Shown here piece after piece: positions 1-64,000 of a stretch of 64,000 nt of DNA. The DNA comes from Cellvibrionales bacterium (lineage in GTDB: Bacteria > Pseudomonadota > Gammaproteobacteria > Pseudomonadales > JAHEIH01): contig JAHEIH010000008.1 of assembly GCA_024639455.1 (NCBI GenBank), positions 1-64,000 on the forward strand, written 5' to 3'. The position numbers and the translations under genes are program-made. Below the pieces are notes generated by a model. That model did not search any database, was not told the origin of the DNA, and was given only the letters and a program-made list of their open reading frames with translations. Each line of letters begins with the position of its first letter. The stretch's first letter is position 1.

Positions 1-21
1 CTGCTTGCTTAAGAGGCGCGT

Positions 22-50
22 ATTAAACCCGCTCGGGATGAAGTAGTCAA
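22..50 (-). promoter_or_regulatory. Strong sigma-70 promoter reading off the left edge (probable stable-RNA gene)
   Basis: On the minus strand TTGACT (50-45) and TTTAAT (27-22) are separated by exactly 17 bp and followed by a GC-rich discriminator, ACGCGCCTC. This arrangement is typical of strong, stringently controlled tRNA/rRNA promoters. The transcript would start near position 15 and run out of the window, so its product is not visible. A tRNA gene downstream of yggX would fit, but this is inference. Confidence 0.6.
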
Positions 51-61
51 TAGCCGAGCGG
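29..61. repeat. 8-bp perfect inverted repeat downstream of yggX
   Basis: CCGCTCGG (29-36) and CCGAGCGG (54-61) form a perfect 8-bp inverted repeat with a 17-nt loop. It lies 16 bp past the yggX stop and encloses the -35 box of the edge promoter. No T-run follows the stem on the minus strand, so it is a poor intrinsic terminator. It could be a regulator site or a 3'-end hairpin of the mutY-yggX transcript. Confidence 0.4.
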
Positions 62-76
62 AAAAAAATGCCGATG

Positions 77-346
77 TTATTCGGGGGCGACGTAACCTTC
101 GGCGCGGTCGTAGTCTTCGCCGGAAAGGAACTTGTCGAGTTGTTCGCCTAAGTAGGCGCGGGCATTGGCGTCCATCATGTTGAGCTGCTTTTCGTTGATT
201 AGCATGGTCTGGTGTTTGAGCCATTCTTGCCAGGCTTGTTTGGACACGTTTTCAAACAACTCCTGACCTTTGGGGCCGGGGTAGGGTGGGCGATCGAGGC
301 CTTCCATGTCTTGTTGGTACTTGCGGCAAAAAACCGTGCGTGTCAT
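77..346 (-). CDS. yggX: YggX family Fe(2+)-trafficking protein
   Basis: 89 aa, the usual length for the YggX family, which helps protect iron-sulfur enzymes and limits iron-driven oxidative damage. The N-terminus carries the family signature FCRKY with the conserved cysteine at residue 7, followed by PPYPGPKG and the [12 protein letters not shown] region. Its ATG overlaps the mutY stop by 4 bp (ATGA, 343-346), so the two are translationally coupled, the same mutY-yggX order as in E. coli and Pseudomonas. Pairing with MutY, itself a 4Fe-4S enzyme, fits a shared role in oxidative damage. Confidence 0.96.
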
Positions 347-1386
347 TGAACTTCCTCGTGGTAGCGGTCTAGTAGTTGTACGACAGGGGCCGCGAGGCCT
401 ATCGCTTGGGGTGAATGGTAGTTATACCAAAGCTGGCCGTCACTCGCCATGACTTGAGGGTGAATCTTGCTCAAAGTAACGCTAATTACTTCGATGTCGA
501 GGTGAAAATGGCTAAAGGTGTGGCGCAGCCCCGGCAGGGGGTTATGGCCGTCGATATCGCCTATGTGCCGTTGAATATCGTCTAGCTCATCGAATTCTGG
601 CAGGATCCATAAACCACCCCAAAGGCCAGTGGGTGGGCGTTGATTGAGTAGAATCATGCCGTCGGGGTCGGCGACGATGTACATGACGGTGTGTCTGACG
701 GGCAGTGCTTTGCGCGGCTTTTTACCGGGAAAGTCGGCCACGCGGTTTTGGGCGTAGGCCTGGCAGTTTGGCTGCAGTGGGCACTCGTAGCAACGGGGTT
801 TGCTGCGTGTGCACAGGGTGGCGCCCATGTCCATCATTGCTTGGGTATAGTCGGCGCAGCGTGCGCTGGGGGTGTATTGCTCGGCGAAACGCCACAGTTC
901 GGCTTCAACTCTTCCTTGGCCGGGCCAGCCTTCGACGGCATGGTAGCGTGCGAGTAAGCGTTTGACGTTGCCGTCGAGAATGGTGGCGACACCGTTATTA
1001 CCAATGGCTTCAATGGCACCGGCGGTGGATCGGCCGACACCGGGCAAGGCGGTGAGGGCTTCTTGACCTTGTGGAAATTCGCCACCGCACTCGTTCATCA
1101 CATATTGGGCGGCCTTGTGCAGGTTGCGGGCGCGGCTGTAGTAACCCAACCCCGTCCAAAGGTGCATTACTTCGTCGATCTCGGCGCCGGCAAGGCTGGT
1201 CACGTTGGGAAAGCGAGCCATAAAGCGTTCGTAGTAGGGGATGACCGTGGCCACTTGGGTTTGCTGCAACATGATCTCGGATACCCACACCCGGTAGGGG
1301 GTGGTGTTTTGTTGCCAGGGCAGATGTTTGCGGCCGTGTTGGTCGAACCACTGCAGGACGGTGTCGCTAAACTGGGTGTTGGTCAT
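343..1386 (-). CDS. mutY: Adenine DNA glycosylase MutY
   Basis: 347 aa. MutY removes adenine mispaired with 8-oxoguanine in base-excision repair. Visible hallmarks sit at E. coli numbering: Glu37 in [10 protein letters not shown], the helix-hairpin-helix [12 protein letters not shown] (114-125), catalytic Asp138 in ILDGN, and the 4Fe-4S cysteines at 192, 199, 202 and 208 (C-X6-C-X2-C-X5-C). The C-terminal half (about 230-340) is the NUDIX-like 8-oxoG recognition domain, with [12 protein letters not shown]. First gene of mutY-yggX and divergent from hisB, with 142 bp between. Confidence 0.97.
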
Positions 1387-1452
1387 GGTCGTCGCTTGTC
1401 ATAATAGGCGTGTAGGGTAGAGTTATTTGCTTGTACGGACAAGGGTTTGGCT

Positions 1453-1480
1453 TTGTTTCACGGGGCGTCTGACCTATAAT
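1453..1480 (+). promoter_or_regulatory. Promoter of hisBHAF
   Basis: A perfect -10 TATAAT (1475-1480) is followed by a GCGCG discriminator. The best -35 is TTGTTT (1453-1458, 16-bp spacer), only a 3/6 match. It lies 48 bp before the hisB start. I see no his leader peptide or attenuator in the 142-bp gap. Confidence 0.55.
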
Positions 1481-1528
1481 GCGCGTTTGGCCTAACACCA
1501 CCCAGTTATTTCGATGGAGAAAGTTCCC

Positions 1529-2122
1529 ATGGCGGATCGTACAGCGAGCGTAAAACGCGACACGCTTGAAACGAAAATTGATGTTGCCATCAACCTCGAC
1601 GGCAGCGGTAAATCAGCATTTAACACCGGCGTGCCTTTTTTGGAGCACATGATGGATCAGATTGCCCGCCACGGCCTGATCGACATTGATATCACCGCCG
1701 ACGGTGACACCCACATCGACGACCACCACACGGTAGAAGATATCGGTATTACCCTTGGCCAAGCTTTTGCCCAAGCGGTAGGCGATAAGAAAGGCATCGC
1801 GCGTTACGGCCACGCCTATGTGCCGTTAGACGAAGCTTTGTCGCGCGTTGTTATAGACTTTTCTGGCCGTCCTGGTTTGGAATTTCATTGCGAATTTACC
1901 CGTGGTGCAGTAGGGGGGTTCGATGTCGATTTGTTCATTGAGTTCTTCCAAGGCTTTGTGAACCACGCCGGTGTCACGCTGCACATCGACAATATTCGCG
2001 GTCACAACACCCACCACCAAGCCGAGACCATTTTTAAGGCCTTCGGTCGCGCGCTGCGCATGGCGCTAACGCCTGATCCTCGCATGCAGGGCCAGATGCC
2101 TTCCACCAAAGGCGTGCTGTAA
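1529..2122 (+). CDS. hisB: Imidazoleglycerol-phosphate dehydratase HisB
   Basis: 197 aa, monofunctional: there is no N-terminal histidinol-phosphatase domain as in E. coli HisB. It dehydrates imidazole glycerol phosphate to imidazole acetol phosphate. The metal-binding motifs are HHTVEDIGI and [17 protein letters not shown], with an earlier [13 protein letters not shown]. An in-frame ATG exists at 1514, but ATG 1529 is preferred: it has GGAGAAAG just upstream and gives the typical [12 protein letters not shown] start. First gene of hisBHAF, 12 bp before hisH. Confidence 0.95.
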
Positions 2123-2134
2123 GCGGAGAACACC

Positions 2135-2782
2135 ATGACTGCATCAGTCGCCGTGATCGATTACGGCATGGGCAATTTGCACTCGGTCGCTTCGGCACTG
2201 CAGCACGCGGATCCCAGTGTGAAGGTGAACGTAAGCGCAGACCCAGCGGTCATTCGCGCCGCTGACCGGGTGGTATTTCCCGGCGTAGGTGCGATTCGCG
2301 ACTGTATGGCGGAAATACATCGTTTGGGCGTGGGCGATATGCTGCGCGAAGCGATGGCGAGCAAACCTGTGTTGGGTATTTGTGTCGGTATGCAAGCCAT
2401 GCTCGACCACAGCCAGGAAAATGACGGTGTCGATTGCCTTGGCTTGTTTTCTGGCGAGGTGAAGTTTTTTGGCAACGACCTGCACGATGCGGCTGGTCAG
2501 CGTTTGAAAGTTCCCCACATGGGTTGGAATAATGTCCAGCAGGATCGCGCCCATCCGCTGTGGGCCAATATTCCCGATGGTGAGCGCTTTTACTTCGTAC
2601 ACAGCTACTACGCCGATTGCGCGGATGAAGCGCATGCGTTTGGTAACTGCGACTACGGTGTGAAGTTCACCGCCGCGATCGGTCGCGATAACGTGTTCGC
2701 GGTGCAGTTCCACCCTGAAAAGAGCCACACCGCTGGCCTGCGCCTGCTACACAATTTTTTACAATGGGACGGCCAAATCTAG
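2135..2782 (+). CDS. hisH: Imidazole glycerol phosphate synthase, glutaminase subunit HisH
   Basis: 215 aa class I glutamine amidotransferase. It releases ammonia from glutamine and channels it to HisF. The catalytic triad is visible: Cys83 in [10 protein letters not shown], and His193 and Glu195 in VQFHPEKS. The N-terminus has the family motif [12 protein letters not shown]. It lies between hisB (12 bp) and hisA (27 bp) on one transcript, and its partner HisF is encoded two genes on. Confidence 0.96.
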
Positions 2783-2809
2783 GTCATCCCCTCAGAAGGT
2801 TTTGAAACA

Positions 2810-3541
2810 ATGCTTATTATTCCCGCGATCGACTTAAAAGACGGCCAGTGTGTACGCCTGAAACAGGGCCGCATGGAAGATTCAACCGTATTTTCAAGCG
2901 ATCCTGCCGCTGTGGCAAAGCAGTGGGTGGATGCCGGTTGTCGCCGTTTGCACTTGGTGGACTTGAACGGCGCCTTCGCCGGTGAGCCGGTTAACGGTGA
3001 GGTGGTGCGCGCGATTGCCGCGGCCTACCCCAACTTGCCGATTCAAATTGGCGGCGGTATCCGCGATCTGGAGACCATCGAACACTACGTTAAGGCGGGT
3101 GTGTCATACGTGATTATCGGCACCAAGGCGGTGAAGCAGCCTGAGTTTGTCAGTGAAGCGTGCAAGGCCTTCCCCGGTCGTGTCATTGTGGGTTTGGATG
3201 CGAAAGATGGTCTGGTGGCTACCGATGGTTGGGCCGAAGTCTCTGAAGTGCGCGCGGTGGATCTGGCGCGTCGTTTTGAAGCCGACGGTGTCGAGTCGAT
3301 CGTTTATACCGATATTGCCCGCGACGGTATGATGCAAGGTGTCAACGTGGAAGCCACCCTGGAAATGGCACGTGCGTCGTCTATTCCAGTGATCGCCTCG
3401 GGCGGGATTACCAACATGGAAGACATCAAAGCGCTGCGCGCCGTCTCTTCGCAGGGCATCATGGGGGCGATTACCGGTCGTGCGATTTATGAAGGCACGC
3501 TGGATGTGGCTGAAGCCCAAGCTTACTGCGACGCCCAATAG
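2810..3541 (+). CDS. hisA: ProFAR isomerase HisA
   Basis: 243 aa (beta/alpha)8 barrel. It isomerises ProFAR to PRFAR, the substrate of HisH-HisF. The two catalytic aspartates are Asp8 ([12 protein letters not shown]) and Asp130 (IVGLDAKDG). The phosphate-binding glycine motifs QIGGGIRD and ASGGI are present in each half-barrel. An AGAAGG Shine-Dalgarno lies 8-13 bases upstream of the ATG, and hisF follows 9 bp after the stop. Confidence 0.97.
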
Positions 3542-3550
3542 GAGTTAGCC

Positions 3551-4324
3551 ATGCCGCTCGCCAAACGCATTATCCCCTGCCTCGACGTGGAAAATGGTCG
3601 CGTGGTGAAGGGCGTTAAATTTCTCGATATCCGCGACGCCGGTGACCCGGTGGAAGTGGCGCGTCGTTACAATGAGCAGGGCGCCGACGAAATTACCTTT
3701 TTGGACATTACCGCCAGTCACGAAGGCCGCGAAACCACTGTGCACACGGTCGAGAAAATCGCCGAGCAGGTGTTTATTCCGCTCACGGTGGGCGGCGGTA
3801 TTCGTGAAGTGAACGATGTGCGGGTCATGTTGAATGCTGGCGCCGACAAAGTCTCGATCAATACTGCGGCGATTTTTCGCCCTGAGCTAGTGCGCGAAGC
3901 GGCAGACCGTTTCGGCTCGCAGTGCATTGTGGTGGCTATCGACGCTAAAAAAGTGTCCTTGCCTGGCGAGTTAGACCGTTGGGAAATCTTTACCCACGGT
4001 GGTCGCAAGCCTACCGGTCTGGACGCGGTGGAGTGGGCGGTAAAAATGGCGCAGTTTGGCGCCGGTGAAATTTTGCTCACGAGCATGGATCAAGACGGTG
4101 TGAAAAGCGGCTACGACCTAGGCGTGACCCGTGCCATCAGCGACGCGGTGCCGATTCCGGTGATCGCGTCGGGCGGTGTGGGCAATTTGCAGCACTTGGT
4201 TGATGGGGTGGTAGGCGGTGGGGCTGACGCGGTGTTGGCGGCCAGTATTTTCCACTTTGGTGAATACTCCGTGCCGCAGGCCAAGCAGTACATGCGCGAG
4301 CGCGGTGTGGAAGTTCGCCTGTAG
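3551..4324 (+). CDS. hisF: Imidazole glycerol phosphate synthase, cyclase subunit HisF
   Basis: 257 aa (beta/alpha)8 barrel. It uses HisH-derived ammonia to close the imidazole ring, giving IGP and AICAR. Conserved features are [15 protein letters not shown] with Asp12, [16 protein letters not shown] with Asp131, [13 protein letters not shown] and VIASGGVGN. Last gene of hisBHAF. Its TAG is immediately followed by the yibQ stop on the other strand, with no intergenic base. Confidence 0.97.
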
Positions 4325-5053
4325 TTACTGCGCTTGGCGCAAAGCCAAGTAGTGCGAGGCGCTGGTCAGTGTCACACCCTCTTCAGAAAGCGCCGCGAGG
4401 CGCTTTTTTAATACCCGCACGGTACTTGGGTGAGGGTGGCCAATGGCAATAGCAAAGCCGGATTCCAGGGCGGTGTTGATGGCGTAATCGAGTTGCTTAT
4501 TGATGTAGGCTTCGTCGGTGTCGTTATCAAGAAATACGTGACGGCGGTCACTTGGCACATTGCTGTCTCGGGCGGCCTGTAGGGCTTCAGTGTTGGCTGT
4601 CGTGCGGCTATCAATGAAGTACAGATCGCGCTGATATAGGGCCTGCATCAACCAGCGCATGTGGGGGTAGTGCTGGGTCATCTCGCTGCCCATATGGTTG
4701 TTCACACCAACCACGTAAGGCACCGCGGCAAGGTTTTTGGCCACCGCCGCGTCAAAGTCGCGGCGACTCATTTGCGGTAGCAGCATGCCCTCGCTTTGAT
4801 AGCTGTTGTTGGTGTTACTCATCGGCATATGCAGCAGCACTTCTTTGTGCTTACTGTGTGCCAGCGTGGCCAGTTGCTGGGCGTAGGGGGTGTGCGGAAT
4901 CACCGCGTAGTTGACCGGGCCGTCCAACGCCAGCGCGGCCAACCCCAGTGGCCGGCTGTTGCCTAGATCGTCGATGATGATACTTAGGTAGGCCTCGGCG
5001 ATGCTGGCACTACTGACACTAAACAGTAGCGCGAGAGTGAGCGCTCGCATCAT
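4325..5053 (-). CDS. yibQ: Divergent polysaccharide deacetylase family protein (YibQ)
   Basis: 242 aa with an N-terminal signal peptide (hydrophobic residues 3-20, AEA before YLS). The mature start LSIIIDDLGNS is the diagnostic motif of the divergent polysaccharide deacetylase 2 family (NodB-like fold). Further conserved pieces are LLHMPM, GVNNHMGSEMT, FIDSRTT and AIGHPHPST, which supply the putative metal ligands. Probably periplasmic; the substrate is unknown. Its ATG overlaps the ctpA stop by 4 bp, and the linkage gpmI-envC-ctpA-yibQ suggests a cell-wall role. Confidence 0.9.
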   Translation of the reverse strand: MMRALTLALLFSVSSASIAEAYLSIIIDDLGNSRPLGLAALALDGPVNYAVIPHTPYAQQLATLAHSKHKEVLLHMPMSNTNNSYQSEGMLLPQMSRRDFDAAVAKNLAAVPYVVGVNNHMGSEMTQHYPHMRWLMQALYQRDLYFIDSRTTANTEALQAARDSNVPSDRRHVFLDNDTDEAYINKQLDYAINTALESGFAIAIGHPHPSTVRVLKKRLAALSEEGVTLTSASHYLALRQAQ

Positions 5054-6333
5054 AGTGCGCTTGTGTCACTTGCTGCCGGCTTAAGTAGTTGCATGGCTTT
5101 GAGCAGGTTGTAGGCCTCCACAAGCTGTGCGTCGTTGGGCAGTTTTTTGGCCTCGCTTTCGTTGCTGCTGTCGTCGTTGTTTTCCAAGTGGCCGCGCAAA
5201 TCGGCCTCTTTTAAACGACGCTCTTTGTCTTCGCGTAGCTGGCCAGCGGCAACCACAATATCGGGGTCGATACCATGGGCTTGAATACTCCGGCCCGTGG
5301 GGGTGAAGTAGCGCGAGGTGGTCAATTTAATCGCTTGGTGATCGTTAAGCGGTACCACGCTTTGCACCGAGCCTTTGCCAAAACTGGCGCTGCCAATGAT
5401 GACGGCGCGGCGGTGGTCTTGCAGGGCGCCGGCCAAAATTTCCGAGGCTGACGCAGAGCCGCCATTGATGATCACCGCAATCGGTGCGACATTGAGTTGA
5501 TCCCCTGGGGTGGCGACGTATTCGGCGCGGTTGTTACCGTCGCGCCCCTCGGTATACACCACCATTCCGTCGTTCAGGAACAGGTCACTTGTCTTTACCG
5601 CCGCTTCCAATAGCCCACCGGGGTTGTTGCGCAGGTCGATCACCAGCCCCTGCAGCGGTTCGTCTTTTTGTAGTTCTTTTAAGGATGCCTCAACATCTTC
5701 GGCGGTCGTTTGCTGGAACTGCGCGATGCGCAGATAGCCGATATGCTTGTCGATCATGCGGCTGCGCACGCTGAGCACCTTGATGATGTCGCGTTCGATA
5801 TCAAACGTCAGCGGGCCATCTTCACCTTCGCGAATGACAACTAATTCGATGTGGCTACCGGGTTCGCCGCGCATCATATCGATGGCATCGTCGACGTTCA
5901 TGTCCGCTACTGACTTACCGTCGATATAGCTAATTAAATCGCCACTTTGTAGCCCGGCTTTTTCAGCTGGAGTGTTGTCCATCGGGGCAATAATTTTAAT
6001 CAAGCCACGCTCTGAGCCCACTTCGACGCCCAGACCACCAAATTCACCGGTGGTATTTTCTTCCAGATCGACCAAGTCGTCGTCTTGCAGAAAGCGCGAG
6101 TGCGGGTCGAGCCCATTGAGCATGCCTTCGATGGCCAGCATCAACAGTTCACGGTCATCGATGTGTTCGACGTAGTTCTCGCGGATTTGGTGAAACACGT
6201 CGGCGAAGGTTTGCAACTCTTCAATGGGTAAGCGATTGCGCTCGTCTTCCGCGGGGGCGGCCTGTTCGGCCATAAGGGGCAGGCTGCAAAGGGCAATACT
6301 GGCAAACAATACGTGTCTAAAGTGGCGGTACAT
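5050..6333 (-). CDS. ctpA: Carboxy-terminal processing protease (S41 family, CtpA-type)
   Basis: 427 aa. A signal peptide (about 1-22) is followed by a PDZ domain (about 100-170, GGLGVEVG...AGLQSGDLI) and an S41 peptidase domain. The catalytic pair is Ser295 in GGSASASEI and Lys320 in SFGKGSVQSV. Such proteases trim or degrade periplasmic proteins; in Pseudomonas CtpA degrades cell-wall hydrolases, which would fit linkage to envC. The reading frame extends to 6363, but MYRHFRHVLF at 6333 gives a clean signal peptide. It lies 54 bp after envC. Confidence 0.93.
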   Translation of the reverse strand: MYRHFRHVLFASIALCSLPLMAEQAAPAEDERNRLPIEELQTFADVFHQIRENYVEHIDDRELLMLAIEGMLNGLDPHSRFLQDDDLVDLEENTTGEFGGLGVEVGSERGLIKIIAPMDNTPAEKAGLQSGDLISYIDGKSVADMNVDDAIDMMRGEPGSHIELVVIREGEDGPLTFDIERDIIKVLSVRSRMIDKHIGYLRIAQFQQTTAEDVEASLKELQKDEPLQGLVIDLRNNPGGLLEAAVKTSDLFLNDGMVVYTEGRDGNNRAEYVATPGDQLNVAPIAVIINGGSASASEILAGALQDHRRAVIIGSASFGKGSVQSVVPLNDHQAIKLTTSRYFTPTGRSIQAHGIDPDIVVAAGQLREDKERRLKEADLRGHLENNDDSSNESEAKKLPNDAQLVEAYNLLKAMQLLKPAASDTSAL

Positions 6334-6387
6334 GCGTCTCGATCCCCGTGGTCTCTGAGGCATTATGCCGTGTGCCGTCGGCTTTGG

Positions 6388-7542
6388 CTACCGACACCAA
6401 GTGCTGGGGTTTACCGCGCTGCCAGCGCGACGAATTTCAAAGTAAACGCTGCTGCTGTCGCGCCCGCCACTATTGCCGACGGTGGCGATGGTCTCCCCAC
6501 CACTGACCCAGTCACCTAGGTCCTTTAGAAGCGCCTGGTTATTGGCATATAAGCTAAGGTAGTCGTTGCCGTGGTCGAGAATGATTAGGAGGCCATAACC
6601 TTTTAGCCAGTCGGCAAACACGACGCGTCCGGGGTGGATGGCCTTCACATCGGTACCTGCCTGGGCGGCAATGGTAATACCTTGCCAATTCATTTCAGCA
6701 CTGCGCCGTGCCCCAAAGCGATTCAGATGTTTGCCCTTCACTGGCCAGCGCAGTTTGCCTTTGCGGGTGTCGAACGGCTCAAAGTCACTTGGGATAGCCA
6801 TATTGGCAATCAACGCTTGCAGTGTTTCAAGAATTTCTTGTAACTGGGCTTGGTCGCGCTGTAATTGTTGCAGGGTAGATTGTTTGTTGGCGATATCTTT
6901 ATTGAGGGCGTCCACGGTGCGTTGGCGTTCGTTTTGTTGCGTGGCCAGTGCATCTCGTTGCGCCACCAGTTGGCGACGATTTTCCTGTAATTGTGCTCGA
7001 CTGGCGTTGAGTTTTGGGCCAAGTTGAGCGAGTTGGTCTGCCGTTTCGCGGTAGCTTTCGATCACCTCGCTGCGCGCTTCGCGCAGGCTGTCGTAGTACA
7101 CCAATGTGCGGGCGATGGTGGCCGGATCCTCTTCGTTAAGGATCAGTTTCAAGCGGCTTTGTCGGCCCATGGCGTACACCGCCTGAATGTGCTCGCGCAG
7201 CAACTTGCGTTGCTGTTGCTCTTTCTCTTGCAGCTTTTGCTGGTCGTATTGCAGTTGGTTGATGTCGCGTTGGTTGGCGTCGAGTTGGCGGTTGAGGCGG
7301 CGCAGGTCTTTATGGATGGCGCCAATGTTGCGCTCGGTAGAGCGCAGTGCTCGGGTGAGTTTGGCGCGCTCGGCTTGCACACCCTGCAGGCGGTCTTTGA
7401 TGCGGTTGATATCACCCTGGACCGCTTGCAGTTTGCGCAGGGTGGCTGCCTCGTCGTCTTGGGCTAGGGCATGGGGAACAAGCAGCAATGAGCAAGCCAG
7501 CAGGCAACCATAAAAGGCGGCTGTCAGCTTACTCATCGCCAT
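6388..7542 (-). CDS. envC: Murein hydrolase activator EnvC
   Basis: About 384 aa: signal peptide (ends at ALA-QDD), a long coiled coil (about 30-240, many Q/L/R heptads such as LQQLQRDQAQLQEIL), then a C-terminal LytM/M23 domain. The LytM domain is degenerate: NWQGI and LYANN replace the zinc-binding HxxxD and HxH. This is what is known for EnvC, which activates amidases at the septum rather than cutting peptidoglycan. ATG 7542 overlaps the gpmI stop (TAATG); MSKL at 7536 is also possible. Confidence 0.94.
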   Translation of the reverse strand: MAMSKLTAAFYGCLLACSLLLVPHALAQDDEAATLRKLQAVQGDINRIKDRLQGVQAERAKLTRALRSTERNIGAIHKDLRRLNRQLDANQRDINQLQYDQQKLQEKEQQQRKLLREHIQAVYAMGRQSRLKLILNEEDPATIARTLVYYDSLREARSEVIESYRETADQLAQLGPKLNASRAQLQENRRQLVAQRDALATQQNERQRTVDALNKDIANKQSTLQQLQRDQAQLQEILETLQALIANMAIPSDFEPFDTRKGKLRWPVKGKHLNRFGARRSAEMNWQGITIAAQAGTDVKAIHPGRVVFADWLKGYGLLIILDHGNDYLSLYANNQALLKDLGDWVSGGETIATVGNSGGRDSSSVYFEIRRAGSAVNPSTWCR

Positions 7543-9074
7543 TAGCCGATTAACGAACGGCCGGTCATTTCGCTGGGCTGCGCCACGTGCATCATCTGCA
7601 GTAGCGTCGGCGCGATGTCGCACAGGCGGCCACCAGCGGGGTCCAGGGTCACCTTGTCGCTACCGAGGTAAATCAAGGGGACCAATTCAGTCGTGTGTTG
7701 GGTGTGCTGCTGGCCGGAATCGTAGTCCAGCATCTGTTCGCAGTTGCCGTGATCGGCCGTGACCAGGCCGCTACCGTTGACGGTCTGCAATGCGGCTTCG
7801 ATACGTCCGACGCAGGTGTCGAGGGCTTCTACGGCTTTTACTGCGGCGTCAAAGTTACCGGTGTGGCCCACCATGTCACCGTTGGCTAAGTTGCACACCA
7901 CCAGATCGAATTCGCCGCTCTCGATGGCGGCGACCAATTTATCGGTCACTTCGTAGGCCGACATCTCGGGTTTAAGATCGTAGGTGGCGACGTCGGGCGA
8001 GGGCACCAAAATACGCTGTTCGCCGCGGTACTCAGCCTCGCGGCCGCCACTGAAGAAGAATGTCACGTGGGCGTATTTCTCGGTTTCGGCAATACGCAGT
8101 TGTGTCATGTCACGCTTTTCTAAGTACTCGCCCAAGCTGTTAGCGATGCCCTCTGGGGGGTAGGCGCAGCTGGTTTTTAAGGATGCTGAGTACTCGGTGG
8201 TCATCACGAAATCGGCCAACGCTAAGGGGCGCATCGCAAACTTATCGAAGCTGGGGTCGACAAACACCTGCGCCAATTGGCGGGCGCGGTCGGCGCGGAA
8301 GTTCATAAACAATACAGTGTCGCCATCTGCCATGGCTACTGGGCTGTCACCCACCACCGTGGCGGCGACGAATTCGTCGTTTTCACCGCGTTCGTAGGCG
8401 GCGTTAAGTGCGCTTACTGCATCTTGGTATTGGTGCTCTGCAACACCATTGACTAGCAGTTGGTAGGCTTTTTCAACGCGGTCCCAGCGATTGTCCCGGT
8501 CCATGGCAAAGTAGCGGCCGACCACGCTAGCGATGCGGCCAACGCCCACGCTATCGAGATGCTGCTGCAGTTTGACCAGCGAGGCTTCGGCGCTACGTGG
8601 TGGCGTGTCGCGCCCGTCGAGGAAGGCGTGCACGTAAATGTCTTTAGCGCCGCGCTGTGCGGCAAGGTCTACCGCCGCGAGGATGTGGTTTTCGTGGCTG
8701 TGAACACCGCCGGGCGACAGCAAGCCGAAAATGTGAACTGCTTTGCCGGCGCTAACCGCTTTGTCGATGGCGCTGTTGTACACGGCGTTGTTAAAGAAGG
8801 CGCCGCTGGCGATTTCAGTGTCGATGCGGGTGATGCTTTGGTAGATGATACGGCCCGAACCCAAGCTCATATGCCCCACTTCAGAGTTGCCCATTTGGCC
8901 ATCGGGCAAGCCGACATCAAGCCCAGAGCCAGATATTAGGGTGTGCGGTGCGTTGGCCCACAGGCGGTCGATATTGGGGGTGTTGGCGTGGGCAATAGCG
9001 TTTGAGTCGTGCTCTTCGCGGTAGCCGAAGCCGTCCAAAATGATAAGGGCTGTGGTTTGTTTTTTGCTGCTCAT
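7542..9074 (-). CDS. gpmI: 2,3-bisphosphoglycerate-independent phosphoglycerate mutase
   Basis: 510 aa, the standard iPGM length. It interconverts 3- and 2-phosphoglycerate using two Mn ions and a phosphoserine. The N-terminus [11 protein letters not shown] supplies a metal ligand, Ser64 lies in [12 protein letters not shown], and the C-terminal half has [11 protein letters not shown]. The frame stays open to 9152, but ATG 9074 ([12 protein letters not shown]) is the family start. First gene of gpmI-envC-ctpA-yibQ, with stop and start overlapping envC. Confidence 0.96.
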
Positions 9075-9160
9075 GTCACCGTCTAACCAGTAGGGGATGT
9101 ATAAAGCGCAAAATTTTACCTTATCTGGCCATCTTTGCCCACGCGTTTGCATACGAATAG

Positions 9161-9189
9161 TTGGGCGCTCGGCTCGGTCAGTGTATACT
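9161..9189 (+). promoter_or_regulatory. Promoter of yibN-grxC-secB
   Basis: TTGGGC (9161-9166), a 17-bp spacer and TATACT (9184-9189), about 25 bp upstream of a GAGAGAAA ribosome-binding region and the yibN ATG. It lies in the 147-bp divergent gap facing gpmI. No comparably good minus-strand promoter is obvious for gpmI. Confidence 0.55.
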
Positions 9190-9221
9190 TGCCGGCTTTC
9201 AACGCACTCCGAGAGAAATGC

Positions 9222-9638
9222 ATGGAATTGTTTATCGAATTTTTAGGTCGCGAATGGGCACTGGTTGGCTCTTTGATGATCTTAATTGCCCTGATGATTT
9301 TTAACGACAGCCGTCGCAGTGGCACCATGGTGTCGCCGCAGATCGCCTCGGGTATTGTCAACAAGAAAGATGGTGTATTCATCGACGTGCGTGAAGCGAA
9401 AGACTTTCGTACCGGCCATGTGGCGGGCTCGATCAATATTCCTTTCAGCAAGTTTCGCGACACGCTGTCAGAATTGGAAAAATACCGTGGCAAGCCCATC
9501 GTGTTGATCTGCAAACACGGTCAAACGACTGGTGCGGCCGGTAAAATGTTGGTCGCTGCAGACTTTCCAGAGGTGTACCGCATGACCGGTGGCATCACTG
9601 AATGGGAAAACAGCCGATTCCCCACGGTGAAGAAATAA
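9222..9638 (+). CDS. yibN: Membrane-anchored rhodanese-like protein (YibN)
   Basis: 138 aa. One N-terminal membrane helix (about 12-28, [16 protein letters not shown]) precedes a rhodanese domain (about 40-135). The active-site loop is CKHGQTTG with Cys97, so sulfur transfer is chemically possible. Upstream parts of the open frame are ignored because ATG 9222 follows GAGAGAAA. It is followed 1 bp later by grxC and then secB, the order seen in E. coli and Pseudomonas. Confidence 0.92.
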
Positions 9639-9639
9639 C

Positions 9640-9897
9640 GTGACGATTGAAATTTATACCACGGCGATGTGCCCGTTCTGTATCCGCGCCAAGCGGCTGC
9701 TAGACCAAAAGGGCGTTGCCTATAATGAAGTTCGCGTCGATTTTGATCCGCAAAAGCGTCTTGAAATGATGCAGCGCGCGCAGCGCCGCACCGTGCCGCA
9801 AATCTGGATTAGTGACCTCCACGTCGGTGGTTGCGATGACTTATTTGCCCTAGAGTCACGCGGAGAGCTAGATCGCTTGCTCGGCATGACCGGGTAG
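9640..9897 (+). CDS. grxC: Glutaredoxin 3 (GrxC)
   Basis: 85 aa, thioredoxin fold. Dithiol active site CPFC (Cys11, Cys14), the cis-proline motif RTVPQIW and the glutathione-binding VGGCDDL. It reduces disulfides and glutathione adducts in the cytoplasm. It begins with GTG, one base after the yibN stop, and secB follows 19 bp later. Confidence 0.95.
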   Translation: MTIEIYTTAMCPFCIRAKRLLDQKGVAYNEVRVDFDPQKRLEMMQRAQRRTVPQIWISDLHVGGCDDLFALESRGELDRLLGMTG

Positions 9898-9916
9898 CAA
9901 CAACAAGGAAAAAACC

Positions 9917-10432
9917 ATGTCTGAAGAAACCACTGTAAACTTGAACCCCGGTACCACTGAGGCCCAACCCCAGCAAAATTTTGGCGTACAACGCATCTAT
10001 TTGAAAGACGCATCGTTTGAAACGCCTCTGGGTGCTGAAGCCTTCACCTTCGATTTTCAGCCCAAGATTAACTTAGATTTGAACACTAAGAATAAGCGTT
10101 TGAACGATAGTCTCTATGAGGTTGTTTTGTCGGTCACTGTTAATGCCGCTTTTGGCGAAGGTGAAGATGCAAAAACTGCCTTTTTGGTAGAAGTGCAACA
10201 GGCAGGTATTTTTGCGATTGAGGGTTTTGAACCCGCGCAAGCGCATCAAACGTTGGGTACCGTATGCCCTAACATCCTATTTCCTTACGCCCGTGAAGCG
10301 ATTGATAGCTTTGTTACCCGCGGCAGTTTCCCCGCGCTGATGTTGGCACCTGTTAACTTCGATGCGCTGTATTTGTCAGCCATGCGCCAGATGGCTGAGC
10401 AGCAGCAAGCGCAACCACCAGCCGACGCGTAA
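9917..10432 (+). CDS. secB: Protein-export chaperone SecB
   Basis: 171 aa. SecB keeps exported proteins unfolded and delivers them to SecA. Family features are FGVQRIYLKDASFETP, the LDLNTKN strand, QAGIFAIEGF, CPNILFPYARE and FPALMLAPVNFDALY. The C-terminal tail is Gln/Ala/Pro rich. AAGGAAAA precedes the ATG. Third gene of yibN-grxC-secB. Confidence 0.97.
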   Translation: MSEETTVNLNPGTTEAQPQQNFGVQRIYLKDASFETPLGAEAFTFDFQPKINLDLNTKNKRLNDSLYEVVLSVTVNAAFGEGEDAKTAFLVEVQQAGIFAIEGFEPAQAHQTLGTVCPNILFPYAREAIDSFVTRGSFPALMLAPVNFDALYLSAMRQMAEQQQAQPPADA

Positions 10433-10440
10433 GTCCTGTG

Positions 10441-10461
10441 CGGGCGGTTACACGCCGCCCG
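10441..10461. terminator. GC-rich hairpin between secB and trmL
   Basis: CGGGCGG (10441-10447) and CCGCCCG (10455-10461) form a perfect 7-bp stem whose loop contains the trmL stop. It starts 8 bp after the secB stop. Neither side has a T-run, so efficiency as an intrinsic terminator is doubtful. It could act in both directions. Confidence 0.4.
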
Positions 10462-10912
10462 GATATCCCAATTGCCGCCATGCTTCATATAGCATAACTG
10501 ACGCGGCGTTCGAAAGATTCATCGATCTCGACTCTGCCAACATCGGCAATCGCAGTACTCGCTCTTTTGCTTGTATATCCAGCCATTCTGGCGGTAAGCC
10601 CTTGGTTTCTTGGCCGAACAGTAAGGCGTCGCCATCTTCAAATTGCATATCGCTGTGACGCGTGGTGCCCTTGGTGCTAATGGAAAAAATACGCGAATCG
10701 GACAGGGCGGCGGCGACCTCTTCGAGACTGTCGTATTGTTGAACGTTGGCCCATTCGTGATAGTCCAAGCCGGCTCGACGCAGACGTTTGTCATCCAATT
10801 CAAAACCAAAGGGGCGAATCAGGTGCAGTTGGGCACCGGTGTTAGCGCAAAGGCGAATAATGTTGCCGGTGTTGGGGGGGATTTCCGGACGGTAGAGAAT
10901 GATATGAAGCAT
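10448..10912 (-). CDS. trmL: tRNA (cytidine/uridine-34 2'-O)-methyltransferase TrmL
   Basis: 154 aa single-domain SPOUT methyltransferase with a C-terminal trefoil knot. It methylates the wobble ribose of tRNA-Leu isoacceptors using S-adenosylmethionine. Visible motifs: motif 1 [19 protein letters not shown], motif 2 [11 protein letters not shown] and motif 3 [18 protein letters not shown]. Last gene of the lptM-to-trmL operon, 2 bp after the HAD hydrolase gene. Confidence 0.94.
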
Positions 10913-10914
10913 AG

Positions 10915-11613
10915 TTAGGGCTTATCTAGGCCACGCACAAGGGCGGGCAGTTGGTCAAAGTGTTGGAATTGGGCAGGAGGCTCGCCAGTGCCGGTCCAAT
11001 CGTTGCGTTCGGGGTTGTACCACAGCACGGGCATCCCCATGGCACGTGCTCCGGCGATGTCGTGGTCGTGGTGGTCACCAATGTGAAGCATTTTATCGGC
11101 ATCGCAGTTGGCGTGTAACAGTGCCGCTTCGAAGGGGCGAGGGCCGGGTTTGCTCTGACCGACTTTTTCCGCCGACACGGCAAAATCAAAATAACTCGCC
11201 AGTGGCGTTAAAAAGACGTTGGCGTTGCCGTTGCTAATGGCGCCGATTGTGTAATGTTGTTTCAGGTGCAATAGTGCGGGTTCAACGCCCTCAAAGGTAA
11301 ACACATGCTGACGAGCCCGCAGAAAGACGTCGAAGGCGTGCTGGCTGAGTCGTTTGGCGCGACGTGGATGATGGCCTGCTCCCTCCAGTAAGTGAGCGAC
11401 CACTCGCCTACGCAAGGCGCTGATTTGGTGGGCCAGATGGGGTTCGCGTGCGAGGGTCTCGCGGCGAGCTGCCATTAGCCGCTCACGCGGCAGGGCGCCC
11501 AGTTCGGGAAGGTTGTGGGCGAGCCACTGTTGAAAAATTTTCTCGGCCCGATCAATCGTTTTATCGGTGTGCCAGACGGTGTCGTCTAGATCAAAACTGA
11601 TGGCTCTAAGCAT
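10915..11613 (-). CDS. HAD family hydrolase (YigB-like phosphatase)
   Basis: 232 aa HAD-IA hydrolase with all four motifs: DLDDT (motif I nucleophile), ISNGN (motif II), KVGQSKPGP (motif III lysine) and [13 protein letters not shown] (motif IV). E. coli YigB, next to xerC, is an FMN/5-amino-6-ribitylamino-uracil phosphate phosphatase; the matching position supports the same assignment here. It starts 2 bp after xerC ends. The exact substrate cannot be read from the sequence. Confidence 0.88.
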
Positions 11614-11615
11614 GG

Positions 11616-12539
11616 TTATTCCTCGCCGCGTCGTTTGCGGGCGCGTGGATGGGCGCTGTCATACACCTTGGCTAGGTGTTGAAAATCCAGATGGGTATAG
11701 ATCTGGGTGGTGGAAATATCCGCGTGACCAAGCAATTCTTGGATGTTACGCAAATCGCCACTGGATTCCAGCATATGGCTGGCGAAACTGTGGCGCAGCA
11801 TGTGCGGGTGAACCTGCTGGTCGCTGCCGCGCCATTTGGCAATCTTGCTGAGCCGAGCCTGTACGCTGCGCGGGTGGATGCGATTGCCGCGTTGCGATAA
11901 GAACAGTGCCTGAGCGTCGGCGCTAGGTATATCATTGCGTACTTTTAGCCACGCTTTGAGAGCGCTAATGGCGTAGCTGCCCAGCGGCAGAATGCGCGAT
12001 TTGCTGCCCTTACCTGTCACTTTTATGCTGGCGTCGCTCAGGTCGAGGTCGTCTATGTTGCAGCCCACCAGTTCCGCTAAGCGCAGACCGCTGGAATAAA
12101 ACAGTTCAAGCATAGCCTTGTCGCGTAGACTCAACCAATCGTCACTCTCAAAGTCGAGCAACTGAGTCACCCTGTCGACGTCGAGCGTATTGGGCAGCTT
12201 GCGCGGCGTCTTGGGCGGGCGGATGCCCACCGCGGGGTTACTATTGCTACGCCGCTGCCGATTGAGAAAGGTGTAAAGCGAGCGCACCGCCGATAGATAA
12301 CGCTGAATTGATTTGCCGCCTAAGCCTTTGCGGTGCAATTCAGCCACTTGGCGGCGCAGGTGGGCTGGGTGCACCGCATCGGCACTGTCTAGACCGTCGC
12401 GGTTGGTAAATTCTAAAAACTTGCTGAGGTCGCGAGCATAGTTACTACAGGTGTGCGGCGAAAGGCGCCGCACTTGGCGGATATAATCGTGAAACTCAGC
12501 GATGTTTTGGCTCAGGATGCTCAAGGCGTTATCCGCCAA
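11616..12539 (-). CDS. xerC: Tyrosine recombinase XerC
   Basis: 307 aa. XerC acts with XerD and FtsK at dif to resolve chromosome dimers. N-terminal SAM-like domain (about 10-95), then the catalytic domain with Arg153 (SGLRLAEL), Lys177 (TGKGSK), His246 and Arg249 (HPHMLRHSFASH), His272 (LLGHADI) and nucleophile Tyr281 (TTQIYTH). It belongs to the lptM-lysA-dapF-DUF484-xerC-HAD-trmL operon, with 9 bp to DUF484. This context, as in E. coli, separates it from phage integrases. Confidence 0.95.
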   Translation of the reverse strand: MADNALSILSQNIAEFHDYIRQVRRLSPHTCSNYARDLSKFLEFTNRDGLDSADAVHPAHLRRQVAELHRKGLGGKSIQRYLSAVRSLYTFLNRQRRSNSNPAVGIRPPKTPRKLPNTLDVDRVTQLLDFESDDWLSLRDKAMLELFYSSGLRLAELVGCNIDDLDLSDASIKVTGKGSKSRILPLGSYAISALKAWLKVRNDIPSADAQALFLSQRGNRIHPRSVQARLSKIAKWRGSDQQVHPHMLRHSFASHMLESSGDLRNIQELLGHADISTTQIYTHLDFQHLAKVYDSAHPRARKRRGEE

Positions 12540-12548
12540 TAGCGCGTG

Positions 12549-13238
12549 TTAGCGCGTTAGCATCGGACTGATGGTTTTGCTGACCACGTCGGCGATAAAG
12601 CATAGGAATAGGGTGTCCATGTCGCTTTTGAAATGGCTGCTGCTCGCGCTGCCAAGGGCTAGCATACCCAATTTCTTGTCACCGCCCAAGGCGATGGTCG
12701 CCGCCGAGCCGACTTTGCTGGCTTTGTCCTTAAACAGGAAGGCCAGCTCATTGTCGCGCAGGATGCCGCATACGCTATTACGCGCGTTGACCAGGCCGCT
12801 GATATGCTGTTCAGCACTGTCGCGGCTGCAGACGGTGGCAGTGGTGTCTTTGTACAGTGCAGGATCGGCAAATACCACAAAGCTAAAGGCGTCGAGCTTG
12901 AAGGCTTTGAGGAAACTGTTGCGCAGGGTCTGGCCAACGGCATCGATGGTCTTGGCGTCTAGCAGGGCAATGACGAGGTCGCGGGTGAGCTGAAAGAAGG
13001 CATCGTTTTGCTCAGCGTTGTGCAGCAGGGTGGCCAGCTTGTTGCGCATTTCAATATTGCGCTCGCGCAGCACGGCGACTTGCTTTTCTACCAGCGAGGT
13101 GGCGCCGCGTGGGCCTTGGTTGGGTAGATTTAATTCCAGCAACAGGTCGTCGCGTAACTGAAAAAAATCGCGATTGTTGCGAAGGTATTCGGCGACTTGT
13201 TCAGCGCTTAGACTGTCGAGATTCTTGCTGGCTTCCAT
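12549..13238 (-). CDS. DUF484 family protein
   Basis: 229 aa, DUF484. An N-terminal helical part (about 1-90, EQVAEYLRNNRDFFQ and LLLELNLPNQGPRGATSL) precedes a GAF-like domain (about 95-225). The family sits almost always between dapF and xerC in proteobacteria, as here with 9-bp gaps on both sides. Its molecular role is not established. No enzyme motif is visible; a regulatory or ligand-sensing role is only inference from the GAF-like fold. Confidence 0.9.
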   Translation of the reverse strand: MEASKNLDSLSAEQVAEYLRNNRDFFQLRDDLLLELNLPNQGPRGATSLVEKQVAVLRERNIEMRNKLATLLHNAEQNDAFFQLTRDLVIALLDAKTIDAVGQTLRNSFLKAFKLDAFSFVVFADPALYKDTTATVCSRDSAEQHISGLVNARNSVCGILRDNELAFLFKDKASKVGSAATIALGGDKKLGMLALGSASSSHFKSDMDTLFLCFIADVVSKTISPMLTR

Positions 13239-13247
13239 GAGTATTCC

Positions 13248-14078
13248 TTAAACGTGAATTTCGCCGTCGAACACCCGTGTGGCGGGGCCGATCATTTCGA
13301 GTGGTTTGCCTTCGCCACCCCATTCGATGTTGAGGGTGCCGCCGGGCAACTCTACCTTAACGCGGCGATCAAGTAGACCGCGCAGGTTACCCGATACTAC
13401 CGCGGCGCAGGCGCCGGTACCACAGGCGAGCGTCTCGCCGGCACCGCGTTCAAAAACGCGCAACTTAATGTGGCCACGGCTGATGATCTGCATAAAGCCG
13501 ACGTTGACGCGATTGGGAAAGCGCGGGTGGTGTTCAATTTTGGGCCCCAGTGTGTGCACCGGGGCGGTGTCGACGTCGTCGACCACGAGGACCGCGTGCG
13601 GATTACCCATAGAAACAGCGCCGATCTCGTAGTGCTGGCCATCCACGTCGAGGTCATAACTGTTGGTGCTGGCATCGGCGACAAAGGGAATGTCTGCTGG
13701 CTCTAGCCAAGGCGTGCCCATGTTCACGCAATACTGATTGCTGCGGGTGACGCGTACTTCAATCATGCCCTTGGCGGTTTCTACCACGATGCGGCGCTTG
13801 CCAGTCAACTGGTGGTCGCGCACAAACTTGGCAAAACAGCGCGCGCCGTTGCCGCAGTGCTCTACCTCAGAGCCGTCGCAATTGTATATGCGGTAGCGGA
13901 AGTCAGCTTCAGGAATACTGGGGATGTCTACCACCAGCACTTGGTCGCAGCCAATGCCGAAGTGGCGATCGGCCAAGGTGCGGATCAAATCTGCGTCGAT
14001 GTTAAAGCGCTGGGTCACGCGGTCTAACACCACGAAATCGTTGCCAAGGCCGTGCATCTTGGTGAATTGAAGTCTCAT
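13248..14078 (-). CDS. dapF: Diaminopimelate epimerase DapF
   Basis: 276 aa. It converts LL- to meso-diaminopimelate for lysine and peptidoglycan. The two-base mechanism uses Cys75 ([16 protein letters not shown]) and Cys219 ([12 protein letters not shown]). N-terminal [12 protein letters not shown] is typical. Its ATG shares one base with the lysA stop (TAATG), coupling it to the enzyme that uses its product. Confidence 0.97.
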
Positions 14079-15325
14079 TAGTCTGCCAGTACCGTTTCGC
14101 CGCGGATCAAATCTTCAAATGTTTCGCGGGCGCGAATTTGGTGAGCGACACCTTTGGCCACCATGACTTCGGCGGCGCGGCCACGACTGTTGTAGTTGGA
14201 GCTCATAGTAAAACCATAGGCGCCAGCGCCGGCCAAGGCCAACAAGTCGCCGGCATCGATCGCCAGATCACGATCTTTGCCAAGAAAGTCGCCGGTTTCA
14301 CACACAGGGCCAACGACGTCGTAGCTATGGCTGTCAGTATCGCGTTGTTGTACGGGAAGAATATCCATCCACGCTTGGTAGAGCGAAGGTCGAATCATGT
14401 CGTTCATGCCGGCATCGATGATGGCGAAGTTCTTTTCGCTGCCGTGCTTGAGGAATTCTACCTTGGTCAACAAGGCGCCAGCGTTGGCGACGATAGAGCG
14501 GCCAGGCTCAAACATAATCGTGAGATCGCGGTTACCCAGGCGTGCCAGCAGGGCACTGATGTAATCACCGATGGCGGGTGGTTGTTCGTTTTGGTAACTC
14601 ACGCCCAAGCCGCCGCCCAGATCTAAATGGTGCAGTTGGATACCTTCGCTTGCCAGGCCATCGATCAATACCAACAGACGATCCAGTGCGTCGAGGAAGG
14701 GGGCGGTCTCGGTCAATTGTGAGCCGATGTGGCAATCTACGCCAACCACCTGGATGTTTGCCATGGCGGCCGCGCGGCGGTAAATCGCCGGTGCCTCTTC
14801 GATATTGATACCGAATTTGTTTTGCTTCAGACCGGTGCTGATGTAGGGGTGGGTCTTGGCATCGACGTCGGGGTTGACGCGCACAGACACAGGGGCAACC
14901 ACGCCCATGTCGGCGGCCACTTGGTTGAGACGGTCCAGCTCGGCGGGTGACTCAAGATTGAAGCACTTGATGCCTTTTTCTAAGGCAAAACGCATTTCTT
15001 CGGCGGTCTTAGCAACGCCAGAAAATACCACGTTGGCGGCGTCGCCACCGGCGGCCAGTACGCGTTGCAGTTCGCCCTGCGATACAATGTCAAAGCCGCC
15101 GCCCAATTTGGCAATGGTGCTCAGTACGGCGAGGTTTGAGTTAGCTTTAACCGCGTAGCACACCAGATGGTCACGACCAATCAATGCCTCGGTATAGGCG
15201 CTGAAGTTGCGAACGATAGTATCCTGCGAATAGAGGTAAGTGGGCGTGCCAAAGCGCGCGGCGATCTCGGTCAAAGCGAGGCCGTCAAAGGCGAGCTGAC
15301 CGTTTTGGTATGCGAGAGATTTCAT
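14078..15325 (-). CDS. lysA: Diaminopimelate decarboxylase LysA
   Basis: 415 aa fold-type III PLP enzyme. It decarboxylates meso-DAP to L-lysine. PLP lysine Lys60 in [10 protein letters not shown], phosphate-binding [24 protein letters not shown], and the intersubunit active-site cysteine in GPVCETGDF. It overlaps lptM by 4 bp (ATGA) and dapF by 1 bp, so lptM-lysA-dapF are tightly coupled. Confidence 0.97.
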
Positions 15326-15444
15326 TGTGCCTCGGGGGTTGTTTGCTGGGGTTCGGTGCTATCAGGGCGATACAGCGCACCCGCCTGTCCACAGCTGGTT
15401 AAGACAGTGCATAACAATAGGCATGTGATGATTCGCAACAACAT
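15322..15444 (-). CDS. lptM: LPS translocon maturation lipoprotein LptM (YifL-like)
   Basis: 40 aa lipoprotein. Type II signal peptide LLRIITCLLLCTV with lipobox LTSC (lipidated Cys18), then the family start CGQAGALYRPD. In E. coli LptM/YifL assists oxidative folding of the LptD-LptE translocon. The frame is open upstream to 15774, but that part runs antisense through cyaY and is not coding; ATG 15444 places the signal peptide correctly. It overlaps lysA by 4 bp, the family's normal position beside lysA/dapF and cyaY. Confidence 0.9.
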   Translation of the reverse strand: MLLRIITCLLLCTVLTSCGQAGALYRPDSTEPQQTTPEAQ

Positions 15445-15472
15445 GATTCCAGTCTCAAAGGTAAAGCATGGC

Positions 15473-15501
15473 ATTATAGCGACCTTGACGCGGCGCGTAT
15501 A
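15473..15501 (-). promoter_or_regulatory. Promoter of the lptM-lysA-dapF-DUF484-xerC-HAD-trmL operon
   Basis: Minus-strand TATAAT (15478-15473) is a perfect -10. TATACG sits 17 bp upstream as a poor -35 (3/6). It lies 28 bp before lptM. On the other strand TATACT (15511-15516) could serve cyaY, but its only good -35, TTGACG (15485-15490), is 20 bp away. Confidence 0.45.
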
Positions 15502-15570
15502 GAAACAGCGTATACTTGGTTGTCGCTTTAAAAAGCATTTAGAATAACCTTTTGCCCACAAGGAGCTGCC

Positions 15571-15888
15571 ATGGACGCACTGGATTTTAGCCAACGTATC
15601 GACGACCTCATGCACGACATCGAAGACTATGTCGATACCATGACCGTGGACATCGATTGCGAGATGGGGCCTGGCGTACTGACTATGGTGTGCCCCAATG
15701 GCAGCCACATCATCGCCTCGCGTCAGACCGCCACGCATGAGTTGTGGTTGGCGACCAAGCGCGATGGTTTTCACTTTGCCTTCGACGCGGTGGCCGACGC
15801 TTGGGTATCGACCAAAGATGGCCGTGATTTTCGCGAAGTGTTAGCAGAAGCCAGCTTAGAACAGGCCGGTGAAGCGATCAAAATCTAA
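15571..15888 (+). CDS. cyaY: Frataxin-like iron-sulfur assembly regulator CyaY
   Basis: 105 aa. CyaY binds iron on an acidic first helix and modulates the IscS-IscU machinery. The helix is visible as DDLMHDIEDYVDTMTVDIDCE, and the sheet carries QTATHELWLATKRDGFHF and WVSTKDGRDF. ACAAGGAG lies 5-12 bases upstream of the ATG. Its stop abuts the cyaA stop on the other strand with no gap, as in the cyaA-cyaY pair of E. coli. Confidence 0.95.
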   Translation: MDALDFSQRIDDLMHDIEDYVDTMTVDIDCEMGPGVLTMVCPNGSHIIASRQTATHELWLATKRDGFHFAFDAVADAWVSTKDGRDFREVLAEASLEQAGEAIKI

Positions 15889-18648
15889 CTAATCGCTACT
15901 TTTCAGCGCCTGATTAAGCAGGCGCTCTATTTTCTGTTTGTGCTGTAGATAGGTGATAGTCTGCAGTCGAGCCCCCTCGGGGATACCGTCGCTTAGGTCT
16001 ATATCGGTGAGGTAGCAGGGGTAGCGCTCGCGGTTACTGCGCTGCTGCAAAATATAACTCGCGACCTCTACGTAAATCCCCTCGCCCCACTCCTTGTACA
16101 AGAATTCACGCTGACCACAGGTAATGTCGTACACCACTTCGCGCTGGCCGTTGCGAATCGCGTGTGCCTGTACCTCGAAGTGGTGGCGATCTTCGATGTC
16201 CATGTCGGCGTGCAGCGGATCGATGATGTAGCGGTTGATCTTGCGGTGGAATTGAATCTCGTAAAAGTACACGTGTTTGTTGTCGTCGAGTGGCGACTGG
16301 TGGCGTTGCCGCAAGCGAATATTTTTCAAGAAGCGATACAGCGGTTGCATTAATGCTTGTGGGTTGTGGTATTGCGTGTAGTAGGTATAGAGCGATCCCA
16401 TTTCGTCGTCGAGATAAATCGCCGCCATGCCAGCATTAACTTGGTAGAACACCTGCACGTGATCGGGTCTAAAAATCGGCAATAGTGCGGGCAATGGCGT
16501 GTCGCGCAGGGCGCCGTTATCAAGTTCAATGGGGCTGTACTCACGTCGCTCCTGCCCCAGATGGTTGAACAGCTTGCTGCGGTTGGGGAAGTGGCGCCAT
16601 TGAATTTCGCCGTGGTCTTTCTCAAGTAGGTAGTATTCCTGCTCGATTTCTAAAATGAAACGCGGTGTTTGTTCGGCGCGGATCAAGATATCGCTCAGTT
16701 GCTCATAGATGGCTTGGTAGCGTTTGACCAGTGCCGTGCCGTGGTTGGCGCTGCTAAAAAATACCGCTTTGGGGGCGGGCTGCTGATGGCGGATAGAGTT
16801 ATTCAGTACAAAGCACAGACTTTCGATGACGCTAGCATCGCCATCAAAGTGAAAGTGATACAGCCCGTGCCATGAACTGCAGGAAATGATGTTGATTTCG
16901 TGCAATAGGTTGTTGCTAGCGCCGCCAAATTTCAGCACATCATTGCGATCGGAGACCAGCATCTTGTCGTCGGTCAGCACCTCGTTGTGGCTTTCAATGA
17001 TAAACAGCGCTGCACGCATTGACTCCTCGGCGGCAAAATCGTCGTCGCTTGTCTCTTCGTCCAAAAAGGCCAGAATGCCTTTCATTTGCCGGCGCAGAAT
17101 CTGCACGTCTTGTGGGCTGATATCGCCGCAGCTGCGGTCGAGGTAAAACTGGGTCAGGTGATTGGCGAGGTGGTTGGCCTCGGCCCAACACAGCAACTGG
17201 TAAAGCGAGTCGCAACTGTAAATCGGCTTTTCTTGTTCGGGACGCATTAAATCCCAATGCGCATGGTGACGAATGAGTAGTTTGTCGACGTGTTCACATT
17301 GGTTAATAGCGTGGCTTAAAATGGAGATCTTATTGGGTCGATACTCGAACCAGGCCTGTAACTTGTGCCCCAAAATGGCGAACTCGCGTTCGTCGATTGC
17401 ATTGTGGGCGTTGCGCTGTTCCGCCAACTGACAGAGCAAGTCATAGGAATGGTTCAATTCCTTGACCAGTAGGTTCTGCTCTTCGATCACTCTGTCGACA
17501 TGGCGGTTGTGGCGCTCATCGAGCTCCATCAATTGGTAGTCGCCCCAACCCCACTGTTCGATTAGGTTACGCAACAATTGCTGCCGCCAGTGGTTGATCG
17601 ATTCACGGTTGAACTGTGACAGCGGTATGCCAATCTTGGTGTAAAAACAACGTCTTATAAAGTCGAGTCGCTCTCGGTTACCTTCGGTTAGCAAGTAGCG
17701 CTCAAGGCGCCGATACATCATCACGTAGGGGTCGAGCTCGTCGGGGTGCAGTTGGTTCTGATAAATCAACGTTTTGAAGCCCATCGACAGCGGTTCGGAA
17801 CTGCCGTGTTGCGAGGCGTAGGTCTCAGTAAGCAAAATTTTAATCATCGACTTGTAGGGCGAGTCGATCGATTTGTACATCTGCCACACGCCCGCACCAA
17901 TGTATTCACTGAAGGGGATGGTGGCAACCGAGCCGAAATCCAGCACATCAGCCGTTTGCAATTGACCGTCTTGAGTCAGAGCCTCGCGGATGTGGTCGTA
18001 GTCGGCCTCGCGCTCGGGAGGAATAAACCACCACAGCGGCGGTTTGCCGGCCAGCAGCAGGGCGGTTCGGTAAAACTCATCGAGAAGTAATTTGTGCTGG
18101 GTGCTGCCACAATCTTCGCCGCTGAGCCCCGGGCGCTGGTTGTCGCGAAACTGCTCGGCGGTCATGACAAAGAAATACATGTCGATGCCCTGTTGGTCGG
18201 CCCATTTTGTGATGCGGTTAGCCTTGTTTTGCAGGGCTTCGATTTGCTGCTCACTGAGACCGGGGCGGTGGCACAACCAAATGTCGAAGTCGCTTTGGCG
18301 TGAGTGAGCGACCGAGCCACTGCTGCCCATCAAATAGATGGCATCGATGTCGCTTTGGGTTTGTTGTTGGGCATTGAATTGAAAACTTGGGGCTACCTGT
18401 TTGGCGCGTTTAACGGCGATGTCGTTGGCAGAGAACTGATAGACACCACACGGAGTGAGATTGTCGATGAAGCCAGGGAGTTGCGAGTGGTTGAGATGGA
18501 AAAGCAGTGGCAGTATGTCAAATGCGCGCTGGTGCTTACCACCCATAACGTGGCGTGCGCGCCCAATACGCACTTCGTTTAGGTGCAGGAAGCGTTGCCG
18601 AATATCCCTATGGCTCGATGTTTGTTGGGCTGTTTGCATACCCAACAA
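15889..18648 (-). CDS. cyaA: Class I adenylate cyclase CyaA
   Basis: 919 aa, somewhat longer than E. coli CyaA (848). It makes cAMP from ATP for CRP-type regulators. The nucleotidyltransferase core is near the N-terminus: LMGSSGSVAHSRQSDFDIWL (about 106-125) supplies the GSxG and metal-binding DxD. The C-terminal half is the regulatory region seen in enterobacterial CyaA. The 5' end is preceded by a 13-bp hairpin shared with the argH 3' end, so part of its transcription may come from argH. Confidence 0.95.
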   Translation of the reverse strand: MLGMQTAQQTSSHRDIRQRFLHLNEVRIGRARHVMGGKHQRAFDILPLLFHLNHSQLPGFIDNLTPCGVYQFSANDIAVKRAKQVAPSFQFNAQQQTQSDIDAIYLMGSSGSVAHSRQSDFDIWLCHRPGLSEQQIEALQNKANRITKWADQQGIDMYFFVMTAEQFRDNQRPGLSGEDCGSTQHKLLLDEFYRTALLLAGKPPLWWFIPPEREADYDHIREALTQDGQLQTADVLDFGSVATIPFSEYIGAGVWQMYKSIDSPYKSMIKILLTETYASQHGSSEPLSMGFKTLIYQNQLHPDELDPYVMMYRRLERYLLTEGNRERLDFIRRCFYTKIGIPLSQFNRESINHWRQQLLRNLIEQWGWGDYQLMELDERHNRHVDRVIEEQNLLVKELNHSYDLLCQLAEQRNAHNAIDEREFAILGHKLQAWFEYRPNKISILSHAINQCEHVDKLLIRHHAHWDLMRPEQEKPIYSCDSLYQLLCWAEANHLANHLTQFYLDRSCGDISPQDVQILRRQMKGILAFLDEETSDDDFAAEESMRAALFIIESHNEVLTDDKMLVSDRNDVLKFGGASNNLLHEINIISCSSWHGLYHFHFDGDASVIESLCFVLNNSIRHQQPAPKAVFFSSANHGTALVKRYQAIYEQLSDILIRAEQTPRFILEIEQEYYLLEKDHGEIQWRHFPNRSKLFNHLGQERREYSPIELDNGALRDTPLPALLPIFRPDHVQVFYQVNAGMAAIYLDDEMGSLYTYYTQYHNPQALMQPLYRFLKNIRLRQRHQSPLDDNKHVYFYEIQFHRKINRYIIDPLHADMDIEDRHHFEVQAHAIRNGQREVVYDITCGQREFLYKEWGEGIYVEVASYILQQRSNRERYPCYLTDIDLSDGIPEGARLQTITYLQHKQKIERLLNQALKSSD

Positions 18649-18664
18649 TATAGTTCAGGATTGA

Positions 18665-18701
18665 CAACAGTGTTAGGCAGTATGGCCACCTAACACTGTT
18701 G
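18665..18701 (-). terminator. 13-bp perfect hairpin between argH and cyaA
   Basis: CAACAGTGTTAGG (18665-18677) pairs perfectly with CCTAACACTGTTG (18689-18701) around an 11-nt loop. It fills most of the 61-bp gap after the argH stop and before the cyaA start. On the minus strand the stem is followed by TCAATCC, not a T-run. It is the longest perfect stem I found in the window, and may be an attenuator, a Rho-assisted terminator or an RNA 3'-end stabiliser. Confidence 0.6.
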
Positions 18702-18709
18702 AGTAGGGT

Positions 18710-20098
18710 TTAGCGCTCGGCGATGATGTCACGTGCGCGCTTGGCGGCCATGCTCACTTGCTCTGGCGCGGTGCCGCCAAAGTGGTTGCGGGCGCTGACC
18801 GACCCTTCTAGCGTCAGATAATCAAACACGTCCGTCTCGATGACAGGGCTGAATTGTTGCAGTTCTTGCAGGGTCATTTCCCACAGATCGCGCTCGTTTT
18901 CCACACCGAAGGCCACTGACTTACCAACGATTTCGTGGGCGTCGCGGAAAGGTATGCCCTTGCGCACCAAGTAGTCCGCTAAATCGGTCGCGGTAGAGAA
19001 GCCGCGACCGGCAGCTTCTTGCATATAAGACTTGCGAGCAACGATGGCGGGCGTCATGTCAGCGTAGGCTTTCAAGCAGTCTTTGACAGTATCAATGGCG
19101 TCAAATAATGGCTCTTTGTCTTCTTGGTTGTCCTTGTTGTAGGCCAGCGGCTGCGATTTCATCAGCGTGATTAGGCCGATCAAATGGCCAACCACACGGC
19201 CAGTTTTACCGCGCACCAGTTCGGGCACGTCGGGGTTTTTCTTCTGCGGCATGATCGAAGAGCCGGTGCAGAAGCGATCGGGTAGATCGATGAAATTAAA
19301 CTGTGCCGACGCCCACAGAATTAACTCTTCGCTAAAGCGTGACATGTGCATCATCAACAGGCTGGCGAAGGCAGTAAATTCAATCGCGAAGTCGCGGTCA
19401 GACACTGAGTCCAATGAGTTTTCTGTGGGCGCATCAAAGCCCAGCAATTTGGCGGTATAAAAACGGTCAATGGGGTAGGTGGTGCCGGCCAGCGCCGCGG
19501 CGCCTAGCGGTGACTTGTTAACGCGTTTGCGGCAGTCCATCAGGCGTTCATAGTCGCGTTGCAGCATTTCGTTCCACGCCAACAAGTGGTGGCCAAAGGT
19601 CACAGGCTGGGCTGTCTGTAAGTGGGTAAAGCCAGGCATGATGGTGGCTGCTTCGCGCTCGGCCAGATCCACCAAGCCGTTTTGTAAACGGGTTAACTCG
19701 GCCGCGATGGCGTCAATTTCGTCGCGCAGATAGAGACGAATATCGGTGGCGACTTGGTCATTGCGTGAACGGCCGGTGTGAAGCTTTTTGCCGGTATCGC
19801 CGATCTTGGCAGTGAGGCGCGCTTCGATGTTCATGTGCACGTCTTCCAGTGTGACCGACCACTCGAAGTTGCCGGCTTGGATATCGGCGCGGATGTCTTC
19901 TAAACCCTGTTCAATCGCACGGTATTCGTCGTCGGTCAGAATACCGACTTTATTCAGCATATTGGCGTGAGCGAGTGAGCCATTAATGTCGTGGTGGTAA
20001 AGGCGTTGGTCGAAGCCGACCGAGGCGGTAAAACGTTCGACGAAGGCGTCGGTGGGTTCGCTGAAACGACCACCCCAGGGTTTGATTGCGTCACTCAT
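18710..20098 (-). CDS. argH: Argininosuccinate lyase ArgH
   Basis: 462 aa fumarase/aspartase superfamily enzyme. It splits argininosuccinate into arginine and fumarate, the last step of arginine synthesis. The signature loop [15 protein letters not shown] holds the catalytic serine; other conserved pieces are [22 protein letters not shown] and [10 protein letters not shown]. An in-frame ATG at 20107 exists, but [10 protein letters not shown] at 20098 is the family start. In Pseudomonas the algZ-algR pair lies between argH and hemC; here the two are directly divergent. Confidence 0.96.
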
Positions 20099-20130
20099 GT
20101 TGATCACTCGGTGAGGGTTAAAAAAGGACG

Positions 20131-20159
20131 ATTATAACAGGCTTGTGCGGCTGCCTGAA
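20131..20159 (-). promoter_or_regulatory. Promoter of argH
   Basis: A perfect minus-strand -10 TATAAT (20136-20131) lies 32 bp before argH. The -35 region (TTCAGG at 17 bp or TTTCAG at 18 bp) is weak. No convincing ARG box was recognised. Confidence 0.45.
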
Positions 20160-20185
20160 AGCCGCTTGGGATTTGATCTAGAGTG

Positions 20186-20214
20186 ACGACAATCGCGAGC
20201 GTCTGCCGTATGAT
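20186..20214 (+). promoter_or_regulatory. Promoter of hemC-hemD-hemX-hemY
   Basis: ACGACA (20186-20191, four of six -35 matches), a 17-bp spacer and TATGAT (20209-20214). An AGAGAGAGAG purine run serves as ribosome-binding site before ATG 20243. Confidence 0.45.
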
Positions 20215-20242
20215 AGGTGCCTATTTGTAGAGAGAGAGATCC

Positions 20243-21187
20243 ATGTCCGTACAATCCCTGGTTATCGCTACCCGACAGAGCCCGCTCGCCCTTTGGCAGG
20301 CGGAATTTATCAAGGCCGAATTGGAACGCCACCACCCCGATTTACAGGTGGAATTGCTGACCATGGTTTCGCGCGGGGATAAATTGCTCGACGTGCCGCT
20401 CGCCAAAGTGGGCGGTAAGGGCTTGTTTGTAAAAGAGCTAGAACACGCACTGCTGGAAAAGCGCGCCGACATCGCGGTGCACTCGATGAAGGATGTGCCG
20501 ATGGAATTCCCCGAGGGCTTGGGACTGGCGACCATTTGCGAGCGCGAAAATCCTCGCGATGCCTTTGTGAGTAATAGGTATCAGCGTTTGGAGGACTTGC
20601 CTAGCGGCGCCGTAGTGGGCACATCGAGCCTGCGCCGTGAATGCCAATTGCGCACCCTGCGCCCCGACCTGAGCATAAAATTTCTGCGCGGTAACGTTAA
20701 CACTCGCCTGCAAAAACTCGACGACGGCGAGTACGACGCGATTATTTTGGCGGCGGCCGGTTTGCTGCGTTTGAAAATGGCAGATCGCATCGCCGACTAC
20801 CTAGCCCCCGAGCTGAGCTTGCCCGCTGGGGGTCAAGGCGCAGTGGGTGTGGAAGTGCGCACCGACGACGCCCGCGTCGCTGAGTTGCTGGCGCCGTTGC
20901 ATCACCTTGGTACCGCGCAGTGTGTGCTAGCCGAGCGCGCCATGAATCGCCGTCTAGAAGGTGGCTGCCAGGTGCCCATCGCTTGTTACGCTATTCCCCA
21001 CCCCGAGCGAGAAAGTGAATTGTGGTTGCGTGCCCTGGTCGGCGAGCCGGATGGTTCTCGTATCCTTCGCGCTGAAGGCTCGGCACCTCTTGCACAGTGC
21101 GAAGCGCTGGGTGTGGCGGTGGCGGAAGATCTGTTGGCGCAAGGTGCTGGGGAAATTCTACAAGCTGTCATGGAGCGCGGCGTTTGA
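20243..21187 (+). CDS. hemC: Porphobilinogen deaminase HemC
   Basis: 314 aa. It polymerises four porphobilinogens into hydroxymethylbilane. The dipyrromethane cofactor attaches to Cys242 in [15 protein letters not shown], the same number as in E. coli. Other conserved pieces: [38 protein letters not shown] and [11 protein letters not shown]. Its TGA overlaps the hemD start by 4 bp. First gene of hemCDXY. Confidence 0.97.
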
Positions 21188-21951
21188 GCGCTAACGCGCC
21201 ACTGCAGTTTTGGGTCACGCGGCCTGAAGGCACGGCTGATGAGCTGACGCAGGCCTGCGAAACACAAGGTATCGGCGTGGTGCAGTTGCCGCTCATGGAT
21301 ATCTCTCCGTTGCAAGACGACGGCGTCGCGGCGCGTATCGTGATGGATCTCGACCACTACAGCCACGTCATTTTTATCAGCGCAAATGCGGTGCGTTATG
21401 GCATGGGTCTGATTGAGCAGTATTGGCCGCAACTGCCACTTGGCATTCGTTGGATGGCGATAGGCGCCGCCACAGCCAGTGCACTGCAGCGATATGACGT
21501 AGACGTGCAAGCGGGTGATGGCACGATGAATAGTGAAGCCCTACTGGAACTGCCGACCTTACAAGCGGGTGAGCATTTGCAGCGCGTGTTGATAATGCGT
21601 GGTGCTGGGGGGCGCGAACACTTGGCCGAGGTGCTCACCCAGCGCGGTGCACGTGTTGATTATTGTGAGTTGTACCAACGCACTGTCCCGGACTATCCTC
21701 AAGGCACAGTCGCGCATTTATTTGATAAGCTTGGCGTGAATTGCTGGTTGGCATCAAGTGCCGAAACCTTGCAAAACGGCCTGGCTCTCGCCGCCAGTGA
21801 GGGGCGCCGCGATTTGCTAGAAACACCGGTGATTGTGCCGGGTGAGCGAGTGGCTGCCGAGGCCGAGAAGTCAGGTTGCCAACGGGTAGTAAAAGCCGAA
21901 AATGCCGGCTGTCGTGCGGTGATGACCGCACTGAATACCATTAAGGGTTGA
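21184..21951 (+). CDS. hemD: Uroporphyrinogen-III synthase HemD
   Basis: 255 aa if started at TTG 21184, which overlaps the hemC stop (TTGA). The frame extends further upstream, but that stretch lies inside hemC. HemD cyclises hydroxymethylbilane while inverting ring D. The family is poorly conserved; visible features are FWVTRPEG at the start, [39 protein letters not shown] and [10 protein letters not shown]. Position between hemC and hemX secures the call. Confidence 0.9.
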
Positions 21952-21952
21952 T

Positions 21953-23137
21953 ATGAAAGATACACCTAACAAGGACAACAAAGTGACCGACCAACCGTTG
22001 GCGTTGACCGATCAGGCCAGTGAAGGAAAAGCGGCCCAGGACGCTTCTGCAACGCCGGAAAAAAAAGCGCGTGCCGAAGATAGCATGCCACCGAAGAGCC
22101 CTAAGGCGTGGTTGGCGGGAAGTTTTGCGCTGGTGGCTCTGGGTGTCGCCATCGCCGGTAGCTATATCGGACACCAACAACTCATGGTGTTGCAGGATAG
22201 TCTCGCCAAACAACAGGGCAAAGTCAGTGACGCGCTAAGCCAAATCGCTTCAAGCCGCGATGAAATGGCCACCTTTGTCAAGCAATTGCAAGGCGCTAGC
22301 CGCGCCAACGATGGCCTGGTGAGCCAGCTCAATAGCTTGACCGATATTGTAGCTAACAACCAGCGTCGTATCGACGAAGTGGCCGGCACTGAGCGTAGCG
22401 ACTGGCAACTGGCCGAAGCGGAATACTTGCTGCGCTTGGCCAACCAGCGCCTCGTGATGAGTGGTGAAGTGCGCGGTTCTAAGGCCTTGTTGCAAGCCGC
22501 CGATAACGTGTTGCTGGAACTGGATGACGTTGCTCTCATTGCAGTGCGCCAAGCCATCGCTGCGGACCTCGCGGCGCTCAATCGAGCCGATAGTCTCGAT
22601 ATTGAAGGGCTTTATCTGCGTGTCGCTGCGCTGGCCAGCAACCTAGATTATTTGCAGTTGCGCAGTGCCAAGCAATGGCATCCGGCAGCGGTGGCGGTGG
22701 AGCCCGCACCTGAAGAGGAATCACTGTGGCAATCTGGATTGCAAAAAGCCCTCGCGACACTGTCTAATCTTGTGGTCGTTCGCCAAGCCGAACAGCGGGT
22801 ATTGCCGCAGATGTCTGACGTCGAGGTGCTGCAATTACAGCAGGGCCTGCACTACTTGGTCGAACAGGCTAAATACTCGGTGATTACAGGTAAACAGCCC
22901 TTGTACGACATGGCGATCGCCAATTTGCAGCGCTGGATCCTCGATTACTACGACGCTGAAGAAAATACCACTGGCGCTATGCTGAGCGAGTTGCAACTGC
23001 TGAGCGATGCGCGTGTTAGTCAAGCTTGGCCAGATATCAGCGGTTCACTCAACGCCCTAAAGCTGGTCATGCAAGATCGGCTGGGCCTTCCTTCGCGCGA
23101 TAGTGCTCAATCGAGTCAAGAGGGAGCGCCACAGTGA
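21953..23137 (+). CDS. hemX: HemX, uroporphyrinogen-III C-methyltransferase-like membrane protein
   Basis: 394 aa. A low-complexity cytoplasmic N-terminus (Asp/Lys/Ala/Glu rich, about 1-45) is followed by one membrane helix (about 50-70, LAGSFALVALGVAIAG) and a helical periplasmic domain with QLAEAEYLLRLANQRL, typical of HemX. Despite its usual name it has no SAM-binding methylase domain, so the enzymatic label should be treated with caution. One base after hemD, and it overlaps hemY by 4 bp. Confidence 0.92.
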   Translation: MKDTPNKDNKVTDQPLALTDQASEGKAAQDASATPEKKARAEDSMPPKSPKAWLAGSFALVALGVAIAGSYIGHQQLMVLQDSLAKQQGKVSDALSQIASSRDEMATFVKQLQGASRANDGLVSQLNSLTDIVANNQRRIDEVAGTERSDWQLAEAEYLLRLANQRLVMSGEVRGSKALLQAADNVLLELDDVALIAVRQAIAADLAALNRADSLDIEGLYLRVAALASNLDYLQLRSAKQWHPAAVAVEPAPEEESLWQSGLQKALATLSNLVVVRQAEQRVLPQMSDVEVLQLQQGLHYLVEQAKYSVITGKQPLYDMAIANLQRWILDYYDAEENTTGAMLSELQLLSDARVSQAWPDISGSLNALKLVMQDRLGLPSRDSAQSSQEGAPQ

Positions 23138-24357
23138 GAAGTGCATTGATCGCTTTTGCGCTGTTGCTGCTCGCCGGTGTTTGGCTGGCGGGTAAGATCG
23201 CTGCTGACCCGGGCTACGTGATGTTGGCTTACGGTGGCACCTCGATTGAGATGAGTCTGTGGGTGGCGATGGCGGGATTGGTCGTCGTTGTCCTGTTGCT
23301 TTGGTTGCTACGGGCGCTTTGGTTGGCAATTTATCGCCCGCTCGTGGCGTCAGGTGGTTGGTGGCGCGAGCGCAATGTTCGTCGTAGTCAGCGCCGAGCT
23401 AAGCGCGGTTTGATCGCCTTCATTGAAGGGCACTGGTCGGATGCCGTTCGCCTGCTACGTCGCGCGGCGAAAGAGTCAGATTCGCCGCTAGGTGATTTGT
23501 TGTTTGCGGCTAAAGCGGCGCAACAAATGGGGGATACCGAAGAGTGTGATGTGTTGCTGGCGCAAGCCGAGGCCCTCGACGACGTGGATGACGTAGCCGT
23601 GGCAGCGGTGAAAGCGCAGGTGAATATCGAGCGCGGCGAGTGGGCACTGGCTCGGGCTGCCCTCGATAGAGTACGCGCGGAGGCAATCAAGCACCCATGG
23701 TGCCTACAAATGTATGTACGCATTTATACCCACACCCATGCGTGGCGCGATTTGCGCGATTTACTGCCGGTGATCAATAAGCGCGGTAAGATTCAGGACA
23801 AGGAGTTACTGGCCTGGCGTGAGACCATGGTGATGGGCTTGTTGGATGAAGTGGCCGCCGGCAAAGAACCACTAGACGCTCTGGTGCGAGAGTGGAAAAG
23901 CTTGCCCAACGATTGGCGTGAAGACGCCCCCTGTGTGGCCTACTACGCCGAATTGTTGATGCGACATGGCGGCCACTCCAAGGCGGAGACGGTGCTTAAA
24001 GGTTATTTGCGCAGTGATTGGGATAGCCGCGTCGTCGATGTCTTTGGCCGATGCCGCGGCAGTGACGTGGTGCGTCAGTTGATGCACGCGGAATCTTGGC
24101 TGAGCCGCCGTGAAAAAGATCCGGCCCTGTTGCTGGCATTGGGTCGTTTGAGTTTGCAAAATCATCTGTGGGCCAAGGCGAAAGAATACTTCGTGGCGAG
24201 TGTTAACGCCGAGGCGAATGCCGCCGCCTATGCGGAATTGTCGCGTCTTTGCGGGAACTTGGGAGAGTGGCAGAAGGCGTCGCACTATGCCAGTAAGGCG
24301 CTGCGTTTCGGCGTGGGCGAGCTGCCTAAGTTGCCGCAGCCGACGGCAAAAGCCTAG
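23134..24357 (+). CDS. hemY: HemY, TPR-containing haem-operon membrane protein
   Basis: 407 aa. Two N-terminal membrane helices (about 3-20 and 40-65, VAMAGLVVVVLLLWLLRALW) are followed by a HemY_N region and tetratricopeptide repeats. Role unknown; it accompanies hemX in the hemCDXY operon of gammaproteobacteria and is unrelated to the Bacillus protoporphyrinogen oxidase of the same name. The stop abuts the stop of the facing acetyltransferase gene. Confidence 0.93.
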   Translation: MRSALIAFALLLLAGVWLAGKIAADPGYVMLAYGGTSIEMSLWVAMAGLVVVVLLLWLLRALWLAIYRPLVASGGWWRERNVRRSQRRAKRGLIAFIEGHWSDAVRLLRRAAKESDSPLGDLLFAAKAAQQMGDTEECDVLLAQAEALDDVDDVAVAAVKAQVNIERGEWALARAALDRVRAEAIKHPWCLQMYVRIYTHTHAWRDLRDLLPVINKRGKIQDKELLAWRETMVMGLLDEVAAGKEPLDALVREWKSLPNDWREDAPCVAYYAELLMRHGGHSKAETVLKGYLRSDWDSRVVDVFGRCRGSDVVRQLMHAESWLSRREKDPALLLALGRLSLQNHLWAKAKEYFVASVNAEANAAAYAELSRLCGNLGEWQKASHYASKALRFGVGELPKLPQPTAKA

Positions 24358-24816
24358 TTAACTGGCGGGGCGAATCATGTGGACGTGCAAGATACCGTCT
24401 TCCATGTAGGGCTCGCCACTGACGACAAATCCCAGCGATGCATAAAAGTCTTCTAACCGCTGCTGCGCGCCGATCTTGATTGGCTGTGATCCCCAGTGCT
24501 CTTCAATCCAACTAATCGAACGCTGCATTAATTCTCTCCCTAGCTGAAGGCCGCGGTATCTGGGTGAGGTAACAACCCGACCGATCGAGCACTCGGTGTA
24601 GGCGACACCTGGAGGAACGAGGCGGCTATAGGCCGCTAACTGCTCGCCGTGATAGCCAAATAGATGAGTGCAATTGGGATCCATGCCATCGGCGTCTAGG
24701 AAGGCACATTCCTGTTCTACTACGAAAACCTCCTGCCGCAGCGCCATACTGTCGTACAGTTCTTGCAGATTCTGCTCGTTAAAGCCGCGGGAGTACCAGT
24801 GGATGCTGTTGTTCAT
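24358..24816 (-). CDS. elaA: GNAT family N-acetyltransferase (ElaA-like)
   Basis: 152 aa. The ElaA signature is clear: LRQEVFVVEQECAFLDADG, AAYSRLV, the acetyl-CoA loop SIGRVVTSPRYRGLQLGREL, IGAQQRLEDFYASLGF and the C-terminal YMEDGILHVHM. Substrate unknown. The frame continues to 24912, but the promoter at 24847-24875 and the good ATG at 24816 set the start. Confidence 0.92.
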   Translation of the reverse strand: MNNSIHWYSRGFNEQNLQELYDSMALRQEVFVVEQECAFLDADGMDPNCTHLFGYHGEQLAAYSRLVPPGVAYTECSIGRVVTSPRYRGLQLGRELMQRSISWIEEHWGSQPIKIGAQQRLEDFYASLGFVVSGEPYMEDGILHVHMIRPAS

Positions 24817-24846
24817 GGGGTATACGATGGTGTTTAAAGATTGTTT

Positions 24847-24875
24847 AGTGTAGCGATTGGTGTACAGGTTGTGAA
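24847..24875 (-). promoter_or_regulatory. Promoter of the elaA-like gene
   Basis: Minus-strand TTCACA (24875-24870, 5/6), a 17-bp spacer and TACACT (24852-24847, 4/6). Transcription would begin near 24840, about 25 nt before ATG 24816. This rules out the longer reading frame. Confidence 0.55.
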
Positions 24876-24930
24876 GGTGGTTATGAATCGTGATGAGGGT
24901 GGCCGCTGTCACCCTTTCTTCGAAACGCTT

Positions 24931-24973
24931 CCCACACTAGAACGTTGACGCCTCTTAATGTGGGACGTCAACG
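24931..24973. repeat. Interleaved inverted repeats (possible pseudoknot or switch)
   Basis: CCCACA (24931-24936) can pair with TGTGGG (24959-24964), and CGTTGACG (24943-24950) can pair with CGTCAACG (24966-24973). The pairings are interleaved, so they form either a pseudoknot or two exclusive structures. Part of the larger hairpin-rich element. Confidence 0.5.
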
Positions 24974-25091
24974 CGAAGCGCTGGCGTCAAGAAAGTTGCG
25001 CACGCTGCGCGTAGCAACCCACAGGTACTCCTCCTGTAGGAGGTTTCACGGAGTGAAAGCGACAGGATGTTGCCGCAGCAACGTACCGTTG

Positions 25092-25170
25092 ATAAGTAAG
25101 TGGAGCGTTAGCGAGGAAGAAAATACAGATACGTAAGAAAATAAGTAAAAGCGTCAGCGAGGCAGAAAGT
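25092..25170. repeat. Two diverged copies of a ~30-nt direct repeat
   Basis: Copy 1 spans 25092-25124 and copy 2 spans 25141-25170, about 49 bp apart. Each begins with ATAAGTAA and ends in a 21-nt block starting AGCG (25104-25124 and 25150-25170). The 21-nt blocks match at 18 positions. A weaker relative, AGCGCTGGCG..AGAAAGTTGC, lies at about 24977-24999. Confidence 0.6.
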
Positions 25171-25180
25171 GCAAGGCCGA

Positions 25181-25234
25181 GGCCATTTTTTCGAGCGGAG
25201 TTTAGATGGACTAAATGACTCGAGAAAAAAGGCC
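25181..25234 (-). terminator. Long imperfect hairpin downstream of rho
   Basis: GGCC (25181-25184) with GGCC (25231-25234), a T6/A6 block, TCGAG/CTCGA (25191-25195 and 25219-25223) and an inner TTTAG/CTAAA (25201-25205 and 25211-25215) make a 54-nt near-palindrome. It lies 30 bp after the rho stop. T-runs lie inside the stem rather than after it, so it is not a textbook terminator, although ending the rho transcript is a reasonable guess. Confidence 0.5.
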
Positions 25235-25264
25235 CTAACGCAGCAATTTCGACGCAGCTAGCTT

Positions 25265-26524
25265 TTATTTTCTTTTCATTGAGTCGAAAAACTCGTTGTT
25301 AGTCTTATGCATTTTCAGCTTATCGAGTAGGAATTCCGTCGCTGGTACATCATCCATGTCGTTCAGCAGTTTACGTAAAATCCACATGCGTTGCAGCTCT
25401 TCTTCGCTGGTCAACAAGTCTTCGCGGCGGGTGCCGGAGCGGCGAATGTTAATCGCGGGGAATACGCGGCGCTCGGCGATCTTGCGGTCGAGATGCAGTT
25501 CTAGGTTACCGGTACCTTTGAACTCTTCGTAAATGACTTCGTCCATCTTCGAGCCGGTGTCGATCAGGGCTGTCGCCATGATGGTCAAACTGCCGCCTTC
25601 TTCGATGTTACGCGCGGCGCCAAAGAAACGCTTGGGGCGTTCTAGGGCATGGGCGTCAACACCACCGGTCAGTACCTTACCTGAGCTTGGGATAACAGTG
25701 TTGTAGGCGCGTGCAAGACGAGTGATCGAGTCGAGCAGGATGACTACGTCTTTTTTGTGCTCTACTAAGCGCTTGGCTTTTTCGATGACCATTTCGGCGA
25801 CTTGTACGTGGCGCGAAGGGGGTTCGTCGAAGGTTGAGGCAACCACTTCGGCGCGCACAGAACGCTGCATTTCGGTCACTTCCTCGGGGCGCTCGTCGAT
25901 CAGTAGAACGATCAAGTAGCACTCGGGGTTGTTGCGCGAAATACTCTGCGCGATGTTTTGCATCATAAGTGTTTTACCGGCCTTGGGCGGTGCAACGATC
26001 AAGCCGCGTTGGCCTTTGCCGATGGGCGATGTAAGGTCAATCACGCGACCGGTTAAATCCTCGGTCGAACCGTTGCCTACTTCCAGCACGCAGCGCTGGT
26101 TGGGGAACAAGGGGGTCAAGTTTTCAAACAAGACCTTGTTCTTGGAGTTTTCGGGTTTGTCGAAGTTGATTTCACCAACTTTCAACAGAGCAAAGTAACG
26201 CTCGCCATCTTTGGGTGGGCGGATTTTGCCGGAAATGGTATCCCCAGTGCGTAAATTGAAGCGGCGGATCTGGCTCGGTGAGACGTAAATGTCGTCGGGG
26301 CCAGCGAGGTAAGAACCCTCGGCAGAACGCAGGAAGCCGAAGCCGTCTTGCAAAATTTCTAATACTCCGTCGCCGGAAATATCTTCACCGCCTTTGGCGT
26401 GGCGCTTTAGGATAGAGAAAATAACATCCTGTTTTCGCGAGCGGCCCATGTTTTCAAGGCCCATGGTGGCGGCGATATTCAGCAGTTCAGCGATAGGTTT
26501 TGTTTTGAGGTCGGTTAGGTTCAT
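25265..26524 (-). CDS. rho: Transcription termination factor Rho
   Basis: 419 aa, the same length as E. coli Rho. The hexameric RNA-dependent ATPase helicase ends transcripts at rut sites. N-terminal RNA-binding domain (about 1-120, [16 protein letters not shown], cold-shock-like [13 protein letters not shown]), Walker A in [11 protein letters not shown], Walker B in [11 protein letters not shown] and R-loop residues in EEFKGTGN. No strong Shine-Dalgarno precedes the ATG. It follows trxA, the usual gammaproteobacterial order. Confidence 0.98.
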
Positions 26525-26589
26525 AGATTGAGTTTACGCAGTTAGACCGGGTGGTCCGTGGGATTAAAAGGTTAGAATTTTAGGAGGAA

Positions 26590-26648
26590 CGTCCGGGAGG
26601 TCTCCCGACGAGCATTGTGAGTATAGGTGGCTAGTTTCGTGACGTCCA
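26590..26648 (-). promoter_or_regulatory. Promoter and leader hairpin of rho
   Basis: Minus-strand TGGACG (26648-26643, 4/6), a 17-bp spacer and TATACT (26625-26620) would start a roughly 90-nt leader. At the leader's start a stem forms between 26590-26598 and 26603-26610 (CGT bulge-C CGGGA with TCCCG ACG). E. coli rho is autoregulated in its leader; a similar role here is inference. Confidence 0.45.
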
Positions 26649-26656
26649 GAAATTTT

Positions 26657-26678
26657 TGCCCGCCCCTTGAGGCGGGCA
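26657..26678 (-). terminator. GC hairpin after trxA
   Basis: TGCCCGCC (26657-26664) pairs perfectly with GGCGGGCA (26671-26678) around CCTTGA, 11 bp after the trxA stop. On the minus strand the stem is followed by AAAAATTTC, so the T-run is imperfect. Probable trxA terminator or attenuator ahead of the rho promoter. Confidence 0.55.
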
Positions 26679-26689
26679 TGGCAACACCA

Positions 26690-27016
26690 TTAAATAGTGC
26701 TGTCGATGAAGTCAACCAGTTGGCTCTTAGACAGGGCGCCAACTTTAGTTGCTTCGATATTGCCACCGCTGAAAATCATCAACGTGGGGATACCACGGAT
26801 GCCAAATTTGGCGGGGGTTTCTTTGTTGCCATCGATGTCGACTTTGACGACTTTCAGCTTGCCAGCGTATTCAACCGCGACTTCATCCAAGATGGGGGCA
26901 ATCATTTTGCAGGGGCCACACCAGGCCGCCCAGTAGTCAACCAGTACTGGCAGGTCCGCGTTCAACACATCTTCTTCAAAGCTTGCGTCGCTTGCGTGGA
27001 CGATATTGTCGCTCAT
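26690..27016 (-). CDS. trxA: Thioredoxin 1 (TrxA)
   Basis: 108 aa. General cytoplasmic disulfide reductase. Active site WCGPC with Cys33 and Cys36, buried Asp in VLVDYWA, cis-Pro in [18 protein letters not shown] precedes the ATG. Located directly upstream of rho, as in E. coli and Pseudomonas. Confidence 0.97.
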
Positions 27017-27071
27017 TTGAGTCTCCTAAACGTAACGATTTCCCGCGTGGGGATTAAATAACAAGCCGATC

Positions 27072-27100
27072 ATATTATCGACCCTCGGTCGAAAAGAAAA
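27072..27100 (-). promoter_or_regulatory. Candidate promoter of trxA
   Basis: Minus-strand TTTTCT (27100-27095), a 17-bp spacer and TAATAT (27077-27072). The spacer contains a 6-bp inverted repeat TCGACC/GGTCGA (27078-27092), which could be a regulator site. The -35 match is poor. Confidence 0.35.
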
Positions 27101-27157
27101 GTGCTGAGGCTGTATTTTGCCCAAAAAATGTTCACCTTGGCCGTACGTGCCCCACTA

Positions 27158-27628
27158 TTAATAGCAGGGCTTAAGTAGCGCGACGATTTTTTCCAGCCAC
27201 AGCTGGTCGATCGATGAGAAATGTGACAGCTGATCAGAGTCGATATCGAGCACGCCATGTAGGTTGTTGTGTTGGTCGAGTATCGGCACCACAATCTCCG
27301 ATTGAGTAGAGGCTGAACAGGCAATGTGGTAGGGCAGTTTGTTGACGTCGCGGACAATTTGGGTGCTGCGATCGCTGGCCGCTCTGCCGCACACACCGCG
27401 CTCAAAGGGAATGTTTAAGCAGCCGTGTCCACCTTGGTAGGGTCCAATTTTTAGATGGCGATATCCCGAGACACGATAGAAACCGGTCCAGTCAAAGCCG
27501 GGCATGCGGTTGTGGAGTTCGGAAACAATGGTCGCCATAACGGCGATTTCATCGGTTTCGCCCTCACAAAGGGATTGGAGGGCGTTATAAACGTCTTGGT
27601 AGTGGGCTTTCTTTTCTTGTTCAGACAC
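27158..27628 (-). CDS. GAF-domain free methionine-(R)-sulfoxide reductase-like protein
   Basis: About 156 aa, a single GAF domain. It has the fRMsr pattern: GPYQGGHGCLNIPFERGVCG, then HIACSASTQSEIVVP and LDIDS. The three cysteines (Cys70, Cys80, Cys104) match the catalytic and resolving set of E. coli MsrC/YebR. It would reduce free methionine-R-sulfoxide. Start GTG 27628 gives MSEQEKK and overlaps the anti-sigma gene by 8 bp; an upstream GTG at 27661 is possible. Last gene of the sigma-factor operon. Confidence 0.85.
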   Translation of the reverse strand: MSEQEKKAHYQDVYNALQSLCEGETDEIAVMATIVSELHNRMPGFDWTGFYRVSGYRHLKIGPYQGGHGCLNIPFERGVCGRAASDRSTQIVRDVNKLPYHIACSASTQSEIVVPILDQHNNLHGVLDIDSDQLSHFSSIDQLWLEKIVALLKPCY

Positions 27629-27950
27629 GTTGATCGGCAAAAATGGCAGCGGCGCTAGCACTGATGGCTGCGATCGCCCCGATACCCACTAGCGTCAAAA
27701 TCGATACATTAGCGTACAGTAGCGATTCTACGACATAGGTCACAGGGAATAACCACAATACCAACAGGGTGCTGAGTACTGCGGCAATAGCAACGGGCCA
27801 GCGCGAGTGTTGAGTAGATGTTTGCAGCAAAGGTTGTGCGGGCAGTTTGGCCATGACACCGGCAGTAAACCCAGCGTCGTCCAGATACGGCTCAGCCTCG
27901 CTCAACTGCTGCGATAACCAAGTATCAAAATCGTCGTCGTGTTTATGCAT
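27621..27950 (-). CDS. Putative membrane anti-sigma factor
   Basis: 109 aa. A soluble N-terminus (about 1-50, acidic: HKHDDDFDTWLSQQL) is followed by two membrane helices (about 54-76 and 80-105). I do not recognise a named family. Position, size and topology (overlapping the ECF sigma gene by 8 bp) suggest an anti-sigma factor that sequesters the sigma factor at the inner membrane. No zinc-binding HxxxCxxC motif is present, so it is not a ZAS-type anti-sigma. Confidence 0.65.
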   Translation of the reverse strand: MHKHDDDFDTWLSQQLSEAEPYLDDAGFTAGVMAKLPAQPLLQTSTQHSRWPVAIAAVLSTLLVLWLFPVTYVVESLLYANVSILTLVGIGAIAAISASAAAIFADQRV

Positions 27951-28494
27951 GATTCGCTTCCTCCTGCCAAGGTGACAACAACTCCATGAGTTTCGATTTG
28001 CCACGGTTGACGTGTGATTTTACCGTGCCCAGAGCCATGCCAGTAATATCGGCGGCTTCCTGATGAGAAAGTCCACGGTGTAAGCATAGATCAACTAGGG
28101 TCTGTTGCGCTAGAGATAGTTGCTCAATGGCGCTATTTAAATCCTCACATAGGGCAACATTTTCTTTGCTACTCATTTGGACCTCCAGCGCGTGTTCTTG
28201 TTCATCAGTAAGTAATATTACGCCGCGTTTGCGGCGTTCGCTCATGGCGACATTAAAGCCAATGCGATACAGCCAGGTGCTGAATTTGGCGTCGCCGCGG
28301 AAACTGGGCAAGGCGTTATAGGCCTTGATGAAGGTTTCCTGGGCGAGGTCGTCAGCAGTGGCCTCATCGTCGCACCATCTGCGCAGGCATTGGCGCAGCG
28401 GTGACTGGTAGCGCAACACCAGCATGCTAAAGGCACGCTGGTTGTTGTCTCGGACTACCCGGTCGATGAGTGCTTTGTCGTCAACGTCGATCAC
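27943..28494 (-). CDS. ECF-type RNA polymerase sigma factor
   Basis: 183 aa, region 2 and region 4 only. Region 2 (about 25-90): DDLAQETFIKAYNALPSFRG and FSTWLYRIGFNVAMSERRKR. Region 4 (about 125-175): LSLAQQTLVDLCLHRGLSHQEAA (read as two adjoining blocks), then ITGMALGTVKSHVNRGKSKL. Such factors answer envelope or oxidative stress. It follows the DUF6249 gene by 16 bp and precedes the putative anti-sigma gene, with a candidate autoregulatory promoter at 29371-29399. Confidence 0.93.
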   Translation of the reverse strand: MIDVDDKALIDRVVRDNNQRAFSMLVLRYQSPLRQCLRRWCDDEATADDLAQETFIKAYNALPSFRGDAKFSTWLYRIGFNVAMSERRKRGVILLTDEQEHALEVQMSSKENVALCEDLNSAIEQLSLAQQTLVDLCLHRGLSHQEAADITGMALGTVKSHVNRGKSKLMELLSPWQEEANHA

Positions 28495-28510
28495 TAGTAG
28501 GTGTCCTTAC

Positions 28511-29332
28511 CTATACGTTCTTGTCGGCCTGTTGTTTGTTCTGCTGGATTTTCCATGTGATCACCTGGGCAAGGCCGATCGCCAGAGGAATGAATCCAAG
28601 GCTTCCCACTTCAAAGTCGGCCAGCATGCTGAGTGCGATGATGATGGCGACACCTAGTAAGCTGAGGCGAATACCGCGGTACAAGTCGCTCTCTGGCGAG
28701 GCCTGACGTTGAAAGGCCTGCAATAGTTCGGCGGGAATATCCTTGCCTTGCTCGAGTAATTTATTAATGTTTTCGTGCATCAATTCACGGCGACGAGTGG
28801 TGGCGCGAACGATCAGGTAAACAATTAATACCGGGGTGCCAAAGACCGCCAGAATGCCAAGAATGGGCACCAGCACCATCCATCCACGAGGGCCGTGATC
28901 ATCTTCTAAATCGGTTTTGATTGAAAAGCTCACATTGCGGTCGAGTTTTTCCAGTTGCTCCAGTTCTTCTAGGGCTTCCAGTGCTTCCAGACCCTCTAGG
29001 TGTTTCAATTCTTCAAGGTTCTGCGCTTCGATCGCCCAGTTCTCGCCTTGAATCACGCCTTTTTCTTTAAGGCGTTCGACCACGCGTTTGGCAATCACGC
29101 CAGGGACGCTTTCATCGAGGTCGACGGTGATGTTGACTTTGTTGCCGTCTGCTTCTTGAACGTTGATTCGCACGCTGTCTTCATCGCCTGAAATTTTAAC
29201 GTGGTCCTCGCTAATCATTTGGGCGGCGTCAGCGGGTCGCTCTACTGGGGGTGGCGGGGTCTCGCTTTGGGCAATGGCCCAGCCGCCCACCATTAAGGTG
29301 CCTACGAGAGTGGCGCTAAGTAAGTATTTCAT
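28511..29332 (-). CDS. Exported/membrane DUF6249 protein
   Basis: 273 aa. Signal peptide (MKYLLSATLVGTLMVGGWAIA), a periplasmic Asp/Glu/Leu-rich segment (about 25-140, with a LEGLEALEALEELEQLEKL coiled-coil run), then a DUF6249-like membrane region: helix at about 150-175 (VLVPILGILAVFGTPVLIVY), the RRRELMHENINKLLEQGKDIP linker and further hydrophobic segments near 225-265. Function unknown. First gene of an operon with sigma, anti-sigma and an oxidised-methionine reductase, so possibly a sensor or effector of the stress response. Confidence 0.8.
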   Translation of the reverse strand: MKYLLSATLVGTLMVGGWAIAQSETPPPPVERPADAAQMISEDHVKISGDEDSVRINVQEADGNKVNITVDLDESVPGVIAKRVVERLKEKGVIQGENWAIEAQNLEELKHLEGLEALEALEELEQLEKLDRNVSFSIKTDLEDDHGPRGWMVLVPILGILAVFGTPVLIVYLIVRATTRRRELMHENINKLLEQGKDIPAELLQAFQRQASPESDLYRGIRLSLLGVAIIIALSMLADFEVGSLGFIPLAIGLAQVITWKIQQNKQQADKNV

Positions 29333-29370
29333 AGTGTTCTCCATTAAACGCTGTCTTACTGTTGCATATA

Positions 29371-29399
29371 GGACGCGTGGGTTGTTGCGTTTGGATGCA
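29371..29399 (-). promoter_or_regulatory. Candidate ECF-type autoregulatory promoter
   Basis: Minus-strand TGCATCC (29399-29393), a 17-bp spacer and CGTCC (29375-29371) resemble the bipartite ECF promoters with a TGCAACC-like -35 and CGTC -10. It lies 39 bp upstream of the DUF6249 start and would drive DUF6249-sigma-antisigma-fRMsr. Recognised by eye only. Confidence 0.35.
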
Positions 29400-29581
29400 G
29401 TGGATATTCAAAAAAAATTAAAAGTTTCAGCAAGCGGTGCCACAATCATCTTTTGCAGAATTAATCACTTAACGGCAATGGTTTGGGCTACTATCAATGT
29501 GTGTCGTTATTTATTTGTGCTTTTAATAGCCATTAAAGAAGAGATGTGCAGTTGGCGCAAGGTAAAGCAGAGGAAGGCAGT

Positions 29582-30724
29582 GTGACGAAGCGTGGTTTGG
29601 TGTTATCGGGAGGAGGTGCGCGCGGAGCCTATCAGGTCGGTGTGCTAAAGGCCATCTCTGAAATGCACGAAAAACACGCTCAAAATCCCTTTTCTATTGT
29701 GACGGGCACCTCCGCTGGGGCGATTAACGCTGTCGCCTTGGCCGCCTCGGCCAACAATTTTCGCCTAGCCGTGCGCAAGGTTGAGCGTCTGTGGAATAAT
29801 TTGCACGTAGAGAGTATTTATAAAGCGGGTGCCAAGGATGTACTTTACGGCTTAGCGCGGATTGGCTTTTCACTCTTTAATAGCGGGGTTGGTCGCAGTC
29901 GTCCGCTATCGCTTCTCGACAACAGCCCGTTAAGAGAGCTGCTACAGCACTCGATTCAATTTCGCAACATTCAAAAACGCATTGACGCCGGTTATCTGGA
30001 CGCAGTTGGGGTAAGTGCAACGGGATATTCCAGTGGTGAGTCGGTCACGTTTTTTCAAGGTAACGACAGCATCGAGGGTTGGCACCGTCACCGACGTTTG
30101 GGGATGCAGACAACGCTGGGTGTCGAACACCTGATGGCCAGTTCGGCCATTCCGTTGATTTTTCCTCCCGAACGGGTAAGCCGGGAGTATTTTGGCGACG
30201 GTGCAATGCGTCAACTAGCGCCGGTAAGCCCAGCGCTGCGTATGGGTGCCGATCGCATTCTTGTCATTGGCGTATCGGGTAATGCTCGCAAAAGCCTGCC
30301 GCGGGAAACCACCGTTCATTCGCCCTCCATGGCGAATATGGTAGGGCATCTATTCAACAGTGCCTTTATTGATAGTTTAGAACACGATCTCGATATCATG
30401 CGGCGGATGAACGACTTGATTGGCATGGTGCACAACGATTCCCCCTTTACCTCATTGGGGGAGTTGCGACTGGTCAACTTGCTGGCTATTTACCCTAGTG
30501 TTGAATTCGATGCCTTGGCGGAGCGTCACGTCAAAGACCTGCCGCGCACCATGCGCCGCATGATGGGACGCGTCGGCGCGACTGAGCGCGGCGGGGGTGG
30601 TAGCTTCGCATCCTACTTGTTATTTGAGCCCAATTTTATTCAGGAGTTGATCGAATACGGCTATCGTGACGCTATGGCGCAGCGCGAGGCAATCCACGAC
30701 TTCTTCACCGGGGACGAAATTTGA
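29582..30724 (+). CDS. Patatin-like phospholipase
   Basis: 380 aa. Ser-Asp dyad lipase: oxyanion loop [11 protein letters not shown] (10-20), nucleophile Ser44 in GTSAGAIN and catalytic Asp206 in FGDGAMRQ. No signal peptide, so probably cytoplasmic or inner-membrane associated, acting on phospholipids or lysophospholipids. GTG 29582 is preferred because AGGAAGG ends 4 bases before it; the frame extends to another GTG at 29546. Divergent from the ECF operon with about 250 bp between. Confidence 0.9.
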
Positions 30725-30728
30725 TCTA

Positions 30729-30761
30729 TTTAGTGCTCATTATTAGAAAAACAGCACTAAA
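30729..30761. promoter_or_regulatory. 9-bp perfect inverted repeat at the RND-pump promoter
   Basis: TTTAGTGCT (30729-30737) and AGCACTAAA (30753-30761) form a perfect 9-bp inverted repeat with a 15-bp centre. A perfect -10 TATAAT lies at 30778-30783, so the right half-site overlaps the expected -35 position (about 30755-30760, CACTAA). This arrangement suits a repressor operator. No T-run follows on either strand, which argues against a patatin terminator. Confidence 0.5.
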
Positions 30762-30811
30762 GTTGTGACATTTCTTTTATAATTGATGTTTTTACATTCT
30801 TCGGAAACGTC

Positions 30812-31882
30812 ATGAAATTTTCAATCAAACGAGCCATTCGCCCTCTATTAATTCTAGTGGTGGGCATTGCTGTTGCGATGGTGATGGTATCTAATCGACA
30901 GGTTCCGCCTTCTGAAGCCGGACCTAATCGCTTACCCTACGTAGAGACGCAAAACATCGATCTGGGGCCGCAGCCGATTGTGATAAGCGCCCATGGCACT
31001 GTGATCTCCTCGCAAATTTTGCGTTTGGCGAGTGAAGTGTCAGGCCCTGTCGTTTGGGTATCGCCTAGCTTCAACGAAGGGCAGTATGTTCAGGCGGGAG
31101 AAGAGCTCCTCAAAATCGAAGCCATTCCTTATGAGTTAGCGCTGGCTCAAGCCCAGGCGTCGTTGGCGAGTGCCAAGGTGGCGTTGGCAGACGCTGAAGC
31201 GTTACAACGCAAGGCGCGTATCGTCGAGGCAAAAGCCAATATCGAAGTCGCTGAAAATTTAGTGCGTAAGGCGACCTTGGATCTGTCAAAAACCACTGTG
31301 CGAGCACCCTTTAACGCCATACTGGACACTGTGCCAGTAGAGCTAGGCGAGTATTTAAACCCAGGAAAATTGGTGGCCAACCTGTTGGGAACAGATGTCG
31401 CTGAAGTCCACTTGCCGCTGCTGCAAAGCGACGCGGTCTACCTTGATAAGAACAATCAAGTGCAGGTCGAGATCAAGCGACAAATTGCCGGAGAAGAGCG
31501 CGTTTGGCCGGCGCGTTTTGCGCGTTTAGAGGGGCGCCTTAACGCGCAGACACGTGTGATGAACGCGGTAGTTGAGATTGCTGAGCCCTATGCGCCGCAA
31601 GACGGCGGCATCCCGTTGGTATTGGGTGCCTTTGTAGAGGTTGAGATAAGCGGTGAAGCAGTGACCAACGCAGCAACCATTCCACAGATGGCTATCCATG
31701 CCGGTTCCACCGTCTATGTATTTGAAGATGGCATGATCCGCAAACGCGAGGTTGAGCAAGTGCACGCCGACGGCCGTGGCAACGTGGTTATTCGAGGCCT
31801 TGAAAGCGGCGAAAAGTTGGTGGTCAACCGTCTTGAAACTATGTATGACAGCATGCCAGTGGCGGTAAAGAATGAACAATAG
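30812..31882 (+). CDS. RND efflux periplasmic adaptor (membrane fusion protein)
   Basis: 356 aa HlyD/AcrA-type adaptor. An N-terminal membrane anchor (about 10-28, LLILVVGIAVAMVMV) without lipobox precedes a lipoyl half (ASEVSGPVVWVSPSFNEGQYVQAGEEL), a short alpha-hairpin (about 105-150), the second lipoyl half (TVRAPFNAILDTVPVELGEY) and beta-barrel/membrane-proximal domains. Its 3' end overlaps the permease gene by 11 bp. No outer-membrane channel gene lies nearby, so a TolC-type partner elsewhere is expected. Confidence 0.93.
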   Translation: MKFSIKRAIRPLLILVVGIAVAMVMVSNRQVPPSEAGPNRLPYVETQNIDLGPQPIVISAHGTVISSQILRLASEVSGPVVWVSPSFNEGQYVQAGEELLKIEAIPYELALAQAQASLASAKVALADAEALQRKARIVEAKANIEVAENLVRKATLDLSKTTVRAPFNAILDTVPVELGEYLNPGKLVANLLGTDVAEVHLPLLQSDAVYLDKNNQVQVEIKRQIAGEERVWPARFARLEGRLNAQTRVMNAVVEIAEPYAPQDGGIPLVLGAFVEVEISGEAVTNAATIPQMAIHAGSTVYVFEDGMIRKREVEQVHADGRGNVVIRGLESGEKLVVNRLETMYDSMPVAVKNEQ

Positions 31883-34800
31883 CATCGAAAATTCCGGCCC
31901 TATCGGCTGGATGGCGAGCAACCCGATTGCCGCCAACCTACTGTTTGTTCTGGCTATTTTGATGGGTTTTATCGCTATCAAAGAACTGCCCAAAGAGGTC
32001 TTCCCCAGCTTCCCGCCCGAGCAAGTGACGGTGACTGTGCCCTACCCAGGCAGTTCGCCTGAAGAGGTTGAGCGCGGTATTTTAATTAAGGTCGAAGAAG
32101 CCGTTCGCGACGTTATAGGCATCAAAGAAATCCGCAGCGTGGCACGCGAGAGCGTCGGTATTGTCACCGTGCAGATGCTGCCAGGCTCCGACATGAGCAA
32201 GGCGGTCAACGAAATTAAAATGCGCGTCGACAGTATCGCCGCTTTTCCGCTCGACGCGGAGAAGCCCATTGTGGCGGAGACCATTTATCGCGGTGGCGGT
32301 ATCTTCGTTACGGTGTCAGCGAATATGGATATCGCCTCGTTAAAAGAGCTGACCTATCAGGTGCGCGAAGAGTTGCTGCAACTCGATAACGTGACTGAAA
32401 TTGCCATGATGGGCGATCGCGACTACGAGATATCCATCGAGGTGTCGCAACAAGATATGGAACGCTTCGGGCTGACCTTCAATGACGTGGCCGCCGCTAT
32501 TCGTAAGAATTCGCGCGATCTACCGGGTGGTCAGATGCGCACCGCAAACGGCACGATTAAACTACGCTCTGAGTCACAGGCGTATACCGGGCCAGAATTT
32601 GAAAAACTACCGCTGATGACGGGCCCTGACGGCACCTTTATCTATGTCGGTGATATCGCCAAGGTCATCGATGGCTTCAACGAAAAGCCCGTTTTGAGCA
32701 TCATGGATGGCAAGCCGGCGATCACCCTGATGGTGCAGCAAGTTGGCGACCAAGACGTATTACAGATTGCCCAAGAGGTGCGTGATTACGTCGATGTTAA
32801 ACGCAGTAAATTGAGTGCCGGCGTCACCCTGTCCACCTGGGTTGACCAAACCCGAATTTTGCAAAGCCGTATTGACATGATGCTCAATAACGCTATCCAA
32901 GGTGCAGCGTTGGTCGTGATCGTGTTGGCGCTGTTCCTAGACCTGACGCTGGCGTTTTGGGTGATTTTGGGCGTCCCCTTTGCCATGATGGCCACCCTAG
33001 GCAGTATTTACGTGCTCGGTGTCCCTGTGTCGATCAACATTTTGTCGGTATTCGCTTTCATTCTTGTGCTGGGTATCCTGGTCGATGATGCCATCGTGAC
33101 AGCCGAGAGCGCCTATGCTCGATTGCAAGAAGAGCGCAAAGGTTTGGTGTCTGTGGTGGGTGGGGTTCGCCGCGTCGCGGTTTCGACCACCTTCGGCGCG
33201 TTGACCACTATGATTGCCTTTATGCCGACGCTCTTGATCGAGGAGGGCTTCGGGCGAGCATTATCGCAGCTTGGTCCGGTGGTCATTTTCTGTATTTTGT
33301 TCTCTCTCGTTGAGACAAAGCTGATCCTGCCCTCACATTTGCGCCATGTGAACCTAGAGAAGAAAGAGCGCGGTTGGTTAAAGCCGTTTTACCGTCTGCA
33401 AAACGCCTGTGCAGGAAGTTTGTTGCGTTTCGCGCACGGCCCGTATAAGCGTACTCTCGATCGTGCCGTTACCCATCGCTATACAACATTATCCATCTTT
33501 TTGGCGGGCTTCATTATCGTGGCGGCCTTTATTCCATCGGGCTGGGTGCGTTTTGTTTTCTTCCCTGTGGTACCGTCAGATTTTATTAACGCCAGCCTTG
33601 AAATGCCCGAGGGTACCTCCTGGCGCGAGACCTATAAAATTGCTGATCGCATACAAAATGCCGCCCTGGCGATGGATGAAAAGCATAAAGCGGCTGACCC
33701 TATGGGTCGAAGTGCGATTAAGAATCTATTCACGATTAGTGGCAGTGACACTTCTGCTCAGGTGCTTATGGAATTAACCCCGAGCGAAGAGCGCGATATT
33801 GATGCGGTTAAGTTGTCAAATTGGTTGCGCGAAGCGCTTGGGCCGATAGAGGGCGCCCGCTCCTTTATTATTAACGAAACGGCTGGTCCACCGGGACTAG
33901 CGCCATTAGAAGTCGAACTCAGCGGAAAAAATCTTGATAAACTGCGCGTGGCGGCCGAACAAGTGAAAATTGGCTTGCAGAGCATCGAAGGCGTGTTTGA
34001 TGTACGCGATAGCTTCAACGCGGGCGGTACCGAATTTAATATCCAGGTGACGCCAGAGGGCCAGTCATTGGGTCTTGGCAATGTCGATTTGGCGGCTCAG
34101 GTGCGGCAAGCGTTTTATGGTATGGAAGTACAGCGCGTGCAGCGTGGCCGTGATGAAATTCGTGTGTTTGTGCGTCTCGATCGAGCGGACCGCAGCATGT
34201 TGGGTGCCATTAACGACCTGTGGATCCGTTTGCCTAACGGCACTAGCGTGCCCTTCCCTGTGGTGGGACGCATCGAAGAATACAGCGGTTTGAGCGTGAT
34301 TAACCGCATCGATATGCGCCGTGTGGTATCGGTGAGCGCCAACTTTGACAAGTCCAAGGTAGAGCCCGGTGAAGTACTTAATATCTTACGTAGCCAAACC
34401 ATCCCCGACGTGAATGAGAACTTCCCCGATGTGCGGGTGGATTTCGGAGGCGAGGCGGAGCAACAGTCGAATACCTCGGACACACTTGGGCTCGCGACAT
34501 TGTTCGTGATGATTCTGATCTACTCTGCGCTAGCGATTCCATTGAAATCTTACGGTCAGCCATTGCTGATTATGAGTGTCATTCCTTTCGGTGTGGTCGG
34601 CGCCTTTGCTGGCCACTTTATTATGGGCTTTGACCTCAGCATCATTTCCATTATCGGTATCATTGGTTTGATTGGGGTGGTGGTTAACGATTCGCTAGTG
34701 ATGGTGGACTTCATCAACCACTTCAAAGCGGCCGGTCACGGCTGGCGCGAAGCGGTAATGAAGGCGGGGCCAACGCGATTCCGTGCCGTGTTCTTGACCT

Positions 34801-35033
34801 CGCTGACCACTTTTGTTGGTCTGGCGCCTATCCAGCTTGAGCGTTCGCTGCAAGCGCAGTTTGTAAAACCGATGGCAACGTCATTGGCCTTTGGTATTTT
34901 GTTCTCTACCGTGGTGACCTTGATACTGATTCCTGTGCTGTACTTTGTCGCCAAAGACCTGAAACACTTGGCTAAGCGTCTGTTTGGAATAGAATCAAAT
35001 CATTTCAAAGAGCTGGAAGACAACGCTAATTAA
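31872..35033 (+). CDS. RND efflux permease (HAE-1-like)
   Basis: 1053 aa, normal RND length with internal duplication: N-terminal helix (about 16-34), a large periplasmic loop, helices 2-6, a second loop and helices 8-12. Proton-relay residues sit in GILVDDAIVTAE (helix 4) and the repeat counterpart GVVVNDSLVMVDF. N-terminal FPPEQVTVTVPYPGSSPEEV is typical. Substrate unknown. It overlaps the adaptor gene and shares TTAA with the WD40 gene stop on the other strand. Confidence 0.94.
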   Translation: MNNSIENSGPIGWMASNPIAANLLFVLAILMGFIAIKELPKEVFPSFPPEQVTVTVPYPGSSPEEVERGILIKVEEAVRDVIGIKEIRSVARESVGIVTVQMLPGSDMSKAVNEIKMRVDSIAAFPLDAEKPIVAETIYRGGGIFVTVSANMDIASLKELTYQVREELLQLDNVTEIAMMGDRDYEISIEVSQQDMERFGLTFNDVAAAIRKNSRDLPGGQMRTANGTIKLRSESQAYTGPEFEKLPLMTGPDGTFIYVGDIAKVIDGFNEKPVLSIMDGKPAITLMVQQVGDQDVLQIAQEVRDYVDVKRSKLSAGVTLSTWVDQTRILQSRIDMMLNNAIQGAALVVIVLALFLDLTLAFWVILGVPFAMMATLGSIYVLGVPVSINILSVFAFILVLGILVDDAIVTAESAYARLQEERKGLVSVVGGVRRVAVSTTFGALTTMIAFMPTLLIEEGFGRALSQLGPVVIFCILFSLVETKLILPSHLRHVNLEKKERGWLKPFYRLQNACAGSLLRFAHGPYKRTLDRAVTHRYTTLSIFLAGFIIVAAFIPSGWVRFVFFPVVPSDFINASLEMPEGTSWRETYKIADRIQNAALAMDEKHKAADPMGRSAIKNLFTISGSDTSAQVLMELTPSEERDIDAVKLSNWLREALGPIEGARSFIINETAGPPGLAPLEVELSGKNLDKLRVAAEQVKIGLQSIEGVFDVRDSFNAGGTEFNIQVTPEGQSLGLGNVDLAAQVRQAFYGMEVQRVQRGRDEIRVFVRLDRADRSMLGAINDLWIRLPNGTSVPFPVVGRIEEYSGLSVINRIDMRRVVSVSANFDKSKVEPGEVLNILRSQTIPDVNENFPDVRVDFGGEAEQQSNTSDTLGLATLFVMILIYSALAIPLKSYGQPLLIMSVIPFGVVGAFAGHFIMGFDLSIISIIGIIGLIGVVVNDSLVMVDFINHFKAAGHGWREAVMKAGPTRFRAVFLTSLTTFVGLAPIQLERSLQAQFVKPMATSLAFGILFSTVVTLILIPVLYFVAKDLKHLAKRLFGIESNHFKELEDNAN

Positions 35034-36022
35034 GGTTGCATGTGGTGGACGGTGCCGTTTGAGGCGATCGCCACCACCTCTCCAGCGCGGTTAAATCCTA
35101 CATCGACCACCGCTGCCCCGGTCGGCTTCCACGCCGAGCGTTTGGGCATCTCCCAGCGCCCGATCTCGGTCATCTCGGGAAGTTGCCACAGTTGTACCAT
35201 GCGATCTGAGCTGCCGGTTAACAGTTGGCTGTTATCGGATTTAAAACGCCCAGCGGAAAAGGTACGGCCGCGGCGCAAGGCGTCGCCGATAATCGGTACG
35301 TCGGCTAGCGCACTGCCATCGCGGGTTCGCCATACGGTTGCGCGGTCGTACTTACTCACGCTGAAAGCCAATTCTCCGTTGTCTGACAACGATACAAGAC
35401 GCACGTCATCGCCGTGTTGAAACCGGCTAACCTCGCGACCATCGGCTACCGACCAATACACGGCGCTTTGATCTTCAGCCCCAGATAGCATCCATCGACC
35501 GTCGGCGCTGATATCGACACTGCGCACACGGTTGTCATGTAAAAACTCGCGCAGCACACGGCCGCGACTGGCGTTAAAGATTACCGCGGTGTGGTTGTCG
35601 AGAGCGAGGGCAGCGAGCACGCCGATATCAGTGGCATTGCTGATGGCGATGCCGTGAACTTCTGCGGGGGCTCGCCAATAGGTGAGGTCTTCGCCGGTGG
35701 TTGCATCCCACAGCACCATGGTCTGGCGATCTGAGGTCATCACATAGCGACCATCAGGTGAAAAGGCCGCGCTGGTAATAGTGCTATCGTCACCGCCATG
35801 GTTCCAGTCGAAGAGTCGCTCGCCGGGTGTCAGTTGCCAGTAAGAACCGCCGTGGGTAAAGGCACCCACCATCGCGTGGCTGGCATCCTTAGAAAGAGCG
35901 CCGCCGTAGAGGCCATCGATAGCGACGTCTAAGGATGCATGAGGAGATTTGGCGCTACAGCCTGTAAGGGCCAGTGCGCCAACAAAAAGAGTAATGGGTA
36001 GACCAAACGCACGTCTGAGCAT
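35030..36022 (-). CDS. WD40-repeat lipoprotein
   Basis: 330 aa. Lipoprotein signal peptide with lipobox ALTGC (lipidated Cys at about 22), then about six to seven WD40-like blades (for example GRYVMTSDRQTMVLWDATTG, DGRWMLSGAEDQSAVYWSVA and SQLLTGSSDRMVQLWQLPE). The beta-propeller is probably periplasmic and may be a scaffold. No partner is known. It lies 11 bp after rsd on the same strand, so the two are probably co-transcribed. Confidence 0.87.
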   Translation of the reverse strand: MLRRAFGLPITLFVGALALTGCSAKSPHASLDVAIDGLYGGALSKDASHAMVGAFTHGGSYWQLTPGERLFDWNHGGDDSTITSAAFSPDGRYVMTSDRQTMVLWDATTGEDLTYWRAPAEVHGIAISNATDIGVLAALALDNHTAVIFNASRGRVLREFLHDNRVRSVDISADGRWMLSGAEDQSAVYWSVADGREVSRFQHGDDVRLVSLSDNGELAFSVSKYDRATVWRTRDGSALADVPIIGDALRRGRTFSAGRFKSDNSQLLTGSSDRMVQLWQLPEMTEIGRWEMPKRSAWKPTGAAVVDVGFNRAGEVVAIASNGTVHHMQP

Positions 36023-36033
36023 GGGGCTCCGTG

Positions 36034-36480
36034 TTAGTTTATGGCTACCTCGTGCGACGTGTGTAGAATGTCGATTAGGCGATCTTCCAAGGCAAAACGT
36101 GTAGCGAGCACGTCGCGCATGGTAGCCAGTTCAATTTCAAGCGCCAATTTGTCTTGCGCGGCTTCAAAGTGGTCATTGAATTCTAGTGCCACTTCGGTGG
36201 TTGAGCTAATTTCGGGAAACAGATCGAGCGCTTCGCGTAAGTGTGGTTTGTCTTCAAAGCTCTTAGCTTCTGCCACCAGTTTCTGGAACACTTCAAAATG
36301 TCCCGCTGATACATAGTCGACCAAAATATTGCAAAATTTAGCCAGCGGTGTCGCGTCTATGTCGTCTTCAGGGCGCTCATTGGCGCCGTGGAAGGCTTGG
36401 ATAAGATCTGTACGCTCAGCAAGCCAGCGGTCGAGTAGGCCTTGTACTTCTTCAAATAGGGCGGGTGCGTTTGCGTCCAT
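36034..36480 (-). CDS. rsd: Rsd/AlgQ family anti-sigma-70 regulator
   Basis: 148 aa helical protein. The Rsd/AlgQ core is recognisable: LLDRWLAERTDLIQAFHG, LAKFCNILVDYVSAGHFEVF and ATRFALEDRLIDIL. Rsd binds region 4 of sigma-70 and shifts RNA polymerase towards alternative sigma factors in stationary phase; AlgQ is the Pseudomonas equivalent. Upstream GAGAGAGAATCACC provides the ribosome site. It heads a two-gene unit with the WD40 lipoprotein gene. Confidence 0.9.
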   Translation of the reverse strand: MDANAPALFEEVQGLLDRWLAERTDLIQAFHGANERPEDDIDATPLAKFCNILVDYVSAGHFEVFQKLVAEAKSFEDKPHLREALDLFPEISSTTEVALEFNDHFEAAQDKLALEIELATMRDVLATRFALEDRLIDILHTSHEVAIN

Positions 36481-36578
36481 GGTGATTCTCTCTCTGCTTG
36501 TATGCCGACCTTATCGCTTTATGTACGGCTGCGCAATACAAAGGTGTCACATAGCATGGCGTGAATCGCCCATGTCGT

Positions 36579-36597
36579 TAGCACAAGGTCTGTGCTA
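36579..36597. repeat. 7-bp inverted repeat upstream of the GGT-like gene
   Basis: TAGCACA (36579-36585) and TGTGCTA (36591-36597) with a 5-bp centre. It lies 35 bp before ATG 36632, just upstream of TATATT (36605-36610), a possible -10. It could be an operator for this gene or for divergent rsd. Confidence 0.35.
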
Positions 36598-36631
36598 GCG
36601 TAGCTATATTATGTTTTTTTGGAGGCTTAAT

Positions 36632-38455
36632 ATGGTCAACAGCTCACATTGTTGCGGTCGTTCACGCTCTAAGTATCGTTGGTGGTCTGTGGGGACGGTG
36701 TTATTCATCTTTGTTATCGCGGCGGGGGTCAGCAACAACAGTCGCGCTGAGATAGGCCCTGGCGCCCGGCCAGTGGGTTATGATTGGTCGCGCAGCCCTG
36801 TGTATGGTGTCAATGGCATGGCGGCCACTGCACAGCCGCTGGCCTCACAGGTGGCTATTGATGTGCTACAAGCCGGAGGCTCGGCGGTAGATGCGGCCAT
36901 CGCGGCTAACGCTGCACTGGGGCTCATGGAGCCTACGGGTAATGGCATTGGCGGCGACCTGTTTGCCATCGTGTGGGATGGTCAATCCCTCAGCGGTTAC
37001 AACGGTTCAGGCCGCTCACCCAAAGGGCAAACCTTGGCGCAATTATTACAGCGTATCGACGATATGAAGGCGAGTGGTAAACTCGCGGCGGACTACGAAG
37101 GCATTCCCTCTCATGGCAGTTTGTCGGTGACTGTGCCCGGTACTGTCGATGGTTGGTTCGCCTTGCACGATCGCTTTGGCAAATTGCCGATGCAACAGGT
37201 TCTGGCGCCAGCGATTAAATACGCCCATGAAGGCTTCCCCGTAAGTCCTGTGATTGCTTATTACTTCAGCGGCAATCTGCGCCGTTTTCAGCAAGTGGCG
37301 CCGATGGTAGAGGGTGTAGATAACGCCATGGCGACTTATTTTAAGGGTGAGCGCGCGCCGGTGGCGGGTGAGATTTTCCGCAACCCCGACTTGGGAAATA
37401 CCCTCAGTGCTATTGCGCAAGGCGGACGAGATGCGTTTTATAAGGGCGTGTTGGCCAAGCGCATGGATGCCTACTTGCAGCGCATCAATGCGCCATTACG
37501 TTACCGTGACTTTGCCGAACACCGCGGCGAGTGGGTGACGCCGCTGTCGGTCGATTACCGCGGTTACACTCTGCATGAACTTCCCCCCAATGGACAGGGC
37601 ATGGCCGCACTGCAAATGTTGAGCATTTTGAAGAATTTTGACCTTGCCAGTATGCCGCGCGATTCGGCCCAAGTTTTCCATCTCATGGTGGAGGCCAAGC
37701 GGCTCGCGTTTGAAGATATGGCGCGCTACTACGCCGATACTGATTTTGCTCAGATTCCCTATCAGCCGCTGTTGTCTGATGCCTATGGCAAGGCGCGGGC
37801 CGCGTTGATTGACCCCGCTAAGGCGATGCCGGACGTGGCAGCGGGTGAGGTGAAGCTTGAAGGCGAAGGCGACACGACCTATCTTACCGTGGCCGATGGC
37901 AATGGCATGATGGTATCACTGATTCAATCTAACTATCGCGGCATGGGTTCCGGTTTGGTGCCTGACGGCATGGGCTTTATGCTGCAAGATCGCGGTGAAC
38001 TGTTCGCTTTGCAGGAAGGGCACCCCAACGTTTATGCGCCTGGCAAGCGTCCCTTTCACACGATTATTCCCGCTTTTCTCAGCAAAGGCGGCAAGCCGGT
38101 CATGAGCTTTGGTCTAATGGGCGGTGGCATGCAGCCCCAGGGGCACGTGCAAGTTGTGGTGAATATGGTGGATTACGGTATGAATGTGCAAGAGGCCGGC
38201 GATGCGGCGCGCTTCTTACACGATGGTGGTCGCACCCCGGAAGCGCTGTCGTTTGACCCGCTTGGTACGCTACACGTAGAAACCGGTGTGCCGGCAGAGA
38301 CCGTGATGAAACTTCGCGCTATGGGGCATCAGGTGAAGGTCGATGACCGCGGGGTTATGTTTGGCGGGTATCAGGCCATTGCGATTGACCCCAGCAGCGG
38401 TGCTTATATCGGCGCTACCGAAATGCGTAAGGACGGCACGGTGGCGGCGTACTAG
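36632..38455 (+). CDS. Gamma-glutamyltransferase-like Ntn hydrolase
   Basis: 607 aa. A signal-anchor-like N-terminus (about 18-33, WSVGTVLFIFVIAAGV) precedes a GGT fold: MAATAQPLASQVAIDVLQAG (large-subunit start), PTGNGIGGDLFAIVW, and catalytic Thr415 in DTTYLTVADGNG, where autocleavage would split the chain. The usual TTHFSVVD of classical GGT is TTYLTVAD here, so the substrate may differ (acylase or amidohydrolase branch). ATG 36632 is chosen because GGAGG lies 6 bp upstream; an in-frame ATG exists at 36611. It shares CTAG with lrgB at the stops. Confidence 0.9.
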   Translation: MVNSSHCCGRSRSKYRWWSVGTVLFIFVIAAGVSNNSRAEIGPGARPVGYDWSRSPVYGVNGMAATAQPLASQVAIDVLQAGGSAVDAAIAANAALGLMEPTGNGIGGDLFAIVWDGQSLSGYNGSGRSPKGQTLAQLLQRIDDMKASGKLAADYEGIPSHGSLSVTVPGTVDGWFALHDRFGKLPMQQVLAPAIKYAHEGFPVSPVIAYYFSGNLRRFQQVAPMVEGVDNAMATYFKGERAPVAGEIFRNPDLGNTLSAIAQGGRDAFYKGVLAKRMDAYLQRINAPLRYRDFAEHRGEWVTPLSVDYRGYTLHELPPNGQGMAALQMLSILKNFDLASMPRDSAQVFHLMVEAKRLAFEDMARYYADTDFAQIPYQPLLSDAYGKARAALIDPAKAMPDVAAGEVKLEGEGDTTYLTVADGNGMMVSLIQSNYRGMGSGLVPDGMGFMLQDRGELFALQEGHPNVYAPGKRPFHTIIPAFLSKGGKPVMSFGLMGGGMQPQGHVQVVVNMVDYGMNVQEAGDAARFLHDGGRTPEALSFDPLGTLHVETGVPAETVMKLRAMGHQVKVDDRGVMFGGYQAIAIDPSSGAYIGATEMRKDGTVAAY

Positions 38456-39159
38456 AAAAACCACACCACGAGTAGCGGCAGGGCCACGGCGATGAACGCG
38501 CCCGCGAGGCCCATGCCGAGACTGGCAAAAGCCCCAGCGACAGGGCTTATATCGAAGGCGCGGGTGGTTCCCGTCCCGTGCGACACCAAGCCCAGGGTAA
38601 AACCCATCACTCGCTCATCGTTTATGCCCAGCAGTCTAAAAATAGGCGGGCCAAAGATCACCCCTGTTAGACCGGTCACCATCACCGCGGCGGCGGCCAC
38701 CGTACCACTGCCACCAAATTGTTCCGCTAAGGCATACGAAATAGGGGTGGTGACCGTTTTGGGCAGTAGCGACATCAACGTGCTGTGATTGGCCCCCGCC
38801 ACATAGGCGATCAGCACAGCGATGGCGGTGGCTAGGCTGGCACCTAGTACGGTCGACAACAGCGTGCCAAGCATCATGCTACGAATACGACGTAATTGCT
38901 GAAACAGCGGTACTGCCAAGGCCACGGTGGCGGGCCCAAGCAAAAACATAAGGATTTCAGTGTTGGCAAAGTATTGGCGATAGTCGATATCCAGCAGGAC
39001 GAGTATTACGCCGATTGCGCTGGGCGACCAAATGAGAGGGTGGAGTATGGGTAGCCGCTTGGCACGCTGATAGAGTGCGTTGAAGCCTAGGAATAGGCAC
39101 ACGGTTAGGGTTAGCGCAAACAGCGGGCTGTCGAGTAGTTGTTGCGAAATCTCAAGCAT
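38452..39159 (-). CDS. lrgB: LrgB/CidB family membrane protein
   Basis: 235 aa, several membrane helices. LrgB motifs: LLPKTVTTPISYALAEQFGG, AAAVMVTGLTGVIFGPPIF and GFTLGLVSHGTGTTRAF. The LrgAB/CidAB system is tied to murein hydrolase control and, in several bacteria, to pyruvate or overflow-metabolite uptake. ATG 39159 (MLEISQQLL) or 39165 overlaps the lrgA stop. Follows dsbB-lrgA in one unit. Confidence 0.93.
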   Translation of the reverse strand: MLEISQQLLDSPLFALTLTVCLFLGFNALYQRAKRLPILHPLIWSPSAIGVILVLLDIDYRQYFANTEILMFLLGPATVALAVPLFQQLRRIRSMMLGTLLSTVLGASLATAIAVLIAYVAGANHSTLMSLLPKTVTTPISYALAEQFGGSGTVAAAAVMVTGLTGVIFGPPIFRLLGINDERVMGFTLGLVSHGTGTTRAFDISPVAGAFASLGMGLAGAFIAVALPLLVVWFF

Positions 39160-39508
39160 GGCCATCGTCTTCGGCTGGAATAATGGCGCGCAACACAAGA
39201 CCGACGACGATCAAGGCTATCAACGTACCGACAAAGCTGGTAAGGATAAAGGCGGTCCACTGCCCATCGAAGTCGGCACCCAGGAAAAAAATGCCCACCG
39301 TCGTTGGGACAAATAATAGCGCTAGATTTTGAATCAATGGGGTGCTCGCCTGCTGCAGGCTGTCGCTCATTTCACCGCGTACCACCAAGAAGGCAAACAG
39401 CAAAAACATGCCTAGCACCGGGCCTGGCACGAGAACGCCGAGCGCGAGTTTAAGGATTTCCCCTAGACACTGAAATAGTAGTAAGCAGGCGAATCCTTTA
39501 AGCCACAT
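39152..39508 (-). CDS. lrgA: LrgA/CidA family holin-like protein
   Basis: 118 aa, four predicted membrane helices. LrgA motif GVLVPGPVLGMFLLFAFLV and the C-terminal FVPTTVGIFFLGADFDGQW are clear. It pairs with LrgB, whose start overlaps its stop. Its ATG (39508) shares bases with the dsbB stop (TAATG), so translation is coupled to dsbB, an unusual partner. Confidence 0.92.
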   Translation of the reverse strand: MWLKGFACLLLFQCLGEILKLALGVLVPGPVLGMFLLFAFLVVRGEMSDSLQQASTPLIQNLALLFVPTTVGIFFLGADFDGQWTAFILTSFVGTLIALIVVGLVLRAIIPAEDDGHA

Positions 39509-40011
39509 TACTGACGACGCAACATTTGCCAAAGGTTAACGCCGCACAGGCCGATAAAGGCCACTAGCGTCCAGCCGGGGATGCTCAAACCCATGAAGGT
39601 CCACACTACCTCGGCGCAGTTGCCATCGCCCTGCAGCATCACGCGCAGCGTGTCGGCTAAGGGAAAGGTTTCCAACATATATTCGAGGCTTGGGCCACAG
39701 GCGGGGACTTGGTCTTCGGGCAAGCTTTGCAGCCAAAGTTGGCGACTTGAAATAGCGCCACCGAGAATTGCTAACAACGCGCCTAGACCGGCGTAAACGC
39801 GGCGCATGACACCCGCAGGGTGGTGTAAAAAGGCCATGGTAGCCACCACGCCCACCGCCATGATGGCGACGCGCTGAGTCATACACAGTGGGCAGGGTTC
39901 AAGCCCCATGCTGTGCTCCATGTAAAGAGCAATGCCGATCAACACGGCACAGCCAGCGGCAATAATGAAGTTGCTAAGGCGAATTGGAAAAATTGACGCT
40001 ATGCTAGACAT
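39508..40011 (-). CDS. dsbB: Disulfide bond formation protein DsbB
   Basis: 167 aa, four membrane helices. It reoxidises DsbA and passes electrons to quinones. First cysteine pair CPLC (Cys40, Cys43) in LEPCPLCMTQRVAIMAV, second pair Cys105 (VPACGPS) and Cys132 (GNCAEV). The frame stays open to 40173, but ATG 40011 (MSSIASIFP) places the first helix correctly. First gene of dsbB-lrgA-lrgB. Confidence 0.95.
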   Translation of the reverse strand: MSSIASIFPIRLSNFIIAAGCAVLIGIALYMEHSMGLEPCPLCMTQRVAIMAVGVVATMAFLHHPAGVMRRVYAGLGALLAILGGAISSRQLWLQSLPEDQVPACGPSLEYMLETFPLADTLRVMLQGDGNCAEVVWTFMGLSIPGWTLVAFIGLCGVNLWQMLRRQ

Positions 40012-40039
40012 ACTCGATTCACTTTTAAACGGATGGGCC

Positions 40040-40069
40040 ATTATAGCCCGAAACTTTGATTTCTGAGAC
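40040..40069 (-). promoter_or_regulatory. Candidate promoter of dsbB-lrgA-lrgB
   Basis: Perfect minus-strand -10 TATAAT (40045-40040) inside a small palindrome GGGC-CATTATA-GCCC (40035-40049). The -35 is weak (GTCTCA, 18-bp spacer). It lies in the 61-bp divergent gap facing the FliL-like gene. Confidence 0.4.
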
Positions 40070-40072
40070 CCT

Positions 40073-40495
40073 ATGTCCCGATTTGCACCATTCACACTGC
40101 TAATGTTGTTAGCCTGTTGGCTCAGCGTGGCGCACGCGCAGGAGGAGGGAGAGCCCGCCGGTCCTGCTACCATGTATTACGAAATCGACCCGGCCTTCGT
40201 ACTCAATTACGGCAATGGCACCAACGGTCGCTTAAAGTTCATGCGTGTGGAGCTCACCCTGCGGCTCAACACCCGTGGCAGCGTAATAGGCGATGTCAAT
40301 TTGCACATGCCAGCCATTCGCCACGCCATCATTATGTATCTCAGTAAACAAAGCGCTAAACGCATTAACGACGCCACCCAGCGCGATGCTATTCGGCTCG
40401 AGTTGCTGCGCGAAGTACAGATCGTATTAGCTGAAGCAGGAACTACCGAAGGGGTAGAGGACCTGCTCTTCAACGCTTTTATTGTGCAACGTTAA
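40073..40495 (+). CDS. Exported FliL-like protein
   Basis: 140 aa. Signal peptide (MSRFAPFTLLMLLACWLSVAHA) followed by a FliL-like periplasmic domain: MYYEIDPAFVLNYGN, KFMRVELTLRLNTRG, VNLHMPAIRHAIIMYLS and the C-terminal LREVQIVLAEAG, with a final LFNAFIVQR. Classical FliL is anchored by an N-terminal membrane helix beside the stator; here the hydrophobic segment ends in AHA-Q, a cleavable signal. No flagellar gene is near. Its 3' end overlaps gshA by 17 bp. Confidence 0.85.
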   Translation: MSRFAPFTLLMLLACWLSVAHAQEEGEPAGPATMYYEIDPAFVLNYGNGTNGRLKFMRVELTLRLNTRGSVIGDVNLHMPAIRHAIIMYLSKQSAKRINDATQRDAIRLELLREVQIVLAEAGTTEGVEDLLFNAFIVQR

Positions 40496-42065
40496 GGTCG
40501 TAATTATCCCGGAAGTAACGCTGCCAGAACGCCTCAAAACTTTCGGTGTCCTTCTCTTCAATGTTGCGTTGGCGTTGTAGCGAGGCGAGAGTTTCCTGTT
40601 CGAAAAAAGCGGTTTTATCAGCGCTTAGGGGTTCGCTTCGGAACAGGGCGGCGTGAGCATCAGCGAGATCCATAGCGAATCTAAAATAGGAAATATCCTT
40701 GTTCTTGATGTCGCTAATAATGCGTGCCGAGGGGGTACAGTCTGGATCTTCGACCTTGCAACGCTGCTCGTAAATAGCGCGTTGCATGGTGTCGTTGTCA
40801 ATGCCAAGTTCGTTCGCTAATGAAGCGATATCATCGAGCATGTCAGACGCCCAGTGGGTCACTGCCACCTCGCAGTAGTCGCGGGTGCTGTCCACCAATG
40901 TTGCTCCGGGCGCGCGGCCTTCGTTGACGATGCGGCGACGGTTCTCGGTAAAGCTCTGGTATTCACGTTCATCGCAGTATGGGCTTTCTTTTAATAAGCA
41001 AAAGAGCAGGAAGGCATCGATGAAGTGAATTTGAGTGGCATCGATGCCCAGTGGTAAATAGGGATTGACGTCGATACAGCGCACCTCGATGTACTCAATG
41101 CCACCGCGGCGCAGTGCCGCCGTCGGTGTCTCGCCAGAGGCGGCGGTGCGTTTGGGGCGGATGGTCGAGTAGAATTCGTTTTCGATTTGCAGCAGGCTCT
41201 CGTTCAGTTGCAGAAAGTTACCCTCGCCATCGCGACTGCCAATGGCTTGATAGGCAGGCACAGGATCTTGAATCGCTGCCACCAAGTCGTCGCAGTAGCG
41301 ATCTAGATGGTTGTAACACACGCTGAGGTTTTCCTGCGCGTTACTGGTATAGCCCAAGTCGCCCATGCGCAATGAGGTGCCAAAGAGCAGGCCATAGGTG
41401 CCGTGATCGATAGCTGTTAAATGGTGCTCGCGGTCACCGAGGAAGGACTTACACACGGCCGGTGAGGCGCCAAATAAATAGATCAACAACCACGAGTAGC
41501 GACGGAAGTTACGGATTAACCCGAGGTATTTTTCATCGATGAAGGCCTGTCGTTTACCGCTGTAGCCCTGCTCGGCGATCAGCGCGTCCCAGAAAGCATC
41601 GTCGACAGAAAAGTTGTAGTGGATGCCGGCTATGGTTTGCATCAAGCGGCCATAGCGATTACCCAGGCCAATGCGGTAGATCTCTTTTAACTGGGCGATA
41701 TTTGAGCGGCCATAGCGGGCAATGGGGATGTTGTGATCACCCGGCAGAATACATGGCATGCTGGCTGTCCACAGCAGTTCTTCGCCGATGTTGGCGTAGG
41801 TAAAGCGATGAACATCGTCTAACACTTGCAGCACGTCATTCGCGCTGGCGCCCACGGGGGTAATAAACTCCAGCAGCGCTTCCGAGAAGTCGGTGGTGAT
41901 ATGGCTATGAGTAAGGGCCGAACCCAGTGCCGTTGGATGGGGCTGCTGGGATAGTTGGCCACTGGGTTCAAGGCGCAGAGTTTCCTTCTCGATGCCGCGC
42001 TGCAGGCTGGCTGAAACCGGCTTGCCAAGCCGTGCGGCGAGGGCGGCAGGGGATACGATAGTCAA
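40479..42065 (-). CDS. gshA: Glutamate-cysteine ligase GshA
   Basis: 528 aa, gammaproteobacterial type. First step of glutathione synthesis (ATP-dependent). Conserved: GIEKETLRL, the DFSEALLEFITP block, MPCILPGDHNIPIARYG, IEYIEVRCIDVNPYLPLGI. The start is TTG 42065: there is no in-frame ATG nearby, GAGGA lies 6 bases upstream, and it begins 2 bp after the diguanylate cyclase stop. Last gene of moaA-dgc-gshA. Confidence 0.95.
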   Translation of the reverse strand: MTIVSPAALAARLGKPVSASLQRGIEKETLRLEPSGQLSQQPHPTALGSALTHSHITTDFSEALLEFITPVGASANDVLQVLDDVHRFTYANIGEELLWTASMPCILPGDHNIPIARYGRSNIAQLKEIYRIGLGNRYGRLMQTIAGIHYNFSVDDAFWDALIAEQGYSGKRQAFIDEKYLGLIRNFRRYSWLLIYLFGASPAVCKSFLGDREHHLTAIDHGTYGLLFGTSLRMGDLGYTSNAQENLSVCYNHLDRYCDDLVAAIQDPVPAYQAIGSRDGEGNFLQLNESLLQIENEFYSTIRPKRTAASGETPTAALRRGGIEYIEVRCIDVNPYLPLGIDATQIHFIDAFLLFCLLKESPYCDEREYQSFTENRRRIVNEGRAPGATLVDSTRDYCEVAVTHWASDMLDDIASLANELGIDNDTMQRAIYEQRCKVEDPDCTPSARIISDIKNKDISYFRFAMDLADAHAALFRSEPLSADKTAFFEQETLASLQRQRNIEEKDTESFEAFWQRYFRDNYDLNVAQ

Positions 42066-42067
42066 TG

Positions 42068-43972
42068 TTATTCCTCGTCGCTAGATGTTTTTATCGGGCG
42101 GTAGGTATGAACCTGGCCGCGCTTGTGTTCTTTGGCGTGGTGCAGGGCAACAACGACGCGGTTGATCAGTTCTTCCGTAGCGGTGCTATCTTCGTTTGGT
42201 ATGGTGGCTTGCACACCGGCTGTCACCGAAAACCCAATGGATTGGCCGCCAATTTCTAGCGCTTCATTATGGATGTGAGCCAAAAATTGCTCGGCCATAG
42301 CGGTCGCTTCTGTAAGGTCGCAGTCAGGCAACAACAACACAAACTCATCACCGCCATAGCGTGCGGCGATATCACTTTGACGGCGCACGCTGTCACCGAG
42401 CTTGTGGGCAAAGTGGAACAGCCACTGATCGCCAGCCGCACGTCCAAAGTCGCGGTTGACGATTTTAGAACCGTCCATATCGAACAGGATGAGCGCCATC
42501 GGGCGCTGTTCACGCAGGCAGCGACTCCACTCGATATTGAGCTGGTTTTCAAAATAGGCACGACTGTAAATACCGGTGGTCTTGTCGACAAAGGTGGCTG
42601 CCTGAAGTTCTCCGCGCACTGACATCAGCTCTTTCTGCTGTTGTCGTAGATCGCGAGTTTTGCGCGAAATCTCTTCTTGCAAGTGTTCCGATAAGAAGCG
42701 AGATTCGTTAAGCGCATTATTAAAGCGCAGCCCAATGAATTGGCTCTGTAGGAAAACAAACATAACAACCGCCACTTGAATAGCTAAGCGCGATTCGTTG
42801 TGAAGGGTATAGCTGAGTGGTTGCAGTAGCATGGCGATGCCCAGCGCCATCAAACCGACCAATAGCCACAGCGATCCCGGTTCTCGGTACTGCCATGCGC
42901 GGTAAGCTTCGAGAATACTGCGGAACATATTGTAGGTGAATAATGCCGCCAAAACCGGCGCAAAAAGCGTGAAATCTGCTGCTGAGAAGAATAGGATGAA
43001 CACGCCAAACAACCACAATACCATGCGTTGATAGCGCTCTAATTTGCTTTCATTGCGACGTTTAAGCGCGCCTAGGCAAAGCCGGTGCAATGCCGGGGCA
43101 AAAAATAGTAAACCTAGATAGCGCAGTTTGTAGTGCAGCTCAAAACTCGTGCTCGATGGGTCAGGGAACAACACTTCCAACATCGACTCGGATGAAATGA
43201 AGAACACCGCGCCGGTAACGCAAACGGCGATCAGCCACTTGCTAGATGATTCGATGGGGTTTTGGATGCTGAGACCTAGGCTGTAAAGTCCGACGCCAAG
43301 AAGAATGCCCAGTGTCATCATAGTGGTGGCGACGGTTTGCAGTTCCGAGGTTTTGAGTGCGGCAGCTGTGCCGAGTTCGATGCGGTCGCAGATACCGCCG
43401 TCACGCAAGTGGAAATTACTGACGTTGATCACCAGTATCGACTCGCCGCGCAGGTCGGTAGGTAAGTTAATGATGACCGGGCGGATGTGAGGCACGGTGT
43501 CGCTGTCGTCGTTACCGGGGGTGCCCACCTGCCCCAGTTGGCGCCATTGGCCGTTGCTGTCACGCAGCTGAATGTCAGCACTAGAGCAGATACGGTTAAG
43601 GTGCAGCGCTAAGGGGCGCTCGGGAAGGTGGTTAATGGTCAGTGCGTAGCCGGCGTGCCCCATGTTGCTGAAGACCCAGCGTTCGCTGTCATTTTGGGGT
43701 ACGCCCCACAGGTCTGGAATTTCACGGGTCGTGGTGATGCTGTCAACGTTGTCGGGGGTGATTTTAACGCCGGGGCTATAGCGCCACATGCCATTCAAGT
43801 TGAGAATGGGATGGCGACCAATATGCCATTGCTGCAGATTGAGGACGCCGTTGTCGACCCGCGGTTCGACAGCAAATGTGGAGTCATTGGCAAACGCTGG
43901 TGGGACGAGTGCCAACAACATCAAAACGATGATCGCGCTGGCGCGTTGCAGTGTGCGTAGGCAGTGGTCCAT
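42068..43972 (-). CDS. 7TM-DISM diguanylate cyclase
   Basis: 634 aa. Signal peptide (to AFA-NDS), a periplasmic beta-sandwich sensor region (about 25-190), seven membrane helices of 7TM-DISM type (about 200-410), a short coiled coil, then a GGDEF domain. The active site YGGDEFVLL is intact, and an RxxD inhibitory site (RQSD) sits exactly five residues before it. It should make c-di-GMP under product inhibition. ATG 43972 is preferred over the open frame to 44032. It lies between moaA (56 bp) and gshA (2 bp). Confidence 0.92.
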   Translation of the reverse strand: MDHCLRTLQRASAIIVLMLLALVPPAFANDSTFAVEPRVDNGVLNLQQWHIGRHPILNLNGMWRYSPGVKITPDNVDSITTTREIPDLWGVPQNDSERWVFSNMGHAGYALTINHLPERPLALHLNRICSSADIQLRDSNGQWRQLGQVGTPGNDDSDTVPHIRPVIINLPTDLRGESILVINVSNFHLRDGGICDRIELGTAAALKTSELQTVATTMMTLGILLGVGLYSLGLSIQNPIESSSKWLIAVCVTGAVFFISSESMLEVLFPDPSSTSFELHYKLRYLGLLFFAPALHRLCLGALKRRNESKLERYQRMVLWLFGVFILFFSAADFTLFAPVLAALFTYNMFRSILEAYRAWQYREPGSLWLLVGLMALGIAMLLQPLSYTLHNESRLAIQVAVVMFVFLQSQFIGLRFNNALNESRFLSEHLQEEISRKTRDLRQQQKELMSVRGELQAATFVDKTTGIYSRAYFENQLNIEWSRCLREQRPMALILFDMDGSKIVNRDFGRAAGDQWLFHFAHKLGDSVRRQSDIAARYGGDEFVLLLPDCDLTEATAMAEQFLAHIHNEALEIGGQSIGFSVTAGVQATIPNEDSTATEELINRVVVALHHAKEHKRGQVHTYRPIKTSSDEE

Positions 43973-44028
43973 TGCTAGATTCCAGTTCGGCGTGAGCCGT
44001 TTAATTGTATGCCAGTGTGAGGAACAAA

Positions 44029-45018
44029 TCACCCGCCGGTTGCATTCATGAAGCGCACGATGTCTACCGGCGCGTCCAGATCAAAATGGTGCTTCTCGGG
44101 TTTGCTCGACATCGCACCGATGATGGCCGCTTTCAGTGCGGGTAGTGTGTCCCCTTCGCCGCGTACGATGGCGCGTAAATCAAGCGCGTCTTCATTGCCT
44201 AAGCAGAGTAATAGTTTGCCTTCGGCCGTCACGCGGACGCGGTTACAGGCGCCGCAAAAATTATTGCTGTGCGGTGATATGAACCCCACGCGGCTGAGGC
44301 TATCGGCCATGCTAAAGTAGCGCGATGGACCGCCGGTGTGGTGGTCGCTCGCGGTCAGCGGGTAGCGGCTTTCAATGATCGCGCGGATATCATCGCTTGG
44401 CATAAAGGCCAGCGCGCGGTCGTGCTCAACAATGGTACCGAGCGGCATTTCTTCGATGAAGCTGATGTCGATAGCGCGTTGACGGGCAAAATCGACCAGG
44501 TCGAGAATTTCGTCGTCGTTGCGCCCGCGCAGTACTACCGCGTTAATTTTAAGGCCCTTAAAGCCCGCCTCAATCGCGGCGTCGATGCCGTCAATCACCG
44601 TGGCGACATCGCCGGTGCGCGTCAGTTGTTTAAAGCGCTCGGGTTGCAGGCTGTCCAGACTGACATTGATGCGTTGTACGCCGGCACGCTTTAGCTCGGG
44701 CGCGTAGCGGCGCAATTTTGAGGCGTTGGTCGATAGGCAAAGTTCGCGCAGGCCTTCGATGGCGGCGATTTTCTCGACGGCGTGCACGATGTCTTTGCGC
44801 ACCAGGGGTTCTCCGCCGGTGAGGCGTATCTTTTCGACGCCTAGCTCGACAAAGGCACGCGCTACTAACGACAGTTCTTCAAAGCACAGCACGTCTTTGC
44901 GCGGTACAAAGGTCATGTCTTCAGCCATGCAGTAGACACAGCGAAAATCGCAGCGATCCGTAACGGAAAGCCGCAAGTAGGTAATTTGTCTGCCAAAACT
45001 ATCGCTAAGCTGATTCAT
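44029..45018 (-). CDS. moaA: GTP 3',8-cyclase MoaA
   Basis: 329 aa radical-SAM enzyme for molybdenum cofactor synthesis, converting GTP to 3',8-cyclo-GTP. N-terminal cluster Cys23, Cys27, Cys30 (RCDFRCVYC); C-terminal cluster in FCGACNRVRVTAEGKLLLC; the chain ends in GG, needed for activity. No other moa gene is in the window. A candidate -10 ends only 6 bases before the ATG, suggesting a leaderless message. Confidence 0.96.
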   Translation of the reverse strand: MNQLSDSFGRQITYLRLSVTDRCDFRCVYCMAEDMTFVPRKDVLCFEELSLVARAFVELGVEKIRLTGGEPLVRKDIVHAVEKIAAIEGLRELCLSTNASKLRRYAPELKRAGVQRINVSLDSLQPERFKQLTRTGDVATVIDGIDAAIEAGFKGLKINAVVLRGRNDDEILDLVDFARQRAIDISFIEEMPLGTIVEHDRALAFMPSDDIRAIIESRYPLTASDHHTGGPSRYFSMADSLSRVGFISPHSNNFCGACNRVRVTAEGKLLLCLGNEDALDLRAIVRGEGDTLPALKAAIIGAMSSKPEKHHFDLDAPVDIVRFMNATGG

Positions 45019-45024
45019 TTGCGC

Positions 45025-45052
45025 ATAATAGCAGATAAATGAGCGCTGGCAG
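45025..45052 (-). promoter_or_regulatory. Candidate promoter of moaA-dgc-gshA
   Basis: Minus-strand CTGCCA (45052-45047, 4/6), a 16-bp spacer and TATTAT (45030-45025, 5/6). The predicted start site falls at or next to the moaA ATG (45018), implying little or no 5' leader. Confidence 0.4.
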
Positions 45053-45104
45053 ATATGTCACTAGACGCCGACTTACGCAGAAACGACGCATTAAAAGGAG
45101 TGTG

Positions 45105-46496
45105 ATGATGGGGCAGGCGAAAACTTCGCTGTGGGTGATGGCCGGGCCAGTGTTGGCACTCCTTACTGGCGTGCTGGTCATGCAGTCTGGGCAGCCACAA
45201 GACAGTGCCATTACCGCTGCTATTACCGCGTGGTGCGTGCTGTGGTGGCTTACTGAAGCCGTGCCCATTCCTGTGACATCGCTGCTACCGATCGCCGCCT
45301 TTCCCTTGCTCAACGTACTCTCGCCGCAACAGGTCGCGCAGGCCTATGGCAGCCCGTTGGTTTTATTGATGCTGGGCGGCTGTTTGTTATCGTTGGCTAT
45401 GACATCTACCGGCGCCCACCGCCGAGTGGCGCTATTAATGGTGAAGATGGTGGGAGCCGAACACCCTCGTCACCTAGTGTGGGGGTTCATGCTGGCGGCC
45501 GCCTTCCTCAGTATGTGGATTTCCAATACGGCGACGGCTTTGGTTCTGCTGCCCATTGCGGTGGCGGCGGTGCAAGACAGTGGCGACGAGAGCGTCGCTA
45601 CCGCACTATTTTTAGGTATCGCCTATGCCTGCAGCATCGGAGGCATGGCTACTCCCATCGGCACACCGCCCAATCTCGTCTTTATGCAGGTCTATCAACA
45701 ACAAACAGGCACCGACGTTGGCTTTTTACAATGGATGATGTGGGCCATGCCAGCGGTTGTTGTGTTACTGCCGCTAGCGGCTTGGGTATTAACGCGCCAT
45801 CTTAAGGGCGCCATCGAGGCTCAGGATATTCAACTGGGACCGTGGCGCAGTGAAGAGCGCCGCGTGCTGTGGGTATTTGGTTTTACCGCCTTGGCGTGGA
45901 TGACGCGCACCGACCCTTGGGGTGGCTGGAAAACGTGGTTGGATCTTCCCTGGGCCAACGATGCATCGGTGGCCTTATTAGCGGTGGTGCTGTTGTTTGC
46001 ACTGCCCAAAGCAAAGGGGGAGAGTGAGCGCCTACTGTCGTGGCAGGCTACGCGTGATGTCCCTTGGGGGGTGATGCTGTTGTTCGCTGGCGGGCTTGCT
46101 ATTGCCGCGGCCTTTAAAGAGACGGGTTTGAGTCAGTTGGTGGCTGAGCAGTTGGCTGGCGCCACCACGCTTCCGCCGCTACTCATGGTGCTATTGATCT
46201 GTCTATTGGTCACCTTTTTAACCGAGGTGACCAGCAATACCGCCAGTGCAAGCTTGTTGTTACCGATTCTTGCGGCGGCGGCTGTAGTGGCTGATATCGC
46301 CCCATTGGCCTTGATGCTGCCAGCGGTGCTGAGCGCTTCGTGCGCATTCATGTTGCCCATAGCAACGCCGCCTAATGCGGTGGTGTTTAGTTCCGGGTTT
46401 ATCTCGGCGGCCGATATGGCCAAGGTGGGGTGGCGCTTGAATGTATTAGGAGCGATCGTCATCACCGCGGTGATGACGATCATTGGCGTGGTTTAA
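45105..46496 (+). CDS. DASS/SLC13 family sodium:dicarboxylate-type symporter
   Basis: 463 aa, about 11 membrane helices. The two SNT sodium/substrate motifs of the family are visible: ISNTATALVLLPIA and TSNTASASLLLPIL, each followed by a PP-containing loop (TPIGTPPNLVF and IATPPNAVVF). It probably imports dicarboxylates, citrate or sulfate with sodium; the substrate cannot be told. ATG 45105 follows AAAAGGAG; the frame is open to 45039. It shares TTAA with the peroxiredoxin gene. Confidence 0.92.
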   Translation: MMGQAKTSLWVMAGPVLALLTGVLVMQSGQPQDSAITAAITAWCVLWWLTEAVPIPVTSLLPIAAFPLLNVLSPQQVAQAYGSPLVLLMLGGCLLSLAMTSTGAHRRVALLMVKMVGAEHPRHLVWGFMLAAAFLSMWISNTATALVLLPIAVAAVQDSGDESVATALFLGIAYACSIGGMATPIGTPPNLVFMQVYQQQTGTDVGFLQWMMWAMPAVVVLLPLAAWVLTRHLKGAIEAQDIQLGPWRSEERRVLWVFGFTALAWMTRTDPWGGWKTWLDLPWANDASVALLAVVLLFALPKAKGESERLLSWQATRDVPWGVMLLFAGGLAIAAAFKETGLSQLVAEQLAGATTLPPLLMVLLICLLVTFLTEVTSNTASASLLLPILAAAAVVADIAPLALMLPAVLSASCAFMLPIATPPNAVVFSSGFISAADMAKVGWRLNVLGAIVITAVMTIIGVV

Positions 46497-46969
46497 AGCA
46501 GCGCGAGAATGCTTTCTGCTGAGCTCTTATCCAGACCGCCGCCCTCGTCGACATTCAGGGCGGTAATTTCACCATTGTCTACAATCATTGCGTAGCGGCA
46601 GCTGCGCTTACCCATGCCAAAGCCTTCAGCGTCCAGTACCAGATCCAACGCGCAAGCCAACTCACCGTTGCCGTCGGCCGCCATCACAATTTGCTCGGCG
46701 TTGGAGGCGTTACCCCACGCGTTCATAACAAATACGTCGTTCACCGAGGTGCAAACGATGGCGTCAACGCCTTTGGCTTTCAGCGTGTCAGCGTGTACCA
46801 CGTAACCGGGCAGGTGAGCCGCAGAGCAGGTGGGTGTAAACGCACCGGGTACGGCAAACAGTACCACTTTCTTGCCGGCACAGAAGTCCGCAATATTTAA
46901 GGCCTCGGGACCTTCGGCACCCATCACCGAAAGCGTAATTGAGGGGATTTTATCGCCAATAGCAGCCAT
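46493..46969 (-). CDS. Prx5-type peroxiredoxin
   Basis: 158 aa thioredoxin-fold peroxidase of the Prx5 group. The peroxidatic Cys48 lies in AVPGAFTPTCSAAHLPGY, with later VNDVFVMNAWG and the conserved arginine in RYAMIVDNG. It reduces peroxides with thiol donors such as glutathione/glutaredoxin; gshA and grxC are in the same window. Cys30 and Cys73 may matter for recycling. AGAGAGAAAAC lies upstream of the ATG. Confidence 0.94.
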   Translation of the reverse strand: MAAIGDKIPSITLSVMGAEGPEALNIADFCAGKKVVLFAVPGAFTPTCSAAHLPGYVVHADTLKAKGVDAIVCTSVNDVFVMNAWGNASNAEQIVMAADGNGELACALDLVLDAEGFGMGKRSCRYAMIVDNGEITALNVDEGGGLDKSSAESILALL

Positions 46970-46990
46970 TGTTTTCTCTCTTTAGTCTGA

Positions 46991-49291
46991 TTATTTCTTT
47001 TTCATCGCCTGTTGTAGCAAGGCGCCCATAGATCCCATAGTAGACCCAGTTGGCGGGTTTTGTCGCGTCATATTTTGCCTTGCCGCTGGCTTGCTGGGTC
47101 GATCGCTGGTCTTCTGGCCAACCTCGTCGTCCATTCGCATGCTCAGCGCGATACGCTTGCGGGCAACCTCCACCTCGATGACCTTCACTTTGACGATGTC
47201 CCCCGCTTTGACGACTTCGCGTGGGTCTTTAACGAACTTGTTCGACAGCGCAGAGATGTGTACCAAGCCATCTTGGTGAACGCCAATGTCGACAAAGGCG
47301 CCAAAATTGGTGACGTTGCTAATCACGCCTTCCAGAATCATACCGGGTTCGAGATCTTTGATGGTCTCGACGCCCTCTTTAAAGTCAGCTGTAACAAACT
47401 CGGGGCGCGGATCGCGACCGGGTTTTTCCAGTTCGCTGAGAATATCTTTGATGGTGGGCAGGCCGACCGTCTCGCTAATGAACTGTTGCGGTGTTAACGC
47501 GCGAAGAAAGCTCACATCGCCGATGATACTATTGAGTTGGCGCCCGCTGCTGTTGGCGATGCGTTCTACCACGGGGTAGGACTCGGGGTGAACCGCCGAG
47601 TTGTCGAGTGGGTTGTCCCCTGCCACACGCAAGAAGCCCGCCGCCAATTCAAAGGTTTTGTCGCCAAAGCGGGGGACTTTGAGCAGGTCTTTGCGGCTGG
47701 CATATGCGCCGTGTTGATCGCGGAAATCGACAATGTTGGTCGCGAGGGTATTGTTTAATCCCGATACGCGGCTAAGTAGCGGTATAGAGGCAGTATTAAG
47801 GTCGACGCCCACCGCGTTGACACAGTCTTCCACTACCGCGTCGAGGGTGCGCGCCAGTTGGGTCTGATTGACGTCGTGTTGGTATTGACCCACGCCAATA
47901 GACTTGGGATCGATCTTCACCAGTTCCGCCAAGGGGTCTTGCAGGCGGCGTGCGATCGACACCGCGCCGCGGATGGTCACGTCCAGATCTGGGAATTCGC
48001 GGGCGGCGTATTCCGAGGCCGAGTAAATGGATGCGCCGGCCTCGTTCACCATGACCTTTTTGATGTTCATGTCGGGAATCAGTTTGAGTACTTCACCGAC
48101 AAAGCGGTCGGTTTCGCGTGAGGCGGTGCCGTTGCCAATACTGATGAGCGCCACATCGTGCTTCTTGCATAGATTGACCAAAATTTTGGCCGATTCGGCA
48201 ATTTTGTTCTGCGGGGGGGTGGGATAAATGGCGCAGTGGTCGACGACCTTGCCGGTGGCATCGATCACCGCCACTTTGACTCCCGTGCGTAGGCCTGGGT
48301 CGAGGCCAATGGTGGCCTTTTGTCCGGCAGCTGCGGTCAGTAGTAAGTCTTTCAAATTGGCGCCAAATACTTTAATGGCATCGTCCTCGGCGCTGTCGCG
48401 TACCTGGCCGAGAAGGTCCGTCTCGAGGTGGGTCAGCAGTTTGACGCGCCATGTCCAGCGCACCACTTCTCGCAGCCAACGGTCGGCGGGGCGGCCGGCG
48501 TCGCGAATATTGTGTTGCTCGGCGATGATGATCTCACAGGGATGCACCGCGCTTAGACTGTCCTCTTCATCGGGGAGGCGTAAGGCCAGGCTCAACACAC
48601 CGGCTTTGCGGCCGCGAAATAGCGCCAAGGCACGGTGTGATGGCACCGACTTAAGGGGTTCGTTATGTTCAAAGTAATCGCGGAATTTTTCGCCTTGACT
48701 CTCTTGACCGGCGATAACCGCGGAGGTCACTAACGCGTTGTCCCACAGGAATTGACGAAGTTTACCCAGCAGCGAGGCGTCTTCGGCGAACGCTTCCATC
48801 AAGATTTGCTTGGCGCCGTCGAGGGCGTCTTTGCTCGTGGTAATGGCGTGGTCGGGGTTCAGATAGGCCGCGGCAGTATTGTCGGGGTCGAGACTTGGGT
48901 CTGCCAGCAGCGCGTCAGCTAAACCTTGCAGGCCAGCCTCGCGGGCGATCTGCGCTTTGGTTCGGCGCTTGGGTTTGTAGGGTAGGTAGAGATCCTCCAA
49001 ACGCGTTTTAGTATCGGCGGCGAGGATGTCGTTTTTCAGTTCTTGGGTCAGTTTGCCCTGCTCATCGATACTTTTGATGATGGCGCTGCGGCGATCTTCC
49101 ATATCTCGCAGATACTGCAGTCGCTCTTCCATAAAACGCATTTGGGTATCATCTAATCCCCCCGTGACCTCTTTGCGGTAGCGCGCGATGAAGGGCACTG
49201 TGGCGCCTTCATCGAGCAGGGCTACGGCGGCGTTAACTTGGTTGGCGGCGACCTTGAGTTCGTCGGCGATACGTTGATGGATGCTGTTCAT
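46991..49291 (-). CDS. tex: Tex family RNA-binding transcription accessory protein
   Basis: 766 aa. Order of domains: N-terminal helical Tex region with [15 protein letters not shown], a YqgF/RuvC-like domain (about 325-450, [18 protein letters not shown]), HhH motifs (about 490-560, [14 protein letters not shown]) and a C-terminal S1 domain (about 645-715, [19 protein letters not shown]). Tex binds nucleic acid and is linked to toxin expression and stress survival; its biochemical role is unsettled. A basic Pro/Gln tail ends the protein. Confidence 0.95.
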
Positions 49292-49379
49292 TACTGGCTG
49301 TCTTCTAAAAAAATTTACCGCGAATATACGGCAAACAACCGTCGCTGGGGAGTCTTGTTTTTTGACAGGGGAATTGTTA

Positions 49380-49403
49380 AAGCGCCGACCGGAATCGGCG
49401 CTT
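49380..49403 (-). terminator. Terminator of pckA
   Basis: AAGCGCCGA (49380-49388) and TCGGCGCTT (49395-49403) make a perfect 9-bp GC-rich stem with a 6-nt loop, starting 7 bp after the pckA stop. On the minus strand the stem runs into TTTAACAATT, a short T-run. Reasonable intrinsic terminator between pckA and tex. Confidence 0.65.
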
Positions 49404-49410
49404 AGAGGCT

Positions 49411-50967
49411 TCAGGCGTGAGGTCCGGCGGCAATAATGGCGTCAGATACGTCGAATTTCTGCATATTTTTCTGGAACAGGGCCGCCAGTTTAGAGGCCTG
49501 CTCGTTGTAGGCGTCGACGCTTTCCCAACCGTTGCGCGGGTCGACAAAGTGATCTGGCACGCCGGGAATGCTCAGCGGTACATCCAAATTCAACTCGTCG
49601 ATATGGCTGGTCTCGCCACCGATTAAAGCGCCGCTTTGTGCCGCGGCCACCACGGCACGCGTCACGGGGATGGGGAAGCGTGAGCCACTGCCACCCGGGG
49701 CGCCCGAGCCGCCGGTCCAACCGGTGTTGACCAAATAGACCACGGCGCCCGATTTTTCGATGCGCTCCATCAAAAGTTCCGCATATTCTCCCGCCGGGCG
49801 CGGCATGAAGGGGGCGCCAAAACAGGTAGAGAAAGTGGGGTGAATACCAGCTTCAGCGCCCATTTCAGTGGAGCCAACGCGAGCGGTATAGCCTGATAAA
49901 AAGTGGTAGGCAGCCGCTTGTTTGCTAAGAATAGATAGCGGTGGTAATACGCCAGACACGTCGCAGGTGAGGAAAATCACCGTGTTGGGTTCTGCGCCGT
50001 TGTTCTGTGGTACGCGCTTGTCGATGTGCTCCAGCGGGTAGCAACAGCGGCCGTTTTCACTCAGGCTGGTATCGTCGTAGTCAGTGGCTCTGCGGTCGTT
50101 AGTAACGACATTTTCCACAATGGCGCCAAAGCGAATGGCATCGTAGATCACCGGTTCGTTGTCGCGGCTCAGGTTAATGGTTTTGGCGTAACACCCCCCT
50201 TCAAAATTGAACACCTGCCCCTCACCCCAACCGTGCTCGTCGTCGCCAATTAAGTAGCGCGTAGGATCGGCCGAGAGCGTGGTTTTACCGGTGCCCGACA
50301 GACCGAAAAACAGTGTCGTGTCGCCGTGTTCACCAACATTGGCCGAGCAGTGCATGGGCATCACTTCTTTTTCTGGTAAAAGGAAGTTTTGCACCGAGAA
50401 CATGGCTTTTTTCATTTCGCCGGCGTAGCGCATACCGGCTAACAGCACCGTGCGTTGTGCGAAGTTGATCAACACCACCGCGTCGCTATTGGTGCCGTCG
50501 CGCTCGGGATCGCACACGAAGTTGGCGGCGTTAATCACGGTCCATTCGTTTTTCGACTTGGGGTTGAACTTGTCGGGGCGCACAAACATGTTGCGACCAA
50601 ACAGACTCTGCCAAGCCGTTTCGGTATAGACATTGACGGGTAGATAGTTATCGTCACTGGCGCCGACGTGCAGGTGCTGCAGGTAGTGATCTCGGCTTGC
50701 TAGATAGGCATCGACACGATCCCACAGAGCGTTGAATTTGTCTGATGGAAAGGAGCGGTTAACACTGCCCCAATCGATGGCGTCCTCGGTGGAGGGTTCT
50801 TGCACAATAAAGCGGTCGGCGGTTGAGCGGCCGGTACGCGCGCCAGTTGTGACGACGAGGGCGCCGTTGTCGGCGAGAAAGCCTTCACCGCGTTGTAGGG
50901 CGGCTTCGACGAGTTCAGCGGGGCACAGATCAGTGTGCACCGTAATGCTGTCCAATTGGTGAGTCAT
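49411..50967 (-). CDS. pckA: Phosphoenolpyruvate carboxykinase (ATP)
   Basis: 518 aa. It makes PEP from oxaloacetate and ATP for gluconeogenesis. P-loop [11 protein letters not shown], metal-binding [21 protein letters not shown], and the adenine loop near [20 protein letters not shown]. An AGGAAAC site lies just before the ATG. It follows hslO on the same strand; the 160-bp gap carries three tandem hairpins. Confidence 0.96.
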
Positions 50968-50987
50968 TGTTGTTTCCTATTCCGTGA

Positions 50988-51047
50988 CGTCTTGGTAAGA
51001 CGAATATCGGCCCCTTAAGGGGCTCTAATAGCATCTCCTTAGAGATG
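50988..51047 (-). promoter_or_regulatory. Three tandem hairpins in the pckA leader
   Basis: CGTCTT/AAGACG (50988-51002, 3-nt loop), the palindrome GCCCC-TTAA-GGGGC (51010-51023) and CATCTC/GAGATG (51032-51047, 4-nt loop) are spaced 7-8 bp apart between hslO and pckA. None has a following T-run on the minus strand. They may terminate hslO, stabilise the pckA mRNA or serve as RNA-binding sites. Confidence 0.55.
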
Positions 51048-51127
51048 TTGCGGTCTAGTATGGCAACAAATCAACGCTTTGCTAAGTCGTATTTGGCAAT
51101 GCCCCGTATTCAAATGAATGATGACGG

Positions 51128-51997
51128 CTAGTGCAGCGACAGGTCATCCTCGGCAAAGATGTTGGCCACTGCCACACTGTCGAATTGATAGTCGTGGTTA
51201 CAGAATTCACAAACGATTTGAATGACGCCTTCGTCGGCGATGATGCTATCCGCTTCTGCACGGCCTATCGAACGTAGCAATTCGCTGGTGCGTGCTTCGG
51301 AGCAGCTGCAACCAAAGCGAACCTCGCGGCTATCGAACAGCCGAACCTTGTCTTCGTGATACAGGCGGTACAGCAATTCTTGGTGTTCGAGATCCAACAG
51401 TTCGTCGTTGGTGAGGGTTTGCGCCAAGTGGCTAAAGTGCTCCCATTGTTGCTCGCGCCGTTCGGGATTGACCTCTTTACTCGGGGGCAGCTCTTGCAGC
51501 ATGAACCCGCCACAACGCTGGCCGTCGGCCGTCAACCAAAACAGGCTGTTGAGTTGCTCAGATTGAAGGAAGTAGTCGGCCAAACACTCCGCTAAACTGG
51601 CGCCACTGAGCGGGACAATGCCCTGATAACGCTTGCCTTTGAGCGGGTCGATGGTGATGGCAAGGGTACCGCCTGCCAGCAGTTCGCGGAAGTGTTCGCT
51701 GGTCGCGTTTTCAGCGTCGCGAGCGATGGCGCGAATGCGCAGATCATTGGTGCACTCGGCCATGATGGTTGGAATTTGGCCGTCGCTGCGAGCCTGCAGG
51801 ATCACGCTGCCGGCAAACTTAATGGTGGTGCTCAGCAGCACCGCGGCGGCAACAAACTCGCCCAGCAGTTTGCTCACGCCGATCGGGTAGTTATGCTTGA
51901 TGACGGCGGTTTGGTAGCTTTCCATGAGGGTCACGACATCACCACGGATATCGGTCTCGTCAAACATAAAACGCAGTATTTGGTCTTGGCTGGCCAT
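51128..51997 (-). CDS. hslO: Redox-regulated chaperone Hsp33
   Basis: 289 aa. Holdase activated by oxidative unfolding. The zinc cysteines lie near the C-terminus: CSCSEART (C-x-C) and VCEFCNHDY (C-x2-C). The N-terminal domain has the family RFMFDETDIRGDVV. ATG 51997 (MASQDQI) is favoured over 52003 because it leaves room for the AGAGAA site. Ten-gene-scale order yrfG-hslR-hslO-pckA matches E. coli. Confidence 0.95.
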   Translation of the reverse strand: MASQDQILRFMFDETDIRGDVVTLMESYQTAVIKHNYPIGVSKLLGEFVAAAVLLSTTIKFAGSVILQARSDGQIPTIMAECTNDLRIRAIARDAENATSEHFRELLAGGTLAITIDPLKGKRYQGIVPLSGASLAECLADYFLQSEQLNSLFWLTADGQRCGGFMLQELPPSKEVNPERREQQWEHFSHLAQTLTNDELLDLEHQELLYRLYHEDKVRLFDSREVRFGCSCSEARTSELLRSIGRAEADSIIADEGVIQIVCEFCNHDYQFDSVAVANIFAEDDLSLH

Positions 51998-52006
51998 GGT
52001 CATTCT

Positions 52007-52399
52007 CTATTCGAAATCGTTGGTTTGTTTAAAACGGTGAATTTGGCGGCGGTCTTTTTTACTGGGGCGCGACGGCGGCGCTGCCATGCCGGCGCTAGTC
52101 AATTTGCGTTGCAGGGCAGTGTGTTGGCGCGCAGCAATGCTCTCTTCGGTCTCGCCATACAGCCGTTGAGCTTCAGGTGCACCGCGGCGCTGGTCCGACA
52201 GTGCGAGCACTTTAACGATTTTTTCGTCCCAGCCCTGGCGAATGGTCAGTACCGCACCAATTTGCACCTCTTTACTGACCTTGCAGCTGGCGCCGTCGTA
52301 GCGCACCTTGCCCCCTTCGATGGCCGCTTTAGCGAGGCTGCGGGTCTTGAAAAAACGTGCTGCCCACAGCCACTTGTCGAGCCTCACCTTGTCGCTCAT
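52007..52399 (-). CDS. hslR: Heat-shock ribosome rescue protein Hsp15
   Basis: 130 aa. S4 RNA-binding domain at the N-terminus (RLDKWLWAARFFKTRSLAKA), then a basic tail (PPSRPSKKDRRQIHRFKQ). Hsp15 recycles 50S subunits carrying stalled nascent chains. Its ATG overlaps the yrfG stop by 4 bp (ATGA), and hslO follows 9 bp after its stop, so three heat-shock-type genes form one unit. Confidence 0.94.
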   Translation of the reverse strand: MSDKVRLDKWLWAARFFKTRSLAKAAIEGGKVRYDGASCKVSKEVQIGAVLTIRQGWDEKIVKVLALSDQRRGAPEAQRLYGETEESIAARQHTALQRKLTSAGMAAPPSRPSKKDRRQIHRFKQTNDFE

Positions 52400-53067
52400 A
52401 GCGTGGTTCCAGGTAGGATTTCATCGAAGTGATGGATGCCGCGAAAAAGAGTGTCAGAGCGTACATCTTTGTGGCTGTCGGGTTGCAATAAGGTCAACAA
52501 GTGGGCGATGCCAGCCTGCTTGGCAGAGGTCAATACCGATTCGGTATCGTCGATTAAAAGGCTGCGTGCGGGATCAAACGGATGCAGGGCGCGCATGCGG
52601 TGCCAAAATTCGGGGTCTTCCTTGGGCAAACCGAGGTCGTGCGACACAATGACGCGGTCGAACCAGCGGTCGATACCGGTGTGTTCGACTTTGATAGCGA
52701 GCGTTTTGTTGTGGGCGTTGGTGACCAGATAGAGCGTCTTGCCGTGTTCGCGCAGACCAGTGAGAAATTCCACCACAAAGGGGCGGATCTCGATCATATG
52801 AGCAATTTCACGTTTCAGAGTAGGGATGTCGATACCCAGTTTGTCGGTCCAGTAATCCAGACTGTACCAGGCCAGCGTGCCGCGATTGGATTGCATGATG
52901 GGTTCTAGCTCGGCCCACGCTTCCCAGCGTTTGATACGCTTAAATTTGGCGTAGTGTTTGGGCAGGTAGCTCATCCAGAAAAAATTGTCGTAGTGCAGGT
53001 CCAGCAGGGTCCCGTCCATGTCGAGCAATACCGTATCGATGTCGTCCCAGTTAATCATAGTTTCCAC
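52396..53067 (-). CDS. yrfG: GMP/IMP nucleotidase YrfG-type HAD hydrolase
   Basis: 223 aa HAD-IA phosphatase: LLDMDGTLLDL (motif I), LVTNAHNKTL (motif II), SHDLGLPKEDPEFW (motif III lysine) and LLIDDTESVL (motif IV). The YrfG family start WDDIDTVLLDMDGTLLDLHY and the NFFW segment are seen. E. coli YrfG dephosphorylates purine monophosphates. First gene of yrfG-hslR-hslO. Confidence 0.92.
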   Translation of the reverse strand: METMINWDDIDTVLLDMDGTLLDLHYDNFFWMSYLPKHYAKFKRIKRWEAWAELEPIMQSNRGTLAWYSLDYWTDKLGIDIPTLKREIAHMIEIRPFVVEFLTGLREHGKTLYLVTNAHNKTLAIKVEHTGIDRWFDRVIVSHDLGLPKEDPEFWHRMRALHPFDPARSLLIDDTESVLTSAKQAGIAHLLTLLQPDSHKDVRSDTLFRGIHHFDEILPGTTL

Positions 53068-53106
53068 GCTTATATGAAGGGCGACATCATACCATATCGC
53101 CTGTAA

Positions 53107-53122
53107 TGTGACTTAGGTCATG
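53107..53122. promoter_or_regulatory. Weak CRP-like site in the yrfG/cysQ gap
   Basis: TGTGA-N6-TCATG (53107-53122) matches eight of ten positions of the CRP half-sites TGTGA-N6-TCACA. It sits between divergent yrfG and cysQ, about 45 bp upstream of TACAAT (53166-53171), a possible cysQ -10. Tentative. Confidence 0.25.
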
Positions 53123-53199
53123 CGCCCCTGAGGTCAAAAATCTCACTGCCCTGGCCGATAAGGGTTACAATAGTGTCATTCAAACCAACGGGGATTATT

Positions 53200-54027
53200 T
53201 TGCCGAACAGCAGTTTCACCATCCCGGCCGACTGGTCGGATCAGTTATACGCCGTATGTCGCGCAGCGGGTGATGTTGTGCTGCGTTACTATCGGCAAGC
53301 GGAGGGATTAGAAATATCTCGCAAGCAAGACAGCTCACCGTTGACCGCGGCAGATCTTGCCTCGAACGAGGCGATTCTCCATGCCCTCGGCGGATTAGAA
53401 CCACGCCTGCCGATCGTGTCTGAAGAAAGTGATCCGCGCCAGTTTCTATTACCTGACGCGGCGCGTTACTGGTTGATCGACCCACTGGATGGCACCCGCG
53501 AATTTATCGAGCGGACTGGAGAGTTCACCATCAATATTGCGTTGATCGAGGGTGATCGCAGCATATTAGGCGCTATTTACACGCCTTTGAGTGGAGAATT
53601 TTATATTGGTGGGCGCGGTTTGACCCCGCTAGTCATACGCGATGGCGAGTCACGGCCCTTAGCTTGTCGGCCCTTGAGTGACGATATCGTCGCCGCCGTC
53701 AGCCGTCGTCGCGCCACACTGGCCAATAATTTTTTGGCCAGTGCCTCGCTTGTCGCTGAGTATGGTGTATCGACAGTCACTCTGGGAAGCGCGCTGAAAT
53801 TTACCCACGTGGCCGAGGGGCGCGCCGATATCTATCCTTGTTTGGGCCCCACCGGAGAGTGGGATAGCGCTGCTGGTCAAGCCATCGTAGAAGCCGCTGG
53901 AGGCGCGGTGGTGGACCTGCAAGGACAGTCACTGCGTTACGGTCGCAGCGCCGACCGCATCAACCCTAGCTTTGTGGTGTTAGGTGATGCCGGTGCATGG
54001 CGTCGCGCCGGTGACGTTGGCGCCTAG
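53200..54027 (+). CDS. cysQ: 3'(2'),5'-bisphosphate nucleotidase CysQ
   Basis: About 275 aa, inositol-monophosphatase fold. It removes the 3'-phosphate of PAP(S) in sulfate assimilation. Metal motif IDPLDGTREFIE, preceding IVSEESD, and GEWDSAAGQAIVEAAGG near the C-terminus. Start is uncertain: GTG 53173 (284 aa) directly follows the candidate -10 TACAAT, so TTG 53200, with GGGGA upstream, is preferred. It shares CTAG with smp at the stops. Confidence 0.88.
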   Translation: MPNSSFTIPADWSDQLYAVCRAAGDVVLRYYRQAEGLEISRKQDSSPLTAADLASNEAILHALGGLEPRLPIVSEESDPRQFLLPDAARYWLIDPLDGTREFIERTGEFTINIALIEGDRSILGAIYTPLSGEFYIGGRGLTPLVIRDGESRPLACRPLSDDIVAAVSRRRATLANNFLASASLVAEYGVSTVTLGSALKFTHVAEGRADIYPCLGPTGEWDSAAGQAIVEAAGGAVVDLQGQSLRYGRSADRINPSFVVLGDAGAWRRAGDVGA

Positions 54028-55268
54028 GGGTGTGCTTTTAAAATACCCTGCAAGTGTTGTTCGACGATGTCGTCGTAGGGGGGTAGTAGGCCGCTGCAGC
54101 TCAAGGCCGCGCGGGTGCGTTCGGCGGGTTTCGCTTCAGCCAGTGCACTTGAAAGCGACCACGCCTCAACAAAACGTTCACTCACACTAATGCTATTCCC
54201 CTCGGCCATGCTGGCCAAGTAATGGGCTTGTTGCTTGGCCAAGGCGGGCATCTGCGCGACTAGGGTGGGTTGGCGGCGTTGGGTCGAAAGCGCTGGGGGA
54301 ATCATTTCGCCAATACCAATGGCAATCGCAAATTCCACTTTGCCCTCTCGCAGACGCTCTTGGCTTACCCGTTGCTGCAGCCGTAGCAATAAACTGGCGG
54401 CTACCAAGGTGTCGGTGGCGCTGGCGGCATCGAATTCCTGCGGTGCTAAGGTAATATCGAAGCCTCCCGCGGCCGGCTCCCACGCCAGTAGTAAACGCTC
54501 AGCAACGTCGCTAACGGTGTGCTCCAGTTGACGGGCAATTTGTTCCAGCAGGGCGCGGTCTAGTTGACGGTTGAGTAGGCTCCAGTCGTTTACCCGGACG
54601 GCAATCACCGTATGGCCTGTCAGTTGTTCCTGCTCCAACTCGGGTTCGGCTTCGCCAAATAACTGCAGCAGTAATTCGCCCACAGCGTCCTGGTGAGGGT
54701 AGTCGGGGGCGGGCTGTTCTTCATTTAGACGTTGCACGATGTCGCGTAACCAGCGGCTGGCGCCACTGGCTAAAAGACGCAGTGCCAGATAGCAGAGCAG
54801 CGAACTGGCGAATAAAAGCGCGGCTTGAATGAGCCATTGGTTGCGCTGTAGCGCGTCCTGGGGGCGTTGATCTAGCACTACTTCGGCGTAGCCAATCACA
54901 CTGTCTTCGGCGGCAATCTCGCTTCTGAACGGAGCGCTTTCCGCACTGAAGGGCAGGTCTTTGTCGGCGGCAACGATGACTTGGCCATCCAGCGCGACAA
55001 TGGCTGCCCTGCTCAACAAGGGGGACTCAATCGTTTCTTGAAGGATGGCGGTGAGGGATAAGGCGTCACCATTGAAGGTGTCGTAGCGTGCCTGACTGGC
55101 GAGTTGGCGGCTGATTTGACCGCCCAATTGAGCGTTGACGTCGGCCGTCAGCGAGGCATTTTGCTGGTACTGCAGAGCGGCGAACACGATACCCAGCACG
55201 ACGAATACTGTCGTGCCGAGGGCGGCGAGTCGCTCTTCGAGCGGCAGTTTGGCAAATATGGTCGTCAT
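54024..55268 (-). CDS. smp: Smp/YtjB family membrane protein
   Basis: 414 aa. Two membrane helices (about 15-33 and 150-168) flank a periplasmic domain (about 35-145); a cytoplasmic domain follows with DTLVAASLLLRLQQRVSQERL and similar. Smp-type proteins have no firm function; they lie divergent from serB in E. coli and many gammaproteobacteria, as here. The layout resembles a sensor (extracytoplasmic domain between helices) without a visible kinase or cyclase motif. Confidence 0.82.
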   Translation of the reverse strand: MTTIFAKLPLEERLAALGTTVFVVLGIVFAALQYQQNASLTADVNAQLGGQISRQLASQARYDTFNGDALSLTAILQETIESPLLSRAAIVALDGQVIVAADKDLPFSAESAPFRSEIAAEDSVIGYAEVVLDQRPQDALQRNQWLIQAALLFASSLLCYLALRLLASGASRWLRDIVQRLNEEQPAPDYPHQDAVGELLLQLFGEAEPELEQEQLTGHTVIAVRVNDWSLLNRQLDRALLEQIARQLEHTVSDVAERLLLAWEPAAGGFDITLAPQEFDAASATDTLVAASLLLRLQQRVSQERLREGKVEFAIAIGIGEMIPPALSTQRRQPTLVAQMPALAKQQAHYLASMAEGNSISVSERFVEAWSLSSALAEAKPAERTRAALSCSGLLPPYDDIVEQHLQGILKAHP

Positions 55269-55292
55269 TGAATCCCCACCTATGGTGCAAGC

Positions 55293-55323
55293 ATTATAAC
55301 GTTAACGTTGTGCCCCGCGGCAA
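55293..55323 (-). promoter_or_regulatory. Candidate smp promoter with a 12-bp palindrome
   Basis: Minus-strand TTGCCG (55323-55318), a long 19-bp spacer and TATAAT (55298-55293). The spacer contains the palindrome AACGTTAACGTT (55298-55309), a possible operator in the smp/serB gap. On the plus strand TAGAAT (55365-55370) may be the serB -10. Confidence 0.4.
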
Positions 55324-55397
55324 GGAATTTACGCGCTCATAGTGCAGCCTGTTCGGCCAGCGGGTAGAATAGTGTTTTTTTGCAGAAACAATATGTC

Positions 55398-56639
55398 ATG
55401 CGCGAAATTCTCTTGATCAATATTTCGGGACTTGATCAGCCCGGTATCACTAGCACGATTACCGCCATCCTTGCCGAGCAGGGCGTCAATATCCTCGATA
55501 TTGGTCAGGCGGTGATCCACGATTCACTGTCGCTTGGTATGCTGGTCGAAGTGCCCGACGCCGCCGAGACGTCGGTGATCATCAAGGAAATTTTGTTCCG
55601 TACCCACGAGTTGGGTCTGCGTGTGAAGTTCGAGCCTATCAGCGAAGAGCGCTACCAGCATTGGGTCGAAGCGCAGGGCAAACCGCGCCATATCATTTCA
55701 CTTCTGGCGCGTAAGATTACCGCCGAGCACCTGTCGCGCCTGACCACGGTGATCGCCGAGTCGGGTCTCAATATCGATAAAATTACCCGTTTGTCAGGGC
55801 GTATTCCGCTCGACCACGCGCCGGAAAACGCCAAGGCGTGTGCCGAATTTTCAGCGCGTGGCGATATCGAAGATATGGCCGCCGTGCGCGCGCGCTTTTT
55901 GGAGTTGGCCAGTGAACTGGATGTCGATATTGCCTATCAAGACGACACCATCTACCGCCGTAACCGTCGCCTGGTGTGCTTCGACATGGATTCGACCCTG
56001 ATCGAGGCGGAAGTGATCGATGAGTTGGCCAAAGCGGCTGGCGTGGGCGAAAAAGTGAGCGAGATCACCGAGCGTGCCATGGCAGGTGAATTGGATTTCG
56101 ATGCCAGCTTTGCCGAGCGCTTGTCGCTACTGGAAGGTCTCGACGAGAGCGTGTTACAGGATATCGCCGCTAAACTGCCCATTACCGAAGGCGCTGAGCG
56201 TCTGATTGGTACCCTTAACCACCTGGGTTATAAAACCGCCATTTTGTCAGGTGGCTTTAACTACTTTGGTCAGTACCTCAAGGCCAAGCTTGGCATCGAC
56301 TACGTCTACGCCAATGAGTTGGAAATCGTTGACGGCAAGGTCACTGGACGCGTCTCCGGTACCATCGTCAACGGTGAGCGCAAAGCCGAGCTGCTGCGTG
56401 AGTTGGCGGCGCGTGAAAATATCAATCTAGAGCAAGTGATCGCCGTGGGTGACGGTGCCAACGACCTGCCGATGCTGAGCATCGCGGGGCTGGGTATCGC
56501 CTTCCGGGCTAAACCCTTGGTCAAACGTCGCGCCGGTCACGCCATTTCTACCCTCGGTTTAGACGGTATTCTGTATCTGATGGGGGTGAGCGATCGCGAT
56601 CAGGATCAAACCGACGCCTTGGTCAAACGCGCCGTTTAA
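55398..56639 (+). CDS. serB: Phosphoserine phosphatase SerB
   Basis: 413 aa. Two N-terminal ACT-type domains (about 1-80 and 95-170) precede the HAD catalytic domain: Asp196/Asp198 in VCFDMDSTLIEAEVID, ILSGGFNYF, the RKAELLRELA lysine region and AVGDGANDLPML. It makes serine from phosphoserine. The frame opens with a TTG at 55380; ATG 55398 (MREILLINISG) is the family start. Its stop overlaps the fimX stop (TTAA). Confidence 0.96.
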   Translation: MREILLINISGLDQPGITSTITAILAEQGVNILDIGQAVIHDSLSLGMLVEVPDAAETSVIIKEILFRTHELGLRVKFEPISEERYQHWVEAQGKPRHIISLLARKITAEHLSRLTTVIAESGLNIDKITRLSGRIPLDHAPENAKACAEFSARGDIEDMAAVRARFLELASELDVDIAYQDDTIYRRNRRLVCFDMDSTLIEAEVIDELAKAAGVGEKVSEITERAMAGELDFDASFAERLSLLEGLDESVLQDIAAKLPITEGAERLIGTLNHLGYKTAILSGGFNYFGQYLKAKLGIDYVYANELEIVDGKVTGRVSGTIVNGERKAELLRELAARENINLEQVIAVGDGANDLPMLSIAGLGIAFRAKPLVKRRAGHAISTLGLDGILYLMGVSDRDQDQTDALVKRAV

Positions 56640-58642
56640 AAGTCGCTAAAATCGTAGCTCATCTCGGCGGTGGGCGGCGCGATGTAGAAGCCTTGGATCA
56701 AGCTGGTGTTCATCTGCCAAAGCATCGCCATGGTGTTTGCGCTCTCGATAAAACCGACGATGGGCTCGACGTCGTACTGCTGTACCTTTTGTATCATCTG
56801 TTTCAGTCCCTCGGCGTTGTTTTCTTGTTGCAGGGCTTCCATGAAACGAGGGGCAAGTTTGGCAAAGCGCGGTTTGAGCTTTTCGAACACCTTCATCGAA
56901 TCATCTTGCTCGCCAACGCGGTTGATCGACACGTCGCAGCCGATGTCGCGCAATTGTTGGAATACCTGAATCGCGCGCATCAAGTAGCTTTCAACGTTGA
57001 TCTCCAAAAACTGAAAGACAATCTTGCTCGGGTCGATACCGGCGGTGCGCAGGGCGATGGCGATCCACGATACCAATTTATCGTCGTTAAAGGCGTTGGC
57101 GGTGAGGTTAATGATCAGGCGCGTTTCGGGCGCGTTGGGCAGCACCGCACTGAGTTGTTTGCAGGCTTCGAGTATGATCCAGCGATCTAATTTGGTATTA
57201 AATTCACGCGCGGTAAAGGCCTCAATGAATAGCGAGGGAGAGACCTCTTCGTCGTTCTGATCTAGCATTCGAATATAGACTTCGTAGTAGTCCTCGTCGT
57301 TGCTCTTGATATTGACCAAGGGTTGGAATGACAGTCGGAAACGCTTCAATTCCAGTGCGTCGTCAAGTGTCATGCCGGTGTTGCCAGCCACTCCAGCGCG
57401 GGCGTCGGCGGTGAAAAGCTTAAAGGCATTGCCATCGTTTTCGGCGCGCGCTTCAAACATCGCTTGATAAGCGTTGTCGAGCCACTGTTCCATGCCGATA
57501 TCGTCGGTGCGCGAAGCCACCCCGATACTACACGTGACCTGAACCGTCTTTTGCTGGAATTCGAACATGTGCTCCGCCACTTGCTTCAACACATCGGGCA
57601 AGATATCGCGCACGCTAGCTAAGCTGTGGCTCTTTGTATAAGCCACCACGCTGTGGCCATTGAACTCGCGTGTCCATGCACCGAGCATGGCGAGGCTGCC
57701 GGCGATGTATTCCACGGCGCTTTTCAGTACCGCGCGGCTACTGATCAGCCCCTGCCGTGCACGCAGTTGTACCACCTTGTCGATTTCAACAAACAGCAAC
57801 ACGCCGTCGCCATTATCCTCTTGCGCCAGTTCCTGCATAATGATGGCGCTGCGTTGATCGATGTCGGCACTGGTTTTCTGTGGCCCCGCCGCTTGCGTGT
57901 TGGCGTCTTTAAAACTGATCTGGATAGCCGCTTCGCCCTCGTAGAACGTCGACACCAAGCGTGCCGCTACCACGGAATGACGCTCGCCAAGGGACAGTTC
58001 CAAAGACATGCTTTCGCCCTTGCTCGCATGCTTGAGTGCTTGTTTTAAGGCGTCGCGGTGATCTGCACCGATAAAGTCGAACAACGGCATCGCCTCGAGA
58101 TCGTCGCGTTGTTGTTCCACCATGGCGGCAAAGGCGTCGTTGCACTCGACAATAATACCGTCGCTAATGTAGGCGATGGCATCGGAACTGGCATCCAGCA
58201 GTTGTTCTTGGCGGCGATCAAACTCGGCGGCTTGGGCCGTGATATTTTGCAGTTGCCGCGCCAGGCGGGCGTAGCCAACTTCGCGTTGTAATACGTGTAG
58301 AAAGTGCTCGCTATTATCTAGGCAGATGGCGTCGTTGGCGCCGCGAGACACACTGGCTTGCAGCGCATCCGCATCGATGCAGTCAACCATCAACAGCCAT
58401 TTTAGCGAACTGGCAAATTGGTTGCGCTGGTGGATAAATTGATCAAGGCCGATAGCGGAGTGTTTATCGTCGCACAGGGCGATATCCCACGCCTGTGATT
58501 TCAGCAGGTCGGCGAGAATTTCAGGGTCTTCAGGGCGCTTTACCTCGGCCGCTAAACCGGCCGCACGCAGCGCGCTTATCACCGCTTCGCTGTGGTTGGC
58601 TGATTCATCCACGATGAGGATGTTGAGTGCGCTGTTATGCAT
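56636..58642 (-). CDS. fimX: FimX-type c-di-GMP effector (REC-PAS-degenerate GGDEF-EAL)
   Basis: 668 aa. Order: receiver-like domain (about 5-125), PAS (about 145-250), degenerate GGDEF (about 265-415; EFNGHSVV where GGDEF should be) and degenerate EAL (about 425-665; YEVYIR instead of EAL, and the DDFG catalytic loop is lost). FimX of Pseudomonas, next to serB, binds c-di-GMP without cleaving it and controls type IV pilus assembly. The same location and the same lost motifs support the name. ATG 58642 gives the REC start LNILIVDES. Confidence 0.88.
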   Translation of the reverse strand: MHNSALNILIVDESANHSEAVISALRAAGLAAEVKRPEDPEILADLLKSQAWDIALCDDKHSAIGLDQFIHQRNQFASSLKWLLMVDCIDADALQASVSRGANDAICLDNSEHFLHVLQREVGYARLARQLQNITAQAAEFDRRQEQLLDASSDAIAYISDGIIVECNDAFAAMVEQQRDDLEAMPLFDFIGADHRDALKQALKHASKGESMSLELSLGERHSVVAARLVSTFYEGEAAIQISFKDANTQAAGPQKTSADIDQRSAIIMQELAQEDNGDGVLLFVEIDKVVQLRARQGLISSRAVLKSAVEYIAGSLAMLGAWTREFNGHSVVAYTKSHSLASVRDILPDVLKQVAEHMFEFQQKTVQVTCSIGVASRTDDIGMEQWLDNAYQAMFEARAENDGNAFKLFTADARAGVAGNTGMTLDDALELKRFRLSFQPLVNIKSNDEDYYEVYIRMLDQNDEEVSPSLFIEAFTAREFNTKLDRWIILEACKQLSAVLPNAPETRLIINLTANAFNDDKLVSWIAIALRTAGIDPSKIVFQFLEINVESYLMRAIQVFQQLRDIGCDVSINRVGEQDDSMKVFEKLKPRFAKLAPRFMEALQQENNAEGLKQMIQKVQQYDVEPIVGFIESANTMAMLWQMNTSLIQGFYIAPPTAEMSYDFSDF

Positions 58643-58713
58643 CTTTTGGTAGAACCCTTCTAAATGTATCACCAAAGTGTATAGATGAGGGCTGTCTTTG
58701 CCTAGCCCCAACC

Positions 58714-60486
58714 CTACACCAATAAAGCTTTTACGCGCTCATCGTTGATATCGACTCGGCGACCGATTTCCGGAATACGGCCCATTGGGTCTTCGATACA
58801 GCTAAATTCAAATAGGCTATGACTAAAGGTCGACTGCAGGTTGCTGTCTAACCGCAACAGAATTTCCAGTTCGTCACGTAGCAGTTGTACCTTGCTGCCC
58901 TCGTGGAAGGGGACACTAGGAAGCAGAAGTCGAGCGGCTTGGCCGGCGCGAGGAATCTCCGGTAAAAGCAGGGCAAAGATGAAAATTCCCCGGCTGATGT
59001 CACCTTTGGGGGGGATGTGGCGCGCGCCAAAGCACATCGCCATTGGGCTGATGATCTCGATCCCGAAGGTCACAGCCTCCTGGTCACTGCGGACCCAGCG
59101 AATAGTGCCGACCACATAAACGTCGTCTTCCTGTTCACGAATCGCCAGTAAGTCGCCGTTTTTGATGGGTTTGGTGAGCGGCAGATTGACCGACAGGCAA
59201 AACCCGGTGGCGCTGTGTTCCACCACATCGGCGCGCTGTAATTTGGCCGCGGTATCAACCTTTTCCTTGTTGTTCAAACTGGCGTGACGAATCTCTTCTA
59301 AAATCGCCATGGAGGCCACCTCAACATGCTCGTTGAGTGTGGCTTGTCCTTCCTCGTTCCACGCATCGCGCAGCAAGGTTTCACGCTTGGCCTTCATGAA
59401 GGGATTGTCTTCGTCTTCAAAAAATGCGGCGTGGCGGTTGAGGTTGCGTGTCATGTCGTCGAGTGAGCGACTATGGGCAAAGGTGTGCCAGGCGTCGGCG
59501 AGGCCAAAGGCAATGTCGACGTGGCCGTGACTTTTGTGGCGCGGCATGCCACGGACAATTTCACCGCTCAGTGTCCGTTGTATGTGGGTTCGTAGACGTT
59601 TGTTGATACAGACTTCGCTAGCGCCGCCGGTTTCCAGTTTGTCGATCTCTGCCAGCAGGGCTTGGTAGTCGAGTCCTAGCACGTGCTTAGCTTGTTGCAG
59701 TTGTTGGCGTCGCAGCGGCGGCAAATCGCTGTGAACGTCTATCCCGTAAAGGGATTGGTTGCGGTCTTCGTGCAGTTCGATGAGAACCGCAAATTTCTGC
59801 AAGAATTGCCATACGTTGATGATTTCGAGTTGGTTGAGTTGGTTGCAATTGCTTATGCGCAGTACACACAGTGCGGCGTACAGGTCGGTCATGCAGCTGA
59901 TTGGGCGGTCGTTGTTGCTGGGGTCGTTGATGCGGTGTTCATTGACACCGCGCACTCGTGCCAAGTCGAAACGTTGGTGGAAGTCCTGCCATTGGCCAGG
60001 GCTGTCGATACGGTAGAGAACGATGTTTTGTAGCAAGATTTGCTGCTGGCACAGCAGGCTGCGGTGTAGGCAGGCAATGGCATCCTTGACGGGTTTGAGC
60101 GGTTCGCCGTCGTCGGTTTCACCCTGCATGCCGCGATCGCGCTGAGCATAAGAAAAATAAGTGCTTCCCAGTGCCTGCCAAAGCAAGGCGGCATCGTCGG
60201 CGGCGCGGCGGGCTTTCAATGGTAGGTCAACCGATTGGTGCAAGTATTGCCGGGACAACATGGCGACGTGGCGCTGAATAGCACTGCGCAATTCATCGAG
60301 CAGCGTGAGCGCGGTGCTTATTTTAACCTGTTGGCATTTGGCGATGTCCTCGCAGGCCTGGTTGAGAGCGCGGAAATACTCCTCGGCGTTGGTCCGGTGC
60401 TGTTGTTCTAGCCAATGAGTTAGCGACGCTAAATCGGCGCTGCCAAAACAGGTTTGCTCGCCGCTGCCAGTGTTGTGCAATTGCAT
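58714..60486 (-). CDS. Large uncharacterised protein with C-terminal PilZ-like domain
   Basis: 590 aa. The first 400 residues are mostly helical and unlike any domain I know. From about 410 to 520 a PilZ-like barrel is suggested by VVEHSATGFCLSV (E-x-S-x-x-G, near the c-di-GMP motif D/N-x-S-x-x-G) and VVGTIRWVRSDQEAVTFGIE; the RxxxR half of the motif is not evident. It lies 71 bp upstream of fimX on the same strand, so co-transcription is likely. In Xanthomonas, FimX works through a PilZ protein; a similar pairing here is inference. Confidence 0.72.
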   Translation of the reverse strand: MQLHNTGSGEQTCFGSADLASLTHWLEQQHRTNAEEYFRALNQACEDIAKCQQVKISTALTLLDELRSAIQRHVAMLSRQYLHQSVDLPLKARRAADDAALLWQALGSTYFSYAQRDRGMQGETDDGEPLKPVKDAIACLHRSLLCQQQILLQNIVLYRIDSPGQWQDFHQRFDLARVRGVNEHRINDPSNNDRPISCMTDLYAALCVLRISNCNQLNQLEIINVWQFLQKFAVLIELHEDRNQSLYGIDVHSDLPPLRRQQLQQAKHVLGLDYQALLAEIDKLETGGASEVCINKRLRTHIQRTLSGEIVRGMPRHKSHGHVDIAFGLADAWHTFAHSRSLDDMTRNLNRHAAFFEDEDNPFMKAKRETLLRDAWNEEGQATLNEHVEVASMAILEEIRHASLNNKEKVDTAAKLQRADVVEHSATGFCLSVNLPLTKPIKNGDLLAIREQEDDVYVVGTIRWVRSDQEAVTFGIEIISPMAMCFGARHIPPKGDISRGIFIFALLLPEIPRAGQAARLLLPSVPFHEGSKVQLLRDELEILLRLDSNLQSTFSHSLFEFSCIEDPMGRIPEIGRRVDINDERVKALLV

Positions 60487-60547
60487 GGTGCCCTCTCCTT
60501 ATCCGTGGATCTTCACAGTATAGAAGAAGGATGGCGAGCTGCCAGAT

Positions 60548-61567
60548 TTACAGCGGCATCTTGTGAGGGGCGCCCGGCTCGGTGAAAACCAGCTTGGGAA
60601 CCAAGTAGCCAGGCAGTGCTGCGAGGAGTTCGCTGGCTAGCTGTTGTGCTCGCGCACGAGGAACGTCAAAGTGCGCTGCGCCAGCGACTTTGTCGAGGGC
60701 GTGCATGTAGTAGGGCAGCACGCCTTGACTAAACAGTGCCTTACTTAACTGCACCAATGTGTCGGTGTCGTCGTTGATGCCCGCCAACAACACACCTTGG
60801 TTTAGCAATGTGACTCCGTGCTGCTGTAGCGCGCGAAAGGCATCGGCACTGTGTTGATCCAGTTCGTTGGCGTGGTTGGCGTGTACCACGAAGGCGATAT
60901 CAAAGCGGTCGGTGTCCATCCAGGCGAGCGTGTCGGGAGTGATGCGCTGCGGTATCACCACCGGTAAGCGGCTGTGGATGCGCAACCGTTTAACGTGCGA
61001 GATGGCGGCGATCTGTGCGACCAGGCGCGCCAGATATTTATCGCTGGCAGCGAGAGGGTCGCCACCGCTAAGGATCACTTCTTCTACATCAGGGCGTGCC
61101 GCGATATAGGCCAACGATTGTTGCCACTCGCTCAAACTGGGATTGTTGTCTTGGTAGGGAAAGTGGCGGCGGAAGCAATAGCGGCAGTTAATCGTACAGG
61201 CGCCGCTGGTGATTAAGAGTACACGGCCGTGGTATTTGTGAACGATGCCGGGCAGTGGGTTGCGGGCACTTTCCTCAAGGGGATCGGCGCTGTAGCCTGT
61301 CACCGCGTCGAGCTCGGCGCCTAGCGGCAGCACTTGGCGCAACAACGGGTCGTTGGGATCGCCGACGCGCATCTTGGCAACATAGCTGGCCGGTACCCGC
61401 AATGGGAAGTCGGCGGCGGCTTGCAAGCTCGTATCGACGTCACTTTTGTGCAGCTGCAGCGCAGCCAACAAATCGTCGCTGTTGTCATAGGCATTGGCGA
61501 GCAGGTTTTGCCAACTTTGGCTCTGCCATATCGGGGCAATATTGGGTATGATAGGCGTCTTTTTCAT
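60548..61567 (-). CDS. epmB: EF-P (R)-beta-lysine aminomutase EpmB
   Basis: 339 aa radical-SAM, PLP enzyme of the lysine 2,3-aminomutase family. Cluster cysteines Cys124, Cys128, Cys131 in GACTINCRYCFRRHFPY; EEVILSGGDPL; the C-terminal KLVFTEPGAPHKMPL. It converts alpha- to beta-lysine, which EpmA attaches to EF-P. Its start is only 23 bp from the divergent efp start. Confidence 0.95.
   Translation of the reverse strand: MKKTPIIPNIAPIWQSQSWQNLLANAYDNSDDLLAALQLHKSDVDTSLQAAADFPLRVPASYVAKMRVGDPNDPLLRQVLPLGAELDAVTGYSADPLEESARNPLPGIVHKYHGRVLLITSGACTINCRYCFRRHFPYQDNNPSLSEWQQSLAYIAARPDVEEVILSGGDPLAASDKYLARLVAQIAAISHVKRLRIHSRLPVVIPQRITPDTLAWMDTDRFDIAFVVHANHANELDQHSADAFRALQQHGVTLLNQGVLLAGINDDTDTLVQLSKALFSQGVLPYYMHALDKVAGAAHFDVPRARAQQLASELLAALPGYLVPKLVFTEPGAPHKMPL
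61523..61552 (+). promoter_or_regulatory. Candidate efp promoter inside epmB
   Basis: CTGCCA (61523-61528, 4/6), an 18-bp spacer and TATGAT (61547-61552). It lies within the first codons of epmB, 38 bp before the efp ATG. The 23-bp gap leaves no room elsewhere. GAGGAAAC precedes the efp ATG. Confidence 0.45.
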
Positions 61568-61590
61568 GAGCTATAGGCTGCGAGGAAACA

Positions 61591-62160
61591 ATGGCCAACT
61601 ATTCTACCAATGAATTTAAACCAGGTCTTAAAGTTTTGCTGGATGGCGAACCTTGTTCGATTCTGGAAAACGAATACGTCAAACCCGGCAAAGGCCAAGC
61701 GTTCAATCGTGTTCGCCTGCGCAACCTGAACACCGGTCGCACCTGGGACCGTACCTTCCGCTCGGGCGAAAGCTTGGAAGGCGCAGACGTGATGGATACA
61801 GATATGGAATATCTCTATACCGATGGTGAGTTTTTCTATTTCATGGAGCCCAACACGTTTGAGCAACACCAAGCGGATGTTAAAGCCGTTGGCGAGACAT
61901 CGAAGTGGTTAAAAGAGCAGGACGTGTGTACTGTCACCCTGTTCAACGGTGTGCCTTTGAGCATTGCTCCGCCCAACTTTGTCGAGCTGGAAATTGTTGA
62001 GACCGACCCCGGCGTGCGCGGTGATACGGCAACCGGTGGCACCAAGCCTGCGCGTTTGACCACCGGCGCCGTGGTGCGTGTACCGCTGTTTATCGACCAA
62101 GGCGAAGTGATCCGCTGTGACACCCGCTCGGGTGAATACGTTAGCCGCGTTAAAAGCTAA
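61591..62160 (+). CDS. efp: Translation elongation factor P
   Basis: 189 aa, three beta-barrel domains. It rescues ribosomes at polyproline stretches. The modified Lys34 is in the loop [12 protein letters not shown], the lysine type that EpmA/EpmB modify. C-terminal [19 protein letters not shown] and [10 protein letters not shown] are typical. Its TAA shares one base with the epmA ATG (TAATG), so the target and its ligase are translationally coupled. Confidence 0.97.
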
Positions 62161-63119
62161 TGCATTGGCAGCCTAGCGCAACGCTCTCGGCGCTGCGTGC
62201 CAGAGCTGCCGTGTTACAACGCATCCGCGCCTTTTTTGTGGCGCGCGATGTGCTCGAAGTCGAGGTGCCCTGCCTCGATCTCTTTCCCAATACTGACCCC
62301 AATATGGCCACTATCGAGGTGTATTGCGATGGTCGCCCACACTTCTTACAGACCTCGCCTGAATACGCCATGAAGCGCCTGCTAGCTCGCGATGGTGTGA
62401 GTATTTATTCGCTCGGCAAGGCCTTTCGTGACGGTGAAATTAGCCCCCGTCACAATCCGGAATTCACCATGCTGGAATGGTATCGGGTGGGTTTTGATTG
62501 GCAGCAACTGATGCAAGAAGTGGCTGACCTGTGCCAGCATTGTGCCGACGGTTTGGCCCAGCTAGCTGCGCCGCGCTTTCACAGCTACGGCGAATTGTTT
62601 ACACGCTACCTCGGACTCGATCCACACCACGCTACCCTCAACGCCTTGCGCGAGAACTGCGCCAATGTGACCGATATCGGTGACCTTGTGTTGTCGCGGG
62701 TGGAGTGTTTGGACCTGTTGTTTAGTTTGGCCATTGAACCGCACTTGGGTCAGCAGGGTTTGCAGTTTGTGTTCGACTACCCCGCCTGTATGGCGGCACT
62801 GGCTCAGGTTGAGCAGCGCAGTGACGGCACACCCGTGACGCGGCGTTTTGAGCTGTACTTTAGGGGGATAGAGTTGGCCAACGGCTACCAAGAATTGACC
62901 GATGCGGAAGAGCAGTCGCGCCGCTTTGCGGCGGATGAGGCGCGCCGCATCGAAAAAGACCTGCCCGCCTATCGCGGCGATCCGCGCTTGGTCGCTGCGT
63001 TGCACGCCGGATTGCCCAGCTGTGCCGGAGTGGCGCTGGGGGTCGATCGCCTATTGATGGCGCTGCTAGGCGAGCAGCAACTATCCGCGGTGCAGGCGTT
63101 TCCGCTACACCGCAGGTAG
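62160..63119 (+). CDS. epmA: EF-P beta-lysine ligase EpmA
   Basis: 319 aa class II lysyl-tRNA-synthetase-like core without the anticodon-binding domain. It joins (R)-beta-lysine to EF-P Lys34. Motif 2 in FRDGEISPRHNPEFTMLEWY, motif 3 in GVALGVDRLLMAL, and EVEVPCLDLFPNTDPN near the N-terminus. Gene start overlaps the efp stop. The hydroxylase EpmC is not in this window. Confidence 0.96.
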   Translation: MHWQPSATLSALRARAAVLQRIRAFFVARDVLEVEVPCLDLFPNTDPNMATIEVYCDGRPHFLQTSPEYAMKRLLARDGVSIYSLGKAFRDGEISPRHNPEFTMLEWYRVGFDWQQLMQEVADLCQHCADGLAQLAAPRFHSYGELFTRYLGLDPHHATLNALRENCANVTDIGDLVLSRVECLDLLFSLAIEPHLGQQGLQFVFDYPACMAALAQVEQRSDGTPVTRRFELYFRGIELANGYQELTDAEEQSRRFAADEARRIEKDLPAYRGDPRLVAALHAGLPSCAGVALGVDRLLMALLGEQQLSAVQAFPLHRR

Positions 63120-63122
63120 CGG

Positions 63123-63971
63123 TTAAGCGATGCGTTCGCCCATGCGCAAGGGAGAGGCGTGTTGCAGATGGTCGACCCACTCTAGGGCGTCTTTACCAAA
63201 CAATAACACCACGGTTGAACCCAGTTTAAAACGGCCCATCTCATCGCCTTTGCCTAACTGTTGTGTGTCAATCTGGCAGGGGTAGTCAGTGCGCTGAATA
63301 GTGCGTTTAATCGGCGCCACTTGGCCGGCCCACACCGTTTCAATACCCGCGACGATCATTGCGCCCACCAACACCATGGCCATAGGGCCGTACTCGGTAT
63401 CAAACACAGCGACGTAACGCTCGTTGCGGGAAAACAAGCGCGGCACGTTATCAGCCGTGGCATTGTTAACCGAAAATAGGTCGCCGGGCACATAAATGCC
63501 GTGGCGCAGAGTGCCAGCCACGGGCATGTGCACGCGGTGGTAGTCTTTGGGAGACAAATAGATAGTGGCAAATTTGCCGCCGCTGAATAACTCTGCCAGT
63601 TCACTGTCGCCGCCAAGTAATTCTTGTGCACTGTAGCTCTGCCCTTTGGCCTGAAAAACGCGGCCGTCGACAATGTCGCCCAGTTGGCTAACTGCGCCAT
63701 CGGCGGGTGAAGCCACACCCTCCTTGCAGATGTCGCGCGCGCCCGCTTGCAGTGGGCGAGTGAAAAAGGCGTTAAAGTGCTCGTAGTTTTCGTGGTCTGG
63801 ATCGGCGGCTTCGGCCATGTTCACCTGGTAGTGATCAATGAAGCGTTTGATCAAGGCATTTTTTAGCCAAGAGGTACGGCACTCGGCTAATTTGCCCACA
63901 AGGCGAGACAGCAAATGCTGCGGCACTAAATACTGAAAAAGAATAAAAAAAGGCGTCACGTTGATATCCAT
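63123..63971 (-). CDS. psd: Phosphatidylserine decarboxylase proenzyme
   Basis: 282 aa. It makes phosphatidylethanolamine at the inner membrane. The self-cleavage site LGSTVVLLF is intact, with Ser252 becoming the pyruvoyl group. Other conserved parts: [27 protein letters not shown] and VGAMIVAG. Only 29 bp remain upstream before the window edge, so its promoter may lie outside. The epmA stop is 3 bp away. Confidence 0.96.
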
Positions 63972-64000
63972 GGCAAAGGTTTGGCAAAGTTTAACAAACC

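Follow-up and report, generated by a model that had tools for sequence, protein, structure and literature searches.

A Probable Transposon-Like Hairpin Family and Two Kinds of REP Sequence Between rho and elaA in a Cellvibrionales Bacterium

The 448-bp gap between rho and an elaA-like gene was found to be a mosaic of three dispersed kinds of repeat. The gap is bounded by the ATG of elaA (24816) and the stop codon of rho (25265–25267) and lies within the 64,000-nt stretch of DNA that was analyzed, which is referred to here as the window. The novel part of the gap, denoted element B, apparently represents a large, uncatalogued hairpin family that extends across the Gammaproteobacteria. Element B is best explained as a transposon-like (MITE) family whose insertion restores the stop codon that it enters. 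Family membership, covariation, clustering at stop codons, target duplications, and one pair of empty and filled sites were shown directly. The gap would represent a landing ground for small nonautonomous mobile repeats in this lineage, and not in the same-genus relative, with REPs of two types in the middle and element B, a class-wide family with a 118-nt core, against the rho stop codon. The features of the gap are presented in Table 1.

Table 1. Genes and repeats at the gap between elaA and rho (positions in the window)
Feature	Position	Strand	Basis
elaA-like acetyltransferase gene	24358–24816	−	ORF 24358–24912 (GTG start) with internal ATG at 24816; same gene order in G001
REP of type II	24906–24935	−	83% like L051 1337–1366
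BIME, two inverted REPs of type I	24959–25023	24959–24987 on +, 24995–25023 on −	86–89% copies on contigs C10 and C14
REP of type II	25035–25063	+	83% like copies in contig C9
Partial second copy of the outer end of element B	25097–25119	+	Direct repeat D1, 83% over 24 nt, 46-bp spaced
Element B, 118-nt covarying hairpin	25148–25265	+ (antisense to rho)	R1, 110.2 bits; R2, 99.2 bits, E = 4.5e-23
rho, 419 aa	25265–26524	−	ORF; stop codon adjoins element B

The acetyltransferase gene, which we take to be elaA, is the downstream neighbor of rho and is read in the same direction. In a relative of the same genus (G001), whose rho orthologue is 96% identical, the repeat mosaic is absent and the two genes are only about 43 bp apart; relative to G001, the whole filling of the gap is lineage-specific. 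The initial annotation had described this interval as the only gap of more than 300 bp in the window. The gap is real, but a rough tiling with ORFs of at least 100 aa gave a second one of 305 bp at 40174–40478, and another at 21188–21952 that is filled by an overlapping ORF. No plausible gene was found within the gap, in agreement with the same annotation; the longest ORF that is fully inside encodes 63 aa from a TTG start (24945–25136). The density of short stems had been judged to be far above that of the rest of the window, and this holds for stems of 5 bp and fails for those of 6 bp or more. The gap contains 5 perfect stems of 5 bp or more whose loops are 3–4 nt, versus a mean of 1.0 per 448-bp segment of the window, and 11 of 993 overlapping segments reach 5. 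With loops of 3–8 nt, the corresponding values are 9 and 2.7, and 6 of 993 segments reach 9. The 2 stems of at least 6 bp are unremarkable (145 of 993 segments reach 2).

The interval is not the isolated element that it was first taken to be, since its parts have copies elsewhere in the same genome. A blast search of the genome with the gap returned 35 matches at E ≤ 10, and most of the significant ones fall in two separate groups. Second copies were also found in relatives, and the early suggestion of a dispersed intergenic repeat family was thus borne out, though as three families stacked together: two types of REP and element B. The type I REP copies on contig C10 are located on either side of a RAYT gene (NF047646, 133.1 bits with a cutoff of 80; Pfam Y1_Tnp), and the extragenic inverted palindromes that flank this gene identify 24959–25023 as a REP/BIME. 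The type II copy at L051 1337–1366 is directly upstream of the second RAYT-like (Y1_Tnp) gene of the genome. The type II pattern has 16 matches in the genome with no more than 3 mismatches, versus 0 for the reversed control. The parts at 24906–25063 belong to the known REP/BIME and RAYT systems: their palindromes are short, have heads of the GTGG or GTAG type, and occur in inverted pairs, with copies beside RAYT genes. The differences are that the copy number of these REPs is low and that they adjoin element B, which is not itself a REP. The REPs in the gap are attributable to the two RAYT transposases of the genome and are of ordinary, known kinds.

Since the type I REP copies on C10 and C14 are spaced in a way that suggested gene cassettes, integron attC sites were considered; they were rejected because the intervening sequence, which holds a RAYT gene and otherwise ordinary genes, gave a better explanation. 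On contig C14 (L010 775–5028), two MazE/VapB-PIN-type pairs and a ParE/Phd pair are found in a row with type I REPs between them. A different REP-like repeat (GCCGGCTAAAGCCGCCTCCCAC) adjoins copies of element B in G001 (L017 1570–1650 and L019 1660–1750). The stem TGTTGC-CGCA-GCAACG at 25064–25096 of the window, between the REPs and element B, matches none of the three families.

The long near-palindrome at 25181–25234 that had been singled out by the initial annotation is real but is merely the upper part of the 118-nt palindrome of element B. This copy is the sole match to model R2 in the window. At its end, it shares one base with rho, namely the first of the stop triplet in + strand notation. 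Partial ends similar to that in Table 1 adjoin element B at L011 and L013. On the + strand, the outer stem of element B is 5 bp in length and is followed by a short stem, a 6-bp stem that is interrupted at one position, and a 15-bp stem of free sequence; the apical hairpin is GGAG-TTTA..TAAA-TGAC. Model R1 was constructed from seven aligned copies from this genome and G001. Both sides had changed in 20 of 31 pairs, and the covariation score for these 7 copies was 0.481 versus 0.170 after shuffling. A mutual-information scan of 43 copies with no preset structure recovered a single nested series of helices that spans the entire element, and model R2 was built on this structure. The covariation in R2 runs along the whole length, with a score of 0.728 versus 0.225 when shuffled and 0.12–0.19 when slid. 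The outer stem is paired in 95.8% of the cells. With the same structure, 29 copies from the class search gave 0.671 versus 0.178 in an alignment fitted to the model.

A reading of the gap as decayed sequence whose hairpins arose by chance, or just as the transcription terminator of rho, is very improbable. Such an explanation would accord with the GC-corrected folding energy of the gap, which is not extreme for the window, with the fold of the window copy of element B alone (z of only −1.8), and with the Rfam search, in which no match above the gathering score was found in the window and no family corresponds to element B. It is already contradicted by the matches to R1 and R2, the multiple genomic copies, and the covariation. 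Of the conditions under which the initial annotation would have accepted ordinary degraded sequence, the lack of any second copy and the lack of covariation in relatives do not hold. The two terminator-like candidates in the gap are both within the REP doublet, and no intrinsic terminator, defined as a GC stem with a T run after it on the same strand as rho, was found inside element B. In G001, a plain GGGCC hairpin and a T run are instead found directly 3′ of rho.

Certain positions in the covarying structure are frozen as non-pairs. All 43 of the 43 copies have a G·A at columns 15/114, and 41 have one at 6/122; a C·A at 30/99 and a G·T at 55/74 are each retained in 41 copies amid changing neighbors. 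Among the paired columns of the + strand, with two G·A-dominated columns left out, there are 46 G·T versus 17 A·C (p = 3e-4), and the class alignment contains 32 versus 6 (p = 2e-5); these copies were found with + strand models, which slightly favors G·T, and the class alignment had in addition been fitted to the model. With this caution, it is the + strand that appears to have remained foldable, in antisense orientation to rho and, in the order sets, to most of the upstream genes, and selection may maintain this + strand fold of element B. A structured small RNA had been among the initial proposals; covariation strongly backs the structure of such a putative RNA, and the wobbles point to a fold on the strand opposite to rho.

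The compensatory changes could conceivably originate from template switching between the palindrome arms during replication (quasipalindrome correction) and not from selection for a fold, although we regard this as rather unlikely. Such a mechanism has been described for RNA hairpins (PMC8794818). Element B also adjoins rho in one genome of another family (L083, approximately 1501–1618, in G160), where the palindrome is 13 bp longer and the right arm repeats 13 bp from the end of rho in inverted form, a pattern that resembles copying between the arms. However, copying of the arms should have erased the frozen mismatches, and these, together with the strand bias in the wobbles, speak against template switching alone as the source of the covariation.

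Model R1 gave 17 matches in this genome at E ≤ 1 and matches of almost constant length in 50 of 194 genomes of the order, from 36 of 96 genera. At E ≤ 0.01, R2 found matches in 155 of 369 genomes of the class and 126 of 272 genera, with E-values that are rough and copy numbers per genome that are to be read as "at least". Among the matches listed in a pattern scan, the main carriers are Pseudomonas, Stutzerimonas, and Halopseudomonas, and the others include Nitrosomonas, Neptunomonas, Bermanella, and Dokdonella. Pattern matches were also observed in assemblies labeled Desulfuromusa and Pedobacter (L248 and L258), from either transfer or contaminated bins. A head-to-tail array of element B with a 128-bp period and a run of N inside is present on contig C13 of this genome (139293–139890; L011 6294–6891). 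Copies of 168–170 nt, enlarged by an insertion at the apex, occur at L104 3563–3730, L020 417–585, and L192 1501–1670. No description of the family was recognized in the open-licence literature. A study of Pseudomonas fluorescens lists intergenic repeats that include R30 (120 bp) and R178 (101 bp), which favor tail-to-tail gene ends, and proposes some, which bear the names R0 and R2 in that study, as MITEs (PMC2718517). R30 and R178 are similar in size to element B.

The position of element B relative to stop codons was determined in copies with enough flanking sequence, where adjacency was defined as a stop codon within −10 to +15 nt of the element that closes an open frame of 100 codons or more. 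A stop codon was found on the sense side in 43 of 64, 32 of 60, and 12 of 27 copies from three sets (87 of 151 in total), versus 2, 4, and 6 on the antisense side (12 of 151); not all of these copies are independent, since sister genomes share some of them as orthologues (dnaK, dnaJ). For random positions within these loci, the count was 102 of 4314. Copies approximately 1365 bp apart, considered as the ends of a mobile gene, proved to be the arrangement dnaK-[B]-dnaJ-[B]. In a fourth set that is rich in Pseudomonas (n = 107), the bias is nearly gone, with 35 sense and 29 antisense cases. Element B is longer in this set, with extra arms, and the peak distance to the stop codon, 11 nt, is equal to the length of the arm.

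Element B may instead be mainly a 3′-UTR RNA element, whose hairpin protects or destabilizes the upstream mRNA and which selection holds at stop codons in one orientation. The strong sense bias in the order sets and the covarying fold are consistent with such a role, and there is a precedent in ERIC, for which a review gives a proposed ribosome-dependent exposure of an RNase E site in Yersinia. This alternative is nevertheless doubtful. The wobbles and mismatches favor the opposite, antisense strand, and the orientation bias nearly disappears in the Pseudomonas-rich set. Element B is also not retained at orthologous sites: in a survey of 30 rho loci from 30 genomes, it was found within the 1500-bp flanks only at the locus of the window. 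A conserved rho 3′ element, and with it the long rho 3′ region that had been considered initially, was not supported by this survey and was rejected.

The evidence for insertion as a transposon-like element was obtained from 53 long-arm copies (CAGGCYGTTGA...TCAACRGCCTG; Pseudomonas). Identical 4-mers flank 24 of these copies, versus 9.4 expected when the right flanks were re-dealt, and none of 2000 deals was as high as 24; other offsets gave 0 or 1. The left 4-mer is YTAR in 43 of the 53. The same core with a second type of arm (GGGCACCTCTA...) has identical 4-mers, which are not YTAR, in 7 of 13 copies and none at the other offsets tested. In the one pair of empty and filled sites, at the end of a gene read from its translation as argG-like, the empty site in G634 is ..AAGCTGGT-CTAA-GCTGAA.. 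and the filled site in G190 is ..AAGCTGGT-CTAA, 140 bp of element, and CTAA-GCTGAA... The TAA within the duplicated CTAA is the stop codon both before and after the insertion, which accounts for how a stop codon can be entered harmlessly.

The insertion reaction of the B family would duplicate a 4-bp target, which in the best-resolved Pseudomonas form would be YTAR. YTAR contains both TAA and TAG. A stop codon of either kind at such a target would therefore be rebuilt on insertion, the insertion would be tolerated, and copies would consequently accumulate at gene ends. We consider this account, in which the gap is a landing ground for mobile repeats and the B family rebuilds the stop codons that it enters, to be probable as a whole. 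YTAR gives no explanation for the TGA stop codons beside element B, which are found in 7, 11, and 5 cases in the three sets (23 of the 87 sense cases). The copy in the window is flanked by ATAA and TTAC, which are not a matching pair, with the partial second end 46 bp away; it would have arrived by the same route.

Element B resembles bacterial MITEs in being short (118–148 bp) and without an ORF, in its inverted terminal arms, which are long in Pseudomonas, and in its many copies. The 4-bp target duplication is present in the long-arm forms and at the empty site and is absent from the window copy. It differs from them in that no partner IS was found, the core covaries along the whole length, and there are at least two kinds of terminal arm. 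YTAR targets are linked to IS5-type enzymes, and element B would be moved by a DDE-type transposase. A small search of five genomes and plasmids for an autonomous partner with the same terminal repeats found none. With PF01609, three loci with other ends were found in G190 and none in the four other genomes, and the 4 records from the plasmid search have no transposase annotated under the match. A search of G001 for empty sites that correspond to the copies in this genome gave one 70% match, which was not usable. Copies are up to 97% identical to one another in G190, G634, and G619, which suggests that they moved recently and that the transposase could be sought in these genomes.

Among the closest known systems is ERIC, which is described in the literature as a 127-bp sequence with TA ends, a TA duplication, and no established mover and is reported in enterobacteria and Vibrionaceae. 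Like ERIC (also IRU or RU-1), element B is a short imperfect palindrome of similar length that encodes no mover of its own, and it shares the apical core GGAGYTTAn..nTAARTGACT and may likewise end at a duplicated, TA-containing target. The apical core of ERIC (GGAGCTTAC..GTAAGTGACT) corresponds to GGAGTTTAG..CTAAATGACT in the window copy. The targets of the long-arm forms of element B are 4-mers with a central TA (YTAR), and a TA duplication is described for ERIC. The ERIC core of E. coli scores 14.6 bits against R1 (E = 0.009 in 5.5 kb) and 9.5 bits against R2. Beyond the apical core, no convincing alignment was obtained, and similarity over the whole sequence of ERIC (approximately 127 bp) was not found, which by this measure places element B outside ERIC in spite of the likeness in build and behavior. 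Element B is not ERIC itself: an ERIC query that is present in 5375 of 5426 E. coli genomes matches 1 of 369 class genomes by blast versus the 155 matched by R2. ERIC from E. coli looks like a distant relative of element B. The ERIC at ybhI of K-12, a single locus, touches the ybhI stop codon in the same orientation as element B at rho. In an order mate (G034), a copy that appears intermediate between the two (L018 1458–1565, 19.2 bits) is found upstream of a gene that we take to be gvpA-like.

A tentative wider reading, which we hold to be possible but not the likeliest, is that the core of approximately 118 nt is an independent, portable module that is found in at least two transposon frames and in a short-arm form over much of the Gammaproteobacteria, with ERIC as one divergent branch. 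The two frames are the CAGGCYGTTGA arms with YTAR and the GGGCACCTCTA arms with other 4-mers. A fold of the + strand that is recognized by a partner would, more than the arms, explain the persistence of the core. As a speculative part of the same reading, the + strand might fold as single-stranded DNA or as RNA, with the conserved G·A mismatches and the invariant G·T. If the account given here is right, then the class-wide family would include as a local branch ERIC, which has served for decades in bacterial typing with no known mover, and the choice of target, with a stop codon rebuilt by duplication, would explain why such repeats are found at gene ends. The strand bias and the frozen mismatches make a function of the folded single strand directly testable. 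Element B also serves as a test case for a general problem, namely whether covariation in a palindrome reflects a selected structure or mutation by template switching.
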